Positions 1-64,000 of a stretch of 64,000 nucleotides of DNA are shown one piece after another. A program made the translations under genes and the position numbers. The DNA is from Blattabacterium cuenoti (GTDB lineage: Bacteria > Bacteroidota > Bacteroidia > Flavobacteriales > Blattabacteriaceae): NCBI RefSeq assembly GCF_014252075.1, contig NZ_CP059209.1, positions 1-64,000 on the forward strand, written 5' to 3'. Each line of letters starts with the position of its first letter. Positions within the stretch are counted from its first letter, which is position 1. The notes under the pieces are model-generated. The model was not told where the DNA came from. It ran no database searches and worked only from the letters and a program-made list of their open reading frames with translations.

Positions 1-1254
1 ATGGATAATGAAGCTTTAATAGATTCTTTTTCAGATTTTAAATATGAAAAAAATATAGATAGAGTAAGTCTTATGGCTATTTTAGAAGAATCTATCCGAT
101 GCGTTTTAAGAAAAAAATATGATTCATCTAAAAATTACGATATTATTGTAAATCCAGATCAAGGAGATTTAGAGATATGGAGAAACCGCATAGTAGTGCG
201 AGATGGAGAAGTCAAAGATATAAATAAAGAAATAGAATTATCTACAGCTCGTAAAATAGAACCTGATTTTGAAATAGGAGAAGAAGTAACAGAAAAAGTA
301 GAATTACAATCTTTGGGACGAAGAGCTGTTTTATCTTTAAGACAAAATTTGTTTTCAAAAATCAACGAATACGATAATACAAATACTTACAAGAAATTTA
401 AAAACAAAATAGGAGAAATCATTAATGTTGAAGTATATCATATTTTATCTAAGCAAATAATCATGAGAGATGAAGAACAAAACGAAATGGTTTTACCTAA
501 ACAAGAACAAATTCCAAGTGATTTTTTTAGAAAAGGAGATCCAGTTAGAGCATTGGTTAAACGAGTCGATTGGAAAGACAATAGGCCTTTTGCTATTCTT
601 ACTAGAAAAGATGATGCTTTTTTGGAAGAACTTTTTAAGCTAGAAATACCAGAAGTGTCTGATGGTTTAATTACAGTAAAGAAAGTAGCACGTATACCAG
701 GGGAAAAAGCTAAAGTTTCTGTAGAATCCTATGATGATCGGATAGATCCAGTTGGGGCTTGTGTAGGAATGAAAGGATCTAGAATTCATCCTATTGTAAG
801 AGAACTGAAAAATGAAAATATAGATGTTATAAATTATACTTCTAATACACAATTGTATATTACAAGAGCCCTAAGTCCTGCTAAAGTTTCTATGATGGAA
901 GTGAATGAAGAACACAAGTATGTTAACGTCTATGTAAAACTTGAAGAAATATCAAAAGCAATTGGAAAAGGAGGGCAGAACATAAGATTAGCTAGTCAAT
1001 TAACTGGATACAAAATCCATATATTTAGAGATTTTCCTTATGAAGATGATGTCGAATTAACAGAATTTTCTGATGAAATAGAACCAGAAGTCTTAGAAAA
1101 ATTTCATAAAGTAGGTTTAAACACGGCTAAATCTGTTTTAAATTACAGAAAAAATGACCTCAGCAAACGGACCAATCTTGAAGAAAAAATAATAACCAAA
1201 GTGGTTTCTATATTAAAAAAAGAATTTGAGGAAGAATTTAATATAAATACATAA
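1..1254 (+). CDS. nusA: Transcription termination/antitermination factor NusA
   Basis: NusA binds RNA polymerase and nascent RNA and modulates pausing, termination and antitermination in the cytoplasm. The 417-residue protein has the NusA N-terminal RNAP-binding domain (about 1-130), an S1-like domain (about 135-200) and two KH domains. The first KH has a GMKG loop near residue 256 and the second a GKGG loop at 322-325. There is no acidic C-terminal extension like that of E. coli; the length is usual for Bacteroidota. The ATG is the first base of the window and the protein starts as flavobacterial NusA does (MDNEALIDSFSDFK). It precedes infB by 44 bases, the classic nusA-infB arrangement. Confidence 0.97.
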   Translation: MDNEALIDSFSDFKYEKNIDRVSLMAILEESIRCVLRKKYDSSKNYDIIVNPDQGDLEIWRNRIVVRDGEVKDINKEIELSTARKIEPDFEIGEEVTEKVELQSLGRRAVLSLRQNLFSKINEYDNTNTYKKFKNKIGEIINVEVYHILSKQIIMRDEEQNEMVLPKQEQIPSDFFRKGDPVRALVKRVDWKDNRPFAILTRKDDAFLEELFKLEIPEVSDGLITVKKVARIPGEKAKVSVESYDDRIDPVGACVGMKGSRIHPIVRELKNENIDVINYTSNTQLYITRALSPAKVSMMEVNEEHKYVNVYVKLEEISKAIGKGGQNIRLASQLTGYKIHIFRDFPYEDDVELTEFSDEIEPEVLEKFHKVGLNTAKSVLNYRKNDLSKRTNLEEKIITKVVSILKKEFEEEFNINT

Positions 1255-1298
1255 GTTTTTTAGAGTTAATTTTTATTTTTGTTCTTATATATATTTAT

Positions 1299-3911
1299 AT
1301 GACTGATAAAATCAGATTAAAAACAGTATTAACCCAATTCAATATTTCTTTACAAAGAGTAGTTAGTTTTTTACAAAAAAAGGGAATTGAAATAGAACAT
1401 AATCCTAATGCAAAAATAGAAGAAAAAGTCTACAAATTTCTTGTTCGAGAATTTCAAACTTATAAAGAAATACGAGATGAGTCTGAGAAAGTTTTTTTGC
1501 AAAAAAGGATGGAAAAAGAAAAAATAAAAGAAGAATTGTTAAAATCAAAGCATATTCATGATCCTCAAATTATACGTGCTAAGTCAGAAAATTTAATTGG
1601 ATTTAAGAAAATAGGAAAAATCAATATTGATACATTAGACAAAAAATATGACACTAAATCTAAAGAAGAAAAAAAAAATCAATTGCATAAAAAAGTAGAA
1701 AATAAATTTAAGGAGAATAAACCTGAACACATCGATACTATCTATCAGAAATTAGATGGGGTTATGTTAACAGGAGATAGAATTGATTTATCTCAATTTG
1801 AAAAAAAAAGAACGAAACAAGAAAATCACATTAAAAAAAAACGAAAAAGAATTAAAAAAGAAATTTTTATTGATGAAATGAAAAATATTCCTGTCAAAAA
1901 AAAACAGGATAAAGAAAAAGAAAGAAAACCTTATTTTAAAAATTTTTCTGAAAAGAAAATAGATAAGTCTAAGAATAAAAAAAATTCCCAAAAATCAGGA
2001 GTTACTGATGAACAAATAGAGAAGCAAATCAAAGAAACTTTAGAAAAGTTATCATCTAAAGGAATAAAATCAAAAGCTTCAAAAATTAGAAAAGAAAAAC
2101 GTCTGTACAAAAAAGAAAAAAGACTATTGCAAAATGAGATAGAAAATGAAAAAAAAGAAAAAATACTAAAAGTAGCAGAGTTTACAACAGTTAATGAGTT
2201 AGCATCCATGATGAAAGTGAATGCAACTGATGTCATTGTTTCTTGTATGTCCTTAGGAATAATGGTTACTATGAATCAAAGATTGGATGCAGAGATATTA
2301 ACTTTAGTAGCAGATGAATTTGGATATAATGTAGAATTTGTTGGGTTAGATTTAGAAGAAGCCGTTCAAGATGATAAGGATTTAGAGGAAAATTTAAAAC
2401 GAAGACCTCCTATTATCACTGTCATGGGACATGTAGATCATGGAAAAACATCTTTATTAGATTATATTAGAAATACTAACGTTATTGCTGGAGAAGCTGG
2501 AGGAATTACTCAACATATAGCTGCTTACAGTGTAAAATGTTCTTATAATCAGAGTGTTACTTTTTTAGACACTCCAGGACATGAAGCGTTTACTGCTATG
2601 CGTGCAAGAGGAGCTCAAATAACAGATATTGCAATTATAGTTATTGCATCAGATGATCAAGTAATGCCACAAACTAAAGAAGCTATAAGTCATGCTCAAG
2701 CAGCTAACGTCCCCATTATTTTTGTATTTAATAAAATAGATAAACCCAATGCAAATACTGATAAAATTAGAGAGCAATTAGCGAATTTAAATTTTTTAGT
2801 AGAAGAATGGGGTGGAAAATATCCTTCTCAAGAAATATCAGCAAAATTGGGGACTGGAGTGGATAAATTGTTAGAAAAAGTTCTTTTAGTAGCTGAATTA
2901 TTAGATTTAAAAGCTAACCCAAATAAACCAGCAATAGGAACAGTAATAGAAGCTTCTTTAGATAAAGGAAGAGGATATATCACGACTTTACTTTTACAAG
3001 GAGGAACATTAAAGGTTGGTGATTATGTATTAGCCGGAAGTCATCATGGAAAAGTCAAAAGTATTTTAGATGAGCGTGGAAAATCCATTCTTTCTGCGGA
3101 TCCATCAAAACCTATTACTATATTAGGATTGAATGGAGCTCCTACTGCAGGAGATAAATTTAAAGTTTTTCAAGATGAAAAAGAAGCAAAACAACTTGCA
3201 TCTAGAAGAGAACAATTACAAAGAGAACAGAATATACGAGCTCAAAAACATCTTACATTAGATGAGATAGGAAGACGTATTGCACTAGGAGATTTCAAAG
3301 AATTAAAAATAATTCTTAAAGGAGATGTAGATGGTTCAGTAGAAGCTATTGCTGATGCTCTTCAAAAATTATCTACGGATACTATCATGGTAAGTATTAT
3401 TTACAAAGGGGTTGGTCAAATAACAGAATCTGATGTCTTATTAGCAAGCGCTTCAGACGCAATCATAATAGGATTTAATGTTCGTCCTAATATTGGAGCT
3501 AAGAATATAGCAAAAAAAGAAAATATAGAAATAAGAACTTACTCAATTATATATGATGTGACTAATGATATTCAAGAAGCTATGGATGGAATGCTTTCTC
3601 CTGAAATAAGAGAAAAAATATTAGGAAATGCTGAAATAAGAGAAATTTTTAAAATACCAAAGATAGGAACTATAGCTGGATGTATGGTAGTAGAAGGAAA
3701 ACTATATCGTCAAGCAAAAGTAAGATTGATTCGAGAAGGAATTGTTATACATAATGGAGTTTTTACTTCTTTAAAACGTTTTAAAGAAGATGTTAAAGAA
3801 GTTTCTAAGGGATATGAGTGTGGTTTGGGAATAAAGAATTATAATAATATAAGACCTGGAGATATTGTAGAGGTTTATGAAGAATTATCTACAGAAAAAA
3901 AAGTTAAATAA
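1299..3911 (+). CDS. infB: Translation initiation factor IF-2
   Basis: IF-2 is the GTPase that brings initiator fMet-tRNA to the 30S subunit and promotes 50S joining. The 870-residue protein has a Lys/Glu-rich, low-complexity N-terminal half (about 60-300), then the conserved IF2 N2 segment. The GTPase domain shows G1 GHVDHGKT (residues 377-384), G3 DTPGHE and G4 NKID, followed by the C-terminal beta-barrel and IF-2 domains. The N-terminal region contains a run of ten A at 1669-1678, a possible slippage site. It lies after nusA, and aspS starts immediately after its stop codon, so the three are probably co-transcribed. Confidence 0.98.
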   Translation: MTDKIRLKTVLTQFNISLQRVVSFLQKKGIEIEHNPNAKIEEKVYKFLVREFQTYKEIRDESEKVFLQKRMEKEKIKEELLKSKHIHDPQIIRAKSENLIGFKKIGKINIDTLDKKYDTKSKEEKKNQLHKKVENKFKENKPEHIDTIYQKLDGVMLTGDRIDLSQFEKKRTKQENHIKKKRKRIKKEIFIDEMKNIPVKKKQDKEKERKPYFKNFSEKKIDKSKNKKNSQKSGVTDEQIEKQIKETLEKLSSKGIKSKASKIRKEKRLYKKEKRLLQNEIENEKKEKILKVAEFTTVNELASMMKVNATDVIVSCMSLGIMVTMNQRLDAEILTLVADEFGYNVEFVGLDLEEAVQDDKDLEENLKRRPPIITVMGHVDHGKTSLLDYIRNTNVIAGEAGGITQHIAAYSVKCSYNQSVTFLDTPGHEAFTAMRARGAQITDIAIIVIASDDQVMPQTKEAISHAQAANVPIIFVFNKIDKPNANTDKIREQLANLNFLVEEWGGKYPSQEISAKLGTGVDKLLEKVLLVAELLDLKANPNKPAIGTVIEASLDKGRGYITTLLLQGGTLKVGDYVLAGSHHGKVKSILDERGKSILSADPSKPITILGLNGAPTAGDKFKVFQDEKEAKQLASRREQLQREQNIRAQKHLTLDEIGRRIALGDFKELKIILKGDVDGSVEAIADALQKLSTDTIMVSIIYKGVGQITESDVLLASASDAIIIGFNVRPNIGAKNIAKKENIEIRTYSIIYDVTNDIQEAMDGMLSPEIREKILGNAEIREIFKIPKIGTIAGCMVVEGKLYRQAKVRLIREGIVIHNGVFTSLKRFKEDVKEVSKGYECGLGIKNYNNIRPGDIVEVYEELSTEKKVK

Positions 3912-5618
3912 ATGTATAGAACACATAATTGTGGTGAATTGTGCGAAAAAGATATTGGGAAAGAAGTAATCTTATCCGGATGGATTCAAAAAAAAAGAAA
4001 TTTTGGATCTCTATGTTTTATAGACATTAGAGATTATTTTGGGATCACACAACTTATTTTTTCTAGAAAATTAGTAGATAAAAAATTTTTTTTAGGAAAA
4101 GAATTTTTAATTAAAATTAAAGGAAAAGTAGTTGAAAGATCATCCAAAAATAACAAGATTCCTACAGGAAAAATAGAAATTTTAGTATCTCAGATAGAAA
4201 TCTTGAATTCTTCTCTTCCTCCCCCTTTTTCTATTGAAAATAAGACTGATGGAAACGAAAAAATTAGAATGACATACAGATATCTTGATATAAGAAGAAA
4301 TCCTATAAAAAATAATTTGATTATTCGTCATAATCTTGCTTTAGAAATACGAAATTTTCTTTCTAAAAATGGTTTTTTAGAAATAGAAACTCCTATATTG
4401 ATAAATTATACACCAGAAGGTGCTAGAAGTTTTGTAGTTCCATCTAGAACACATGTTGGAAAATTTTATACGTTAGCTCAATCTCCTCAACTATTTAAAC
4501 AATTATTAATGATAGGTGGAGTAGATAAATATTTTCAAATTGTGAAATGTTTTAGGGATGAAGATGCCCGTTCTGATAGACAAATTGAATTTACACAAAT
4601 AGATTGTGAAATGTCTTTTGTAGGGGTAACCGACGTATTAACTTTTTTTGAATATTTTATTAAACATTTATTTAAAAAAATGAAAAATATTCAATTAGAA
4701 CCTTTTCCTTGCATTTCTTATTCTGATGCAATGAAAATGTATGGAACGGATAGTCCTGATATTCGTTTTGGCATGTCTTTTATGGAATTAAATAATTTAA
4801 TTAAAAGAAAAAATATTTCTTTCTTAAAAGAACAAGAATTAGTAATAGGAATCAAAGTAACAAAATGTCATAATGATCATGATCAGATTAATTTTTTTCT
4901 AAAAAAAATAGAAAATAAAAATATTTTTTGGATACAATATTTACCGGATAAAACGTTTCTTTCTTCTAATTCAGATTTTATGAATGAAGAAATTATGAGA
5001 ATTTTTATTAATCATTTTCAAGTAACCCCTGGTGATTTTTTATTCATTTCTTACGGGAAAAAAAGAAAAGCCAGAGAAACACTCGGAAAAATTCGTTTAG
5101 AAATAGCGAATCTTTTTAATTTAAAAAAAACCAAAATTTTTAAGCCTTTATGGATTACAGACTTACCTCTTTTTGAATGGAATGAAAAATATAAAAGATA
5201 TAAATCTGTACATCATCCATTTACAAGTCCAAAAGAAGAAGATATTCATTTGTTAGAAAAACATCCAGAAAGTATTCGTTCTAAATCTTACGATTTGATT
5301 ATAAATGGAATAGAAATTGGAAGTGGATCTATACGTATTCACAATCAAAATATACAAAATTTGATTTTTAAACATTTAGGATTTTCTGTAAAAGAAATAG
5401 AATCTAAATTCGGATTTTTTATCAAAGCTTTTGAATATGGAACTCCTCCTCATGGAGGAATAGCTTTTGGGTTAGATAGGCTAATTAATCTTTTAGAAGA
5501 AGATGATGACATAAAGAATTTTATTGCTTTTCCAAAAAACAATTATGGAAAAGATATAATGATCAAAGCTCCATCTTTTTTGAAAAAGGAAAAATTGAAA
5601 GAATTACATTTTCGTTAA
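3912..5618 (+). CDS. aspS: Aspartyl-tRNA synthetase
   Basis: This class II synthetase charges tRNA-Asp with aspartate. The 568 residues comprise an N-terminal OB-fold anticodon-binding domain (about 1-105) and the class II core. Visible motifs are AQSPQLFKQ, FRDEDARSDRQIEFTQID (motif 2) and GIAFGLDRL (motif 3, near residue 516). A GAD-like insertion lies in the middle, as in bacterial AspRS. Length is slightly under the usual 580-590. The ATG follows the infB stop directly. The 3' end overlaps the convergent ppa gene by 15 bases, leaving no room for a separate terminator. Confidence 0.98.
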   Translation: MYRTHNCGELCEKDIGKEVILSGWIQKKRNFGSLCFIDIRDYFGITQLIFSRKLVDKKFFLGKEFLIKIKGKVVERSSKNNKIPTGKIEILVSQIEILNSSLPPPFSIENKTDGNEKIRMTYRYLDIRRNPIKNNLIIRHNLALEIRNFLSKNGFLEIETPILINYTPEGARSFVVPSRTHVGKFYTLAQSPQLFKQLLMIGGVDKYFQIVKCFRDEDARSDRQIEFTQIDCEMSFVGVTDVLTFFEYFIKHLFKKMKNIQLEPFPCISYSDAMKMYGTDSPDIRFGMSFMELNNLIKRKNISFLKEQELVIGIKVTKCHNDHDQINFFLKKIENKNIFWIQYLPDKTFLSSNSDFMNEEIMRIFINHFQVTPGDFLFISYGKKRKARETLGKIRLEIANLFNLKKTKIFKPLWITDLPLFEWNEKYKRYKSVHHPFTSPKEEDIHLLEKHPESIRSKSYDLIINGIEIGSGSIRIHNQNIQNLIFKHLGFSVKEIESKFGFFIKAFEYGTPPHGGIAFGLDRLINLLEEDDDIKNFIAFPKNNYGKDIMIKAPSFLKKEKLKELHFR

Positions 5619-6101
5619 ATGATTTTTATATCGTAAACAAGATTGTTCATATACAAAAATAGCTTTATCTTGATTTTTCCAATTTCCTATTTTCACTTTT
5701 TTGTTTTCTAGATCTTTATATACTAAAAAAAAATGTTCTATCTCTTTTTTAGTATGTAAGGAAATTTCATCAATACTATTTATTGTATTATAATTTGGAT
5801 CTGCAATAGGTACACAAATAATCTTTTCATCTTCTCCTTTTTCATCTGTCATAAAAAAAATTCCAATAGGTTTTACTTGTATTAAACAACCCGGAATTGT
5901 AGGTTCTGTCAAAAAAACTAATGCATCTAATGGATCTCCATCCATAGAAAGTGTTTTTGGAATAAACCCATAATCTGTTGGATAACTCATAGGAGAGTAT
6001 AAAACTCTATCTAATCGAATTAGATTATTTTTTTTATCAAATTCATACTTATTTCTACTTCCTTTTGGAATTTCAATAAGTACATCAAAATTGACTTTCA
6101 T
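5604..6101 (-). CDS. ppa: Inorganic pyrophosphatase (family I)
   Basis: This enzyme hydrolyses pyrophosphate to phosphate and pulls biosynthetic reactions forward. The 165-residue protein carries the family I signature DGDPLDALV, the IPKGSRNKYE segment and the YPTDYGFIPKT segment. The frame stays open upstream to 6170, but homologous sequence starts at MKVNFDVLIEIPKG, so I place the start at 6101. That start lies four bases after the stop of the upstream E2 gene, suggesting translational coupling. The 3' end overlaps convergent aspS by 15 bases. Confidence 0.95.
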   Translation of the reverse strand: MKVNFDVLIEIPKGSRNKYEFDKKNNLIRLDRVLYSPMSYPTDYGFIPKTLSMDGDPLDALVFLTEPTIPGCLIQVKPIGIFFMTDEKGEDEKIICVPIADPNYNTINSIDEISLHTKKEIEHFFLVYKDLENKKVKIGNWKNQDKAIFVYEQSCLRYKNHLTKM

Positions 6102-6105
6102 ATTT

Positions 6106-7320
6106 TTATATTTTAGTATAACAATTAAATTTTTCCAAATATAAAGCAACTTTTTTAGCAAAACCTCCACCTAAAACTCCATCTATTACACGATGATCAT
6201 AAGAATGTGACAAATAAATTTTGTGTCTAATTCCTATAAAATCACCTTCTGGAGTTTCTATAATAGATAATTTCTTTTGTATTAAACCTATAGCCATAAT
6301 AGCAACCTGAGGTTGATGTATAATTGGAGTTCCAAAAAGATTTCCAAAACTCCCAATATTGCTAATTGTATAGGTTCCACCTTGAGTTTCTTCAGGTTTT
6401 AATTGATTAGATTTGGCTCTTTTAATTAAGTCATTAATAATTTTGATTAATCCTCCTAAATTATAAGAATCTGCGTGCTTTATAACAGGAACAATCAAAT
6501 TACCATTAGGTAATGCTGTAGCTAATCCTATATGAATATTTCTTTTTTTTATTATGTTTGTTCCATTAACAGAAATATTGATCATAGGAAGATCCTTAAT
6601 AGCTTTGACTACACATTCCACAAAAACAGACATCAAGGTAAGTTTTTCTCCTGTATTCTTTTGAAAAGAGTCTTTCATTTTCTCTCTCCATTTCACAATA
6701 TTTGTTACATCTGCTTCAACAAAAGAAGTAACGTGTGCAGATATGTTTTTGCTATTTATCATATGTTCTGCAGTGATTTTACGAATTCTATCCATTTCTA
6801 CAGTTTCTTCACTCTCTACCATATTGTTTTTATGATTATTACACGATAAAAATATATCACTGTATTTAGACCTAATCATTTTATTTTTTTGAATATATTT
6901 TAATATGTCTTTTTTAGTGACTCGACCTTTTTCTCCAGTTCCTTCTATTGTTTCTAATTCGTAAAAACTAACTCTTTCTTTATGGGCAATAGTACGTACA
7001 AGAGGAGAATAAAAACGTTTTTTATTTTCTTCCATTGTTTCATCTTTTTCATCTTCTACAGGGATTTTCTTTAATTTTTCTTCCGTTTCTAAAATTGCTA
7101 TCGTATTTCCTACCTTAGCCACTTCATTAGGAGAAAATAATTTCTTTTTCAATATCCCATTGACTGGAGAAGAAATTTCAGAATCTACTTTATCTGTAGC
7201 TATTTCTACCAAAAGGTCATCTTTTTTTATAGAATCTCCTTCTTTTTTTAACCAACGAATGATAGTAGCCTCAGCTATACTTTCACCCATGGCTGGAAGG
7301 GGCAAATTATACTCGGCCAT
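6106..7320 (-). CDS. Dihydrolipoamide acyltransferase, E2 of a 2-oxoacid dehydrogenase complex
   Basis: E2 transfers the acyl group from lipoyl-lysine to CoA in pyruvate or branched-chain 2-oxoacid dehydrogenase. The 404 residues show one lipoyl domain with DKV lysine at K44, a peripheral-subunit-binding domain (about 104-142, ending GRVTKKDIL) and a catalytic domain ending in HSYDHRVIDG. It is distinct from the sucB-type E2 at 56323. In Flavobacteria this type usually serves the pyruvate or branched-chain complex; substrate cannot be read from sequence, so no symbol is given. No E1 or E3 gene is adjacent. ppa follows four bases downstream on the same strand. Confidence 0.9.
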   Translation of the reverse strand: MAEYNLPLPAMGESIAEATIIRWLKKEGDSIKKDDLLVEIATDKVDSEISSPVNGILKKKLFSPNEVAKVGNTIAILETEEKLKKIPVEDEKDETMEENKKRFYSPLVRTIAHKERVSFYELETIEGTGEKGRVTKKDILKYIQKNKMIRSKYSDIFLSCNNHKNNMVESEETVEMDRIRKITAEHMINSKNISAHVTSFVEADVTNIVKWREKMKDSFQKNTGEKLTLMSVFVECVVKAIKDLPMINISVNGTNIIKKRNIHIGLATALPNGNLIVPVIKHADSYNLGGLIKIINDLIKRAKSNQLKPEETQGGTYTISNIGSFGNLFGTPIIHQPQVAIMAIGLIQKKLSIIETPEGDFIGIRHKIYLSHSYDHRVIDGVLGGGFAKKVALYLEKFNCYTKI

Positions 7321-7426
7321 CTAGATTAATCGTTTTATATTTGCAGATACTAATCAGATTTTACAATCTAATACTAATGAAAATAGAAAACTTACAAGAC
7401 CAAAAATAATAAATTCATTTTAAAAA

Positions 7427-8953
7427 ATGAAAATTCTTTCTTTAAATCAAATCAGAAGTGCTGATCAATACTGTATTGATTACGAATCTATTTCTTCTCT
7501 TGAATTAATGAATAGAGCAGCTAAAAGCTGTTTTAATTGGATTCTAAAAAATAGACGCTTTCAAGTTAGAAAAGTTCCATTTATAGTTTTATCAGGAAAC
7601 GGAAATAATGGAGGAGATGGACTTTCTTTGGCTAAAATGTTATATTTTTACGGAGCTAAAATTTCCGTATACATTGTGAATATTTCTAACCAATTTTCAA
7701 ATGAATTTCTAATCAATAAGGAAAAAATATTAAGATATGGAATTCCTTTACAAGTTATTTGTGAAGGAGATAAATTTCCTTTATTGGATAAGGAAAGTTA
7801 TTTAATTGATGCTATTTTTGGAATAGGATTTAATCGATTGATCAACAAATATTGGAAGTCTTTTTTTCATTACATCAATGAAAAAAAGTTTCAGTCCGTT
7901 CTATCTATAGACATCCCTTCTGGTCTTTTTATGGAAAAAAATCACGATGATTTTACAGGAATAATTAAGGCTACTCATACTTTAACTTTTCAAGTTCCAA
8001 AATTACCTTTTTTCTTTCCAAGTTATGAAAATTATGTTGGAAAGTGGGAAATATTGAACATTGGATGGAAAAGTGATTTCCTTCAAAAAATGCAAACAAA
8101 AAACTTTTATATAGATGATCAATGCATTTATGCTATAAAAAAAACAAGAAAAAAATTTTCCCATAAAGGAGATTATGGACATGGAATTATTATAGGAGGA
8201 AATCATGGTATGATGGGATCTGTTATCCTTTCTGCAAAAGCAAGTTTACGAACTGGAATAGGAAAATTAAGCGTATATGTCCCTTATTGTGGATATGAAA
8301 TTATACAGAATGCTCTTCCGGAGGTTATTGTAAAAACAGATATGAAAAAACATTGGATAAGTGATATTGTTATCCCCGCTGATATAAATGCAATAGGAAT
8401 AGGAGTAGGAATGGGGAAACATCCTAAAACTGAATATGCTTTTGCATCTTTTCTATTAAAAGTGAAATACAAAAATATATCTATGATAGTTGATGCAGAC
8501 GCCTTAAATATATTATCAAATCAATTGGAATTATTAAATCTTCTTCCAAAGAATACTATTCTTACTCCACATCCAAAAGAATTTTATAGATTGGTTGGCC
8601 CATGGAAAAATGATTATCAAAAATTAGATCTTTTAAAGAAAATGTCTATGACATATAAAACATTTGTTGTATTAAAAGGGGCTCATACCATTATTTCTAC
8701 TCCCTGTGGAGATCTGTATTTTAATAGTACTGGAAATCCAGGAATGTCAAAAGCTGGAAGTGGAGATGTTCTGACTGGAATGATAATGAGTTTATTATCT
8801 CAAGGTTATTCTCCAAAAAAATCATGTATAATGGGTGTTTATTTACATGGATTAGCAGGAGATATTGCTTCAAAAAAATTAAGCGAAGAATCAATCATTT
8901 CTAGTGATATTATTAATCACATAGGATCTGCTTTTCAGAAAATTACAATTTAA
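7427..8953 (+). CDS. nnr: Bifunctional NAD(P)H-hydrate epimerase / ADP-dependent dehydratase
   Basis: This repair enzyme restores hydrated NADH and NADPH. The N-terminal YjeF-type epimerase domain (about 1-215) contains LSGNGNNGGDGL. The C-terminal ribokinase-like dehydratase domain (about 235-508) contains HKGDYGHGIIIGG and the nucleotide-site segment GNPGMSKAGSGDVLTG. Its 508 residues match the fused bacterial form. The ATG follows a 106-base spacer shared with the divergent E2 gene. The 3' end overlaps lnt by 11 bases in convergent orientation. Confidence 0.95.
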   Translation: MKILSLNQIRSADQYCIDYESISSLELMNRAAKSCFNWILKNRRFQVRKVPFIVLSGNGNNGGDGLSLAKMLYFYGAKISVYIVNISNQFSNEFLINKEKILRYGIPLQVICEGDKFPLLDKESYLIDAIFGIGFNRLINKYWKSFFHYINEKKFQSVLSIDIPSGLFMEKNHDDFTGIIKATHTLTFQVPKLPFFFPSYENYVGKWEILNIGWKSDFLQKMQTKNFYIDDQCIYAIKKTRKKFSHKGDYGHGIIIGGNHGMMGSVILSAKASLRTGIGKLSVYVPYCGYEIIQNALPEVIVKTDMKKHWISDIVIPADINAIGIGVGMGKHPKTEYAFASFLLKVKYKNISMIVDADALNILSNQLELLNLLPKNTILTPHPKEFYRLVGPWKNDYQKLDLLKKMSMTYKTFVVLKGAHTIISTPCGDLYFNSTGNPGMSKAGSGDVLTGMIMSLLSQGYSPKKSCIMGVYLHGLAGDIASKKLSEESIISSDIINHIGSAFQKITI

Positions 8954-10613
8954 GCATATATCTATTATAGATAGCAGCGCATGACAAATATAATAAAATT
9001 ATTATCATTGTTGCTAAAGCAATTTTAAAAATAAAATCTCCATATTTTATATAAAACGTTTTCTGATCATTGAGGTATATTTTATCATACAAAACTCCTT
9101 CTTTTCCATAAGGAATATGTGATTTTATCTCTCCTTTTTCGTTAATGAAACAAGAAATTCCTGTATTAGCAGATCTAGCTATCCATTTTCTATTTTCAAT
9201 AGCTCTGAGACGTGCGTAATACATATGTTGTTTGTGTCCTTGAGAAGGACCCCACCAACCATCATTAGTAATGATAACCATCAATTCTGCATTTTTTTTA
9301 AAAAAATTAGAAACATATTCTCCAAATACAGACTCATAACAAATAATAGGAGCTATTTTTACTCCTAAATGAGGATGCTTAAAAATTGAAGGATCATTTT
9401 CTTTTCCAAGTTCCATTACAGTTCCTCCAAAATTGAGTAATAAATTTCCTAATATAGGATAAAAAATTTTTTTATAAGGAAAAGTTTCTACTGCTGGTAC
9501 TAGTTTAGATTTATGATGATACTCTATATTTTCATTAATTCCTATCTGAATAACTGAATTAAAAACATCTAACCATTGTATATTTTTTTTTGAATTTTCT
9601 AAGAAAATCGGAAAAGAAGTTGAACTTATTTTTTCTTGATATAAAGAAAATAATTCTACTCCTGTTATAAATACTGTGTTTGGAGATTTTTTTTTCAAAT
9701 AATCTCTAAACACAGAGATTATTTGATTGTTGTTTATCTTATTTATTGGAATTTTATTTCCATTTCCAGGAAATGTAGTTTCAGGAGCCAATATAATCAT
9801 GGTATTTTTAGATATTTTGTGATCCATTAATTTCTTGAATTTTAAAATCAGTTTTTTTTTTGAAATATGATATTTTTGACTGTATGGATCAATATTAGGT
9901 TGTAAAATCAACGTATCTACAGATCTTCTATATTTTTTTTCTTCATATCTTGTATATATAAGATGTGATATAAAAATCATTAAAAATATTTTTCCTATAT
10001 TGAAAAAGATTCTTTTATATAAAAAAAGTATATTTTTATTTTTTTCATACTTTAGAATCGATTCTGTCAATCCAATATTTACTGTCCATATCCATACAGA
10101 CCCTCCTAAAGTTCCAGTATATTCGTACCATTGAATCCAATCTATCTGATTAGAGAAGCCATTCCCCAAATTTAACCATGGCCAAGATAATTCCCATTCT
10201 AAATGCATCTTTTCAAATGAAATCCATAAGCAAACTAAAAACACATTTCCTATTTTTTTACTTACTGCATGTTTTTTAATCCATGAAGACAAAGTAAAAA
10301 CAATTGACATAAAAAAAGAATTCAATAATACAGGAATTAAATAAGCTTCTACAGAAAAAGTTCCATTAATTCTTTTTGAATAAGATAACCACCATGTAGA
10401 AATAGCATTCCATATTAAAAAAGTAACAAAAGAAAGAAAAAAAATATAAGAATTTTTCAAGTAGTTTTCTACATATAACAAAGGAATGAAAGCGATGAAT
10501 AAATACATAGGATTTCCATTAGTAGGCCATCCTAAACTCAATAAAATTCCTGAAAAAATACTGTATAAAAAAAATTTAATCTTTCTTATCTCATATGAAA
10601 TTTGATATAAAAT
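8943..10613 (-). CDS. lnt: Apolipoprotein N-acyltransferase; start codon uncertain
   Basis: Lnt adds the third acyl chain to the N-terminal cysteine of lipoproteins in the inner membrane. The protein has N-terminal membrane segments, a nitrilase-like periplasmic domain and a final membrane helix. The Glu-Lys-Cys triad is visible in APETTFPG, KLVPAVETFPYK and ICYESVFGEYV. The start is a problem: the open frame reaches an ATG at 10658, but its first 14 codons lie inside the tmRNA 3' end. Between 10616 and the first membrane segment there is no in-frame ATG, GTG or TTG, so I place the start tentatively at the ATT at 10613. The next in-frame ATG would remove the first membrane segment. Confidence 0.9.
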   Translation of the reverse strand: MLYQISYEIRKIKFFLYSIFSGILLSLGWPTNGNPMYLFIAFIPLLYVENYLKNSYIFFLSFVTFLIWNAISTWWLSYSKRINGTFSVEAYLIPVLLNSFFMSIVFTLSSWIKKHAVSKKIGNVFLVCLWISFEKMHLEWELSWPWLNLGNGFSNQIDWIQWYEYTGTLGGSVWIWTVNIGLTESILKYEKNKNILFLYKRIFFNIGKIFLMIFISHLIYTRYEEKKYRRSVDTLILQPNIDPYSQKYHISKKKLILKFKKLMDHKISKNTMIILAPETTFPGNGNKIPINKINNNQIISVFRDYLKKKSPNTVFITGVELFSLYQEKISSTSFPIFLENSKKNIQWLDVFNSVIQIGINENIEYHHKSKLVPAVETFPYKKIFYPILGNLLLNFGGTVMELGKENDPSIFKHPHLGVKIAPIICYESVFGEYVSNFFKKNAELMVIITNDGWWGPSQGHKQHMYYARLRAIENRKWIARSANTGISCFINEKGEIKSHIPYGKEGVLYDKIYLNDQKTFYIKYGDFIFKIALATMIIILLYLSCAAIYNRYMLKL

Positions 10614-10616
10614 AAA

Positions 10617-11024
10617 TGGAGCTGGCGGGATTTGAACCCGCGTCCAAACAAGTAGCATAAAAGTTTTCTACATACTTATCCAAAAAATATTTTTTCGTAT
10701 TTATTCAAGTTTTGGATCCAAAATAAAAACTAAGATTCAAAATTTTTTTTCGGAAAACTTAAGAATCATCTGTCTTCCTATCCTTAATATTTTTTTGTAC
10801 CTCTATATCAGAAATCATAAGGAAACAATCTCTGAGAGATATTTTGCTTCTGTATTTTTTATTCAGATTAAGCTACAATGAATTAATTTCCATTAAGCAG
10901 CAAAAGCGTATTGTTTTTCGCCGTTTATTGTTATTTGTAACGGTTTATTTACGTGTAATACCTTACGTAACACGGTATGCTTTCTTTTATCACTAATCTT
11001 GCTGTCAAATCCAAAATCAGCCCC
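10617..11024 (-). ncRNA. ssrA: Transfer-messenger RNA (tmRNA)
   Basis: tmRNA with SmpB rescues stalled ribosomes and tags unfinished proteins for proteolysis. The 5' end GGGGCUG (from 11024) pairs with CAGCUCC near 10617, with one G-U pair, forming the acceptor stem. The T-arm reads GGGTTCAAATCCC on the minus strand. An internal reading frame encodes a typical Bacteroidota tag. The CCA end is not encoded: the discriminator A is followed by TTT. The roughly 408-base length is normal. It lies between rodA and lnt on the same strand, and the 3' end runs directly into the lnt frame. Confidence 0.93.
10893..10922 (-). other. tmRNA proteolysis-tag reading frame (GEKQYAFAA)
   Basis: On the minus strand, resume codon GGC is followed by GAA AAA CAA TAC GCT TTT GCT GCT and stop TAA, encoding GEKQYAFAA. 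Bacteroidota tags usually begin with Gly-Glu and end in an Ala-Ala degradation signal (for example GENNYALAA), so this identifies both the gene and the lineage. The Phe in place of the usual Leu before the last two Ala is a small variation. Confidence 0.9.
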
Positions 11025-11044
11025 TATACTATATACACATACTA

Positions 11045-12283
11045 CTAGATAAATCTATTCTGATCTGAAACGTCCATCCTTACAAAGATAAACAATAAAA
11101 TAGTAAAAGACCAAAGAGATGATCCACCATAACTGAAAAAAGGTAAAACAATTCCTATTGTAGGAAAAAGCCCCATAACCATTCCTAAATTGATGACAAA
11201 ATGAGTCAAAATGATATTTCCAACTGAATATCCAAAAATTCTTCCAAAAACATCTTTTTGTCTTTCAGATAAAAAATAAATACGACTAATAAAAAATAAA
11301 TAAAATATAATTAAAATAACACTTCCTATAAAACCCCATTCTTCTCCTACAGTACAAAAAATATAATCAGTATGTTGTTCAGGAACAAATTTTCCTTTTG
11401 TAACAGTTCCTTTTTGATATCCTTTTCCAAAAAATTTTCCAGAACCAATAGCTGTTTTTGAATATAATAAATTGTATCCTACATTATCTCTATATTTTCT
11501 ATCAAATTCATTTTTGAATAGAATATTAATTCTATCTCTATGATGTTGTTTCAAAAATTTTTGAGAAAAAAATGGAGAAAAAATGGAAATAGCAGAAAAG
11601 CTTACAAATAAAAATATATAAAAAAAGAAATTAATAAATGATATATTTTTTTTTACAATGAAGATAAAAATAAAAATTATAAACAAAAATGAAACTACTA
11701 TCCAAGGTAATATATTTAATGAAATCAAAAATAATAAAATAGAAAATAAAAAATAAAGTATAAAAGAAATAGATAATCCTTCTCTATATAAAGTTAGAAG
11801 AAAAGAAGAAAAAACAATAGAAGAACCTGGATCAGGTTGTAAAAATATTAAAAAAGCAGGCAATATCAAGATAATACATGTATAGAAAAATACTTTTTTA
11901 TTTTTAATATTATCTTGACTCACCAAATGTGCTAACATTAAAGATGTAGATATTTTAGCTAATTCAGAAGGTTGAAAACTAATAGGGCCAAAAAAGTACC
12001 AAGATTTTGATCCATTCACGTTTTTTCCAAAAAAAAATACTCCAACCAAAAGAAATAACGTAAATAAAAAGAAAAAAGGTGTAAAATATTTATAGTGAAT
12101 GGGTTTAAACAAAAAAACAAAAAATATGAAAACAAAACTTAACAAAATCCATATTAATTGTTTTTCTGCTTTTTCAGGAGAAACAGAATACAAATTCATA
12201 CATCCAAAAAAAATCATAAAAATATAAATTGTTACAATTCCCCAGTCTATATTTTTTAGTAATATTTTATTTCTTTTTATCAA
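11045..12283 (-). CDS. rodA: Rod-shape-determining protein RodA (SEDS glycosyltransferase)
   Basis: RodA polymerises lipid II into glycan strands in the elongasome together with PBP2. The 412-residue protein is highly hydrophobic with about ten membrane segments. It has the conserved SEDS region GKGYQKGTVTKGKFVPEQ followed by HTDYIFCTVGEEWG, and a C-terminal FFSYGGSS segment. It is the last gene of the minus-strand mre cluster. Its start overlaps the end of the PBP2 gene by 17 bases, implying translational coupling. ssrA begins 20 bases downstream. Confidence 0.96.
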   Translation of the reverse strand: MIKRNKILLKNIDWGIVTIYIFMIFFGCMNLYSVSPEKAEKQLIWILLSFVFIFFVFLFKPIHYKYFTPFFFLFTLFLLVGVFFFGKNVNGSKSWYFFGPISFQPSELAKISTSLMLAHLVSQDNIKNKKVFFYTCIILILPAFLIFLQPDPGSSIVFSSFLLTLYREGLSISFILYFLFSILLFLISLNILPWIVVSFLFIIFIFIFIVKKNISFINFFFYIFLFVSFSAISIFSPFFSQKFLKQHHRDRINILFKNEFDRKYRDNVGYNLLYSKTAIGSGKFFGKGYQKGTVTKGKFVPEQHTDYIFCTVGEEWGFIGSVILIIFYLFFISRIYFLSERQKDVFGRIFGYSVGNIILTHFVINLGMVMGLFPTIGIVLPFFSYGGSSLWSFTILLFIFVRMDVSDQNRFI

Positions 12284-14174
12284 AAGAACTTTTTGTATAA
12301 AAATTATTGAATCTTTTCATTTTTGCTATAGTATCGTATACTTTCTGCAATCCTGAAGTCAGGATTTTTTTTTCAAGATTTTTTCTATGCACATTATTAT
12401 TTATGTATTTTTCCGCAATAAGACTAGCAATAGGACCAGCCCAACGAGATCCAAATCCTCCATTTTCTATTATAACAGAAATAGCTATTTTAGGATCCTC
12501 TACAGGAGCAAATAATATGAAAATAGAATGATCAGGTAAAGAAACTATTTTCTGTTTATTGATTTTAAGAAAATTCTGAGCAGTTCCTGTTTTTCCAGCC
12601 ATTCTAATATCAGATGATTTAAAACTCTTTCCTGTTCCAATTATAAAAACTTTTTCCATTCCATTAATAATTAAATCAAAATATTTCCTTTTTACTTTAG
12701 TATGTTTAGCTATAGTATAATTCGGATTAGATATAGGTTGATGATTTATGCGTTTCACAATATGGGGAGTATAGAAAAATCCTTTATTCGCTATAGCACA
12801 AACCATATTAGCCAATTGAATAGCTGTTACATTGATCTCTCCTTGTCCTATACTATTGGAAATAATAGTAATAGCATTCCATTTTGTAGTTCCATATTTT
12901 TTATTGTAATAATCTCCTGAAGGAATGACTCCTTTTTCTCCTGTGGCTAAATCATTATACAAATAATTTCCAAACCCAAAACTTTTAATAATATTACTCC
13001 ATTCATTAACTCCTTTTGTTAAATTTTTAGGATATTTTTCAATCACACGTTTATAAACTTGTGCAAAATAATTATTACAAGAAACAGCAACAGCTGTTTC
13101 TACTCCTATAGGTAATCCATGAATTCCAGAATGGCAATGAATTCTTTTTTTTCCATATTTAAATCCTTTATAACATATGAATGTAGTATTGGAATCCACT
13201 ACTCCCATTTGAAGACCAACTAATTCTGTAAGTAATTTAAATGGAGAAGCTGGAGGATAACGAGCTTGTGTTGTTCTATCAAATAAAGGATTATCTATAG
13301 TATCTTTCATTAATTTTTTAAATTCTTTAGAACGATTTATTCCTACAAATAAATTAGGATTATTAATAGGACTAGACACCATTGATAAAATTTCCCCATT
13401 TTTAGGATTAATAGCGACTATTCCTCCTTTTTTTTGATACATAAGTTCTTCTGCGTATTTTTGTAAATTCCAATCAATAGTTAAAGAAATATCATTTCCA
13501 CTAACTGCTTTAATATCATTTTTTTTGTTGTTATAATTCCCTATGGTACACCCTTTTCTATCTCTAATCCAATATTTTATACCCTTTTTTCCTCTTAGTA
13601 TTTTTTCATAAGATTTTTCCACTCCAGCCCAACCAATAAAATCTCCTATTTGATAATAATTAGATTCTTTTTTAATATCTTTTTGAGTTACTTCTCCTAT
13701 ATATCCCAAAATATTAGCTGAACTTTCTACTTTGTAATCTCTAAGAGAACGTTTTGTCCAATCAAATCCTTTGTATTTATAAAGTTTTTCTTGTATAGTC
13801 GCAAATTTTTCTTTTGATATAAAAGGAAGGAAAACAGATGGTAAATATTTAGAATAATCCTTTGCTTTTTCTAAATTTTTAGAAAAAGTTTTTTTTTCAA
13901 TTCCTACAAGATTACAAAATTCTATAATATTAAAATGTTCATCTATAAGAATCGGAATAACTATTAATTCATAAATAGATTTATTAAAAACTAATAAATT
14001 TTCATTTCTATCAAAAATGGATCCTCTTTCAGGAATAATTATTTCTTGTTTTATAGAAGTATTAAAAGCATTCAAAATATACTTCTCCGTATATATTTGT
14101 ATAAAAAATAATCTAATTATGAAAATAAAGCCTATAGAACTTAATAAAATGTAAAAATTATATAATTTTTTCAA
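12267..14174 (-). CDS. mrdA: Penicillin-binding protein 2 (transpeptidase of the elongasome)
   Basis: PBP2 cross-links peptidoglycan during side-wall growth. It has a short cytoplasmic tail, one N-terminal membrane anchor, the PBP dimerisation domain and a transpeptidase domain. The active-site motifs are intact: SPFK (SxxK), SCN (SxN) and KTGTA. Its 635 residues match Bacteroidota PBP2. The start overlaps mreD by four bases and the end overlaps rodA. The order mreB-mreC-mreD-mrdA-rodA is the standard elongasome operon. Confidence 0.96.
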   Translation of the reverse strand: MKKLYNFYILLSSIGFIFIIRLFFIQIYTEKYILNAFNTSIKQEIIIPERGSIFDRNENLLVFNKSIYELIVIPILIDEHFNIIEFCNLVGIEKKTFSKNLEKAKDYSKYLPSVFLPFISKEKFATIQEKLYKYKGFDWTKRSLRDYKVESSANILGYIGEVTQKDIKKESNYYQIGDFIGWAGVEKSYEKILRGKKGIKYWIRDRKGCTIGNYNNKKNDIKAVSGNDISLTIDWNLQKYAEELMYQKKGGIVAINPKNGEILSMVSSPINNPNLFVGINRSKEFKKLMKDTIDNPLFDRTTQARYPPASPFKLLTELVGLQMGVVDSNTTFICYKGFKYGKKRIHCHSGIHGLPIGVETAVAVSCNNYFAQVYKRVIEKYPKNLTKGVNEWSNIIKSFGFGNYLYNDLATGEKGVIPSGDYYNKKYGTTKWNAITIISNSIGQGEINVTAIQLANMVCAIANKGFFYTPHIVKRINHQPISNPNYTIAKHTKVKRKYFDLIINGMEKVFIIGTGKSFKSSDIRMAGKTGTAQNFLKINKQKIVSLPDHSIFILFAPVEDPKIAISVIIENGGFGSRWAGPIASLIAEKYINNNVHRKNLEKKILTSGLQKVYDTIAKMKRFNNFYTKSSFDKKK

Positions 14175-14674
14175 TGTTTAATTTTTCTGAAAAAAAAATA
14201 TATAATACATAAAATAGTTGTAAAACTACTGCTGAATATTGCTCTAAATAAAAGAACTTTACTCAAAGTTGTTCCCTTTAGTATTTCTAATATTAACAAA
14301 GAAAAATGATGTGTAATAACTAATGAAAATATATAAAGAATTTTTCTAATAAAAGATAATTCATAAATAGAAAAATCATTTCTGTTTATGAAATTTTTTC
14401 CATCAAAAAACTGTAGATAATTTAATCTTAAAAAAGCAGATAAAGTAGAAGAAAAAGCATGAATTCCTCCAGAATTCATACAATGATCTATAATCCATCC
14501 AATTAAAAAAGATAAAAATAAGAATAAAAATTTATTTCTATTGTATGGATAGACCAATATAAAAAGTATATATGAATAGAATCCTAAAAATAATGTATTT
14601 AATATTGATATTTGAATTAAACAAAGAATAAAAATGAAGAAAACGGAAACAATAAAACTTCTAATGAAACTCAT
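14171..14674 (-). CDS. mreD: Rod-shape-determining protein MreD
   Basis: MreD is a small integral membrane protein of the elongasome that works with MreC. The protein has about five or six membrane segments and little other conserved sequence, which is typical. The frame is open to 14713, but a start there would overlap mreC by 35 bases. The ATG at 14674 (MSFIRSFIV) lies four bases after the mreC stop and gives a normal 167-residue protein, so I prefer it. The function rests partly on its place between mreC and mrdA. Confidence 0.9.
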   Translation of the reverse strand: MSFIRSFIVSVFFIFILCLIQISILNTLFLGFYSYILFILVYPYNRNKFLFLFLSFLIGWIIDHCMNSGGIHAFSSTLSAFLRLNYLQFFDGKNFINRNDFSIYELSFIRKILYIFSLVITHHFSLLILEILKGTTLSKVLLFRAIFSSSFTTILCIIYFFFRKIKH

Positions 14675-14678
14675 TATT

Positions 14679-15512
14679 TTATTTATTTTCAACTTTATAA
14701 AGTTGAACATCATTCCACTCTTTTTTAAATAAATTTTTTACAACATAAGCGTTTTCTATAGTAGAAAAATTCGCCATCAATTTTACTTTTATAATATAAT
14801 TAGCATGTTCTTCATCAAATTTATAGGAGGAGACTTTCCCAAGTTCTATTCCTTCAGGAAAAGTAGATGATTTTCCATCTGTTTCCACTATATCTCCTTT
14901 ATGTATTGTAGAGTGTCTAGGAATATCATACAATACTACATATTCATGATCCAGGCCATCCCAACTTAGAGTTCCAAAATATTTATTTTTTTTCAGTCTA
15001 GCATTTACTTTAATTTTTGGATTTAAAAGAGAAATAGCGATACTAAAATGTGGAGATGTTTTTATAATAATTCCAGCAATCCCGTCAGATAATATAATTC
15101 CCATATCAGGTTTTATTCCATCTATACTTCCTTTATTTATAGTTATGTAATTTTCCTGCTCATGAATACTGTTATTTATAATTTTTACAGGAGTAAAAGT
15201 ATATTGTTGTAAATAGTTAAGATCTTCTTCTTTGAAATCTTTAGATATTTTTATTATTTTGGAAAATATGTGTGCATTGCGTAATTTTTTGTTTTCATTT
15301 AACAATTTTTTATTTTCAATTTCTAATAAAAAATAACTGCGTAATTTGTAAATAGTTTCATAAATCTTTCCAATCATGAAATTAGAAGAGCCAGCATAAA
15401 TATATTGATGAAGTTTAGAATTTGAAAAAGAAAGAAAAATAGCCGCACATTCTAGTAGAAAAAATAAAATAAAAAAACGCCATTTAAAAAGAAAATTAAA
15501 AAATTCACGCAT
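14679..15512 (-). CDS. mreC: Rod-shape-determining protein MreC
   Basis: MreC is a membrane-anchored periplasmic scaffold that links MreB, PBP2 and RodA. The 277 residues show a short cytoplasmic start, one membrane segment (about 10-30), a coiled-coil region (about 60-85) and the beta-rich MreC domain. That domain includes NKGSIDGIKPDMGIILSDG and GDIVETDGKSSTFPEGIELG. The length is typical of Bacteroidota. mreB lies 14 bases upstream and mreD four bases downstream. Confidence 0.95.
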   Translation of the reverse strand: MREFFNFLFKWRFFILFFLLECAAIFLSFSNSKLHQYIYAGSSNFMIGKIYETIYKLRSYFLLEIENKKLLNENKKLRNAHIFSKIIKISKDFKEEDLNYLQQYTFTPVKIINNSIHEQENYITINKGSIDGIKPDMGIILSDGIAGIIIKTSPHFSIAISLLNPKIKVNARLKKNKYFGTLSWDGLDHEYVVLYDIPRHSTIHKGDIVETDGKSSTFPEGIELGKVSSYKFDEEHANYIIKVKLMANFSTIENAYVVKNLFKKEWNDVQLYKVENK

Positions 15513-15526
15513 AAGATTTATCTATC

Positions 15527-16567
15527 CTATTTCATTAAGAATGTAAATTTATCAATATTTTTCAATGCAACACCTGTTCCTTTAACTACAGCTCTTAAAG
15601 GATCATCTACTAAAGAGACAGAAAGGCCCGTTTTTTTAGATATTCTTTTATCCAATCCTCTCAAAAGAGATCCTCCTCCAGCCATATAGATTCCTGTTTT
15701 ATAAACATCTGCGGCAAGTTCTGGTGGCGTTTTTGAAAGAGTTTCCATCACAGCATCTTCTATTCGTAAAATTGATTTATCAAGAGCTGGAATAGTTTCT
15801 TTATAAGAAAGGTTCATTTCTTTTGGTTTTCCTGTAGAAAGATCTCTGCCTTGTATATGAATATCATCAGGAGGATTTTCAATTGATTCCATTGCAGCCC
15901 CTATATCTATTTTTATTTTTTCGGCAGTCCTTTCTCCAATATACAAGTTGTATTTGGTACGAAGAAAATAAGATATATCATTGGTAAAAACATCTCCAGC
16001 TGTTTTTATGGATTTTTGACAAACAATTCCTCCTAGAGCTATGACTCCACATTCTGTAGTTCCTCCTCCTATATCAATAATCATATTTCCTTCTGCTTTG
16101 GTGACTGAAATTCCAGAACCTATAGCAGCGGCCATAGGTTCTTCAATAAGATAAACTTCTTTGGCATTTAGGTGTTGAGCAGAATCTTTGACTGCTCTTT
16201 TTTCTACTTCTGTAATACCGGATGGAATGCAAATAACCATTGTTAATGATGGAGTAAAAAATTTATTATTTATACCTGGGACTTTCTTAATAAATTCTCT
16301 TATCATAAGTTCAGCTACTTGATAATCCGCAATAACTCCATCTTTTAATGGTTTATATATTTTAATGTTTTCATGTGTTTTTCCTTGCATTTGTTTTGCT
16401 TCTTCACCTACAGCTAACACTTTTTTTGTTCTTACATCTATAGCTATAATTGAAGGTAAATCCACTATAACTTTATTATTGTGCATAATAAGCGTATTTG
16501 CTGTTCCTAAATCTATGGCTATCTCTTGATTAAAGAGGTTTTTCATAAAATCTATTATTAATCCCAT
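15527..16567 (-). CDS. mreB: Rod-shape-determining protein MreB (bacterial actin)
   Basis: MreB forms ATP-dependent membrane filaments that direct side-wall synthesis. The 346 residues show the actin-family phosphate loops IDLGTANTLI and DIGGGTTECGVIALGG and the adenosine segment GGGSLLRGLD. I chose the first ATG (MGLIIDFMKNLFNQEIAIDLG) because flavobacterial MreB starts with a short hydrophobic membrane-binding stretch. It is the first gene of the minus-strand cluster. The promoter must lie in the 87-base gap shared with divergent folK, but I see no clear consensus there. Confidence 0.97.
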   Translation of the reverse strand: MGLIIDFMKNLFNQEIAIDLGTANTLIMHNNKVIVDLPSIIAIDVRTKKVLAVGEEAKQMQGKTHENIKIYKPLKDGVIADYQVAELMIREFIKKVPGINNKFFTPSLTMVICIPSGITEVEKRAVKDSAQHLNAKEVYLIEEPMAAAIGSGISVTKAEGNMIIDIGGGTTECGVIALGGIVCQKSIKTAGDVFTNDISYFLRTKYNLYIGERTAEKIKIDIGAAMESIENPPDDIHIQGRDLSTGKPKEMNLSYKETIPALDKSILRIEDAVMETLSKTPPELAADVYKTGIYMAGGGSLLRGLDKRISKKTGLSVSLVDDPLRAVVKGTGVALKNIDKFTFLMK

Positions 16568-16654
16568 TAATATTTATTCATGAAAATATTCACCTAATTT
16601 AAATAAAAAATACAGTTTTTCAGTATATTAAACTTTTTATATAAATTTTTTCTT

Positions 16655-17170
16655 TTGAAGGAACATCATGTCTTTTTGTTACAAGGCAGTAATAAAAAAA
16701 ATCGGAAAGAATATTTGGATCAATCTTTAATTTTGATATCTCAAAAAATTGGAAAAATTCTTAAAAAATCTTCATATTTTGAAAGCGAAGCATGGAATAT
16801 GAAAAACTCCCCCCCTTTTTATAATAGAGCTTTATATGTAAAGACGAGTCATTCTCCCATTAGTCTTTTAGAAAATATTTTGAATATAGAATTCCTGATA
16901 GGAAGAATAGGAATAAAAAAAAATCATAATCATTATACAGAAGAATATGAAGATAGAGAAATAGATATAGATATTTTATTTTATGATCATATCATTATAC
17001 ATAGTTCTATTTTAACTGTCCCACATCCTCTATTGCATATGAGAAGATTTGTTTTAGAACCTATGTGTGAAATTATCCCAAATAAAATTCATCCTATATT
17101 TAATTTGACCCTTTTAGATATATTAGGAGTATGCACAGATAAGTTAAATGTAAAAAAATTACTGAACTAA
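16655..17170 (+). CDS. folK: 2-amino-4-hydroxy-6-hydroxymethyldihydropteridine pyrophosphokinase
   Basis: HPPK transfers pyrophosphate from ATP to the pterin in folate synthesis. The 171 residues start like the family (KEHHVFLLQGSN) and contain the HPPK signature region EDREIDIDILFYDH, followed by VPHPLLHMRRFVLEPM. The start is TTG, since no ATG fits the family N-terminus. It is divergent from mreB. lptD follows after 29 bases. Confidence 0.94.
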   Translation: MKEHHVFLLQGSNKKNRKEYLDQSLILISQKIGKILKKSSYFESEAWNMKNSPPFYNRALYVKTSHSPISLLENILNIEFLIGRIGIKKNHNHYTEEYEDREIDIDILFYDHIIIHSSILTVPHPLLHMRRFVLEPMCEIIPNKIHPIFNLTLLDILGVCTDKLNVKKLLN

Positions 17171-17199
17171 GTTATTTCACCATATTAAACAAAAATAAT

Positions 17200-19416
17200 T
17201 TGTTTCATAAAAGAACTCCGTTTTCTATTTTCATTATGATGTTATTCGTTTCTATTTTTGTTTATGCAAACGAAAAAAAAGAAAATAACGATTATCAAAT
17301 AAATAATTTTTTTAAAGATTTTGAAAACGTTATAAAATACAAATCAAATATACAAGAACATAATATAAAAGAAGGAAAATCCTTTCTAAAAGGAAAGGCT
17401 TCTATAGAATATGATGATATAAAAATTCAAGCAGATTGTATTGAATTTAATTGGAACAATGGAGATTTGCACGCAATTCAAAAAGAAAAATTTATTCTTT
17501 TTCAACAAGGAAATCATCAATACACTTTTAGTGATTTTCACATTAATTTGAAGAGTAAAAAAATAGAAGCAAAAGATTTTCATATAAAAAGTAAAAATCA
17601 CATGATTATAGCAAGTAGTATTGAAAAAAAAGATCAGAATACAAGTTTGATGAAAAAAATTACATATATATCAGATCCTTTTTTTCTAAAAAAGAAAGAC
17701 AATGATCCTGATTTTTATTTGAAAACAAGTTTCTTGAAATATTTTCATTTTAAGAAATATATTTTTTCTGGTCCCGTTTTTTTTTATTGGTATCAAGTTC
17801 CAATGCCTATATTTTTTCCTTTTTTATATATCCCTGTAAAAGAATTAAATAAAAATTTTTATGAAATGATATATCCAAAAATTGGAATTCAAAATAAAAG
17901 GATTTATGTAGAGGATATGGGGTTATTTTTACCAATTTCCAATTTATTGAATTTTAAAATATTAAGTTCAATATATAACACAGATAAATGGAATTTGAAA
18001 ACAAGAATGGAATATAAATTGAAATATTCCTATAATGGGTTTTTTGATTTCAATTATCAATCTATATCAAATAAACAACATGATTATCAATTTCAGTGGA
18101 AACATAATCAAGATTATAAGTCAGATTCTGATACAAAATTTAATGCAAACATTAATTATAATAAAAATATACTATCAGACAACAATGACAACGAATCTCT
18201 TTCATATTTAAGTATGAAAAAAAAATTTTCTAATTATTTATTGTTTCTGGATGCTTATATGGTAAAAAAAAACAACAATAATAAAGGAAAAATAAAATTT
18301 ATAATTCCAGAATTAATTTTTCATATGAAAAATATGTTTTTCAATAATCAAAAAAACTTTTTTTTACATCATACAAGCATAGAAAATAAAATATTGATTC
18401 ATAATTCTGTGGAATCTTGTGAAAAAAAAGTATCCTTTTATACTGGATTCAATCACAAAATGAATATTTCTACTTATTTTTCTTTTTTCGATTCTTATTT
18501 GAAAATTTCACCTAAATTTTTTTATGAGGAATTTTATATATGGAAATTTCCTTACACCTGCATTTCAAATTTGCAAAAAATAGATTTTTTAACAGACCTG
18601 ATATCTATCCCATTCAATAGGACTTTAGAAATCAAAAAAAATGTTTTTTTATTGAAACATCAAATAGAACCTGTGTTATCTTTCTATGTAAGATACTTTC
18701 CTCCTGTTTTTCATCATGAAAAAAATTATTTTGAAAAAAAAATAAACTTTATATTAAATAATGATTTGGATGTTCAAATAAAAAACAAATTTAATGAATA
18801 TCAAAAAATAAAAATGCTTAAGAATTTGAGTTCTTCATTTCTTGTTGATCAAAATACTATAAAATTGGACAATTTACATATTGTAGGTCATGCTGATTTT
18901 ACAAAAAATTTAGGTTTAAAATATAAAGGTGGAATAAATTTTGTTGGAAAAAAGAAGAAAATGAACAAAGTAATGTATTTTGATTTTTCTTTTTTTTGTA
19001 ATTATGATACCAATTTTTTTTCTGATAAAAATGAATATAGAAAAAAAGGAAAAAATCGTTATGATTATTTTCTTTTTGATAAAGAAAATTATGCAAAATA
19101 TTCAATTCCATTCTCTTTCAAAATTGATTTTCATTATAATTATGAAAACTATATCAATCAAAAGAAACTTTTTAATGCTTTTTTAGGTATAAATGGATCT
19201 GTAAATATTACAAAATATTGGAAAATTGATATTCATACGGATTATGATCTATTTAAAAAAAAGATAATCTTTACTAATATTATTTTTTATAGAGATTTAA
19301 GAAGTTTTAAGATGAGTTTTAATTGGATTCCTATGAAAAATCCTTCTTGGCATTTTTTTATTGGAATTAAAGATCCAAATTTGAGTAACATCATACAGTA
19401 TAATGAAAAAAACTAA
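17200..19416 (+). CDS. lptD: LPS-assembly outer-membrane protein, LptD/OstA family
   Basis: LptD is the outer-membrane barrel that inserts LPS into the outer leaflet. The 738-residue protein begins with a signal peptide (FSIFIMMLFVSIFVYA), then an OstA/LptA-like jellyroll (about 55-150, with ASIEYDDIKIQAD) and a long beta-strand-rich C-terminal region consistent with a barrel. It is shorter than many Bacteroidota homologues. The start is TTG at 17200. With lptB and an OstA-like gene also in the window, an LPS export pathway appears to be kept. The family call rests on domain layout, since barrel sequences diverge fast. Confidence 0.82.
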   Translation: MFHKRTPFSIFIMMLFVSIFVYANEKKENNDYQINNFFKDFENVIKYKSNIQEHNIKEGKSFLKGKASIEYDDIKIQADCIEFNWNNGDLHAIQKEKFILFQQGNHQYTFSDFHINLKSKKIEAKDFHIKSKNHMIIASSIEKKDQNTSLMKKITYISDPFFLKKKDNDPDFYLKTSFLKYFHFKKYIFSGPVFFYWYQVPMPIFFPFLYIPVKELNKNFYEMIYPKIGIQNKRIYVEDMGLFLPISNLLNFKILSSIYNTDKWNLKTRMEYKLKYSYNGFFDFNYQSISNKQHDYQFQWKHNQDYKSDSDTKFNANINYNKNILSDNNDNESLSYLSMKKKFSNYLLFLDAYMVKKNNNNKGKIKFIIPELIFHMKNMFFNNQKNFFLHHTSIENKILIHNSVESCEKKVSFYTGFNHKMNISTYFSFFDSYLKISPKFFYEEFYIWKFPYTCISNLQKIDFLTDLISIPFNRTLEIKKNVFLLKHQIEPVLSFYVRYFPPVFHHEKNYFEKKINFILNNDLDVQIKNKFNEYQKIKMLKNLSSSFLVDQNTIKLDNLHIVGHADFTKNLGLKYKGGINFVGKKKKMNKVMYFDFSFFCNYDTNFFSDKNEYRKKGKNRYDYFLFDKENYAKYSIPFSFKIDFHYNYENYINQKKLFNAFLGINGSVNITKYWKIDIHTDYDLFKKKIIFTNIIFYRDLRSFKMSFNWIPMKNPSWHFFIGIKDPNLSNIIQYNEKN

Positions 19417-19428
19417 AATAAATTAAAT

Positions 19429-19812
19429 ATGATCCACAAAAAATTTTCAATAGAAAAAATTCCATCTTATGGAGCATATAGCACATGTGTTCTTGTGGGG
19501 AATTTGTTATTTGTTTCTGGACAAATAGGTGTAGATCCAAAAACTGGAAAATTAATTTCTGATTCTATAGAAATGGAAACAAAGAAAATAATGGAAAATC
19601 TGAAAATTATTCTTTCAGAAAATGGAATAGGGTTTCAAAATGTTATCAAGACTTCTATTTTTATAAGAAATATGAGTCATTTTTCTAAAATAAATGATGT
19701 ATACTCTAAATTTTTTCATGAAGGGAATTATCCAGCTAGAGAAACTATTCAAGTTTCTGGATTGCCGAAAAATGCTAGTATAGAAATATCTTTGATTGCA
19801 TGTAAAAATTAG
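19429..19812 (+). CDS. ridA: RidA/YjgF-family enamine/imine deaminase
   Basis: RidA-family proteins hydrolyse reactive enamine and imine intermediates released by PLP enzymes such as threonine dehydratase. The 127 residues include the family core FVSGQIGVDPKTGKL and NYPARETIQVSGLPKNA, whose Arg is the conserved substrate-binding residue. It lies 12 bases after lptD and just before the OstA-like gene, so it is probably part of that plus-strand operon. Subfamily and exact substrate are not clear from sequence. Confidence 0.9.
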   Translation: MIHKKFSIEKIPSYGAYSTCVLVGNLLFVSGQIGVDPKTGKLISDSIEMETKKIMENLKIILSENGIGFQNVIKTSIFIRNMSHFSKINDVYSKFFHEGNYPARETIQVSGLPKNASIEISLIACKN

Positions 19813-19839
19813 ATCTTTAGATATATTGTCAAATCAATT

Positions 19840-21504
19840 GTGAAATATTGCTTTTTATTCTTTTTTTTATTACTGAATCAAGCATATTCTGAAAATGTCC
19901 AGATTTTTCATGCTGACTTAATACAAAAAAATGATCATAATAATTCTATTTCTTTAATAGGAAATGTTCATTTTAAATATAAAAAATACCATCTTTTTTG
20001 TGATGAAGCTATTTATCATAAAAAAAACAATAGATTGTATGGTCACGGAAATGTACAATTAGAATCAGAAAAAAATAAAATAATTTCTAAAAAAATATAT
20101 ATAGAAGATAATTTTTCTCATTTCAAACTATCAGGTGGAGTGGTTTTATCTGTAGGAAAGATAAAACTAATAGCAGATACAATCAACTATGATTTAAGAA
20201 AAAAATTACTTAAAGCTGTTAATAATGTAGTTGTTTTTTTTAAAAAATTGAAGTTAACCACAAATATGTTAGAATATGATTTCAATCGAAAAAAAATTTT
20301 TTATAAGATGAATAGTATCATTTATTATGATGATTATGTAGTACATAGTAAAGAAGGTTTTTTTTCACCTGATGAAGAAAAGGCAGAATTAAAAAATGGA
20401 ATAAAATTGATCAGTAAGAATTATACTGTATACGCCGACATTTTGGAATATTTTTTTAAGAAAAACAAAATAAATTTCAATGATTCTGCTCTTATCACAC
20501 AAAATGATAATTCAGATAACTTTATCTATGTTAAAAAAGCGTTGTTTTTTATTCAAAAAAAAATATTTCTATTAGAAAAGTATATTAGTATTCATTATAA
20601 TGAAAAAATTATAAAAGGAAAATATCTGTTTTTTGATGAGAAAAAAAAATATGGATTTATTAGAAATTTTTTATTAGAAGATTTAAAAAAAAAATATTTT
20701 TTGATGGGTGGATATGGAAAGTTTGATTTTAATAATAATTCTTTGATTTTAAAAAAAAATCCAAAAATAGTAAGAATTTCGAAGAAAAATTCTTTTCTTA
20801 TTTATTCAGATATTTTAAAGATGAATTTTAAAAAAAATTCTTCATATTTAATTCAAGCTTTTTCTGTTGAAAGTTTTTTTTTGAATGAATCTATTCAAGG
20901 AAAATCTAGTGTTTTAAATTATGAATCTTCAAATGATTACATTCAATTTGATGGAAATCCTATTTTTTGGTTTCAGAACCAACAAATAACTGGTAAATCC
21001 ATCTATATTTCTTTTCAAGAAAAAGATGAATATTTTTTGAAAACCATAAAAATTATAAAAAATGCTTTTTATATAGAAAAAATAAATTCAAAAGAATTTA
21101 ATCAAGTAGAAGGAGATCTCATGATTGGTTTTTTTAATGAAAAAAATATTTTGGAAAAAATTTCCATTCAAGGAAATATTAATAGCATTATTTTTCTTTC
21201 TTCTAAAGAAAATAAGTTAATGAATAAATCTTCTTGTGGAATGCTCTCATTATATTTAGATATAGAAAAAAAAATAAGAAATATTTCTTGTGCAGAACAG
21301 GCCTATTCAGAATTAATTCCTATATCTGAAAAAACTCCCAATGAATTTCTTTTTCTTTCCAAATTCTATTGGAAAGAAAAAGAAAAGCCCAATGCATATA
21401 AAAATTTTCTTGTGGACAAAGAAATAGAGAAATACAGAAAAGAAAATCATTTAGAACAAGAAGAAATCGAAAAAATAAAACAAAATAAAACTAAATTCTT
21501 ATGA
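19840..21504 (+). CDS. OstA-like periplasmic protein (LptA/LptD N-domain family)
   Basis: This 554-residue protein has a signal peptide ([15 protein letters not shown]) and repeated OstA-like beta-strand units. Examples are ISLIGNVHFKYKKYHLFCDEA and GHGNVQLESEKNKI, which resemble LptA and the N-domain of LptD. That suggests a periplasmic lipid-transport or bridge role in LPS export. The C-terminal 60 residues are charged and probably helical. The start is GTG at 19840. It overlaps the following aminotransferase by four bases. Bacteroidota commonly carry such an OstA-like protein besides LptD; its exact role is not established here. Confidence 0.78.
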   Translation: MKYCFLFFFLLLNQAYSENVQIFHADLIQKNDHNNSISLIGNVHFKYKKYHLFCDEAIYHKKNNRLYGHGNVQLESEKNKIISKKIYIEDNFSHFKLSGGVVLSVGKIKLIADTINYDLRKKLLKAVNNVVVFFKKLKLTTNMLEYDFNRKKIFYKMNSIIYYDDYVVHSKEGFFSPDEEKAELKNGIKLISKNYTVYADILEYFFKKNKINFNDSALITQNDNSDNFIYVKKALFFIQKKIFLLEKYISIHYNEKIIKGKYLFFDEKKKYGFIRNFLLEDLKKKYFLMGGYGKFDFNNNSLILKKNPKIVRISKKNSFLIYSDILKMNFKKNSSYLIQAFSVESFFLNESIQGKSSVLNYESSNDYIQFDGNPIFWFQNQQITGKSIYISFQEKDEYFLKTIKIIKNAFYIEKINSKEFNQVEGDLMIGFFNEKNILEKISIQGNINSIIFLSSKENKLMNKSSCGMLSLYLDIEKKIRNISCAEQAYSELIPISEKTPNEFLFLSKFYWKEKEKPNAYKNFLVDKEIEKYRKENHLEQEEIEKIKQNKTKFL

Positions 21505-22697
21505 AAGAATTAGAAAAGGATTTTTTTCAATATCAAACTCAAATCACTCCTTCTCCCATGAAAATTATGGTAGATTATGCTGATGGAAACTATATTTATG
21601 GAAATAATGGAAAAAAATATTTAGATTTTGTGGCAGGTGTTTCCGTAAATATTTTAGGACACGGAAATAAAATAATAAAAGAAGCTATAAAAAAACAAGT
21701 AGATAAATATTTACATACTATGGTTTATGGAGAATTTATACAAAACCCTTGTGTAAAACTTTGCAAAGAAATAGCAAAAAATACTCCAAATCCACTTACT
21801 ACTACTTATTTAGTTAATTCTGGAACAGAAGCAGTAGAAGGTGCTTTAAAATTAGCTAAATGTTATACTGGAAGAGAAGAGATTATTTCTTGCAAATGGG
21901 CTTACCATGGTAGTACTCATGGATCTATGAGTATTATGGGAAATGAAGAAAATAAAAGACCTTTTAGACCATTGCTTCCTTTAGTTAAATTTATAACATT
22001 TAATCATATAGAAGAACTGGTTTCTTCTATATCAGAAAAAACAGCTTGTATCATTTTAGAAACAATTCAGTGTTCCAATGGAATTGTATTGCCTGATGAT
22101 TCTTTTTTAAAAAAAGTAAGAGAAGAGTGTAATAAAAAAAAGACTTTAATGATTCTTGATGAAGTCCAAACTGGATTTGGAAGAACAGGAAAACTTTTCG
22201 CTTTTGAACATTATGGAATAGTTCCTGATATTTTAATAATGGGAAAAGGAATGGGAGGAGGGATGCCTATTAGTGGGTTTATTTCATCTGATAAAATTAT
22301 GAAGACTTTTTGTGACACTTATCCCTTAGGACATTTAACTACTTTTGGAGGAAATGCTGTTTCTGCTTCAGCTTCTTTAGCTACTTTAGATCAATTAATA
22401 AATTCTAATATAATGGAACAAGTGTCTATGAAAGAAAAGTGGTTTAGAAAATATTTAGTTCATGATGAAATAGAAAGTATTAATGGAAAAGGGCTTATTT
22501 TGTCTTTTGAATTAAGAGATAAAAATTCAGTGGAAAAATTATTACAAAATTGTATCAATAAAGGATTAATTTTATTTCGTTTTTTATTTCACAGTCATTC
22601 ATTACGTATATCTCCTCCATTGACTGTCACAAAAAAAGAAATTGAAAAAGGATGTTCTATTATTATTGAAAGTTTAAATCAACTTAAAAAAAAATAA
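21501..22697 (+). CDS. Class III (acetylornithine/ornithine-type) aminotransferase
   Basis: This PLP enzyme has the class III fold: a glycine-rich GTEAVEGALKLAK segment, the cofactor Asp in LDEVQTGFGRTGKLFAFEHYG and the Schiff-base Lys in MGKGMGGGMPISGF. Its 398 residues match acetylornithine, ornithine or 4-aminobutyrate aminotransferases. Substrate cannot be told from sequence, and no arginine genes are nearby, so no symbol is given. It overlaps the OstA-like gene by four bases. truA starts six bases after its stop. Confidence 0.9.
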   Translation: MKELEKDFFQYQTQITPSPMKIMVDYADGNYIYGNNGKKYLDFVAGVSVNILGHGNKIIKEAIKKQVDKYLHTMVYGEFIQNPCVKLCKEIAKNTPNPLTTTYLVNSGTEAVEGALKLAKCYTGREEIISCKWAYHGSTHGSMSIMGNEENKRPFRPLLPLVKFITFNHIEELVSSISEKTACIILETIQCSNGIVLPDDSFLKKVREECNKKKTLMILDEVQTGFGRTGKLFAFEHYGIVPDILIMGKGMGGGMPISGFISSDKIMKTFCDTYPLGHLTTFGGNAVSASASLATLDQLINSNIMEQVSMKEKWFRKYLVHDEIESINGKGLILSFELRDKNSVEKLLQNCINKGLILFRFLFHSHSLRISPPLTVTKKEIEKGCSIIIESLNQLKKK

Positions 22698-22702
22698 TGT
22701 AA

Positions 22703-23446
22703 TTGAGATTTTTCATTGAATTAGCTTATAATGGTAAATATTTTTATGGATGGCAAATCCAAAAAAAAGGAAGTACAGTAGAGGGAAATTTAGAATATTG
22801 TTTATCTAAATTGTTAAAAAAGTCTATCAATGTCATAGGTGCTGGAAGAACAGATAAAGGAGTACATGCTAAGCAAATGTTTGCGCATTTTGATTATGAA
22901 GGAAAAATTACTAATAACTTAATAGAAAAATTAAATATTTTTCTACCAAAATCTATTAAAGTATTAAATATTTTTCCAGTAAAAGAAAATATTCATGCAA
23001 GATTTAATGCTATAAAACGAACGTATAAATATTATTTAACACGTAAAAAAAACCCATTTTTTCAAGATTTTTCTTGGTATTGTTTTTATCCATTAAATAT
23101 TCATCGAATGAATATAGCTTCTAAGGAATTAATGCGATATAAAGATTTTAGTTCTTTTTGCAAAAAAAAAACTTCTGAAACGGGAAATAATATATGTAAA
23201 ATCAGTCATGCCTGTTGGTCTATTGATAATGATCTCTTCTGTTTTACTATTGAATCTAATAGATTTTTAAGATCTATGGTTAGATGCATTATTGGTACAC
23301 TTATTGATGTTGGAAGAAACAAAATTAGCATTAGTGAATTTGTCAAAATCATAGAATCTAAAAATTCTAATTATTGTAGATCAATAGTTCCTGCATGCGG
23401 ACTATTTCTTACCAGAATTATTTATCCAGAAGATATTTTTTTATGA
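22703..23446 (+). CDS. truA: tRNA pseudouridine(38-40) synthase TruA
   Basis: TruA makes pseudouridine at positions 38-40 in the anticodon stem-loop. The 247 residues start RFFIELAYNGKYFYGWQ and contain the catalytic Asp in GAGRTDKGVHAKQ. The C-terminal segment FTIESNRFLRSMVRCIIGTL is also conserved. The start is TTG at 22703. Its stop overlaps the ABC transporter start as ATGA, so the two are translationally coupled. Confidence 0.96.
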   Translation: MRFFIELAYNGKYFYGWQIQKKGSTVEGNLEYCLSKLLKKSINVIGAGRTDKGVHAKQMFAHFDYEGKITNNLIEKLNIFLPKSIKVLNIFPVKENIHARFNAIKRTYKYYLTRKKNPFFQDFSWYCFYPLNIHRMNIASKELMRYKDFSSFCKKKTSETGNNICKISHACWSIDNDLFCFTIESNRFLRSMVRCIIGTLIDVGRNKISISEFVKIIESKNSNYCRSIVPACGLFLTRIIYPEDIFL

Positions 23447-25194
23447 AAGAAAATTTAAAAATGAAAGGATCTTACTTGAAACAGCTTATCAAAATTAGTT
23501 TAGATTATAAATTAATATTGATAGCAACAATTATTACTTCTGTATTAATATCTTTTATTTCTGCTTATCGTCCCAAGTTAATCCAAAAAGCTATAGATAT
23601 TCATATCCTTTATAAGGATTTCTTTGGACTGAAAAATATATTGATGTTGATTCTTCTCCTTCTTTTCTTAGAAAGCATATTTCATTTTATTTTATTATAT
23701 CTCTCGAATGTATTAGCTCAAAATGTTATTGAAAAAATAAGAATTCTTTTATTTGAAAAACTGTTGCATTTTAAAAATTCTTTCTTTAATAAAACTCCAA
23801 TAGGAAAACTAGTATCTTATTCCATATCAGATATAGAAACTATAACTGTCATATTTAATGATGGAATTTTACTTGTTTCTGGAGACGTTTTAAGAATTGT
23901 TATGATTATAATAATAATGTTTACAGTACATAAAAAATTATCTTTCATTGTTTTTTTTACTATTCCTTTTATGTATATCCTCACTCGATTTTTTCAAAAA
24001 ACACTAAAAAAAACTTTTCATGAAGAACGAGTACAAACTTCACGTTTGAATAGTTTTTTGCAAGAAAACATTATAGGAATGTCTGTTATTCAACTTTTTC
24101 ATAAAGAAAAAGAAGAATACTTAAAATTTAAGTCTATCAATTGTGAATTGATGAATGCTCATTTTAAGACTATTTTTTACTTTTCTATTTTTTTTCCTAT
24201 CGTAGAACTTGTTTCTGCAGTGACAATAAGTATTGTTATATTTTATGGAGGATTTCATGCAATTGAAAAAGGAAATGTAAAACCAGGGCAAATTATTGCT
24301 TTTATTTTTTTTATCTATCTTCTTTTTCGTCCTATGCGACAAATAGCAGATCGATTTAATATTATACAAAGAGGAATTGCCGGGATAGAAAGAATATTTT
24401 CTATATTAAATTCTGATGAAATCATCATTAATAAGGGGAACTTGCGTTTAAGAAACCTAAAAGGACATATTGTATTTAATAATGTTCATTTTTCATATAT
24501 TGAAAACGAAATGGTTTTAAATGGAATTTCTTTTGAAATTCAACCTGGAGAAAAGGTCTCTATAGTAGGAGCTACAGGATCCGGAAAATCTACGATTACT
24601 CATTTAATTTCTAGATTATATGAAATTAATAAAGGGAATATTTGGATTGATGGACATTCTATTCAAGATATAGAATTAGAAAATTTAAGATCTCATATAA
24701 AGGTAGTTACACAAGATACATTTTTATTTAATGATTCTATTATAAATAATATTACACTAGGTGATCCTTCAATTAGTATTGATAAAATAGAAAATATGGC
24801 AAAAAAGATAGGAATTCATAATTTTATTACATCATTTCCTGATGGTTATCAATATATCGTAAAAGAAAGAGGAGGTTTTTTATCACTTGGAGAAAAACAA
24901 TTAATTTCTTTTTTAAGAGTTCAAATGCATCCTTATTCTATTCTTATATTAGATGAAGCTACAGCTTCTTTAAATAAGGAGTTAGAAAAAAAAATTTATC
25001 ATGCTACAGATTTTCTAACCAAACATAAAACTTCGATCATTATTACGCACCGTCTTTCTACATTAGAAAATTCTGATAAAATATTAGCCCTAGATAAGGG
25101 ATGTATCGTAGAAAAAGGAACTCATCAAGAGTTGATTCAACTTAATGGATATTATGCAGAATTATATAAAGAATCTTTTCAAAAAGAAAATTAA
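23443..25194 (+). CDS. ABC exporter, fused permease and ATPase (MsbA-like)
   Basis: This half-transporter has an ABC type I exporter membrane domain with about six helices (about 20-310) and a C-terminal ATPase (about 340-583). The ATPase shows Walker A GATGSGKST, a variant signature LSLGEKQL, Walker B ILILDEATAS and the switch His in ITHRLST. Substrate could be lipid A, another lipid or a drug. A lipid flippase role is plausible given nearby LPS genes but is inference. I start it at the ATG at 23443, giving 583 residues, rather than the upstream ATG inside truA. It overlaps convergent surA by four bases. Confidence 0.9.
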   Translation: MKENLKMKGSYLKQLIKISLDYKLILIATIITSVLISFISAYRPKLIQKAIDIHILYKDFFGLKNILMLILLLLFLESIFHFILLYLSNVLAQNVIEKIRILLFEKLLHFKNSFFNKTPIGKLVSYSISDIETITVIFNDGILLVSGDVLRIVMIIIIMFTVHKKLSFIVFFTIPFMYILTRFFQKTLKKTFHEERVQTSRLNSFLQENIIGMSVIQLFHKEKEEYLKFKSINCELMNAHFKTIFYFSIFFPIVELVSAVTISIVIFYGGFHAIEKGNVKPGQIIAFIFFIYLLFRPMRQIADRFNIIQRGIAGIERIFSILNSDEIIINKGNLRLRNLKGHIVFNNVHFSYIENEMVLNGISFEIQPGEKVSIVGATGSGKSTITHLISRLYEINKGNIWIDGHSIQDIELENLRSHIKVVTQDTFLFNDSIINNITLGDPSISIDKIENMAKKIGIHNFITSFPDGYQYIVKERGGFLSLGEKQLISFLRVQMHPYSILILDEATASLNKELEKKIYHATDFLTKHKTSIIITHRLSTLENSDKILALDKGCIVEKGTHQELIQLNGYYAELYKESFQKEN

Positions 25195-26429
25195 GGACAC
25201 TTAATATAAGTTTTTTTTAATGTTTTTTTTGCCCAATTTTTTATTATATCTTTTTTTTTCATGTCTTTTACAAGGGTTTTTAACCTTGTATAATCTGTTT
25301 CAAAAGAAATAGGATGAGAAGGAATGCTATCTAATAATTTGACTATAAAAAATGCTTCTTTTCCGTTTACAATTTCTTGATAAGGATTAGAAATTTTTCC
25401 TTTTTTTAAAATATCTAATGTTTTTTTCATGTTTTTTGATAGTTGATTTTCTTCAACCCAAATATTATTCCATATTGAATAATTCACAATTTGATTGTCT
25501 TTTTCTTTGTTCATCAAATTTTCAAAATTTAGATTTTCAATTCTTTTTTTAATCGAATCTACAAATGATTTTGTTTCTCTCAATTCATCTTTCGTATATT
25601 TAGGTTTAATTAAAATATGTCTTATATCAACTTCATCATTTCTTTTTTTATTCAATTTAATTAAATGAAACCCTAAGTCAGTTTCAAAAGGTTCAGATAT
25701 TTCCTCTTCTGATAAAGAGAGAACTACACGTTTAAATTCTTTTGAAAGACGATTTATTTTAATTCCTTGAATTAACCCTCCATTCCATGCTGAATAATTC
25801 TCTTCAGAGAACAAAATAGCTTGAATAGAAAAATCCATATCAGAATGGATTTCTTTTTTAATTTTTTTTAAAGAGTCGGTAATTTTTTTTCTATTAATTT
25901 GACTTAATTTTGGATAAAAAACTATATAAGAAATATACATTTTTTTGGGAACGAAAGGAATTTTATTCTTGTTTTTAGTAAAAAAATATTTCACTTCTTG
26001 AGGAGATATCTCTATATTATCCGTTATTTTTTGATAAAATTTTTCTATATATTGATGATTTTTGACTGTTTCTGTTAATTTTTGAATAAAGTTTTTTTTC
26101 CTAAATTGTATTAAAAATTCTTCTTGATCTGCATATTTATTACTCATTTCTGAAAATAATTCTTGGGTTTTCAATTCTAATTCTTGATCTATGATTTGTA
26201 TACTTGAATCTTTTTTTGCATGGTAAAGCATTAGTTTTTCAATCAAAAGATCATCTAAACAGTTTTTTTGGTTCTTAGTTTTTATTTCTGAATCTAAAAT
26301 AATCTCATCTCCTATTATGGCATAAATTCCTCCTAATTTTTCAAAAGAATAAGAAAAATGATTCCTATATATTATGAATATGAAGAAAAAGAAGAAAAAT
26401 AAAGAATATTTTTTGAGACTTTTTTTCAT
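25191..26429 (-). CDS. SurA-like periplasmic chaperone / peptidyl-prolyl isomerase
   Basis: SurA-type proteins escort outer-membrane barrels through the periplasm. The 412 residues begin with a hydrophobic signal sequence (SLFFFFFFIFIIY), followed by a SurA N-terminal helical domain and two parvulin-like regions. The second starts VDIRHILIKPKYT; the first includes GGLIQG and FETDLGFHLIKL. It lies alone on the minus strand, divergent from lptB and convergent with the ABC exporter. With lptD and tamB in the window this fits outer-membrane assembly. Confidence 0.86.
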   Translation of the reverse strand: MKKSLKKYSLFFFFFFIFIIYRNHFSYSFEKLGGIYAIIGDEIILDSEIKTKNQKNCLDDLLIEKLMLYHAKKDSSIQIIDQELELKTQELFSEMSNKYADQEEFLIQFRKKNFIQKLTETVKNHQYIEKFYQKITDNIEISPQEVKYFFTKNKNKIPFVPKKMYISYIVFYPKLSQINRKKITDSLKKIKKEIHSDMDFSIQAILFSEENYSAWNGGLIQGIKINRLSKEFKRVVLSLSEEEISEPFETDLGFHLIKLNKKRNDEVDIRHILIKPKYTKDELRETKSFVDSIKKRIENLNFENLMNKEKDNQIVNYSIWNNIWVEENQLSKNMKKTLDILKKGKISNPYQEIVNGKEAFFIVKLLDSIPSHPISFETDYTRLKTLVKDMKKKDIIKNWAKKTLKKTYIKCP

Positions 26430-26480
26430 CAGATTAATTTTTTATTCCAATAACTAATAATACAAAAAAATTATAATATT

Positions 26481-27221
26481 ATGACTTTAATGGCTAAAAA
26501 TCTATATAAAAAATATAAAAAAAAATATGTAGTTAAAAATGTTTCTTTTAAATTAAATAAAGGGGAAATAGTAGGATTAATTGGGCCCAATGGAGCCGGA
26601 AAAACAACTTCTTTTTATATGATAGTAGGACTTATAAAGCCGGATCAAGGAAAAATTTTTCTTTGTGAAGAAAATATTACAGAAAAACCAATGTATCAAC
26701 GTTCTAAAAAAGGAATTGGATATTTGTCGCAAGAACCTTCTATATTTAGAAAGTTATCTGTAGAAGACAATATTTTGTGCATATTAGAAATGCAAAAAAA
26801 ATTTTATAAAGAAAGAAGAAAAATAACAGAAAAACTAATTGAAGAACTGGGGTTACAACATATAAAAACTCATCGAGGGGATCTTCTTTCTGGAGGGGAA
26901 AGAAGACGTACCGAAATAGCCAGATGTCTGTCTACAAATCCTCAGTTTATTCTTTTAGATGAACCTTTTTCTGGAATAGATCCAATAGCTATAGAAGAGT
27001 TGCAAAGAATTATTATTTCTCTGAAGAAAAAAAATATAGGAATATTAATTACAGATCATAACGTGCAAGAAATTTTTACGATAACAGATAGAATTTATTT
27101 AATGTTTGAAGGTGAGATTTTAAAACATGGATTAACTATGGAAATAATGCAAGATTCTTTGGTAAAAAAAGTTTATTTAGGAAATCGTAAATCGTTTTAT
27201 AAAAATGAATCATCGTTTTAA
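26481..27221 (+). CDS. lptB: LPS export ABC transporter ATPase LptB
   Basis: LptB drives extraction of LPS from the inner membrane with LptF and LptG. The 246 residues show Walker A GPNGAGKTT, a Q-loop in YLSQEPSIFRKLSVEDN, signature LLSGGERRRTEIAR, Walker B FILLDEPFSGIDP and the His switch in ITDHNVQE. The combination QEPSIFRKLSV and SGGERRR is characteristic of LptB rather than amino-acid importers. The thiamine pyrophosphokinase gene starts 17 bases before its end. Confidence 0.95.
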   Translation: MTLMAKNLYKKYKKKYVVKNVSFKLNKGEIVGLIGPNGAGKTTSFYMIVGLIKPDQGKIFLCEENITEKPMYQRSKKGIGYLSQEPSIFRKLSVEDNILCILEMQKKFYKERRKITEKLIEELGLQHIKTHRGDLLSGGERRRTEIARCLSTNPQFILLDEPFSGIDPIAIEELQRIIISLKKKNIGILITDHNVQEIFTITDRIYLMFEGEILKHGLTMEIMQDSLVKKVYLGNRKSFYKNESSF

Positions 27222-27831
27222 AAATCCAGAAGTAGGACTATTTCTGAATGGAGAGCCTCCTCCTTTTTTATGGAAAAATTTTTCTTTTTATAAAAAAATA
27301 TTTGCTGTTGATGGGGCTTTTTATTACTTAAATAAATCAGGAATTTCAGTGGATTACATCATCGGAGATTTTGACTCTCTTTTAAAAAAAAATATTCCTT
27401 TAGGGAACAATTTTTTGACTGCTTATGATCAAAAATACACTGATTTTGAAAAAGCTCTAAATATAATTTATCAGAAAGGATTTTTGAATATCAATGTTTG
27501 GGGCGCTAGTGGAAGAGAGCAAGATCATTTTTTGGGAAATTTATCTACGGCTTTAAAATATAAAAAAAAATTGTCTATTATATTTCATGACAAATATCAT
27601 TCTTATTTTTTTTCTGATAAAAAAACTTTTTTTTATCAGAAAAAAAATAAGAAGGTCTCTTTGTTTCCATTTCCTGAAGTAGAAGGGTTACAAACTCATG
27701 GTCTTAAGTATCCTATCAAAAAAGGTTTTTTAAAAATAGGGAAAAATATAGGTATCAGAAACGAATCTGATGGAGAAAGAATAGAAATAAATTACAGAAA
27801 AGGAGAATTGCTAGTATTTATAGAAAAATAA
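27205..27831 (+). CDS. Thiamine pyrophosphokinase
   Basis: This enzyme converts thiamine to thiamine pyrophosphate using ATP. The 208 residues show DGAFYYL, the metal-binding IIGDFDSL, DQKYTDFEKAL and GASGREQDHFLGNL, all hallmarks of the family; a C-terminal vitamin-B1-binding domain follows. It overlaps lptB by 17 bases, which suggests coupling by compaction rather than shared function. The cofactor would serve the 2-oxoglutarate dehydrogenase E1 encoded at 53525. Confidence 0.93.
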   Translation: MNHRFKNPEVGLFLNGEPPPFLWKNFSFYKKIFAVDGAFYYLNKSGISVDYIIGDFDSLLKKNIPLGNNFLTAYDQKYTDFEKALNIIYQKGFLNINVWGASGREQDHFLGNLSTALKYKKKLSIIFHDKYHSYFFSDKKTFFYQKKNKKVSLFPFPEVEGLQTHGLKYPIKKGFLKIGKNIGIRNESDGERIEINYRKGELLVFIEK

Positions 27832-27864
27832 AAATTTTTTCTAATTTCTACATTTTTTGAAAAT

Positions 27865-28791
27865 CTAAAAATATTTCAATCTATCTATCATTTTTTTTAC
27901 ATGATTAGCAGACTGAGTTAAAAGATTTTTTTCTTTTTCATTTAATTGCAATTCTATAATTTTTTCTATTCCAGATTTTCCTAAAATAACTGGAACTCCC
28001 AAATATATATTTTTTAAATTATACTCTCCTTTCAAAAAAGCTGAGCATGAAAAAATACGTTTAGAATCTTTTAAAATAGCTTCTACCATTTGTACAACAG
28101 AGGCCCCAGGAGCCATCCAAGCAGATGTGCCTAATAAATTGACTACTTCCTCTCCTCCTTTTTTTGTTTTTTCAACAATAACGTTATTTTCTTCTTCTGA
28201 TATAAATTCTTGTATGGGGATTCCAGATATAGAAGTGTATCTATATAAAGGGACCATTGTATCTCCATGTCCTCCTAATAATAAGGATTGTATATCGTGA
28301 GATGATAATTTTAATTTCTTCGATAAAAAATAACGATATCTTGTAGAGTCTAATATTCCAGCCATTCCAATTACACGAGATGAATCAATTTTAGCAGTAA
28401 TATAACTAACGTATGCCATGACATCTAATGGATTTGATACAATGATAAATTTAGCTTTTGGAGAAAAAAAAATAGATTTTTTCGTAACAGTACGAATAAT
28501 TTCTGCATTAGTCTGAACAAGATTGTCTCTACTCATTCCAGGTTTTCTAGGAAGACCACAAGTGATAACAACTATTTCAGAATTTTCTGATTTTGAATAA
28601 TCATTAGTAATTCCAATTACTTGAGTATTTGATCTTACAAGAGTAAGCATTTGAGAAATGTCCAAACTTTTTCCTTCAGTAAATTTTTCTCTAATATCTA
28701 ATAAAACAATTTTTTTAACTATATCTTTTTGAGCTAATAGACTAGCACAAGAGGCTCCTACGTTTCCTGCTCCAATAATAGTAACTTTCAT
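27865..28791 (-). CDS. mdh: Malate dehydrogenase
   Basis: Mdh oxidises malate to oxaloacetate with NAD in the TCA cycle. The 308 residues are of the LDH-like MDH group. Visible are the NAD-binding GAGNVGASCASLLA, the cofactor-loop segment VSNPLDVMAYV and the catalytic His in LLGGHGDTMVPL. The substrate-specificity loop PRKPGMSRDNLVQTN has the Arg expected for malate. It is divergent from gcvP and convergent with the thiamine pyrophosphokinase gene. Confidence 0.96.
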   Translation of the reverse strand: MKVTIIGAGNVGASCASLLAQKDIVKKIVLLDIREKFTEGKSLDISQMLTLVRSNTQVIGITNDYSKSENSEIVVITCGLPRKPGMSRDNLVQTNAEIIRTVTKKSIFFSPKAKFIIVSNPLDVMAYVSYITAKIDSSRVIGMAGILDSTRYRYFLSKKLKLSSHDIQSLLLGGHGDTMVPLYRYTSISGIPIQEFISEEENNVIVEKTKKGGEEVVNLLGTSAWMAPGASVVQMVEAILKDSKRIFSCSAFLKGEYNLKNIYLGVPVILGKSGIEKIIELQLNEKEKNLLTQSANHVKKMIDRLKYF

Positions 28792-28845
28792 GTTCTTTTT
28801 TTTACTTTGTATGTTATTAATTTTAGGTTAGCTTAAATATTTACC

Positions 28846-28853
28846 TAAATTTG
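28846..28853 (+). promoter_or_regulatory. Candidate Bacteroidota -7 element upstream of gcvP
   Basis: TAAATTTG matches the Bacteroidota TAnnTTTG consensus exactly and ends 33 bases before the gcvP start. I see no TTTG at the expected upstream distance, so this is a half-match only. Confidence 0.3.
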
Positions 28854-28886
28854 TAATCTTTAAAGATAAACACAATTTCTATTTTT

Positions 28887-31766
28887 ATGAAAGAGGATTA
28901 CGTCAGAAAAAAAAAATTCTATCACAGACATATAGGACCGTCTTGTTATGAAATTAACGAGATGTTGAAAGAATTGCAATGTTCCTCTATTAAGGATTTT
29001 ATCAAAAAAACTATACCTAAAGAAATACGTTTAAAAAAGAAATTAAATCTACCAAATTCTATTTCTGAATATCAATATTTAAAACACATTGATAAAATCA
29101 GTAAAAAAAATAAAATTTACCGTTCCTATATAGGATTAGGATACCGGAATACTATTACTCCAAGCGTTATTCAAAGAAATATTTTAGAAAATCCAAGTTG
29201 GTATACTCCTTATACTCCTTATCAATCAGAAATATCTCAAGGACGTTTAGAAGCTTTGATCAATTTTCAAACTATGATTTCTGATCTTACTGGAATGAAA
29301 ATAAGTAATGCATCCATGTTAGATGAATCTACAGCTGCTGCAGATGCAATGTTTATGATTTTTCAAGAAAAAATAAAAAGGAAACAGATCAATAATAACT
29401 ATTCATTTTTTGTTTCAGACGAAATTCTTCCACAAACTTTTGCAGTTTTAAAAACAAGATGTTTTGGTTTAGGAATACACATTATAAGAGATAGTCATAA
29501 GAATTTTCTGAAAAATAAATATAAAGTGGAAAATATATTTGGATTGATTATTTCTTATCCTTCTTGTTTAGGTGAAATATATGATTATGGTGAAACAATT
29601 GAATATGCAAAAAAAAACAATATATCAGTAATTGTTTCTGCAGATATTTTATCTTTATCCTTATTGAAACCTCCTGGAGAATGGGGGGCTGATGTTGTTG
29701 TAGGATCTAGCCAATCTTTTGGGGTTCCTATGGGATATGGTGGACCTCACGCTGCTTTTTTTTCTACTCATGAAAAATATAAACGTTTTATTCCTGGTAG
29801 AATAATTGGAATGTCTATAGATAGGCAAAACAGAAAAGCATTTCGCATGGCTTTACAAACTAGAGAACAACATATAAAAAGAGAAAAAGCAACTTCAAAT
29901 ATTTGTACATCACAAGTTTTGCCTGCTATAATGGCTTCTATGTATGCTTTATATCATGGAAAAGAAGGATTAATAGAAATAGCTAAAAGCATTCATGAAT
30001 ATGCTAAAAAATTAGAATTTTTATTGGTTAATAATATAAATAATCTTTATCAAGTAAACAAATTTTATTTTGATACTATTAGAATAAAAACTGATTTTAT
30101 AGAGAAACTAAAAAAAGTTTCAGATCGGAAAAAAACCAATTTTAGGTATGTAGATAGAAATCATATAACCATTACTTTAGATGAAACCACATGTAAAGAA
30201 GATATAGATCATATTTTATCCATATTTCATGAAGTTTCTATTTATAAAAAAAGAAAAAAATATGATGATATAAAAAAAATTCATGAAAAACATAAAATTC
30301 CTAGTTCTTTAAAAAGAACTTCTGATTTTTTGAAACATGAAATTTTTCATAAATTTTATTCAGAAAATGAATTGATGCGTTATATAAAACGACTAGAAAG
30401 AAAAGATCTTTCTTTAAATCATTCTATGATTCCGCTTGGTTCATGCACTATGAAACTGAATGCTTCTACGGAATTATTTTCTTTAAGCCAACATGAATGG
30501 AGGAATGTTCATCCTTTTGTTCCTGATCAACAAGCAATGGGATATCACTTTGTCATTCATAATTTAAAAAAATATTTAAAAGAAATAACTGGATTTTCTG
30601 GAGTCTCTTTACAACCTAATTCAGGTGCTCAGGGAGAATATGCTGGACTTATGGTTATAAAATCTTATCATCATTCATTACAAGAGTCAAAAAGGAATAT
30701 AGCATTAATTCCTTCTTCTTCTCATGGAACGAATCCGGCTTCAGCAAACATGGCAGGAATGAAAGTTATTTTAATTTCTACAAAAAATGATGGGTCTATT
30801 GATAGAAATGATTTATTCAAAAAAGTGAAAGAATATAAAAATTTTTTATCTGTTTTAATGATCACTTATCCTTCTACTCACGGTGTATATGAAATAAATA
30901 TTCAGGAAATCATAGATATCATTCATGAAAATGGAGGGCAAGTATACATGGATGGAGCAAATATGAATGCTCAAGTTGGTTTAATAAAACCAGCACATTT
31001 GGGAGTGGATGTTTGTCATCTAAATCTTCATAAAACTTTTGCTATTCCTCATGGTGGAGGAGGCCCTGGAATGGGTCCTATTTGTGTCTCTTCACATTTG
31101 AAGCCTTTTCTTCCTGATCATCCTTTTTTTGAAAAAGGAGAAAAAGATAAATTGACGATATCCTCTTCTCCATATGGATCCTCTTTGATTCTTACAATTT
31201 CCTATGCTTATATTCGTTTATTAGGTCCAGATGGACTTAGAAAGTGTACAGAAATATCTATACTGAATGCAAATTATATAAAAGAAAAATTAAAAAGATT
31301 TTATAACATATTATATGTAGGAAAAAACAATGCAGTGGCACACGAATTAATTATAGATTGTAGGATGTTCAAATCTCTAGGAATAGAGATTGTAGATATA
31401 GCAAAAAGAATGATGGATTACGGATATCATGCTCCTACTATATCTTTTCCTGTAGAAGGATGTATGATGATAGAACCTACGGAAAGTGAATCTAAAGAAG
31501 AATTAGATCGTTTTATTGAAACACTTATCAATATACGAAAAGAAATTCAAGAAATCGAAGATGGTAAATTTTCTAAAAAAGAAAATGTATTCAAAAACGC
31601 TCCGCACAGTATAGAATTGCTAACTAATAATGATTGGAAATATTCTTATAGTAGAGAAAAAGCTGCATATCCATTATTTTGGGTTAGAAAAAGGAAATTT
31701 TGGCCATCAGTTTGTCGTGTTGATGATGGATACGGAGATAGAAATTTGATATGTACATGTACTTAG
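28887..31766 (+). CDS. gcvP: Glycine dehydrogenase (decarboxylating), P protein of the glycine cleavage system
   Basis: The P protein decarboxylates glycine and passes the aminomethyl group to the lipoyl H protein. This is the single-chain form of 959 residues with two homologous halves. The PLP lysine is K716 in LNLHKTFAIPHGGGGPG. The N-terminal half has YTPYQSEISQGRLEALINFQ. No gcvT or gcvH lies nearby. The protein ends with a normal C-terminus, and the stop codon lies in the loop of a terminator-like hairpin. Confidence 0.97.
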   Translation: MKEDYVRKKKFYHRHIGPSCYEINEMLKELQCSSIKDFIKKTIPKEIRLKKKLNLPNSISEYQYLKHIDKISKKNKIYRSYIGLGYRNTITPSVIQRNILENPSWYTPYTPYQSEISQGRLEALINFQTMISDLTGMKISNASMLDESTAAADAMFMIFQEKIKRKQINNNYSFFVSDEILPQTFAVLKTRCFGLGIHIIRDSHKNFLKNKYKVENIFGLIISYPSCLGEIYDYGETIEYAKKNNISVIVSADILSLSLLKPPGEWGADVVVGSSQSFGVPMGYGGPHAAFFSTHEKYKRFIPGRIIGMSIDRQNRKAFRMALQTREQHIKREKATSNICTSQVLPAIMASMYALYHGKEGLIEIAKSIHEYAKKLEFLLVNNINNLYQVNKFYFDTIRIKTDFIEKLKKVSDRKKTNFRYVDRNHITITLDETTCKEDIDHILSIFHEVSIYKKRKKYDDIKKIHEKHKIPSSLKRTSDFLKHEIFHKFYSENELMRYIKRLERKDLSLNHSMIPLGSCTMKLNASTELFSLSQHEWRNVHPFVPDQQAMGYHFVIHNLKKYLKEITGFSGVSLQPNSGAQGEYAGLMVIKSYHHSLQESKRNIALIPSSSHGTNPASANMAGMKVILISTKNDGSIDRNDLFKKVKEYKNFLSVLMITYPSTHGVYEINIQEIIDIIHENGGQVYMDGANMNAQVGLIKPAHLGVDVCHLNLHKTFAIPHGGGGPGMGPICVSSHLKPFLPDHPFFEKGEKDKLTISSSPYGSSLILTISYAYIRLLGPDGLRKCTEISILNANYIKEKLKRFYNILYVGKNNAVAHELIIDCRMFKSLGIEIVDIAKRMMDYGYHAPTISFPVEGCMMIEPTESESKEELDRFIETLINIRKEIQEIEDGKFSKKENVFKNAPHSIELLTNNDWKYSYSREKAAYPLFWVRKRKFWPSVCRVDDGYGDRNLICTCT

Positions 31767-31783
31767 TACATGTATATATTTTT
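31751..31783 (+). terminator. Hairpin terminator at the gcvP/tsaD convergence
   Basis: TACATGTAC (31754-31762), loop TTA, then GTACATGTA (31766-31774) form a perfect 9-bp stem. Three more outer pairs, one of them G-U, extend it, and ATTTTT follows. The gcvP stop TAG (31764-31766) begins in the loop. The tsaD stop lies in the T run, so the hairpin could serve both convergent genes, though the minus-strand U tract is weak. Confidence 0.65.
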
Positions 31784-32813
31784 AAAATGTTTTAAATTTA
31801 GAATATGGAGAAACATGAATCGAATCAAATAAATTTTTTTCATATTTTAATAGTCCTGTAATAGCTATCATCGCTCCATTGTCCGTGGTATATTTTTTCT
31901 TTGGAATAAAGATTTCACATTTTTTGTTTTCTTTTGCAAAAGATATAAACATTCGTCTAATTTCACAATTTGCGGAGACCCCACCTGCTAAAACTATTCT
32001 ATAAATTCCAGTTTTTAAAGTTGCTTTTTGAACTTTTTCTAAAAGAATTTCTGCTATTATTCTCTGGATAGAAGCACAAATATCAGATATATTTTGTTTT
32101 ATAAACAATGGATTTTTTTTTAATTTTTTTTTGAAAAATTGTAAAACATTACTTTGGAATCCACTAAAACTGAAATTTAACCCATTTACTGATGGTTTTG
32201 AAAAAACAAATTTATTACAATTTCCATTTTTAGAAAAAAGTTCTATCATAGGGCCTCCAGGATAATGAAAACCCAATATTCTAGCTACTTTATCCAAAGT
32301 ATTCCCTATAGAATCATCTAAAGTAGATCCTAATATTTCCATTTGAAAAAAATCATTCACTTTCACAAGTTGAGTATGTCCTCCACTTATGACTAAACCT
32401 AAAAATGGAAATTTAGGATAAGAATTGTTCATATTAGCATTTTTTATGAAATGAGCAAGTATATGGGCTTGTACATGATTTACAGTTAATAAAGGAATCT
32501 CTAACCCCATTGAAAAAGACTTTGCAAAAGAAGCCCCTACTAATAAAGATCCTATCAATCCTGGTCCTAAAGTAAAGGAAACAGCATCAATTTGATTTTT
32601 TTTAATTCTTGCTGAATCTATTGACTGATTTACAGCTGTAATAATATTTTTTTCATGTAGTCTTGAAGCTAATTCTGGAACTACACCTCCATATTTTTTA
32701 TGGATATCTTGATGAATGATAATATTAGATAAGACATCTCTATTTTTAATAATAGAAACAGCCGTTTCATCACATGATGATTCTATCCCGATAATAATAG
32801 GTTTTTTTTTCAT
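31782..32813 (-). CDS. tsaD: tRNA N6-adenosine threonylcarbamoyltransferase TsaD
   Basis: TsaD transfers the threonylcarbamoyl group to A37 of ANN-decoding tRNAs. The 343 residues show the metal-binding His pair in NHVQAHILAH, the phosphate segment ISGGHTQLVKV and GIESSCDETAVS at the N-terminus. The length is usual. It is divergent from tamB by about 24 bases, a pairing common in Bacteroidota, and convergent with gcvP. Confidence 0.97.
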   Translation of the reverse strand: MKKKPIIIGIESSCDETAVSIIKNRDVLSNIIIHQDIHKKYGGVVPELASRLHEKNIITAVNQSIDSARIKKNQIDAVSFTLGPGLIGSLLVGASFAKSFSMGLEIPLLTVNHVQAHILAHFIKNANMNNSYPKFPFLGLVISGGHTQLVKVNDFFQMEILGSTLDDSIGNTLDKVARILGFHYPGGPMIELFSKNGNCNKFVFSKPSVNGLNFSFSGFQSNVLQFFKKKLKKNPLFIKQNISDICASIQRIIAEILLEKVQKATLKTGIYRIVLAGGVSANCEIRRMFISFAKENKKCEIFIPKKKYTTDNGAMIAITGLLKYEKNLFDSIHVSPYSKFKTF

Positions 32814-32837
32814 AATAAAATAACAATATCTTTGAAA

Positions 32838-35800
32838 ATGAACAATGCTTTTTTGTATAAATTTTTTACCAGAAAAAAAATAATAATTTTTTTGATTTTT
32901 TCATTGGCATTATTGATTATAAATATTTATGATCAAAAAAAAGTACAAGAAAAAGTATCAACGTTTTTTTTGAAAAAAGTAAGAGAAAAATTAGGAAATG
33001 AAATTTCAATAAAACACATTTCATTTAATTTTTTTGAAAAAGAACTTATTTTTTATGATGTCAAAATTAGAGATCATCATCATTTTTCTTTTATTCATTT
33101 ATCTCAATGTAAAATATCCATTAATAATTTATTTCGTTTTATTTTTATCAATTCTAGATATTTAAATATAAAAAATTTAATTATTGACAATTCTTCTTTT
33201 TTTATCAGAAAATATTTCAAAGAAAAAGAAAATAATATCCTTTTTTTTATCAGAAATATTTTTCTGAATCAAGAATCAAATAAAATGAATATCAAAATAA
33301 TTACTTGTTCTAAGCTAAGGATAAATAAATCTCATTTGATCTATATAGATTCCAAAAAAAAATTCAATCATTTCTTTTCTAGTTATATAAAAAATATTCA
33401 AATCAAAAATCGAAAAATAAAAGCTTCTATTTTTTCTTTTCAATCTCAAGAATTTATAAATAAAAAAAAATTTTGCATAAAAAACTTGTTTTGCAATTTA
33501 ACATATGATTATCCTGCAAAATTAGAAATTCGTGACTTTTTTATAAAAACATCCAATAGTTTTCTAAAAGGATCCTTTTCTATTTTCAATGACGATAAAT
33601 ATGAATATGAAAAAAATAAAGAATTTTTTTCCAAAAAAAGCATACGATGTGAAATTTTTAAAGGATCAAAATTAGGACCTGATTTAGGAATATTTTTTTC
33701 CAAAAAATGGTCTTCTAATTTTAGATTATTTATTCAAGGAAATATAAACGGAAAATTTAATGGTCTGAATAAAAGACTTTTTCTTTCTAATATTTTTATA
33801 AAGGATTTACAAGAAAATAGATTGTTTGCAAAGAGTATTTATATTTCTTTAAATCAAGAATGGAAAGAGATTAAATTTTTTAAATCTTTTATTCAATTTT
33901 ATCCTCATCAAATAAGTCAAATAATTCCATACAACTTCCATTCAAAATTAAATTTTATAAAAGAAGTTAATTTGAATTTAAAAAAATGGATATACAAAGG
34001 GAATTTAATTTTTAGAGAAAAAATTGGAGAAGGGAAAAAAAGTTTAAAAATAGAAGGAATTATTCAAAATCATTTTTTGGCAGCTAAAGTATCAACTTAT
34101 ATTAATTTTATGAGTCATAATCATGATGTTAAATATGTAAGTAAAATTACAATCGAAAAAAAATATCTTCTTTTTTTATTCAAAGTTTTATTCAAAGACA
34201 AGAAAAAAAGTTTTTTTTTAATTCCATCAGGTATTCCTCTTTTTATAAATAAATATTTATTATCTGATTTTTGGATTTTTATTAATTTAAAAGGAAATCT
34301 ATCAAAATTTTTTTTAAATCTGTTTCTCTCTCATTCAGGATATCAAATTAATTTAAAAGGAAAAATTCATTCACACTTCAATAAAATCTATTTAAGAATA
34401 GATGACTATAAAAATCGAGTTCACAAAGGAATTAAAGTAATGTTAATCAATAATCAAAAATTTAAAAAAATTAGTATCAATATATATGATATGATAATTG
34501 GTCAGATTTATGGACATTTTAAATGGGAACATTTATTAACTATTATCCCAAAAGATATTTTTGAATTAAAAAATTCCTGCAAAAAAGAGATAGAATACGT
34601 GAATTTTAATTTTCTGATAAAAAAATCCTTTTTCAATTTCATAAAACAGAAAAAAGATAGAAATACTTTTTCTGATATTCGAATTTCAGGAAAAAAAGAG
34701 AAGAACGTATTTAAAACAATTTTTTTTACAGAATCAGTCCAATGGAATGGAATTTATTTTGAAAAACTATTTATAATAGTTAATTCTTCTTCTTTTAGAA
34801 AATGGATAAAAATTGATACAGAAAAAATTACTTACAAAGATTTTTTTTCAAAGAAAATAAATGTATCTATTTTGAGTCTAGAAAATTTTTGGATGATTAA
34901 TTCTAAATTTTTATTAAAGTTAAAAAAACAAAAATACAAAGAACAAATATTGAATTTCATTTGTAAGAATAAAAAAAATTTATTCATTTTTTTCCCTTTA
35001 CTTTCTAAATTAAGCATCAATGGATATGATTGGAAGATTAATAATAATTTGGGAATAATAAAAATAGACCTCATTAAAAGAAGATATACCATAAAAAATA
35101 TTATTTTATCTTCAGAAAAACAAGAAATTATTGTGAACGCGGATTTTATTGAAAAAAAAGAAAAAACATTTCAATTTTATTTCAAAGACGTGCAGTTAAA
35201 AAAAATAATATTTAAAAATAATATAGATGGTTTCTTAAACGGTTTTTTTTCCTATAAAAGAAAATATAATCAAATTGAACCTAATTTACATGTAAAAATT
35301 TCCGATTTTTCAATTGGAAAAAAAATTTTAGGAAACTTTTATGTTCATTCCTTTCATAAGGATAAAAATTATAAGATTAATGGAGTTCTTAAAAAAAATA
35401 CTCATGACATATTGAAAATAAATGGAAATATTAACAACGAATCAAAAAATCAATCCATACTCGATTTAAATATCAATGTTAAAAACTTAAAAATGGATAA
35501 TTTTTCCTTTTTTTGGAAAAAAATGAATAGTGAAGCAAGAGGTTTTTTGACAGGAAAAATAAAAATATTTGGAAATATAGACAATCCTCATTATTTTGGA
35601 AGATTAGAACTTAAAAAGTTTGGAATCAAAATAAATTCTATAAATACAGATTATGAAATCACAAGTAAATCTTATGTAAATATCGTTTCTGAATCCTGTA
35701 TTTCATTATCTTCTTCTTATTTTAAGGATACTAAATATAATACTCAAGGATATATAAATGGATGTTTTTTACACAAAAATTTTATCAAATGGAATTTTGA

Positions 35801-36848
35801 ATTATCTATAAACACAAAAAATTTACTTGTTTTAGATACATATGGAGAACGAGATCGTTTTTTATTTGGAAAAATATTGACTCATGGAAAAATTCAAATA
35901 ACGAAAAAAGAAAATAAAGTTCACGTTTCTATGAAAAATGGAAAAATTTTAAGTTCTTCTCATTTATACATTAATCCAAAAGGTCAAAAATTTCAAAATC
36001 AAAAAAATCAAAACCGAAATCACAAGGGAGATAATGATTTTTTATTAATAGACATTAAAACAAATGTAAAAAGAAACACAAAAGTATCAATATTTTTAGA
36101 CGAAAATTTAGAAAATTTTATTGAATTAAAAGGAGAAGGTTCTCTTTCTTTAAGAAAAACATATAAAAAAAATGTTGAAACCAGTGGAAAATATTTTGTA
36201 ATAGATGGATTATATCATTTTTCTATCCGAGAAAAAATACCAATTCTAAAATTGGAAAAAGAATTTAAAATAAAACCAGGAGGTTTTATTACTTGGAAAA
36301 ATAATTTTGATCAATCCAATATCAATTTAATTGCTTATGAGACCAAGTCTGTCTCAAAAATTTCTGAGTATATAAATTTTACAGAATCTGAAAAACCTCA
36401 TAAGGGAATGATATTTGCAGAATTAAGAATCAATATTTATGGAAAAATACAAAAACCTAATATTAATATGGAAATTTTATTTCCTAAAAGTAATGAAGAA
36501 ACTCAAAAAAAATTATTTAGTAAACTGAACTCTTTTGAAGAAAAAACAATACAATTTTTATCCATTCTAATATTAGGAAAATTTTTTCTAAAAAATGAGA
36601 CCATAAAAAATTTTTTATACTTTTCTGTTCTCGAATTTTTTTTAAAAAAACTAAAGAAAATATTATTAGATTCATATATCAATCAATCTTTAAATTTTAA
36701 TTTCTTTCAAAAAAAAGAAACGTTCAATTATTTTTTTTCTTTATATCATAAGAACAAAAATCTATCGAATGATAAAAATATAAGATTACTTATTGAAAAA
36801 CAAGAACCTATTTCTTCAAAAGAAAGTTTTGTATCTTGGTATTTTTAA
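32838..36848 (+). CDS. TamB-like translocation and assembly module protein (DUF490)
   Basis: TamB/AsmA-like proteins span the periplasm as long beta-sheet grooves and are linked to phospholipid transport and outer-membrane assembly. This 1336-residue protein has one N-terminal membrane anchor (about 10-30), a long repetitive beta-rich body and a C-terminal DUF490-type domain (last about 350 residues, with GSLSLRKTYKKNVETSGKY). A TTG two codons upstream (32832) is an alternative start. The neighbouring tsaD in divergent orientation is the usual Bacteroidota context. The body is rich in Lys, Ile, Phe and Asn as AT bias predicts. Confidence 0.85.
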   Translation: MNNAFLYKFFTRKKIIIFLIFSLALLIINIYDQKKVQEKVSTFFLKKVREKLGNEISIKHISFNFFEKELIFYDVKIRDHHHFSFIHLSQCKISINNLFRFIFINSRYLNIKNLIIDNSSFFIRKYFKEKENNILFFIRNIFLNQESNKMNIKIITCSKLRINKSHLIYIDSKKKFNHFFSSYIKNIQIKNRKIKASIFSFQSQEFINKKKFCIKNLFCNLTYDYPAKLEIRDFFIKTSNSFLKGSFSIFNDDKYEYEKNKEFFSKKSIRCEIFKGSKLGPDLGIFFSKKWSSNFRLFIQGNINGKFNGLNKRLFLSNIFIKDLQENRLFAKSIYISLNQEWKEIKFFKSFIQFYPHQISQIIPYNFHSKLNFIKEVNLNLKKWIYKGNLIFREKIGEGKKSLKIEGIIQNHFLAAKVSTYINFMSHNHDVKYVSKITIEKKYLLFLFKVLFKDKKKSFFLIPSGIPLFINKYLLSDFWIFINLKGNLSKFFLNLFLSHSGYQINLKGKIHSHFNKIYLRIDDYKNRVHKGIKVMLINNQKFKKISINIYDMIIGQIYGHFKWEHLLTIIPKDIFELKNSCKKEIEYVNFNFLIKKSFFNFIKQKKDRNTFSDIRISGKKEKNVFKTIFFTESVQWNGIYFEKLFIIVNSSSFRKWIKIDTEKITYKDFFSKKINVSILSLENFWMINSKFLLKLKKQKYKEQILNFICKNKKNLFIFFPLLSKLSINGYDWKINNNLGIIKIDLIKRRYTIKNIILSSEKQEIIVNADFIEKKEKTFQFYFKDVQLKKIIFKNNIDGFLNGFFSYKRKYNQIEPNLHVKISDFSIGKKILGNFYVHSFHKDKNYKINGVLKKNTHDILKINGNINNESKNQSILDLNINVKNLKMDNFSFFWKKMNSEARGFLTGKIKIFGNIDNPHYFGRLELKKFGIKINSINTDYEITSKSYVNIVSESCISLSSSYFKDTKYNTQGYINGCFLHKNFIKWNFELSINTKNLLVLDTYGERDRFLFGKILTHGKIQITKKENKVHVSMKNGKILSSSHLYINPKGQKFQNQKNQNRNHKGDNDFLLIDIKTNVKRNTKVSIFLDENLENFIELKGEGSLSLRKTYKKNVETSGKYFVIDGLYHFSIREKIPILKLEKEFKIKPGGFITWKNNFDQSNINLIAYETKSVSKISEYINFTESEKPHKGMIFAELRINIYGKIQKPNINMEILFPKSNEETQKKLFSKLNSFEEKTIQFLSILILGKFFLKNETIKNFLYFSVLEFFLKKLKKILLDSYINQSLNFNFFQKKETFNYFFSLYHKNKNLSNDKNIRLLIEKQEPISSKESFVSWYF

Positions 36849-36874
36849 TACCTTTATTCAAAAAAAATAAAAAA

Positions 36875-37411
36875 ATGATTCTAAGATATAATACAGATGA
36901 AATAGACAATACCATTGTCAGAAAATTAAATATAAATGCTAGAACCCCATATACAGAAATCAGTAAACAGATTAGTAAAGAAATCAAGCCACTATCCGTT
37001 GGAACTGTTCATGTCAGAGTAAAAAAATTAGAAGATGCAGGTATTATAAAGGGAAGTACTTTGATTATTGGATATGAATCTTTGGGTTTTCATTTAATAG
37101 CTTTTGTTGGAATTTTATCAGATTCACGAGAATCTAAATTAGTAAAAGAAGAATTAAAAAAAATTCCTAATGTAGTCCAATTATATATCACATCAGGAAA
37201 ATACAATCTTTTTTGCAGAATTATTGCTAGAGATCCTTCAGATGCTAGAGATGTTATTTCTAAAATTGGAGAGATAAAAGGGGTTCTTAGAACGGAATCT
37301 ACTATTTGTTTGGAAGAAAGTATTAATGATGAAAACAGATTATTATCCAATATTTTACAAAAAAATCAATCATCTTATAAAAAAAAACATAATGATATTA
37401 TCATAACATAA
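36875..37411 (+). CDS. Lrp/AsnC-family transcriptional regulator
   Basis: The 178 residues comprise an N-terminal winged helix (about 5-65; DEIDNTIVRKLNINARTPYT) and a C-terminal RAM ligand-binding domain (about 75-150; YNLFCRIIARDPSDARDVI). Such proteins sense amino acids and bind DNA as octamers. The frame is open back to 36836 inside tamB, but family similarity starts at MILRYNTDEID, so I use 36875. It is the only transcription factor I recognise in the window. Confidence 0.9.
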   Translation: MILRYNTDEIDNTIVRKLNINARTPYTEISKQISKEIKPLSVGTVHVRVKKLEDAGIIKGSTLIIGYESLGFHLIAFVGILSDSRESKLVKEELKKIPNVVQLYITSGKYNLFCRIIARDPSDARDVISKIGEIKGVLRTESTICLEESINDENRLLSNILQKNQSSYKKKHNDIIIT

Positions 37412-37500
37412 TTGATAATTATTATAATTGTTTGATACTTCTTCTTAAAATCAGAATTTCATCCTTCCGAAAAAATTGCATAGTTTCAATTTTTTAGGCA

Positions 37501-39525
37501 ATGGCTAGCTTCTTAAAGTTTTATACATATAAAAATATTGCAGATAAGATTTTAATCCCAATTATTGTAGTCTTATCATTGACATTTTTTTTCCCAAAAA
37601 AAGATATTTTTCAATATGAATTTTCAAAGGGAAAAAATTGGACTTATAGAGATTTATTTTCTCCATTTGGCTTTGTTGTTCAAAAAAATAGTCAAGATTT
37701 AGACTTAGAAATAAAAAAATTGAGAGAAGATCAGAAACTATTTTTTGTTCAAAACAAAAAAATAGTTAAAAACATAAAAAAAAAGCTAAAAAAAATTAAA
37801 TTTCTAAAAAAAAGTAAATATTATTCCAGAATTGTTTATAAAACAGTAAATACTGTGTATAAATATGGATATATAGATTTTATTCCGGAACAGAATAAGA
37901 TTTCTATAATTTTTTTTCAAAAAAACAAAAAATGGATTCCAATTTTATGCAAAAAAATTTATACTTACAAAAAGGTAAATAATATTATTGAGAAAAATTT
38001 ATTGAATAATAATAGTTATCGTGCAAAAATTATAAAAAGAATTTTAAAAAAAATTATTGTTCCAAATTTTTTTTATAACCAAAATTATACTGAATTTTTT
38101 TATCATGAAAAAATTAAATCTATCAGTAAAATAAAATATTCTTTTGCAAAAGGAGATAAAATTATCAGAAATAATGAAATAATAGATGAAAATCAATTTC
38201 AAGTTCTATCTTCTTTCAAAAAAGAATATGAAAATAAAGTATGGAATAAAAAAAAAGATTATTGTCTTCTTATAGGATATTTTTTCATAATTAGTATGAT
38301 CTTCACTCTATTTATATTATATATTTTTTATTTTCAAAATAAGATATTTCATAATAATAGAGAGATGAATTTTTTAATTATTAATATATTTCTTATCTCA
38401 TTGATTACTATTATAATTTTAAAATATAATTCCAAAATATTATATTTAATCCCTTTTTGTGTACTTCCTATAAGCATTCGCGCTTTTTTCAATTTTCACT
38501 TAAGCATTATTATTCACTTAACAAGTATTTTATTGTTGTCCTTAATTACACCAAATAGTTTTGAATTTACTTTCCTTCAAGTCACTACAGGTTTTTTAGT
38601 CTTGTTAACAAAAAAAAACATTTATAAAATGGCGAACCTTTTTATTGCTGTGGGAAAAATAACTATTACTTATATAATTACTTTTAGTTCACTTACTTTA
38701 ATTAGTGAAGGGTCTTTAGAAAAAATTTCTTTGCATACTTTTTCATTATTCTTTTTTAATGGAGTTTTAACTTTATTTGTTCATCCATTAATATTCCTTT
38801 TCGAAAAATTATTAAATCTTACTTCTGATATTTCATTATTAGAATTATCGGACACGAACACTCCTATATTAAGATTATTATCTCAAAAAGCACCAGGAAC
38901 TTTACAACATGTTTTAACAGTAGCAAATCTTGCAGAAGAAGCAGCTGTTTCTATTGGAGCACATTCATTATTGGTAAGAATAGGATCTATTTATCATGAT
39001 ATAGGAAAAATAAAAAAATCAAAATTTTTTATTGAAAATCAACATGATATAATTAACCCACATGAAAGATTAAGTCCAAAAGAAAGTGCAAAAATTATTT
39101 TAGAACATGTTCCAATTGGAATTGATCTAGCAAAAAAATATTATTTGCCTGATTCTGTAACTGATTTTATACGTACACATCATGGAAATAGTATTATTCA
39201 TTATTTTTACGAAAAACAAAAAGAAAAATTTCCAAATATAAAAGTGGATAAAAAACAATTCCAATATTCTGGTCCTAAGCCTTTTTCCAAAGAAACGGCT
39301 ATTGTTATGATAGCAGACTCTGTAGAAGCAGCTTCGAAAAGTATTAAAAATCCATCTTCTAAAGATTTGGAAAACTTGGTAGAAAATGTTATTAATAAAC
39401 AAAAAAAAGAAAATCAGTTTTCTAACGCGGACATCACTTTAAAAGAAATAGAAAAAATAAAAAAAGTTCTTAAAAAAAAACTAATAAATATTTACCATAC
39501 TAGAATAGAATATCCTAACCCCTAA
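37501..39525 (+). CDS. 7TM-HD phosphohydrolase, PgpH-like (probable cyclic di-AMP phosphodiesterase)
   Basis: The protein has one N-terminal membrane segment, an extracytoplasmic region (about 45-250), a multi-helix membrane block (about 255-440) and a cytoplasmic HD domain. The HD residues look intact: LQHVLTVANL, YHDIGK, EHVPIG, RTHHGN and IADSVEA. The fold and order match PgpH, which in other bacteria degrades cyclic di-AMP. Function is inferred from the family. It precedes the tRNA cluster. An 89-base gap upstream shows no clear promoter. Confidence 0.88.
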   Translation: MASFLKFYTYKNIADKILIPIIVVLSLTFFFPKKDIFQYEFSKGKNWTYRDLFSPFGFVVQKNSQDLDLEIKKLREDQKLFFVQNKKIVKNIKKKLKKIKFLKKSKYYSRIVYKTVNTVYKYGYIDFIPEQNKISIIFFQKNKKWIPILCKKIYTYKKVNNIIEKNLLNNNSYRAKIIKRILKKIIVPNFFYNQNYTEFFYHEKIKSISKIKYSFAKGDKIIRNNEIIDENQFQVLSSFKKEYENKVWNKKKDYCLLIGYFFIISMIFTLFILYIFYFQNKIFHNNREMNFLIINIFLISLITIIILKYNSKILYLIPFCVLPISIRAFFNFHLSIIIHLTSILLLSLITPNSFEFTFLQVTTGFLVLLTKKNIYKMANLFIAVGKITITYIITFSSLTLISEGSLEKISLHTFSLFFFNGVLTLFVHPLIFLFEKLLNLTSDISLLELSDTNTPILRLLSQKAPGTLQHVLTVANLAEEAAVSIGAHSLLVRIGSIYHDIGKIKKSKFFIENQHDIINPHERLSPKESAKIILEHVPIGIDLAKKYYLPDSVTDFIRTHHGNSIIHYFYEKQKEKFPNIKVDKKQFQYSGPKPFSKETAIVMIADSVEAASKSIKNPSSKDLENLVENVINKQKKENQFSNADITLKEIEKIKKVLKKKLINIYHTRIEYPNP

Positions 39526-39528
39526 TTA

Positions 39529-39560
39529 TTTGTTTATTTAATAGATCTACTTTAGATTTG
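39529..39560 (+). promoter_or_regulatory. Bacteroidota-type promoter of the tRNA cluster
   Basis: TTTG (39529-39532), a 20-base spacer and TAGATTTG (39553-39560) match the TTTG / TAnnTTTG consensus at both elements with normal spacing. The predicted transcription start near 39567 lies only a few bases before the first tRNA, which fits a tRNA operon promoter. Confidence 0.65.
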
Positions 39561-39570
39561 TATTTTTTAG

Positions 39571-39656
39571 GGAGAGTTGCCGGAGTGGTTAACGGAACAG
39601 TTTGCTAAACTGTCGGTATATAAAATACCGCGTGGGTTCGAATCCCACATTCTCCG
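39571..39656 (+). tRNA. tRNA-Ser (anticodon GCT)
   Basis: GGAGAGT (39571-39577) pairs with ATTCTCC (39649-39655) as acceptor stem. The anticodon loop is TTGCTAA, giving GCT, which reads AGC and AGU. A long variable arm (CGGTAT with ATACCG) confirms tRNA-Ser. The T-arm GTGGGTTCGAATCCCAC is perfect. CCA is not encoded. Confidence 0.97.
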
Positions 39657-39662
39657 CAAAAA

Positions 39663-39737
39663 CGGGGTATAGCGTAGTTTGGTTATCGCGCCTGGTTTGG
39701 GACCAGGAGATCGTAGGTTCAAATCCTGCTACCCCGA
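39663..39737 (+). tRNA. tRNA-Pro (anticodon TGG)
   Basis: CGGGGTA pairs with TACCCCG as acceptor stem, with discriminator A at 39737. The anticodon arm CCTGG-TTTGGGA-CCAGG gives TGG, which could read all CCN codons by wobble. It starts six bases after tRNA-Ser. CCA is not encoded. Confidence 0.96.
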
Positions 39738-39747
39738 TCTGCAATTA

Positions 39748-39821
39748 GATCACGTGGCTCAAATGGATAGAGCAACTGCCTTCTAAGCAGTAGGTTACAG
39801 GTTCGAGTCCTGTCGTGATCA
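39748..39821 (+). tRNA. tRNA-Arg (anticodon TCT)
   Basis: GATCACG (39748-39754) pairs with CGTGATC (39814-39820), with discriminator A at 39821. The anticodon arm ACTGC-CTTCTAA-GCAGT gives TCT, reading AGA and AGG, the favoured Arg codons in this AT-rich genome. CCA is not encoded. The last three bases are also the stop codon of clpP on the other strand. Confidence 0.97.
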
Positions 39822-40493
39822 TTTCTTTCCTTCTAGAACTTCATCTATCATTCCGTATTCTTTAGCTTCTTTAGAAGTCATCCAATAATCTCTATCTGAG
39901 TCTCTTTCTATTTTCTCAATAGAGACTTCCGAATGTTTCGATAGAATTTCGTAAAGTTCTTTTTTCAACTTTAAAATTTCACGAACTGTAATTTCAATAT
40001 CTGAAGCTTGTCCTTGTGTTCCTCCTATAGGTTGATGGATCATGATTCTTGAATGTTTTAATGCAGATCTTTTATTTTTTACTCCTGCGCAAAGTAAAAC
40101 AGCAGCCATAGATGCAGCCATCCCAGTACAAATGGTAGCTACATCGGGTTCTACAATTTGCATTGTATCATATATGCCTAATCCTGCATAAACATCTCCT
40201 CCTGGAGAATTAATATAAATTTGGATGTCTTTCACAGAATCTACAGACTGTAAAAACAATAACTGAGCTTGTACTATATTAGCTACTTGGTCTTCTATAG
40301 GAGTTCCTAAAAAAATAACTCGATCCATCATTAAACGAGAAAAAACATCCATTTGTGCTACATTGAGCTTCCTTTCTTCAACAATATAAGGTGTAATTGA
40401 TTGAATAATATATTCATCTATCGTTAAACTATTAATTTTTTTATGCTTAGTTGCATACAGCATAAATTCTTTTGAATTTTTTCGATAATCCAT
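39819..40493 (-). CDS. clpP: ATP-dependent Clp protease proteolytic subunit ClpP
   Basis: ClpP is the serine protease barrel that degrades proteins fed by Clp ATPases. The active-site Ser is in GMAASMAAVLL and the His in RIMIHQPIGG; INSPGGDVYAGLGIYD is also conserved. The frame is open to an ATG at 40529, but flavobacterial ClpP aligns from MDYRKNSKEF, so I choose 40493, giving 224 residues. Its stop codon is made of the last three bases of tRNA-Arg. A ClpC partner is encoded at the end of the window. Confidence 0.93.
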   Translation of the reverse strand: MDYRKNSKEFMLYATKHKKINSLTIDEYIIQSITPYIVEERKLNVAQMDVFSRLMMDRVIFLGTPIEDQVANIVQAQLLFLQSVDSVKDIQIYINSPGGDVYAGLGIYDTMQIVEPDVATICTGMAASMAAVLLCAGVKNKRSALKHSRIMIHQPIGGTQGQASDIEITVREILKLKKELYEILSKHSEVSIEKIERDSDRDYWMTSKEAKEYGMIDEVLEGKK

Positions 40494-40623
40494 TTTCTTA
40501 TGTTGAAAACTTTGATCAAAGTTACTCATAATTAATCTCTATTTCTATGCAAAATTTTGCAAAAAAAATTTATACATACATAAAAAATACAGAAATTAGG
40601 AACTTTTAATTTTAAAAGAAGCA

Positions 40624-42090
40624 TTGAATTTGTACAAAAAACTAGCAAAACAAACAATTATCTATTCTATAGGATCAATTTTACCAAAAATTATTAATTA
40701 TGCTTTTTTAAAATTTTTTACTGTTTCTTTAAAAAGAGAAGAATTTTCTCTTTATACAGATATGTATGCTTTATCTTTTCTAGTTATAGGGTTTCTTTCT
40801 TTTGGATTAGAAAATACTTATTTTAGATTTTTATATAAAAAAAATTATAACCAAGAAACTATTTTTTCAACGGGTGTTATAATACAATTATTAATTACTT
40901 CTTTTTTTTTAATTATTTCTGTTAATTCAATCAAATATTTAATTTATATCGCTGGATATCAAAATCATCCAGAATATTTTTTTATGTTTTTCTTAATCAT
41001 ATTTTTTGATACGATTTGTATTCTTCCTATGGCTTGGCTTCGTGCGAATGAAAAACCATTCAAACATACCATTATAAATATAATAAATATACTCATCCAA
41101 TCGCTTTTAATAATATATATGTTTTTTTGTTCTAACAATTTTTACATCAAAGGGTCTTGTTTCTCTTTTATTTTTGAATGGATAAATTCGTTCACAGATA
41201 GAACTGGTTATATATTTTTTGCAAATATGATATCATCCTTAACTAATTTATTTTTAGTCCTTCCTATTCTTTTCAAAAAAGTAATTATAAAAAAATTTAA
41301 CAAAATTATTGCCAAAGAAATGTTAAATTATGGAATTCCTATTATGTTAGGAACTATTGCTTTTTCCATTAATGAAAATCTTGATAAAATTTTGATCAAA
41401 AGATGGGTTTCAGATGAAATTAACGGATCTTATTCTGCCTGTTATAAAATAGCATCTTTTATGAGTTTGTATATCAGAGTTTTTCGATTGGGAATCGAAC
41501 CTTTTTTTTTTAAAAAATCCGGAGATTCTGATGCAAAATATTATTATGAAGAAATTAATTATATGTTTATTCTTTTCGGATTAATTTTTTATGTATTAAT
41601 ATGTGGAAATATCCCCATGTTTGTGGGATTTTTTATTGATCAAAAATATCACTTTGCAATGTCCATTATTCCTATAATAATGATGGGAAATTTATTTTTA
41701 GGAGTTTATACGAATCTATCCATATTTTATAAGATAATAGATAAACCTATTGTAGGGACCTATATCTCCTTAATAGGAGTATTAATCACTTTTTTATTTA
41801 ACATGATTTTTATTTTAATTCCTAATAATAATTTTATGATTCCCGCTTGGGGGACTTTAGCATCGTATGGATGCATGTTAATCATGTTGTACATTTGGGG
41901 GAAAAAAAATTTTTTTAAATTTTGTAAAAAAATAAGAAATATCATAATTCATTTTTTATTTGCAATTTTTTTAGTTCTTGTGATCAATAAAAAGAAAGAA
42001 ATGATGTTTAGATTTTTTTTTCAATTCCTGTATTTGATAATTATTTTATTTTTTGAAAAAAAAAGATTGATTAATTTAATCAAATATTAA
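40624..42090 (+). CDS. Polysaccharide/oligosaccharide flippase family membrane protein
   Basis: The 488-residue protein has about twelve to fourteen predicted membrane helices and the N-terminal pattern of MATE/Wzx-like flippases (KQTIIYSIGSILPKIINY; FGLENTYFRFLYKK). It probably moves a lipid-linked saccharide across the inner membrane; the substrate is unknown. The start is TTG at 40624. The order flippase, dUTPase, sugar nucleotidyltransferase is a conserved Bacteroidota arrangement and supports the family call. Confidence 0.84.
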   Translation: MNLYKKLAKQTIIYSIGSILPKIINYAFLKFFTVSLKREEFSLYTDMYALSFLVIGFLSFGLENTYFRFLYKKNYNQETIFSTGVIIQLLITSFFLIISVNSIKYLIYIAGYQNHPEYFFMFFLIIFFDTICILPMAWLRANEKPFKHTIINIINILIQSLLIIYMFFCSNNFYIKGSCFSFIFEWINSFTDRTGYIFFANMISSLTNLFLVLPILFKKVIIKKFNKIIAKEMLNYGIPIMLGTIAFSINENLDKILIKRWVSDEINGSYSACYKIASFMSLYIRVFRLGIEPFFFKKSGDSDAKYYYEEINYMFILFGLIFYVLICGNIPMFVGFFIDQKYHFAMSIIPIIMMGNLFLGVYTNLSIFYKIIDKPIVGTYISLIGVLITFLFNMIFILIPNNNFMIPAWGTLASYGCMLIMLYIWGKKNFFKFCKKIRNIIIHFLFAIFLVLVINKKKEMMFRFFFQFLYLIIILFFEKKRLINLIKY

Positions 42091-42104
42091 AAGTAGATCT
42101 CCGT

Positions 42105-42485
42105 GTGATAAAAAATGGATACCAATTAACTTTAATTGCCAATATAGAAAAATCTATTTCTATTAATTTTCTAGAAAGAAAATTGATATCAACAGGCATT
42201 TTTATTCAATTTCCTAAAACAATTAAGTATCATTTTTTTTTGAAAAAAAAATTTATTGAAGCAATTTGCGTCATTCATATTACAAAAAATAAAAAAAAAA
42301 CGGTTTTATGTCAAGAAATTAAAATGATTATAACAAACGTTTTTTTTGAAACTATGAAAATTAGATCCAATGAAAAACTAGCTGTATTAAACATATTTCA
42401 AGGGCCCCAAATAAAATGGAAAAAATGTTCTATTTTAAATACAAGTATGAGAGGATGCAATAGTTTTGGAAGTACTGGTATATGA
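42105..42485 (+). CDS. Degenerate dUTPase-like protein, probably not catalytic
   Basis: The 126-residue protein aligns along nearly its full length with trimeric dUTP pyrophosphatases. LERKLISTGIFIQFP matches the usual LxRxxVxTGLFIxLP, and the C-terminal RGCNSFGSTGI matches motif 5 RGxGGFGSTG. The distance between these is 78 residues, as in true dUTPases. However, motif 1 (DLRA) reads QLTL, motif 2 (PRSGLA) reads LKKKFI and motif 3 (with the catalytic Asp) reads TKNKKKTVLCQE. Motif 4 is also changed. The frame is intact with a GTG start. Position between flippase and nucleotidyltransferase supports orthology. It may be decaying or kept for another role. Confidence 0.75.
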   Translation: MIKNGYQLTLIANIEKSISINFLERKLISTGIFIQFPKTIKYHFFLKKKFIEAICVIHITKNKKKTVLCQEIKMIITNVFFETMKIRSNEKLAVLNIFQGPQIKWKKCSILNTSMRGCNSFGSTGI

Positions 42486-42509
42486 AAAAATAATAAAAAA
42501 TGATGTGAT

Positions 42510-43526
42510 ATGAAAATTATAATTCCTATGGCTGGAAAAGGATTGCGTTTGCATCCGCACACTTTAAGTACTCCGAAACCATTAATTCATATAGCAGGAA
42601 AAACAGTTTTGAGAAGATTATTGGAAAGTTTATCCGAAGTTATAAAAATCTTTTCTGTGAAAGAAATTGTTTTCATTATAGGAAATTACGGAGAAAATAT
42701 TGAAAAAAAATTAATCAAATTAGCTAATGAAATAGGAGTTCGTCCTATAATCTATTATCAAATCACTCCACTGGGGACGGCAGACGCCTTGTTAAGGGCT
42801 AAAAATTCATTGAATGGAGGTCCGATAATCATTGTTTTTTCCGATACTTTATTTTATAACACTTCTTTAGAAAAGGAAATTACTAACAAAGTCGATAACA
42901 TTATATGGACAAAAAAAGTTAAAAATCCTCATTTATTTGGAGTGGTAAAATGTGATTCTTCGGAAATTATTACTCATTTTATAGAAAAGCCCAATAATTA
43001 TGTTTCTAATCTAGCAATCATCGGTCTTTATTATTTTAGAGATAGTCTTTTTTTAAGAAAAGAACTACAATTTTTAGATAAAAAAATCAGAAATGAACAA
43101 GAATACCAATTAACATCTGTTTTAGAAAACATGAGAAAAAAGGGAGAAAAATTTATTAGCAAACAAGTTCAAGAATGGATGGATTTTGGAAATAAAAAAA
43201 GGACTATTTCTTCTAATTCAAAAATTTTGTCTATAGAACATAAACATTCACAATTGATTCATGAAAAAGCAATCATAAGAGATAGTTTAATTATAAAACC
43301 TTGTTCAATCGGAAAAAATACAAGCATTGAGAATAGCATCATAGGCCCTTATGTTTCAATCGGAAAAAATACAAAAATAAAAAATAGTAATATAAGAAGA
43401 TCTTTGATTCAAGACGATACAAAAATACAATATGCAAATTTGCATAATTCCATGATAGGAAATCACATCTATTATATCGGAAAAGCAAAAGAAGTAAGTT
43501 TAGGAGATTATTCTGTTTTCAATTAA
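42510..43526 (+). CDS. Sugar-phosphate nucleotidyltransferase with left-handed beta-helix tail
   Basis: The N-terminal nucleotidyltransferase domain (about 1-230) has IIPMAGKGLRLHPHTL followed by STPKPLIHIAGK, and the substrate segment TPLGTADALLRAK. The C-terminal part (about 245-338) has hexapeptide repeats such as IGKNTSIENSIIGPYVSIG. It resembles glucose-1-phosphate thymidylyl- or uridylyltransferases. The product nucleotide sugar is not clear from sequence. It follows the dUTPase-like gene by 24 bases. Confidence 0.88.
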   Translation: MKIIIPMAGKGLRLHPHTLSTPKPLIHIAGKTVLRRLLESLSEVIKIFSVKEIVFIIGNYGENIEKKLIKLANEIGVRPIIYYQITPLGTADALLRAKNSLNGGPIIIVFSDTLFYNTSLEKEITNKVDNIIWTKKVKNPHLFGVVKCDSSEIITHFIEKPNNYVSNLAIIGLYYFRDSLFLRKELQFLDKKIRNEQEYQLTSVLENMRKKGEKFISKQVQEWMDFGNKKRTISSNSKILSIEHKHSQLIHEKAIIRDSLIIKPCSIGKNTSIENSIIGPYVSIGKNTKIKNSNIRRSLIQDDTKIQYANLHNSMIGNHIYYIGKAKEVSLGDYSVFN

Positions 43527-43551
43527 TAAGATCAAAATTCATAATTTTTTT

Positions 43552-43559
43552 TATATTTG
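43552..43559 (+). promoter_or_regulatory. Candidate Bacteroidota -7 element upstream of tatA
   Basis: TATATTTG matches TAnnTTTG exactly, 17 bases before the tatA start. No TTTG is seen at the right upstream distance, so support is partial. Confidence 0.3.
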
Positions 43560-43576
43560 ATAAAAAATCCCGTTGA

Positions 43577-43768
43577 ATGGATTTCATTTCTATTTTTTTA
43601 ATACTACTTGGAACTTTTGGAACCACAGAAATCGTGGTGATTGTCATTCTTGCACTTTTACTTTTCGGTGGTAAAAAAATACCGGAACTAATGAAAGGAT
43701 TAGGGACAGGATTGAAAGAATTCAAAAAGGCTTCTGAAGGAAAAGATTCAGAATCTGAAGAAGAATAA
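43577..43768 (+). CDS. tatA: Twin-arginine translocase subunit TatA/TatE family
   Basis: TatA forms the pore that exports folded proteins. The 63-residue protein has the short N-terminal membrane helix ending in [17 protein letters not shown], the signature hinge, then an amphipathic helix and an acidic tail. Length is typical of Bacteroidota TatA. No tatC is in this window. The lytic transglycosylase gene follows. Confidence 0.93.
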
Positions 43769-43826
43769 AAAAATTTATTTCACTTTACGTTTGTTCATTC
43801 GTACTTTTTTTCTACAATTTGAGATA

Positions 43827-44900
43827 ATGGCAACGATAACGATAAGAAATATTATGTTTTTTATGCTCATATTAAAAAGTTTGATTGTTCAATCTACATT
43901 AAAGCCCTTTTGGGGACAAAAAAATGTAGTAAACTTTCATAAAGATTTTTTTGATAAAAAATTAGATTTAAATAACATTTATACAGAAAAATTGTGGAAA
44001 AAAATGCTTGCAGGAAAAAAAAAATCTTTATCTGGTAAAAAACTATCTCATAAAAAAAATATTGTTATTACTAATATAGATTCTGAAGAACTTCAATTAA
44101 GATTAAATTTTTTGAATCAAAGATCTAAAACTAAGATGTTTAAATACAACAGCATAGTGCATGCTTCTGTAGAAAGTTATCTTCGTATGGATAAATATAT
44201 AGGAAAAATTATTTCATTGTCAGATTTTTATTTTCCTATGTTTGAAGAAAAACTAGAAAACTATCGTCTTCCAAAAGAATTAAAATATTTAGCTATTATA
44301 GAATCAAATTTAAATCCTGTTATCACCTCCAAAGCAGGAGCTCAAGGAATTTGGCAATTTATGCCTGAAACTGGAAGAATATATAATCTCAACATTAATA
44401 ATATTTATGATGAAAGAAATGATCCTGTTAAATCAACAGAAGCAGCTTGCCGTTATTTAAAATTTCTGTATAAAAAAATAGGAAATTGGGAATTAGTCTT
44501 AGCAGCTTATAATGCTGGGCCAGGAACTGTAGATAAAATATTGCAACATCATCATAACAGAAAAGATTTTTGGGAGTTATGGGAATTTTTTCCAAAAGAA
44601 ACTCAAAATTATGTTCCTAAATTTATTGCCATTAATTATGTCATGAATTACTATAAGGAACACAATATCTACAAATATAGATTCTCTCCCTACAAATATA
44701 AATATAAAGAAACACTCCTAATTCCTATTAAAGAAACAATTTCTTTGAAATTTTTTGCCTATAGTTTAAATATGTCTCATAAAGATTTAATTCTTCTAAA
44801 TCCACAATATCTTGTGGATCTTATTCCTCCTGGAAATAAATTTTTTTTGAGATTACCAAAAAACAAAGTTTACTTTTTAAAAAAAAATAGAAAAACATAA
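43827..44900 (+). CDS. Membrane-bound lytic murein transglycosylase (MltD-like)
   Basis: This enzyme cleaves peptidoglycan glycan strands. The protein has a signal sequence (IRNIMFFMLILKSLIV) and an SLT domain with the catalytic Glu in YLAIIESNLNP. GAQGIWQFMPETGR and LVLAAYNAGPGTVDKIL are also conserved. The last about 50 residues look like one degenerate LysM unit (LLNPQYLVDLIPPGNKFFLRLP). I use the ATG at 43827 (357 residues); a TTG at 43791 is possible. With the mre cluster it supports an active cell wall. Confidence 0.88.
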   Translation: MATITIRNIMFFMLILKSLIVQSTLKPFWGQKNVVNFHKDFFDKKLDLNNIYTEKLWKKMLAGKKKSLSGKKLSHKKNIVITNIDSEELQLRLNFLNQRSKTKMFKYNSIVHASVESYLRMDKYIGKIISLSDFYFPMFEEKLENYRLPKELKYLAIIESNLNPVITSKAGAQGIWQFMPETGRIYNLNINNIYDERNDPVKSTEAACRYLKFLYKKIGNWELVLAAYNAGPGTVDKILQHHHNRKDFWELWEFFPKETQNYVPKFIAINYVMNYYKEHNIYKYRFSPYKYKYKETLLIPIKETISLKFFAYSLNMSHKDLILLNPQYLVDLIPPGNKFFLRLPKNKVYFLKKNRKT

Positions 44901-44940
44901 TATATGTTATAACTAAAGTTCCCTTAACTTTTTCAAAATT

Positions 44941-45936
44941 ATGAACGAAAAAATTGAACAAAAAAGAAAATCCTTAGAACTTGTTCTAGAAAAAATGGAT
45001 AAAATATATGGGAAAGGAACTGTTATGCGAATGGGAGATTCTCATATAGGAAATTTAGAAATTGTTTCTTCTGGATCGTTAAGCTTAGATATAGCTTTGG
45101 GAATAAAAGGATTCCCAAAAGGTCGTATTATTGAAATATTTGGACCGGAATCTTCAGGAAAAACAACTTTAGCATTACATGCAATAAATCAATCTCAAAA
45201 ATTAGGAGGTTTTGCTAGCTTTATTGATGCTGAACATGCTTTTGATTGTCTTTATGCTCAAAAAATAGGAGTTAACATCAAAGAGTTAATAATATCTCAA
45301 CCAGATAATGGAGAACAAGCGCTTGAAATAGTAGATAATTTAATTAGATCTGGTGTTATTGATATGATTGTGGTTGATTCTGTGGCCGCTTTAACTCCTA
45401 GAAGTGAAATAGAAGGAGAAATGGGAGATTCTAAAATAGGATTACAAGCTAGATTAATGTCTCAAGCTTTGAGAAAGCTAACCTCTAGTATAGGTAAATC
45501 AAAAAGCATACTGATATTTATTAATCAATTAAGAGAGAGAATCGGGGTTTATGGAAATCCGGAAGTTACAACAGGCGGAAATGCCTTGAAATTTTATTCA
45601 TCAATTCGATTAGACATACGAAAAGGAAATCAAATTAAGAATGGAGAAAAAATATTAGGAAATAGAACAAAAGTAAAAGTAGTGAAAAATAAACTTTCTC
45701 CTCCTTTTAAAACTGCTGAATTTGATATAATGTATGGTGAAGGAATTTCAAAAATAGGTGAAATCCTGGATTTAGGAGTTGATTTAGGAGTTATTAAAAA
45801 AAATGCATCTTGGTTTAGTTATGGAGACATGAAATTAGGTCAAGGAAGAGATTCTGTAAAAGAATTTTTAAAAGAAAAAAAAAACATTATAAATGAAATA
45901 CAAAAAAATATAATAAATCAATATATTCAAAAATAG
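44941..45936 (+). CDS. recA: Recombinase RecA
   Basis: RecA coats single-stranded DNA and drives strand exchange. The 331 residues show Walker A GPESSGKT (68-75), Walker [14 protein letters not shown], the loop segment [19 protein letters not shown] and [20 protein letters not shown]. The C-terminal tail is slightly short and lacks the acidic end of E. coli RecA. Near the end is a run of ten A (45875-45884), a possible slippage site. The MBL hydrolase gene starts three bases after its stop. Confidence 0.98.
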
Positions 45937-45939
45937 AAT

Positions 45940-46713
45940 ATGAAAATTACTTTTTTAGGAACTGGAACCTCTCAAGGTGTTCCTATTATTGGATCCAAAC
46001 ATCCAGTATGTTTTTCTAAAAATCCAAAAGATAAGAGACTTAGAAGTTCGGTTTTAATTGAGAAAAATAAAAAATGTTTTTTAATCGATTGTGGTCCAGA
46101 TTTTCGTTATCAAATGTTGCGAAACGATCATGAAAGATTGGATGCTATTTTTATTACACATGAACATCATGATCATATAGGGGGGTTAGATGATATAAGA
46201 CCTTTTTATTTTAATATGAACAAACCCATCCCTGTTTATGGATTACGTAGAGTTTTAGAGGATTTAAAAAAAAGATTTTTTTATTTCTTTTCAGAAAATC
46301 AGAAATCGAATATATCAAAAATATCCATGCATGAGTTAGATACTTATAAAGATTTCTTTATTGTAGAAGATTTTAAAGTTTTTCCTTTATCCATATGGCA
46401 TGGAGATCTTTCTATTTTAGGTTTTCGTATAGAAAATTTTGCATACATTACAGACGCAAGCAGTATTCCTCTTCAAACAATTCAACAATTAAAAGAATTA
46501 GACATTCTAGTTTTAAATGTTTTAAGAAAAACCCCAAAAGATCCTTCTCACTTTACGCTATCCAAATCTTTGGATGTCATTCAAAAAATTCGTCCAAAAA
46601 AAACTTATCTAACACACATTAGTCATATGATTGGGTTTCATGAAAAAATCGAAACACAATTACCAAAAAACGTCTACCTGGCTTATGATGGATTAATCAT
46701 ATATGAAACATAA
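45940..46713 (+). CDS. MBL-fold metallohydrolase (PhnP/YycJ-like)
   Basis: The 257-residue protein starts ITFLGTGTSQGVPIIG and has the metal site THEHHDHIGGLDDIRPF, the YITDAS segment and the late His in LTHISH. These place it in the metallo-beta-lactamase hydrolase group related to PhnP and tRNase Z. The substrate (possibly a cyclic phosphate or nucleic acid) is not known. It is probably co-transcribed with recA. Confidence 0.85.
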   Translation: MKITFLGTGTSQGVPIIGSKHPVCFSKNPKDKRLRSSVLIEKNKKCFLIDCGPDFRYQMLRNDHERLDAIFITHEHHDHIGGLDDIRPFYFNMNKPIPVYGLRRVLEDLKKRFFYFFSENQKSNISKISMHELDTYKDFFIVEDFKVFPLSIWHGDLSILGFRIENFAYITDASSIPLQTIQQLKELDILVLNVLRKTPKDPSHFTLSKSLDVIQKIRPKKTYLTHISHMIGFHEKIETQLPKNVYLAYDGLIIYET

Positions 46714-46810
46714 AATATTATTTCATATAATTTATTTAAATACAATTTATTTACTGTTAATTTATTTCGAATAAATCGTTTTTATATTTATTAAATACAA
46801 TTAAAATAAT

Positions 46811-49800
46811 ATGCAAACGTTAAAAAAAATTTTTTTTTCCACAAAAATAACTTCTTTTTTATTTTTATTATTGGCTATATCTATGGCTATAGCTACTTTT
46901 TTGGAAAAGAAATATTCTACTGATGTAGCCAAAATATTTATTTATGAATCTACTTGGTTTGAAATAACAATGTTATTAATTACAATCAATCTGATAGGAA
47001 ATATATGTAAATATAAATTATGGAATTATGACAAATTTCCTCTTTTTATTTTTCATTTATCATTTTTATTTCTCTTTATAGGAGCAATTTTTTCTAGATA
47101 TTATAGTTTTGAAGGAATTATGTCTATAAGAGAAGGAGAAATTAATAGAAAAATCATTTCTAGAAAAAATTACATAAAATTAAAAATTAATCAAGGAAAC
47201 TATACTAGATTTTATCATGATCCTTATATTCTTTCTTCTTATCATAAAAAATATAAAAGAAAATTTCTTTTTAAGGATAATCCTTTAAAAATAAAAATTA
47301 TAGATTATATTCCATGCGCTAAAGTTATTTTAGAGAAAAAAAAACCAGAAGAAAAAATTATAAAGATTATTTCAAACAATCAAAAAGGAAGAACGGAAAA
47401 TTTTCTTAAAAATGGGAATATAACGAAAATAAATGGGGTTATATTTTCTTTAAATAAAAAAATTCCTTTAGGAATACAAATTGTTGAAAAACATAATAAA
47501 TTGTTTATAAAATCTTCTTTTTCAGGAGAATGTATAAACATGATTCATAAAAAAACTTCTTTTTTACTCAAAAATACTTTTGATTTTTTAAAAATCAAAC
47601 ATTTATATAGAATCAAAACAGATCATGGGATAATGCAATGGGTTATTCCTGAAAGGATTATGAAAGGAAAATTAGAGTATATCAAATCATGTGAAAAAGA
47701 AGAAAATAATGATTTATTAAGTGCTATTACGGCAGTAATATCTTTTCGAGATCAATCAAAATTAATTACTTTTTTAGGAGGAAAAAATACAACAAAAATG
47801 AGTGATTCTTTATCATTTAAGGATTGTCAAATATCCATTGGATATGGGTCTATATTTTGGAATCTTCCTTTTTTATTGCGATTAAACAATTTTAAAATAG
47901 AAAATTATCCAGGGTCTGAATTTCCTTCATCTTTTATGAGTAATATCACACTTATAGATAAAAAAAAGAAAATAAATCATTTGATTTACATGAACAATGT
48001 TCTCAACTATAAGGGATATAGATTTTTTCAATCTGGATATGATCCTGATGGAAAAGGGACACATTTTTCTGTCAATAATGATTATTTAGGAACCTATTTT
48101 TCCTATGTAGGTTACATTTTTATGAGTATAGGAATGTTTTTTACTTTATTTTGGAAAGGAACTAGATTTAATTATTTGAAAAATAAATTGAAAAATTTAT
48201 ATTCTAAAAATCATTCAATACTATTTTTCATATTATTTCTATTATTAGGAAATAATTATGTTTCTTTTACTCAAACATACAATCAAATACATGAATTTAA
48301 AAAAATTCCTTTAGAAAATGTTTCTGACGCTATTCATATTCCTAAAAAACATAGTGAAAATTTTGGACGTTTATTAGTACAAGATCATAAAGGAAGAATA
48401 AAACCTGTCAATACTATAGCTATTGAACTTATTAGAAAAATACATAAAAGAAATTCTATAGAAAATATAGATGCTAATCAATGGTTTATTTCTATACATC
48501 AAGACAATATTTTTTGGACAAAAGTCCCTTTTATTCAAGTAGATAAAAGAGGAGGTTCTAAATTTTTAAATAAAGTAAAAGCAAATCAAGAATACTATGT
48601 TTCTCTGATTGATCTTTATATTTTAGATCAAAAAACATCAAGATTAAAATTTGTCCTTAAAGAAGACTATGAAAAAGCTTTTTCTAAAAATCCTATGCAA
48701 AGAGACGAATATGATAAAGCGGTACTCAGTCTTAGTGAACGTGTAGGAATTATTCATGAGATTTTTCAAGGAAAATATATTCGCATTTTTCCTATTCCCA
48801 ATGATATGAATCATACTTGGTCTAGTTGGATTCTATCAGAATCAAACAGATTAAATCCTTCAGGTTTTTCTATGTTTAATAATTACCTAAAATCTTTATT
48901 TGATGCTCAAAATGAAAAAAATTGGAGAATTGCAGATAATGAAATCGAAAAAATACGACGGTATCAAATAAAACATGCTAAATCAATTTTGCCTTCGGAA
49001 AAAAAAATATCCATAGAAATTATTTATAATAAACTCAATATATTTTATTTTTTATCTTTTTTATATGCGATTTTGGGAATAATTATTATTATTAATTCTT
49101 TTTTGAGAATTTTTTTTCAAAAAAAATATATGGTTTTTTTTTCAAAAGTGTTTTCATTCATTTTATCTGTTTTATTTCTTTCAAATTTTTTAGGTTTAAT
49201 TTTTAGATGGTATATTTCTGAACATGCTCCATGGACTAATGGATACGAATCTGCTATTTTTATTAGTTTTTGCTTAGTTGGAATAGGTTTTTTATTTTAT
49301 AAAAATCAATTTGTTTCAGGGATGACAACCTTAATAGCATCTATTTTATTAATGATAGCACATGGAAATGCAATGGATCCAGAAATAACAAATTTAGTAC
49401 CAGTTTTAAAATCTCATTGGTTGATTATACATGTGGCAACAATAACAACCAGTTATGGTTTTTTTTTCACAGGATCCTGTTTAGGATTTTTTGTGTTGCT
49501 CTTATATATATTAAAAGCATATTTTCATTATTATAGTAAAATAATTCGAATTCATATTGAAAAATTAACTATTATTAATGAAATGTGTCTTACCATAGGA
49601 CTTTTTTTATTAACAATAGGAACTTTTTTAGGTTCTGTTTGGGCAAATAATAGTTGGGGACGTTATTGGAGTTGGGATCCAAAAGAAACTTGGGCTCTAA
49701 TTAGTATTATGATTTATGCTTTTGTATTACATATACGATTGATTCCATGTATGAAAAGTATATTCGCTTTTAATTTTTACAGCATATTGTCAATAAGTTC

Positions 49801-49996
49801 TATCATTATGACTTATTTTGGAGTCAATTATTATTTGTCTGGATTACATTCTTATGCTAAAGGAGATCCTGTTTCTGTTCCTTTTTGGATATATTATAGT
49901 TTATTAATTTTGTTTATTATCACAAGTTGGGCTTATTATTCTGCGAAATTTCCGAAATTTCATAACATTACAAAAATAGATAAAAATAAACAGTGA
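46811..49996 (+). CDS. Cytochrome c biogenesis protein, ResB-CcsA fusion
   Basis: System II maturation attaches heme to c-type cytochromes outside the inner membrane. The 1061-residue protein joins an N-terminal ResB-like part (four membrane segments and a large periplasmic domain, about 1-470) to a C-terminal CcsA part (about 740-1050). The heme-handling WWD motif is visible near residue 945 (NNSWGRYWSWDPKETWALI). Such fusions are usual in Bacteroidota. The gene opens with an A8-T9 run. The 97-base upstream gap holds a 12-base direct repeat but no clear promoter. Confidence 0.93.
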   Translation: MQTLKKIFFSTKITSFLFLLLAISMAIATFLEKKYSTDVAKIFIYESTWFEITMLLITINLIGNICKYKLWNYDKFPLFIFHLSFLFLFIGAIFSRYYSFEGIMSIREGEINRKIISRKNYIKLKINQGNYTRFYHDPYILSSYHKKYKRKFLFKDNPLKIKIIDYIPCAKVILEKKKPEEKIIKIISNNQKGRTENFLKNGNITKINGVIFSLNKKIPLGIQIVEKHNKLFIKSSFSGECINMIHKKTSFLLKNTFDFLKIKHLYRIKTDHGIMQWVIPERIMKGKLEYIKSCEKEENNDLLSAITAVISFRDQSKLITFLGGKNTTKMSDSLSFKDCQISIGYGSIFWNLPFLLRLNNFKIENYPGSEFPSSFMSNITLIDKKKKINHLIYMNNVLNYKGYRFFQSGYDPDGKGTHFSVNNDYLGTYFSYVGYIFMSIGMFFTLFWKGTRFNYLKNKLKNLYSKNHSILFFILFLLLGNNYVSFTQTYNQIHEFKKIPLENVSDAIHIPKKHSENFGRLLVQDHKGRIKPVNTIAIELIRKIHKRNSIENIDANQWFISIHQDNIFWTKVPFIQVDKRGGSKFLNKVKANQEYYVSLIDLYILDQKTSRLKFVLKEDYEKAFSKNPMQRDEYDKAVLSLSERVGIIHEIFQGKYIRIFPIPNDMNHTWSSWILSESNRLNPSGFSMFNNYLKSLFDAQNEKNWRIADNEIEKIRRYQIKHAKSILPSEKKISIEIIYNKLNIFYFLSFLYAILGIIIIINSFLRIFFQKKYMVFFSKVFSFILSVLFLSNFLGLIFRWYISEHAPWTNGYESAIFISFCLVGIGFLFYKNQFVSGMTTLIASILLMIAHGNAMDPEITNLVPVLKSHWLIIHVATITTSYGFFFTGSCLGFFVLLLYILKAYFHYYSKIIRIHIEKLTIINEMCLTIGLFLLTIGTFLGSVWANNSWGRYWSWDPKETWALISIMIYAFVLHIRLIPCMKSIFAFNFYSILSISSIIMTYFGVNYYLSGLHSYAKGDPVSVPFWIYYSLLILFIITSWAYYSAKFPKFHNITKIDKNKQ

Positions 49997-50811
49997 ATTT
50001 TCATTCATCTTTTTTTAAGAAAACAAAAAAGAAACATTTGAAAAAAAAAGAAAGCACTCTATTCAGAGATGCATTTGGAAATTTACATTTTATAAAACGT
50101 TTTTTAATTTTCACTTTTGGTTGCATTTCTTATAATCGATATAATGGATTCAATCAATTACAATTAAAAGGAACGGAATATCTTAGAGATCTTCCTGAAA
50201 AAAGAGTTTTATTTGTTTCAAATCATCAAACTTATTTTGCAGATGTTTTTGCTATGTTTCATGTATTTTGTAGTGTAAAAAATGGATTTATAAATAGCAT
50301 TAAGAATCCTATTTATCTTTTGAATCCAAAAGTGAATCTGTACTATGTCGCTGCTCAAGAAACCATGGATCAAGGTTTTTTAACAAAATTATTTGCTTAT
50401 TCTGGAGGAATTACTGTGAAAAGAACATGGAAAGAAGGAGATAAAATAGTAAATCGTTCTGTAAATCATTCTGATATAACTCGCATGGGAATAGCTCTGA
50501 ATGATGGATGGTTAATTACTTTTCCACAAGGAACAACCCAAGCGTTTGCACCTGGACGAAGAGGAATTGTTCATGTGATCAGAAAATATAATCCCATTGT
50601 TGTTCCTATTGTCATTGATGGGTTTCAAAAAGCTTATGATAAAAAAGGTATTCGAATTAAGAAAAAGGGAGTATTACAGAAAATGAAATTTAAAGAACCT
50701 ATTCAATTAGATTTAAAAAAAGAAACCACTGAAAATATTATGGAAAAAATCATGGATGCTATAGAACAGTCTCCAAAATATTATAAAAAAAAGAATAATG
50801 ATGTATTATGA
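49993..50811 (+). CDS. 1-acyl-sn-glycerol-3-phosphate acyltransferase family protein
   Basis: PlsC-type enzymes make phosphatidic acid for phospholipid synthesis. The 272 residues show NHQTYFADVF in place of the usual NHxxxxD motif and FPQGTTQAFAPGRRG, equivalent to FPEGTR. The His-Asp spacing is one residue longer than the standard HX4D, so the exact acyltransferase type is less sure. The start is GTG. It overlaps the ccsBA-type gene and alaS by four bases each. Confidence 0.84.
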   Translation: MNFHSSFFKKTKKKHLKKKESTLFRDAFGNLHFIKRFLIFTFGCISYNRYNGFNQLQLKGTEYLRDLPEKRVLFVSNHQTYFADVFAMFHVFCSVKNGFINSIKNPIYLLNPKVNLYYVAAQETMDQGFLTKLFAYSGGITVKRTWKEGDKIVNRSVNHSDITRMGIALNDGWLITFPQGTTQAFAPGRRGIVHVIRKYNPIVVPIVIDGFQKAYDKKGIRIKKKGVLQKMKFKEPIQLDLKKETTENIMEKIMDAIEQSPKYYKKKNNDVL

Positions 50812-53477
50812 AATACAAATTGGTAAGAGATACTTTTCTTGATTTTTTTCAAAATAAGAAACATAAAGTTCTTTCTTCTTTTCCTATTTATTCAAAAAAT
50901 GACCCTACACTTTTTTTTATCAATGCGGGGATGAATCCTTTTAAAGATTATTTTTTAGGACATGTCAAACCGGATTATTCAAGAATAGTTAATATTCAAA
51001 AATGTCTTCGAGTAACTGGAAAACACAATGATTTGGAAAATGTGGGATATGATAATTATCATCACACTATGTTTGAGATGTTAGGGAATTGGTCTTTTGG
51101 AGATTATTCCAGAAAAGAAACAATAGAATGGGCTTGGGAGTTATTGATTGAAGTATATAATATACCAAAAAAAAATATTTACATATCTGTTTTTATTGGA
51201 GATGAAGAAGAAGGATTATCCATGGATCATGAAACTTTAAAATATTGGAAAACTTTAATAAACAAAGATAATATTCTTTTTTTTGGAAAAAAAGAAAATT
51301 TTTGGGAAATGGGATTGACAGGACCTTGTGGTCCTTCTTCAGAGATTCATATAGACTTACGCAATGAAAAAGAAAAAAAAATACTACCTGGAAAATATCT
51401 TATTAACAAAAAACATCCAAAGGTTATAGAAATTTGGAATCTTGTTTTTATAGAATTCTTACGTAAATCAGATGGAACATTAGAAAAACTTCCTATAAAA
51501 CATGTTGACACTGGAATGGGGTTGGAAAGATTATGTATGGTCTTGCAAGGAAAATTTTCTAACTATGAAACTGATATTTTTTTTCCAATTATTCAGAATA
51601 TAAAAGAATCTTTGGGGAATATTTATAAAAAAGATTTTCATCAGAAAGTATCCATACATATAATAGCAGATCATTTGAGGGCCATTGTTTTCTCTATTTC
51701 AGATGGTCAATTGCCATCAAATAATGGAGCTGGTTATGTTATAAGACGAATTTTAAGAAGAGCCGTAATTTATGTGATCCGTTTTTTATATAAAAAGGAA
51801 CCTTTTATTTATCAATTTGTAGATTCTTTAGTGAGAGAAATGAAAAGTTCTTTTCCAGAATTGGAAAAAAAAATAAAATACATAAAAAATGTGATTTATG
51901 AAGAAGAATTATCTTTTTTAAGGGTTATTGAAAAAGGAAGTCATAAAATTCAATATATCATGGAACAAACTAAAGAAAAAAAAGAAAAGATTATTGATGG
52001 AGAAACCATTTTTCAATTATATGATACTTATGGTTTTCCTATACAGTTATCTAAAATGTTAGTTGAAAAAAATAATTTATCAATTGATGAAGATTTGTTT
52101 CATAAAAAATTGTTAGAACAAAAAAATAGATCCAAAAAAGAAAATAATACAATCGAAAAAAAAGATTGGATAAAAGTACATAATCATCAATTTATTCATG
52201 AAAACGCAAATTTTGTAGGATATGATATGATAGAATGTGATGTCTCAATTTTAAAATACAGAAAAATAGAAAATAAATTAGAGAAAACTTATTATTATGA
52301 GTTAGTTTTTTCAAAAACTCCTTTTTATCCTGAAGGAGGGGGTCAGTTGGGAGATACTGGATTAATAAAAAGTAAAACTGATGAAATTATTATTTTCAAT
52401 ACTAAAAAAGAAAATTCCATTATCATACATTATGCTCAAAAATTGCCTTCAGATATTTATTCTTCTTTTAAAGCCATAGTTGATAAAAATAGAAGATCAG
52501 AAATTGAAAAAAATCATACTTCTACTCATTTGTTACATTTTTCTTTAAAACAAGTATTAGGAAATCATATTCAACAAAAAGGGTCTTATGTGGGAGATGA
52601 TTATTTACGATTTGACTTTTCTCATTATCAAAAAATAACTATTGAAGAATTGCATAAAATAGAGAATATAGTTCAAGAATTTATTTTCTCTGATCTTATT
52701 CTAAAAGAAGAAAAGTTTACTTCCCTGCAAGAAGCCAAAATAAAAACTTCTTTTTATAAGAGTGAAAGATTTGAAAATAAATATAAACAAGAAGTGCGGG
52801 TGATCACTTTTGGGAATTCTTCTGAATTATGTATTGGAACACATGTCAAACATACTGGATTAATTCAAATTTTTAAAATCATATCGGAATCTTCTGTATC
52901 ATATGGAATTCGAAGAATTAAGGCTATAACTTCAAAAAAAGCAATACAATACTTGAAATCTATTCATGATCAATATCAATCTTTAAAAAAGATGATGAAA
53001 AACTCGGAATCTCCTTTAAAAAATTTTATCATTTTACAAAATGTAAATAAAAAATTAAAAAAAGAAATATCAGGAATACGTTTTCAGCAAATTAAAGCAC
53101 TCAAAAAAGAATATTCTTTAAAAGCTATTCAACTTTCTTCAATTAACTATATATGTGATATTGATCCAATTCAAGAAAAAGAATTGAATATGAATCTTAT
53201 TAAGAAAATTGTTTTGGATTTAAGACATGAAATATCTAATTTATTTATGATTGTAGGATTTCTAAAAGATAAAAAACCAGTTATTTTTATATCTATTTCC
53301 GATTCTGTCATTCGAAGCAAAAATATTCATGCTCATAAAATAATATGTAAAATGGCATCTTATATACATGGAAAATATTGGGGAAAGTCTTTTTTTGCTA
53401 CAGCTATAGGAACTGAAATAAGTGGATTGAAATTGATTTTAAAAGACATAATAACTATAAAAAATCATTTCAAATAA
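50808..53477 (+). CDS. alaS: Alanyl-tRNA synthetase
   Basis: AlaRS charges tRNA-Ala and clears mis-made Ser- and Gly-tRNA. The 889 residues have the class II core (NIQKCLRVTGKHNDLENVG), an editing domain with HTSTH and the downstream Cys-His pair in ELCIGTHVKHTG, and a C-terminal Ala domain. The first Gly of the common CGGTH is Ile here, but the metal ligands remain. It overlaps the plsC-like gene by four bases. The sucA promoter candidate follows. Confidence 0.98.
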   Translation: MKYKLVRDTFLDFFQNKKHKVLSSFPIYSKNDPTLFFINAGMNPFKDYFLGHVKPDYSRIVNIQKCLRVTGKHNDLENVGYDNYHHTMFEMLGNWSFGDYSRKETIEWAWELLIEVYNIPKKNIYISVFIGDEEEGLSMDHETLKYWKTLINKDNILFFGKKENFWEMGLTGPCGPSSEIHIDLRNEKEKKILPGKYLINKKHPKVIEIWNLVFIEFLRKSDGTLEKLPIKHVDTGMGLERLCMVLQGKFSNYETDIFFPIIQNIKESLGNIYKKDFHQKVSIHIIADHLRAIVFSISDGQLPSNNGAGYVIRRILRRAVIYVIRFLYKKEPFIYQFVDSLVREMKSSFPELEKKIKYIKNVIYEEELSFLRVIEKGSHKIQYIMEQTKEKKEKIIDGETIFQLYDTYGFPIQLSKMLVEKNNLSIDEDLFHKKLLEQKNRSKKENNTIEKKDWIKVHNHQFIHENANFVGYDMIECDVSILKYRKIENKLEKTYYYELVFSKTPFYPEGGGQLGDTGLIKSKTDEIIIFNTKKENSIIIHYAQKLPSDIYSSFKAIVDKNRRSEIEKNHTSTHLLHFSLKQVLGNHIQQKGSYVGDDYLRFDFSHYQKITIEELHKIENIVQEFIFSDLILKEEKFTSLQEAKIKTSFYKSERFENKYKQEVRVITFGNSSELCIGTHVKHTGLIQIFKIISESSVSYGIRRIKAITSKKAIQYLKSIHDQYQSLKKMMKNSESPLKNFIILQNVNKKLKKEISGIRFQQIKALKKEYSLKAIQLSSINYICDIDPIQEKELNMNLIKKIVLDLRHEISNLFMIVGFLKDKKPVIFISISDSVIRSKNIHAHKIICKMASYIHGKYWGKSFFATAIGTEISGLKLILKDIITIKNHFK

Positions 53478-53479
53478 AC

Positions 53480-53509
53480 TTTGATAGATGTTTAAAATGT
53501 TTAAATTTG
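53480..53509 (+). promoter_or_regulatory. Bacteroidota-type promoter of sucAB
   Basis: TTTG (53480-53483), an 18-base spacer and TAAATTTG (53502-53509) match both elements of the Bacteroidota consensus. They lie just after alaS and 15 bases before the sucA ATG, so the predicted leader is very short. Confidence 0.6.
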
Positions 53510-53524
53510 AAGTAAAAATAGTAT

Positions 53525-56296
53525 ATGAGTGATAGATATTCTTTTTTAAATACCATTCATTTTAAAGATTTAGAATTTCTATATAACAAGTATAAAAAAG
53601 ATCCTAATTCAATAGAGCCAAGTTGGAGTGCTTTTTTTCATGGATTTGATTTTGGAGAAAAAAATTATAAAGCCGTTAGTCAATCAATCAATACAAAAAA
53701 TCATAAAAAATTTTTTAATATTGAGAATAAGAATGAAAACGGCATTATCCAAAAGGAATTTTTAGTATCTAATTTGATTCATGCTTATAGAAAAAGAGGT
53801 CATTTTTTTACTCACACAAATCCTATACGAGAAAGAAGAAAATATTTTCCTTCTTTGGATTTAAAAAATTTCGGATTATCGGAAAAAGAACTTGACGTAT
53901 TTTTTGAATCTGGTCAATTAATAGGTCTTGGAAAGACTTCATTAAGAAATATAATCAATTATCTCAAAAATATTTATTGTGGATCTATAGGAATAGAATA
54001 CATGTATATTTCTGATCTCAAAAAAATTCAATGGATTGAAGAATGGTTTCAAAAAGAAAAATTGCGATTTTCTGCAGAAGAGAAAAAGTTTTTTTTGAAG
54101 AAATTAAATGAAGCAGTTGCATTTGAAAATTTTATTCACAAGAAATTTGTAGGACAAAAAAGGTTTTCTATAGAAGGAAATGAATCAGTATTACCTGCAT
54201 TAGAAGAAATTATAGAATATACATCCAGAAAATATTTAACAGAAGATTTTATAATTGGAATGTCACATAGGGGACGTTTAAATCTTCTTTCTAATTTTTT
54301 TCAAAAAAATTATTCCCAAATATTTAGTGAATTTCAAGGAAAAGAGTATAAAGAAAAGTCTTTTTCTGGAGATGTAAAATATCACCTAGGGTTTTCTAAA
54401 ATTAGAAAAACTCGTCAAGGACGATGCATTAAAATGAATTTGATTCCTAATCCTTCACATTTAGAATCTGTAGATGCCATTGTAGAAGGATTTGCACGTG
54501 CAAAAATAGATATTATTTATAATAAAAATAGTAATTCAGAAAAAATTATTCCTATTTTAATTCATGGAGATGCAGCGTTATCAGGTCAGGGAATTGTATA
54601 TGAAGTCATACAATTATCTAAATTAAAAGGATACAAAACTGGAGGAACAATTCATATTGTACTTAATAACCAAATAGGTTTTACCACAAATTATACTGAA
54701 GGACGTTCTAGTATCTATTGCACTGATGTAGCAAAAGTAGTACTTTCTCCAGTATTACATGTTAACGCAGATGATGTAGAATCTGTTATACGAGCAATTC
54801 ATTTTGCTGTAGATTTTAGAATGCAATATCATGAAGATGTTTTTATAGATTTACTTGGATATAGAAAATATGGACACAATGAGGGGGATGAACCCAGATT
54901 CACTCAACCATCCTTGTACAAAGCTATTTCTAAACATCCAAATTCTTATAACCTGTATAAAAAAAGATTAGAAAAAAAAGGAATCATTAATAAAAATGAT
55001 ATAATCAATATGGAAAAAGAATATGAACAGATTCTGAATAGAGGATATCATGAAGCAAGAAATATCAAATGGAATGTGTTAAATTCTTTTTTAGAAGAAG
55101 AGTGGAAAAATTTTCCTATAGTATCTAATGATGAAGATCTTTTTAAAAAAGTAGATACAAAAATTTCAACGAAAAAAATTATAAACATATCCAATAAAAT
55201 TTTTTCTCTTCCCAATAATAAAAAATTTTTTAAAAAAACTGAATCCATTTTTCAACAAAGATTAGAAATGATCTCAAAAAAATTAGTGGATTGGAGCATG
55301 TCAGAATTATTGGCTTATGGAACACTTTTGGATGAAGGAGTTCATATTCGTTTATCAGGTGAGGATGTGGCAAGAGGAACATTTTCTCAGCGTCATGCTA
55401 TTGTAAAAACAGAAGAAGAAGAAGAAATTATTCTTCTAAATCATATACGTATGAAACAAGGAAAAATTCAGGTATATAATTCTCCTCTTTCAGAATATGG
55501 AGTATTGGGTTTTGATTATGGATATGCTATGTATTCTCCTCATGTTTTAACTTTATGGGAAGCTCAATTTGGTGATTTCGGAAATGGTGGTCAAATTATA
55601 ATAGATCAATATATTTCCTCCGGAGAAAATAAATGGAAAATTAGTAATGGTATTGTATTGTTACTTCCCCATGGATATGAAGGACAAGGTCCGGAACATT
55701 CCTCCGCACGGGTAGAACGTTATTTGCAACTTTGTGCTAATAACAATTTGTTTGTGGTTAATTGCACTACACCTGCTAATTTTTATCATCTTTTAAGAAG
55801 ACAAATGAAATTAAAATATCGAAAACCTCTTATAGTTTTCACTCCCAAAAGTTTACTTAGAAATGCAAAATGCTTGTCTACAATAGAAGATCTTTCTGAA
55901 GGAAATTTTCAGGAAATTTTGGATGATACTTCTGTAATAGATATTAATCAAATCACTAGATTAATTTTTTGTTCTGGAAAAATATATTATGAGTTGCTTA
56001 ATAAAAAAGAAGCACTGAAAGATAGAAAAACAGCATTAATTCGTATAGAACAAATTTATCCATTAAGAACGGAAAAAATAAAAAAAATACTTTCTAAATA
56101 CAAGAATAAAAGAGAAGTTATTTGGGTCCAGGAAGAACCAGAAAATATGGGATTATGGAGTTTCGTTTTAAGAAAATTGGGAAATTTAATTTCATTTAAT
56201 TTAATTGCTCCATCTGAAAGTTCTAGTCCATCTACAGGATCTTACCTAGATTTCTTGAAAATTCAAGATGAAATATTAAAAAAATCTTTTTTTTGA
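53525..56296 (+). CDS. sucA: 2-oxoglutarate dehydrogenase E1 component
   Basis: E1 decarboxylates 2-oxoglutarate with thiamine pyrophosphate and loads the lipoyl arm of E2. The 923 residues begin with the OGDH N-terminal segment (YNKYKKDPNSIEPSWSAFF). They also contain GMSHRGRLNLL, the TPP-binding HGDAALSGQGIVYE and LLPHGYEGQGPEHSSAR. It is followed 26 bases later by sucB. No E3 gene is in the window. Confidence 0.97.
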   Translation: MSDRYSFLNTIHFKDLEFLYNKYKKDPNSIEPSWSAFFHGFDFGEKNYKAVSQSINTKNHKKFFNIENKNENGIIQKEFLVSNLIHAYRKRGHFFTHTNPIRERRKYFPSLDLKNFGLSEKELDVFFESGQLIGLGKTSLRNIINYLKNIYCGSIGIEYMYISDLKKIQWIEEWFQKEKLRFSAEEKKFFLKKLNEAVAFENFIHKKFVGQKRFSIEGNESVLPALEEIIEYTSRKYLTEDFIIGMSHRGRLNLLSNFFQKNYSQIFSEFQGKEYKEKSFSGDVKYHLGFSKIRKTRQGRCIKMNLIPNPSHLESVDAIVEGFARAKIDIIYNKNSNSEKIIPILIHGDAALSGQGIVYEVIQLSKLKGYKTGGTIHIVLNNQIGFTTNYTEGRSSIYCTDVAKVVLSPVLHVNADDVESVIRAIHFAVDFRMQYHEDVFIDLLGYRKYGHNEGDEPRFTQPSLYKAISKHPNSYNLYKKRLEKKGIINKNDIINMEKEYEQILNRGYHEARNIKWNVLNSFLEEEWKNFPIVSNDEDLFKKVDTKISTKKIINISNKIFSLPNNKKFFKKTESIFQQRLEMISKKLVDWSMSELLAYGTLLDEGVHIRLSGEDVARGTFSQRHAIVKTEEEEEIILLNHIRMKQGKIQVYNSPLSEYGVLGFDYGYAMYSPHVLTLWEAQFGDFGNGGQIIIDQYISSGENKWKISNGIVLLLPHGYEGQGPEHSSARVERYLQLCANNNLFVVNCTTPANFYHLLRRQMKLKYRKPLIVFTPKSLLRNAKCLSTIEDLSEGNFQEILDDTSVIDINQITRLIFCSGKIYYELLNKKEALKDRKTALIRIEQIYPLRTEKIKKILSKYKNKREVIWVQEEPENMGLWSFVLRKLGNLISFNLIAPSESSSPSTGSYLDFLKIQDEILKKSFF

Positions 56297-56322
56297 TTTT
56301 GTAATATTTAAAAATTAAAATT

Positions 56323-57528
56323 ATGATAAAAAAAGTAAAAGTCCCTTCTCCAGGAGAATCGATTACGGAAGTAGAAATTTCTACATGGTTCGTTAAAAAT
56401 GGAGATTATGTTTCTAAAGGACAAACGATAGCAGAAATAGATTCAGATAAGGCTACTTTAGAAATTTCTGCAGAAGAGAATGGGGTGATAAGCTTAATGA
56501 TAAAAAAAGGAGAAAAAATACGAGTTGGAGATGTTTTGTGCATTATCGATACTTCTAAAAAAAGAATAAAAGAATTTCATAATAAACAAGAAAATAAAAC
56601 TAAAGAAAAAAAAGAGTTCCATTCCGGAAATGCGAAAATTCTTTCTCCAGCTTCAAAGAAAATTTTAAAAGAAAAGAATATTCCTATAGAATCTGTTAAG
56701 GGAACAGGTAAAAATGGAAGAATTACAAAAGCAGATTGTGTCTTTCTTGAAAAGAAAACTTATTTTCCGTCTGATGGAAGACATATTACTATGTATAGAT
56801 CAAAAACAACAACCCCTCTTTCTTCTCTAAGAAAAAAACTTTCTGAAAGATTAGTTTCCATAAAAAATGAAACTGCCACACTAACTACATTCAATGAAGT
56901 TGATATGCAAGAAATTTTTCTTATAAGAAGAAAATATAAAGAAATTTTTAAAGAAAAACATGGAGTTCATTTAGGATTTATGTCTTTTTTTACTCTCTCT
57001 TGTGTTAGAGCATTGAAGATCTATCCAGACGTTAATGCTATGATTAGTGGAGAAGAAAAAATTAATTTTGAATATTGTGACATTAGTATCGCTATATCTG
57101 GACCGAAAGGGTTAATGGTTCCTGTTATACGAAATGCGGAACATTTATCATTTCGTGGAATAGAACAGGAAATCAATAAATTTTCAACGAAAATTCAGAA
57201 TGGAACAATATCCATAGATGAAATGACTGGAGGAACTTTTACCATTACTAATGGCGGAGTTTTTGGATCCATGTTATCTACTCCAATTATAAATCCACCA
57301 CAAAGTGCCATATTGGGAATGCACAAAATTATGGAAAGACCTGTAGTCATTAATGGATCTATTGAAATCCGTCCTATTATGTATTTAGCTTTATCTTACG
57401 ATCATAGAATAATCGATGGAAGGGAATCTGTTGGTTTTTTAAAAACAGTCAAGGAATCTATAGAAAATCCAATAAAATTCTTAATGAAAGAAAGTGAAAA
57501 AAATATTCCTAAAATATTAGAATTATAA
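56323..57528 (+). CDS. sucB: Dihydrolipoamide succinyltransferase, E2 of 2-oxoglutarate dehydrogenase
   Basis: E2 transfers the succinyl group to CoA. The 401 residues contain one lipoyl domain with Lys 43 in EIDSDKATLEI, a subunit-binding domain (about 105-142) and a catalytic domain with LSYDHRIIDGRESVGFL. The EIDSDKATLE and DHRIIDGRE motifs mark the succinyl-type E2 and distinguish it from the E2 at 6106. It is the second gene of the sucAB operon. Confidence 0.96.
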   Translation: MIKKVKVPSPGESITEVEISTWFVKNGDYVSKGQTIAEIDSDKATLEISAEENGVISLMIKKGEKIRVGDVLCIIDTSKKRIKEFHNKQENKTKEKKEFHSGNAKILSPASKKILKEKNIPIESVKGTGKNGRITKADCVFLEKKTYFPSDGRHITMYRSKTTTPLSSLRKKLSERLVSIKNETATLTTFNEVDMQEIFLIRRKYKEIFKEKHGVHLGFMSFFTLSCVRALKIYPDVNAMISGEEKINFEYCDISIAISGPKGLMVPVIRNAEHLSFRGIEQEINKFSTKIQNGTISIDEMTGGTFTITNGGVFGSMLSTPIINPPQSAILGMHKIMERPVVINGSIEIRPIMYLALSYDHRIIDGRESVGFLKTVKESIENPIKFLMKESEKNIPKILEL

Positions 57529-57548
57529 AAAAAAGAAGATTGAATGAT

Positions 57549-58691
57549 ATGAGAAATATTATTTTTGTTTTTTTTTCTTTTGTTGTTCTGTTTTTCTCAG
57601 AAGAAATCAACGATATTGATCCGTTTTATAATCATTTTATCACAAAAAAGAAAGAAAAAGAAGAGAAAATATATAACTCTACAATTCATACAGATTCCAT
57701 TAATCTAATTTTTATGTTGCCTTTGTTTTTAAATTCCGTCAAAGACGAAAAAATAAATCAAGAAAGTAAAAAATTGAGTGAAAATGCTTCATATTTTTAT
57801 CTTGGAGCTCAAAGCGCTATTGATTTTCTTCTATTTAAAAATAAAAAAATAAATGTTCAAGTTTTTGATACAAAAAATGAAAAAAGAAGGATAACAAATT
57901 TTATTATTTCATATAATTTATCTAATACTCATGCTGTTATCGGTCCTTTTTTTCGTTCTTCTTTAGAAGAAGTTGCTAAAAATAACAAAAATACGCCTAT
58001 TATTTCTCCATTGATAGCTTCTGATTCTTTAAATTCTTATCCAAATGTTATTCAATCTGAAACAAAAGATATTTATTTAGTAGAACCTATTTTAGAAGAA
58101 ATAAAATCTATTTATCAAAAAAATAAAATAAAAACTTTGTATTTGCTAGGTGAGGATCCATCTAAAAAAATGATAAATTTTCTAAAAAAAAGGTTATTGA
58201 AATGGAATATTCATTTTCAAATTTATTATATGAGAAATAATTTTGTGAATCTTAATCAAAAGATTCCTTTTTTTGCTATTTTTTTAGGAGGGAATTCTGT
58301 TCTAGGAAAAGAGTTTATTGATTTTATTAAAAAAAATGAAAAAATAATCCCTTTTGGAGTAGGTTCTCATAATATTTATTACAAAAATATTCCTTTACTC
58401 AGAAAATATAAATTTATTTTTACAAAAAAATATCATTTTAATCAAAATGATGAAAATAAAATGAAAATTTTTCATTTTATGAAAAAAAAATTTGGAAATC
58501 AGTTAAATAAATACCAATTATTGGGATTCGATTTAACTTATGACATATTAGAAAAACTTTTTGAAAACAAAAATTTATTTAAGACAATCGACAAAGGATA
58601 TTTTTCAGGATTAGTCAGAAAATATAAATATCGGAAAGTATCTGATAAAGGAGGATATATAAATAAGGGATTGTGGGTTATACGTTTGTGA
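57549..58691 (+). CDS. Periplasmic-binding-protein-like protein (LpoA/branched-chain-binding fold)
   Basis: The 380-residue protein has a signal sequence (RNIIFVFFSFVVLFFS) and the layout of a type I periplasmic binding protein. Examples are INLIFMLPLF at the first strand, YFYLGAQSAIDFL, and HAVIGPFFRSSLEEVAKNN at the ligand cleft. Flavobacterial relatives often carry LysM domains before this fold; none is visible here. No permease or ATPase gene is adjacent, so transport is unlikely; a cell-wall-regulator role like LpoA is a guess. ATG at 57549 preferred over TTG at 57540. Confidence 0.68.
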   Translation: MRNIIFVFFSFVVLFFSEEINDIDPFYNHFITKKKEKEEKIYNSTIHTDSINLIFMLPLFLNSVKDEKINQESKKLSENASYFYLGAQSAIDFLLFKNKKINVQVFDTKNEKRRITNFIISYNLSNTHAVIGPFFRSSLEEVAKNNKNTPIISPLIASDSLNSYPNVIQSETKDIYLVEPILEEIKSIYQKNKIKTLYLLGEDPSKKMINFLKKRLLKWNIHFQIYYMRNNFVNLNQKIPFFAIFLGGNSVLGKEFIDFIKKNEKIIPFGVGSHNIYYKNIPLLRKYKFIFTKKYHFNQNDENKMKIFHFMKKKFGNQLNKYQLLGFDLTYDILEKLFENKNLFKTIDKGYFSGLVRKYKYRKVSDKGGYINKGLWVIRL

Positions 58692-58694
58692 TTT

Positions 58695-59246
58695 TTAATT
58701 TCTTCTAATATAAGGGTTTTGTCTATTTCCAATATTCATTTTTTTCATTTTCATTTTTATGATTTGAATTTGATCATGTAAAAAACCAGAAATATCCATT
58801 TTTTTTGCTTCCAACAATAAAAGTTCAGCTCTTTTTTTATCTCCTTTTGATAAAGATGCTATTGCAAGGTTCAATTTTGCAATGGCTATGTTTTGTTTAA
58901 ATCGGAGTCCAAAATCCAATGCCTTTTGCATATAATTTTCTGATTGAAGTATATTTTTTTCCGAATACAAAATTCCATTTAAAAAATAATAATAAGAAAT
59001 TTGATTTTTAGTAAGTTGTAATTTAGGATTTTTGATATATCCTAAATACTTTTTTAATCCTTTCATATCTTTTTTTCGTATTTTTAAAAAAGCCAATAAT
59101 AAAAATTCATTTCTAAAAAGAAAAAAAATAGGAACCAAACTTAATAAAAATAGAAGACTTCCACAGAAATAATTTTTCTGAAAAAATAGAAAAATAGATA
59201 CTAAAAAAATTAGGAAAAATAATATTACTTTTGAATATTTACTCAT
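58695..59246 (-). CDS. Membrane protein with TPR-like repeats, function unknown
   Basis: The 183 residues show two N-terminal membrane segments (about 7-45), then a helical region with TPR-like repeats (about 75-165), such as LNLAIASLSKGDKKRAELLLLEAKK. TPR proteins usually mediate protein contacts. I do not recognise a specific family. It is convergent with the binding-protein-like gene, three bases apart, and is the last of three minus-strand genes after the esterase and the lolD-like ATPase. Confidence 0.75.
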   Translation of the reverse strand: MSKYSKVILFFLIFLVSIFLFFQKNYFCGSLLFLLSLVPIFFLFRNEFLLLAFLKIRKKDMKGLKKYLGYIKNPKLQLTKNQISYYYFLNGILYSEKNILQSENYMQKALDFGLRFKQNIAIAKLNLAIASLSKGDKKRAELLLLEAKKMDISGFLHDQIQIIKMKMKKMNIGNRQNPYIRRN

Positions 59247-59261
59247 GATTGAATTTTTTAT

Positions 59262-59924
59262 TCAAATATGTTTTTCTTTAATCCAATTAATAAGATCTTT
59301 ATAATTTAGACTATTTAAAGTATGTCCAGATTCATATTCTTTGTAATGTAAAGAAAGTATTTTCTTTTTCTTAAGAAACTTTAATCCTCTTTTTGTCCAA
59401 CTCAAAGGAATTACTGTATCATATTTTCCATGAGATATAAAAAATTCTAAATGAGTATAAATATTTGGATTCATTTCTTCTGTCAAAAGACTATTTTCTA
59501 AATATCCACTTAAAGCGATTACTTTTTTTATTTTATTAGGTTTTTTTAAGGCTATGGCATAGCTTAAAATAGCGCCTTGACTAAACCCACATAACCAAAC
59601 TTTATTTTCTTTTAATTGATACTCTTGAATAGCTTCATCTATAAAAAAAGATATTTTTTCAATAGTTTTTTGTGCTTGTAAAATATTAATAAATTTTTTT
59701 TCATTAGAAAAATCAATATCATACCAAGAATATTTATCTATTCCAATGGAATAAATTCCTTGAATGCTAATTATGAAAAAGTTTTCAGGAAGATCTTTTT
59801 CGAAAGAAAAAAGATCTCTTTCATTGCTTCCATACCCGTGAATCATCAAAAAAAGAGCAGTTTCATTTTCATTATTCGGTTTTTTTATAATATGTTTAAT
59901 AGAAAGTTGATTTTTTAAAAGCAT
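59262..59924 (-). CDS. Alpha/beta hydrolase, phospholipase/carboxylesterase family
   Basis: The 220 residues have the alpha/beta hydrolase fold with nucleophile Ser in LCGFSQGAILSYA, an early LMIHGYGSNERD oxyanion segment, and the Asp and His in HGKYDTVIPL and ESGHTLN. This resembles the YpfH/carboxylesterase group; substrate unknown. It sits eight bases after the lolD-like gene on the minus strand. Confidence 0.86.
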   Translation of the reverse strand: MLLKNQLSIKHIIKKPNNENETALFLMIHGYGSNERDLFSFEKDLPENFFIISIQGIYSIGIDKYSWYDIDFSNEKKFINILQAQKTIEKISFFIDEAIQEYQLKENKVWLCGFSQGAILSYAIALKKPNKIKKVIALSGYLENSLLTEEMNPNIYTHLEFFISHGKYDTVIPLSWTKRGLKFLKKKKILSLHYKEYESGHTLNSLNYKDLINWIKEKHI

Positions 59925-59932
59925 AAAATATT

Positions 59933-60610
59933 TTATTTTTTATTCATTTTATATACTGTTCCATTTTCTATTTTTAGTTTCTCATCAGCCATGTCTGCTA
60001 ATTGCATATTGTGAGTAACAATTAAAAAAGTTTGTTTTAGTTTCTTTCTCAAGAAAAAAAAATTATGTAATTTATCTGCATTTTTTTTATCTAAATTTCC
60101 AGAAGGTTCATCTGCGAAAATAATTTTAGGATTATTAATTAAAGCTCTTGCTACAGATAATCTTTGTTTTTGTCCTCCAGATAGTTCTTCTGGTTTTGAA
60201 TCTTCATATTTAGAAAGATTTAATTGATTTAATAAATTTTTAGCTTTTCTTTTTACATCATTTTTATTTCTTCTGTTTATAAATCCAGGTAAACAAATGT
60301 TTTCTAATGCAGTAAATTCAGGAAGAAGTTGAGGGGTTTGAAAAACAAAACCTATTGTTTGATTTCTTAAAATAGAAAGATCTTTGTCTGAAAGAGACAA
60401 GACTTCTTTTCCATTTATTTTTAGAACAGTTTTTATTTTTTTCTTTAGAGTAGGTTTTTCCAATGTTCCTAATATATGTAACAATGTACTTTTTCCTGAT
60501 CCAGATTCACCCAAAATACACACCATATTTCCTTCTTTCACAAAAAGATTCACTCCTTTGATTACTTCTTCTTTTCCAAAAGATTTATAAATATTTTCAG
60601 CATGAATCAT
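59933..60610 (-). CDS. ABC transporter ATPase, LolD/MacB-like
   Basis: The 225-residue ATPase has Walker A GESGSGKSTLLH, a Q-loop in FVFQTPQLLPEFTALENI, signature LSGGQKQRLSVARAL, Walker B IIFADEPSGNLD and VTHNMQLA. This pattern is typical of the LolD family that releases lipoproteins from the inner membrane. No lolC/E permease is adjacent, so the substrate is inferred. It starts the minus-strand operon and is divergent from sucC across a 132-base gap. Confidence 0.85.
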   Translation of the reverse strand: MIHAENIYKSFGKEEVIKGVNLFVKEGNMVCILGESGSGKSTLLHILGTLEKPTLKKKIKTVLKINGKEVLSLSDKDLSILRNQTIGFVFQTPQLLPEFTALENICLPGFINRRNKNDVKRKAKNLLNQLNLSKYEDSKPEELSGGQKQRLSVARALINNPKIIFADEPSGNLDKKNADKLHNFFFLRKKLKQTFLIVTHNMQLADMADEKLKIENGTVYKMNKK

Positions 60611-60742
60611 TTTTTCGTAAATTTAAAACTCTGTTAAAGATTCTTAAAAAATCCTTCATTAAACCAAATCAACAAGTTAAATAAACATTTCAAAAATAAG
60701 CGAATTTTAGTTTAAATTTACTTGTAAATAAAATTATTTTCA

Positions 60743-61951
60743 ATGAATTTACATGAATACCAAGGTAGAGAAATATTGAATTCTTTTTCAATTCAGGTTC
60801 CATATGGAATACTCGCTTCTTCTCCAGAAAAAGCTGTGGAAGCAGCAAAAATTATTTTTAAAAGAACTGAAAAAAAATCTTTGGTGATTAAAGCCCAAAT
60901 ACATGCGGGGGGACGTGGAAAAGCTGGTGGTATTCAAATAGCGAAAACTCTAGATGAAGTTTATGAAAAATCGAAAAATCTCTTAGGAAAATTCTTAGTC
61001 ACGCCACAAACTTCTAAAAAAGGAAAATTAGTTAGAAAAATTTTGTTATCTGAAGATATCTATTCTTACGAGTTAAAACCTCCTAGAGAATATTATCTGT
61101 CTATATTACTTAATCGTGACATAGAAAAAAATATGATAATCTATTCCAAAGAAGGAGGTGTCGATATAGAGGATCTTTCAAAAAAAAAACCAGATAAAAT
61201 CTATAAAGAAAAAATAGATCCAATATTGGGATTGCAATTATTTCAAACTAGAAAAATTGCTTTTAATCTGGGAATGAATAACGATTCATTAAAAAATTTT
61301 AGTTTTTTTTTAATTTCTCTTTATAAAGTTTATAAAAATTGCGATGCATTACTTTTAGAAATTAATCCTTTAATAAAAACATTTAATAAAAAAATTATTC
61401 CTGTAGATATAAAAATTGTATTAGATGATAACGCTTTGTTTCGTCATAAAAAATATGCCATGATGAATGATCAAGAAAATATTGATATACTTGAAAAAGA
61501 GGCAACTAAATCTAAGTTAAATTTTTTGAAATTGGAAGGAAATGTAGGATGTATGGTTAATGGAGCGGGGTTAGCTATGGCAACTATGGATATGATTAAA
61601 TTTTGTGGTGGAGAACCAGCTAACTTTTTAGATATAGGAGGATCTGCAGATAAAGAACGTGTAGAAAAAGCTTTTCATCTTATATTAAAGGACAAATCTG
61701 TTAAAACAATATTGATCAATATATTTGGTGGGATAGTCCGTTGTGATACAGTAGCGAAAGGAATAATTAGTTCATATTCTAAAATTGATCATGATATTAA
61801 AATTCCGGTGGTTGTTCGTTTACAAGGAACAAATGAGAAAATAGCAAAAAAAATGCTTAAAAATAGTTTATTGCCTATTTATTCGACAGATACATTGAAA
61901 GATGCTGCTGATAAAATTCAGGAAATTTTGCAGAGAGATGCTTATGAATAA
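60743..61951 (+). CDS. sucC: Succinyl-CoA synthetase beta subunit
   Basis: SucC with SucD interconverts succinyl-CoA and succinate in the TCA cycle with nucleotide phosphorylation. The 402 residues show the ATP-grasp domain (HAGGRGKAGGIQIAK), LLLEINPL, and the C-terminal GCMVNGAGLAMATMD and INIFGGIVRCD. Length is close to the usual 390-400. No sucD is adjacent. The C-terminus overlaps the dnaX start by eight bases. Confidence 0.96.
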   Translation: MNLHEYQGREILNSFSIQVPYGILASSPEKAVEAAKIIFKRTEKKSLVIKAQIHAGGRGKAGGIQIAKTLDEVYEKSKNLLGKFLVTPQTSKKGKLVRKILLSEDIYSYELKPPREYYLSILLNRDIEKNMIIYSKEGGVDIEDLSKKKPDKIYKEKIDPILGLQLFQTRKIAFNLGMNNDSLKNFSFFLISLYKVYKNCDALLLEINPLIKTFNKKIIPVDIKIVLDDNALFRHKKYAMMNDQENIDILEKEATKSKLNFLKLEGNVGCMVNGAGLAMATMDMIKFCGGEPANFLDIGGSADKERVEKAFHLILKDKSVKTILINIFGGIVRCDTVAKGIISSYSKIDHDIKIPVVVRLQGTNEKIAKKMLKNSLLPIYSTDTLKDAADKIQEILQRDAYE

Positions 61952-63458
61952 AGTTTTTTATGATAAAATTGTATTAGCTGATAAATACAAACCATTAAGA
62001 TGGAATGATTTGGTAGGACAAGAGAAGATTTCTTTTAGTTTAAAAAAAGCAATGCAAGAAAAACGTTTATCTAAAATTTTATTTTTTTTTGGACCAAAAG
62101 GAGTAGGAAAAAATACATGTGCACATATTTTAGCTAATGAATTGAATTCTTTTTCCTCATTAGAAGAGATTTCTTTAAATAGGTTTGAGATTAATGGTTT
62201 TTTTCATTCCTCCTTAGAAGATATTTATAAAATTATTCATAAATCTCGCTCTTTCCCTAAAAAGGGAAATTACAACATATTTATTATAAATGATATAGAT
62301 AGATTTTCTAGAGATTTTTTTGATTTTTTTTTGAGATTTATAGAAGAAAAAAATCCGCATATATTATTTATTTTTTGCGGAACAAAAGAAAAAATAGTTC
62401 CAGAATTTATTCTATCACGTTGTCAAATTTTTGAATTTGAAATAATTTCTGTAAAAGACATTTTTTTTCATTTAAAAATGATAGCTGAAAAAGAAAACAT
62501 AGAAATAGAAAATGAATCTTTATTGATTATTTCTAAGCATGTAAAAGGATCTCTTAGCAAAGCTATTCATTTATTTGATAGATTCATATCATATAATGGA
62601 AAAAAAATACAAAAATGTTTTATCATGAATAAATTGGGAATAATTGATATCAAGTACTATTTTAAAATAGTAGATAATCTTTTGGATAAAAATGTTTATA
62701 AAACATTGAAACTGTTCAATAAAATTTTTCAAAAAAAAATTGAATCTTATAATCTGGTAGTAGGTTTAACTAAACATTTCAGAAATTTACTTTTTTCTAA
62801 AAATTATGAAACAATTTCTATTTTAAAATTTAAAAAGGAAATTATACAATCTTATATTGAACAATCAGAAAAAATATCTTTCTTTTTTTTAATTCATGCT
62901 TTGAGTGTTTTCCATCGTTTGGAAAAAGAATACAAATTAAACAATCAAAATTTCAGATTGACAGTAGAAATACAATTAATTCAATTGGCACATTTCTTTT
63001 CTATTCACAAAAAAAAACATGAAAATTCTCTAATAGAAAAAGAGAATAAAGAATTTTTCTCTTATAAAGAGAATGAAAAAATTCATTTTTTACAAAAAAA
63101 TTGGATTGAATTTGTACAAAAATTTTCAGAAAAGATAGATCCTATTTATTTGGATTTTTTGAAAGATGAAACACAATTTCAAGTCATAAAAAATAAAATA
63201 TTTTTTATAATTCCTTGTAAACTGGAAAATAGAGATTTTTTATTAATTCAAACCAATTTTGAAAAATTTTTCAAAAGAAAGTTAAATAATCCACATTTGG
63301 AATTTAAAATCATAAAAAAAGATTCAAAAGAATATCCAATTCCAATAGAACAGTACAATTTTTTATCTCAAAAAAATAAATTGGTAGAAACATTAATAAA
63401 ACGATTGAATTTAAAAATATCTTCTTCAACAATACAAGAAGAAAAAAAACTTTTATAA
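61944..63458 (+). CDS. dnaX: DNA polymerase III gamma/tau subunit, ATPase site degenerate
   Basis: DnaX is the ATP-binding motor of the clamp loader. The 504-residue protein aligns with Bacteroidota DnaX along its length, from LADKYKPLRWNDLVGQ to the C-terminal YPIPIEQYNFLSQKN. Several ATPase features are lost: Walker A is GPKGVGKN (Asn 57 in place of Thr/Ser), the four zinc-ligand cysteines are absent, Walker B IIDEVH reads IINDID, and the sensor-2 Arg is Ser (GSLSKA). The arginine finger LSRCQ remains. ATG at 61944 chosen by alignment; it overlaps sucC by eight bases. Confidence 0.88.
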   Translation: MNKVFYDKIVLADKYKPLRWNDLVGQEKISFSLKKAMQEKRLSKILFFFGPKGVGKNTCAHILANELNSFSSLEEISLNRFEINGFFHSSLEDIYKIIHKSRSFPKKGNYNIFIINDIDRFSRDFFDFFLRFIEEKNPHILFIFCGTKEKIVPEFILSRCQIFEFEIISVKDIFFHLKMIAEKENIEIENESLLIISKHVKGSLSKAIHLFDRFISYNGKKIQKCFIMNKLGIIDIKYYFKIVDNLLDKNVYKTLKLFNKIFQKKIESYNLVVGLTKHFRNLLFSKNYETISILKFKKEIIQSYIEQSEKISFFFLIHALSVFHRLEKEYKLNNQNFRLTVEIQLIQLAHFFSIHKKKHENSLIEKENKEFFSYKENEKIHFLQKNWIEFVQKFSEKIDPIYLDFLKDETQFQVIKNKIFFIIPCKLENRDFLLIQTNFEKFFKRKLNNPHLEFKIIKKDSKEYPIPIEQYNFLSQKNKLVETLIKRLNLKISSSTIQEEKKLL

Positions 63459-63579
63459 TTAAAAAGCTTTATGTTAAAATTTTTTTGAAAAATTTCTATT
63501 CATTTTCTAAAAAATCAGAAAATTGATAAGATGTTTTATATTTTTTATGAACACTAAACACTTTTAATCATTTTAATTT

Positions 63580-64000
63580 ATGATTCATTATTACTCGTCA
63601 AACAGTAGAAAAAAAATTTTTTTCTCTTCTGCTTATTCAGATGAAGATATTGAAAATGATAGTTCTACTTCTTCTTACGGTTCTGGAGGAAGTGGAAGTG
63701 GAACAGGTTCCGGTTATTATGGAGGAAGTTCAATCAGAAGCAAAACTCCTGTTTTGGATAATTTTGGTAGAGATTTGAATGCTATGGCGATGAAAGGAAA
63801 ACTAGATCCTGTAGTAGGGAGAAATAAAGAAGTAGAACGGGTATCTCAAATATTAAGTAGAAGGAAAAAAAATAATCCTTTACTTATAGGAGAACCTGGA
63901 GTAGGTAAATCCGCCATAGCTGAAGGGTTAGCGCTACGTATTGTGCAAAAAAAAGTTTCTAGAGTATTATACAATAAAAGAGTAGTCGTTTTGGATTTAG
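63580..64000 (+). CDS. clpC: Clp protease ATPase ClpC, N-terminal domain missing (runs off window)
   Basis: ClpC unfolds proteins and feeds them to ClpP. The visible 140 codons contain a Gly/Ser-rich linker ([14 protein letters not shown]), then [27 protein letters not shown] and Walker [10 protein letters not shown] of AAA domain 1, clearly Bacteroidota ClpC. The roughly 145-residue Clp N-terminal domain is absent. The frame is closed by TAA at 63574, six bases before the ATG, and the gap to dnaX is only 121 bases. The gene continues past the window end. Confidence 0.9.

Follow-up and report, generated by a model that had tools for sequence, protein, structure and literature searches.

Loss of catalytic residues from a retained DnaX clamp-loader ATPase in Blattabacterium

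Introduction

A loaded sliding clamp is taken as what makes chromosome replication possible. The available text of PMC3331839 puts processivity at about 10 bp without a sliding clamp and about 80 kb with one. The window analysed here, i.e., bases 1–64000 (64,000 nucleotides) of a single-contig Blattabacterium genome of 636,273 bases (G000), carries a dnaX gene with an apparently dead ATPase site, and raises the question of how Blattabacterium, which lives within the cells of cockroaches, copies its chromosome with a DnaX that is disarmed yet mostly intact. The reading preferred here, which we place slightly on the probable side of even, is that the ancestor of the genus gave up ATP-driven clamp loading and retained DnaX as a scaffold that does not hydrolyse nucleotide but probably binds it. 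That the clamp-loading system was shut down is well supported by the sequence comparisons, and the scaffold role is what we infer for the protein that is left. No report of a genus-wide loss of the DnaX ATPase was found in those portions of the Blattabacterium literature that were available. A genus-wide gene-loss study from 2021 reportedly may cover the loss of dnaX or dnaN.

The dnaX gene of the window

By homology and domain order, the gene product is the clamp-loader ATPase DnaX (gamma/tau) (Table 1). It is above the cut-off of PF13177 and under the curated cut-offs of both NF011531 and TIGR02397 (219.8 bits for the latter, against a cut-off of 250). Its best sequence relatives in the PDB are tau/gamma entries (E 1.3e-26), presumably of E. 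coli judging from the entry codes. The order of domains and the tau C-terminal domain are those of canonical DnaX, as in the related genome G053 and E. coli tau, and a sucC-like frame lies upstream in G053 too. In the window, sucC precedes dnaX and a ClpB/ClpA-type gene follows it. AlphaFold, run on the single DnaX sequence, returned a pLDDT of 37.6, and a scan of genome contigs gave one distant locus (L005), covering residues 16–70.

The difference from canonical DnaX lies in the catalytic residues. Walker A reads GPKGVGKNTCA, with Asn at residue 57 where the pattern GxxGxGK[T/S] has Thr or Ser; the Walker B acids Asp and Glu are replaced by N116 and D117; and the sensor-2 Arg is S205. The SRC motif of the arginine finger is present. 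These substitutions, and the single open frame, are as the preliminary description of the locus had given them. That description also listed the zinc cysteines as absent, and residues 61–96 indeed contain no Cys; the absence is not specific to this lineage, however, since the same cysteines are missing from all five family relatives and from 6 of 29 order outgroups, whose ATPase motifs are canonical. Loss of the zinc module was accordingly rejected as part of the story.

Table 1. Features of the dnaX region, in window coordinates.
Feature	Position	Strand	Remarks
sucC	60743–61951		NF001913; last 8 bases overlapped by the dnaX start
dnaX	61944–63458	+	504 aa, one open frame; NF011531 E 4e-86, TIGR02397 E 5.9e-65
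P-loop GPKGVGKNT	62091–62117	+	G/G/K retained; Thr to Asn57, codon AAT at 62112–62114
Degenerate Walker B IINDID	62283–62300	+	Residues 114–119; canonical IIDEVH
SRC arginine-finger motif	62415–62423	+	Residues 158–160, in the window species
Sensor-2 position	62556–62558	+	Arg to Ser205
Collar domain (domain III)	62619–63008 (approximate limits)	+	PF21694 and PF12169, weak matches under cut-off
A9 tract, gamma/tau junction	63009–63017	+	
Tau C-terminal (polymerase-binding type) domain	63099–63419 (approximate limits)	+	Alignment with G053 and order outgroups

Catalytic residues in Blattabacterium and its relatives

The genus sample comprised 49 genomes, in 46 of which DnaX could be aligned through the ATPase domain; G038, where the N-terminal half of DnaX is missing, was excluded from the motif counts. 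The 34 relatives used for comparison were five members of the same family and 29 of the same order. The latter are 29 of the 30 best-scoring loci (L198 gave no ORF that passed the filter) among 110 matching genomes of 119, and as best matches to a DnaX model they lean towards canonical sequences.

Residue 57 is Asn in 41 of the 46 genus sequences, Ser in four and His in one; it is never Thr, the residue found in 34/34 relatives. Asp116 of Walker B is kept in 1/46, Glu117 in 7/46, the sensor-2 Arg in none and the arginine-finger Arg in 27/46 (lost in 19), all four being present in every one of the 34 relatives. No genus DnaX has Asp116 and Glu117 together, and none combines Ser or Thr at position 57 with both Walker B acids. 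With these counts the earlier diagnosis of a dead ATPase site stands, and no sister strain with a canonical Walker A and B was found among the 46. The arginine finger, which had been called intact, is so in the window species and varies across the genus. Sequencing error or a strain-specific change was rejected and deserves almost no credence: no support for it was found, and 46 aligned species-level sequences from 49 genomes share the losses, which argues against chance or error.

On a tree of DnaE (made by a quick method, with SH-aLRT support only and a long-branch warning, and read by eye), the losses of Thr57, Asp116 and Arg205 are found on both sides of the deepest fork in the genus, so they are most simply ancestral. 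The loss of Glu117 is not simply ancestral, since this residue is kept in the nearest relatives of the window species (G028, G030, G042 and G036), as well as in the nearby G027 and in G023 and G025. Whether the losses are shared across the genus, a check proposed beforehand, can thus be answered affirmatively for Thr57 and the sensor-2 Arg (46/46) and for Asp116 (45/46), but not for Glu117.

Conservation of the P-loop

Residues F48, G50, G53, G55, K56, C59 and A60 are identical in all 46 sequences. Seven of the 23 fully invariant columns of DnaX therefore fall within residues 48–60, the richest stretch of 13 residues (p = 2e-7 for the stretch), and residues 46–62 form the most conserved segment of the protein (0.866, against 0.58–0.70 elsewhere). 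Such strict retention despite the loss of catalytic residues suggests that nucleotide binding by DnaX may still be important in the genus, and it is unlike the outcome of random decay.

By analogy, the nearest working model for the Blattabacterium protein is subunit E of RFC, which we take to be Rfc5, a loader-type AAA+ protein in yeast with bound nucleotide and no catalysis; the likeness is in manner of working only. The accessible parts of three papers report a natural Walker B change, D141N, in Rfc5 (PMC3740443), ADP held in the E subunit (PMC8893722) and an E site that binds nucleotide without catalysis (PMC3331839). A retained P-loop combined with an Asp to Asn change in Walker B is also what is seen in Blattabacterium, where K56 is accompanied by Asn at position 116 in 34/46 sequences. 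The two differ in that Rfc5 belongs to a pentamer alongside four subunits that are active ATPases, whereas no active partner for DnaX was found in Blattabacterium by the searches that follow.

Search for partner subunits and a substitute motor

The preliminary description had proposed that DnaX has become delta-prime-like, or that the motor is encoded elsewhere in the genome. Searches with PF13177, TIGR00678 and TIGR01128 revealed no separate loader subunit, and none of the 49 genomes had a separate holB or holA match (a strongly diverged holA could escape), so neither proposal is supported, and the delta and delta-prime subunits with which canonical DnaX works had no separate match either. 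Within the genus, PF13177 exceeded its cut-off for DnaX only, in 39/49 genomes; the remaining ten have no dnaX (G024, G029), a truncated one (G038) or one that has diverged strongly. Five family relatives, including four AT-rich genomes near 0.3 Mb, gave both dnaX and holB with the same model and so provide a good positive control. The delta-prime model TIGR00678 gave 42.5 bits on the better piece of the window DnaX, against a cut-off of 180.6. Matches to TIGR01128 (holA) occurred in 42/49 genomes, in all 42 with one match inside dnaX itself, and these are read as cross-matches between related loader subunits; 14 genomes had an additional weak, partial match in a 909–931-aa frame of another gene. 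In 3/49 genomes (G017, G020 and G045; L042–L044) the match in DnaX scores above the curated cut-off for holA (delta).

The AAA+ proteins over cut-off in the window genome were, by profile, FtsH, Lon, RuvB, ClpX, ClpB and a ClpB/ClpA-type protein, with weak AAA+ signals from adenylate kinase and Era. No other loader ATPase was found among these matches or in the PF13177 search of the genus, and both a substitute AAA+ motor and a second dnaX, holB or holA were rejected as candidates.

Delta-prime (HolB) is, like the Blattabacterium DnaX, a loader-type AAA+ protein lacking ATPase activity, and the SRC motif kept in the window species would suit such a role. A delta-prime-like protein would, however, be expected to lose its P-loop and keep the finger, and the pattern of loss here is the opposite. 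Six of the seven holB-type proteins of family relatives have a P-loop-like stretch minus the Lys (e.g., GPSGYGGLP and GPEGCGTLP), and that of G065 has none by the pattern used, whereas Blattabacterium DnaX keeps G53, G55 and K56 throughout and the finger Arg is not conserved. We therefore regard a delta-prime-like DnaX, or a motor encoded by another gene, as very improbable.

Two kinds of reduced loader were noticed among the family relatives. G054 and G055 (L080, L081) keep a holB-type protein and dnaN with no second PF13177 match, a loader remnant in which the PF13177 search detected no ATPase subunit. G049, G050 and G065 (L074, L072 and L078; small genomes) show the reverse of the Blattabacterium pattern: the catalytic motifs of DnaX are intact and the tau tail is absent (341–347 aa), and the DnaE frame stops just past the clamp motif.

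The clamp and the polymerase

DnaE is over cut-off in 49/49 genomes, with frames of 1405–1456 aa in 48 and 1238 aa in G009. Its clamp-binding motif (QVSLFG-like; searched with the pattern Q..[LIM]F or ..[SD][LM]F, devised for the present analysis) is found in none of the 49, as against 13/13 order outgroups. Within the family, it is present in the five relatives with dnaX and holB and in G055, and is absent by pattern from 6 of 12 genomes, namely G054, which has dnaN, and G051, G052, G056, G060 and G066, which have no dnaN match. Loss of this motif is probably partly known already, because PMC3919608, in the text available, reports five Bacteroidetes DnaE1 proteins without a recognizable clamp motif and asks how processivity is reached. 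In G009 (L127), which has no detectable dnaN, the N-terminal exonuclease domain of DnaE is frameshifted, residues 1–123 matching in another frame, and proofreading may be affected.

The clamp gene dnaN was matched in 41/49 genomes, with 16 of the matches exceeding the curated cut-off. It occupies a single frame in 38 and is divided between frames in G015, G030 and G032. The Pro of the C-terminal Met-Pro of DnaN presumably sits in the peptide pocket (P363 of E. coli beta). In the alignment of 38 Blattabacterium sequences, from which the three split genes were left out, Met-Pro has become Met-Ser in 36 and the other two have shifted tails. Met-Pro is found in 7/9 relatives, the other two being unreadable by script; DnaN of G049 and G050 was misread by the script and excluded from the counts.

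A profile search gave no dnaN match in G008, G009, G010, G014, G022, G029, G038 and G039. In seven of these, the region upstream of pheT contains no dnaN frame, and tblastn returns nothing there below E 0.16; for G009, the absence rests on genome searches. The left neighbour of the dnaN site (pdxH by profile in G000) is present in six of the seven, and is also missing in G014. On the DnaE tree, these eight genomes group in a single clade, consistent with one loss. In G042 (L144), dnaN is matched above its cut-off, at 150.9 bits, upstream of pheT. The consulted portions of earlier papers record that dnaN was not found in Blattabacterium strain Bge (the 2009 genome paper, PMC2768785) and that it is a pseudogene in a P. 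japonica Blattabacterium strain (PMC6039017).

These results bear on the idea of a reduced but working loader, in which a DnaX homo-oligomer binds ATP through its P-loop, opens the clamp upon that binding (perhaps acting as a wrench, in the manner of delta) and then lets it go, hydrolysis being inefficient. The invariant P-loop Lys, the uninterrupted dnaN of most genomes and the three DnaX sequences over the holA cut-off would all fit. The losses in Walker A, Walker B, sensor 2 and, in part, the finger fit poorly, as do the missing DnaE motif and the altered clamp tail. Nor do the two genes always go together: dnaX is open in five genomes without detectable dnaN, and dnaN is open in G024, which has no dnaX. 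We hold such a loader to be decidedly unlikely.

Maintenance of dnaX

A protein search found dnaX in 47/49 genomes, only a ruvB-like match being left in G024 and G029. The frame is at least 459 aa long in 42/49, and in the remaining seven the gene is broken or gone (absent from those two, lacking its N-terminal half in G038, and with a broken frame in G008, G004, G021 and G048), so some lineages can do without it. In G024 (L067), about 200 bases separate the sucC and Clp-type frames. In five of the eight dnaN-less genomes, dnaX is open and keeps GxGK..CA.

Rates were compared by the NG86 method, which is crude for AT-rich genes. There were 37 usable dnaX sequences once genes interrupted by a stop within the extended match (G018, G031, G035, G037 and G040), frameshifted genes and G038 had been removed; of 15 species pairs tried, 13 had both dnaX genes, and some pairs share a species. 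The dN/dS of dnaX was 0.20–0.63, mostly 0.2–0.5. The pair G000/G028 gave 0.279 and G009/G039, in which no dnaN is detectable, gave 0.493, with open dnaX frames in both pairs; the maximum of 0.63 belongs to G005/G013. For dnaE, the same pairs gave 0.12–0.33, so that dnaX is higher in 12/13 pairs, mostly about twofold, and equal in one. For dnaN, ten of the 11 pairs fell within 0.19–0.42 and the remaining one, G005/G013, reached 0.87; together with the single frame in 38/49 genomes, this indicates that the clamp, too, is under selection in most species. Neutral simulation (up to 120 copies each, with an assumed transition bias of 3, aimed at dS 0.21 and 0.375 and arriving at 0.26 and 0.34) gave median dN/dS values of 0.93 and 1.10, with a minimum of 0.65, and a mean of 26 and 31 stops, always at least 14, at about the divergence of sister species.

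The check for constraint that had been proposed for this gene therefore came out positive. Open frames and dN/dS below neutral indicate that dnaX is maintained despite its lost catalytic residues, including in five of the eight dnaN-less genomes, and the gene looks to be under continuing purifying selection. No clear regional difference in dN/dS was seen between the ATPase and tau regions. The C-terminal tau region had been described as conserved; it does align with the related DnaX of G053, but the domain shows no greater constraint than other parts of DnaX, and in the five dnaN-less species its identity to the genus consensus is 0.25–0.40.

Slow decay without function, with the clamp system a relic and dnaX merely not yet lost, has to be weighed against this. 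The seven genomes with a lost or damaged dnaX, the elevated dN/dS relative to dnaE, the three split dnaN genes and the genome erosion described for the genus (PMC6128925, in the text available) are all as decay would have them. The 42 long frames are not, given the number of stops expected under neutrality by the time sister species have diverged, and neither is a P-loop that is the best-conserved segment of the protein. Decay without function is an unlikely explanation, although one that carries real weight.

A proposed scaffold in place of a motor

The reading preferred here, a non-motor DnaX scaffold, would run as follows. In the common ancestor of Blattabacterium, DnaX would have lost hydrolysis, delta and delta-prime would have disappeared, DnaE would have lost its clamp-binding motif and the clamp a pocket residue. 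The P-loop and collar of DnaX would hold an oligomer together and the tau domain would tether DnaE, without any loading of clamps. The potential worth of a tau tether is shown by E. coli, in which breaking the contact between tau and the polymerase harms growth and genome integrity, according to the available part of PMC11869525. Read directly from sequence are the residue and motif losses, their spread through the genus, the signs of purifying selection and the persistence of dnaX where dnaN was not detected. A further step, that the 0.5–0.64 Mb chromosome is copied without a loaded clamp and that a nucleotide-locked, non-motor DnaX oligomer holds DnaE at the fork in place of clamp processivity, is rather unlikely in our estimate.

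Several observations count against the scaffold and leave real room for the rival explanations. The C-terminal domain of DnaE is kept in genomes without dnaX (G024, G029), and in G051, G052 and G066, which lack a PF13177 dnaX match, so its distribution does not match that of the tether envisaged here. No special conservation is seen in the tau domain, which is poorly conserved in five dnaN-less species. The gene itself is lost or broken in some genomes, and evolves mostly at about twice the dN/dS of dnaE. Selection on the clamp gene in most species is easier to reconcile with a clamp that works than with a dead one. Four species have Ser57, a permissible Walker A residue, and seven the Walker B Glu, and DnaX passes the holA cut-off in three.

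Loss of clamp-system genes is shared with the flavobacterial symbionts Sulcia and Uzinura; Table 3 of PMC3971599, the part that was available, lists dnaX as absent from both, dnaN as absent from Uzinura, and dnaX as present in Blattabacterium. Those two symbionts are without dnaX, whereas Blattabacterium keeps one that is disarmed and apparently selected. The entry "dnaX present" in a table of symbiont genes need not equal clamp loading. The genus offers a natural series, with a disarmed loader (46/46), a polymerase without its clamp handle (49/49) and a dnaN-undetected clade that often keeps DnaX, and the question of clamp-free processivity posed in the accessible text of PMC3919608 becomes testable with a few purified proteins.

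The poly-A tract at the gamma/tau junction

A long A tract, of A9 or more, occurs at the gamma/tau junction in 19/46 sequences. In G021 (L029), G048 (L034) and G004 (L053) there is an A11 at the same place and the gene is out of frame, so that, barring slippage that restores tau, the product would be of gamma length, about 365 aa. A tracts are equally many in other parts of dnaX, so enrichment at the junction is not demonstrated. A poly-A frameshift is also reported for the dnaX of Blochmannia in the text available from PMC3017870.
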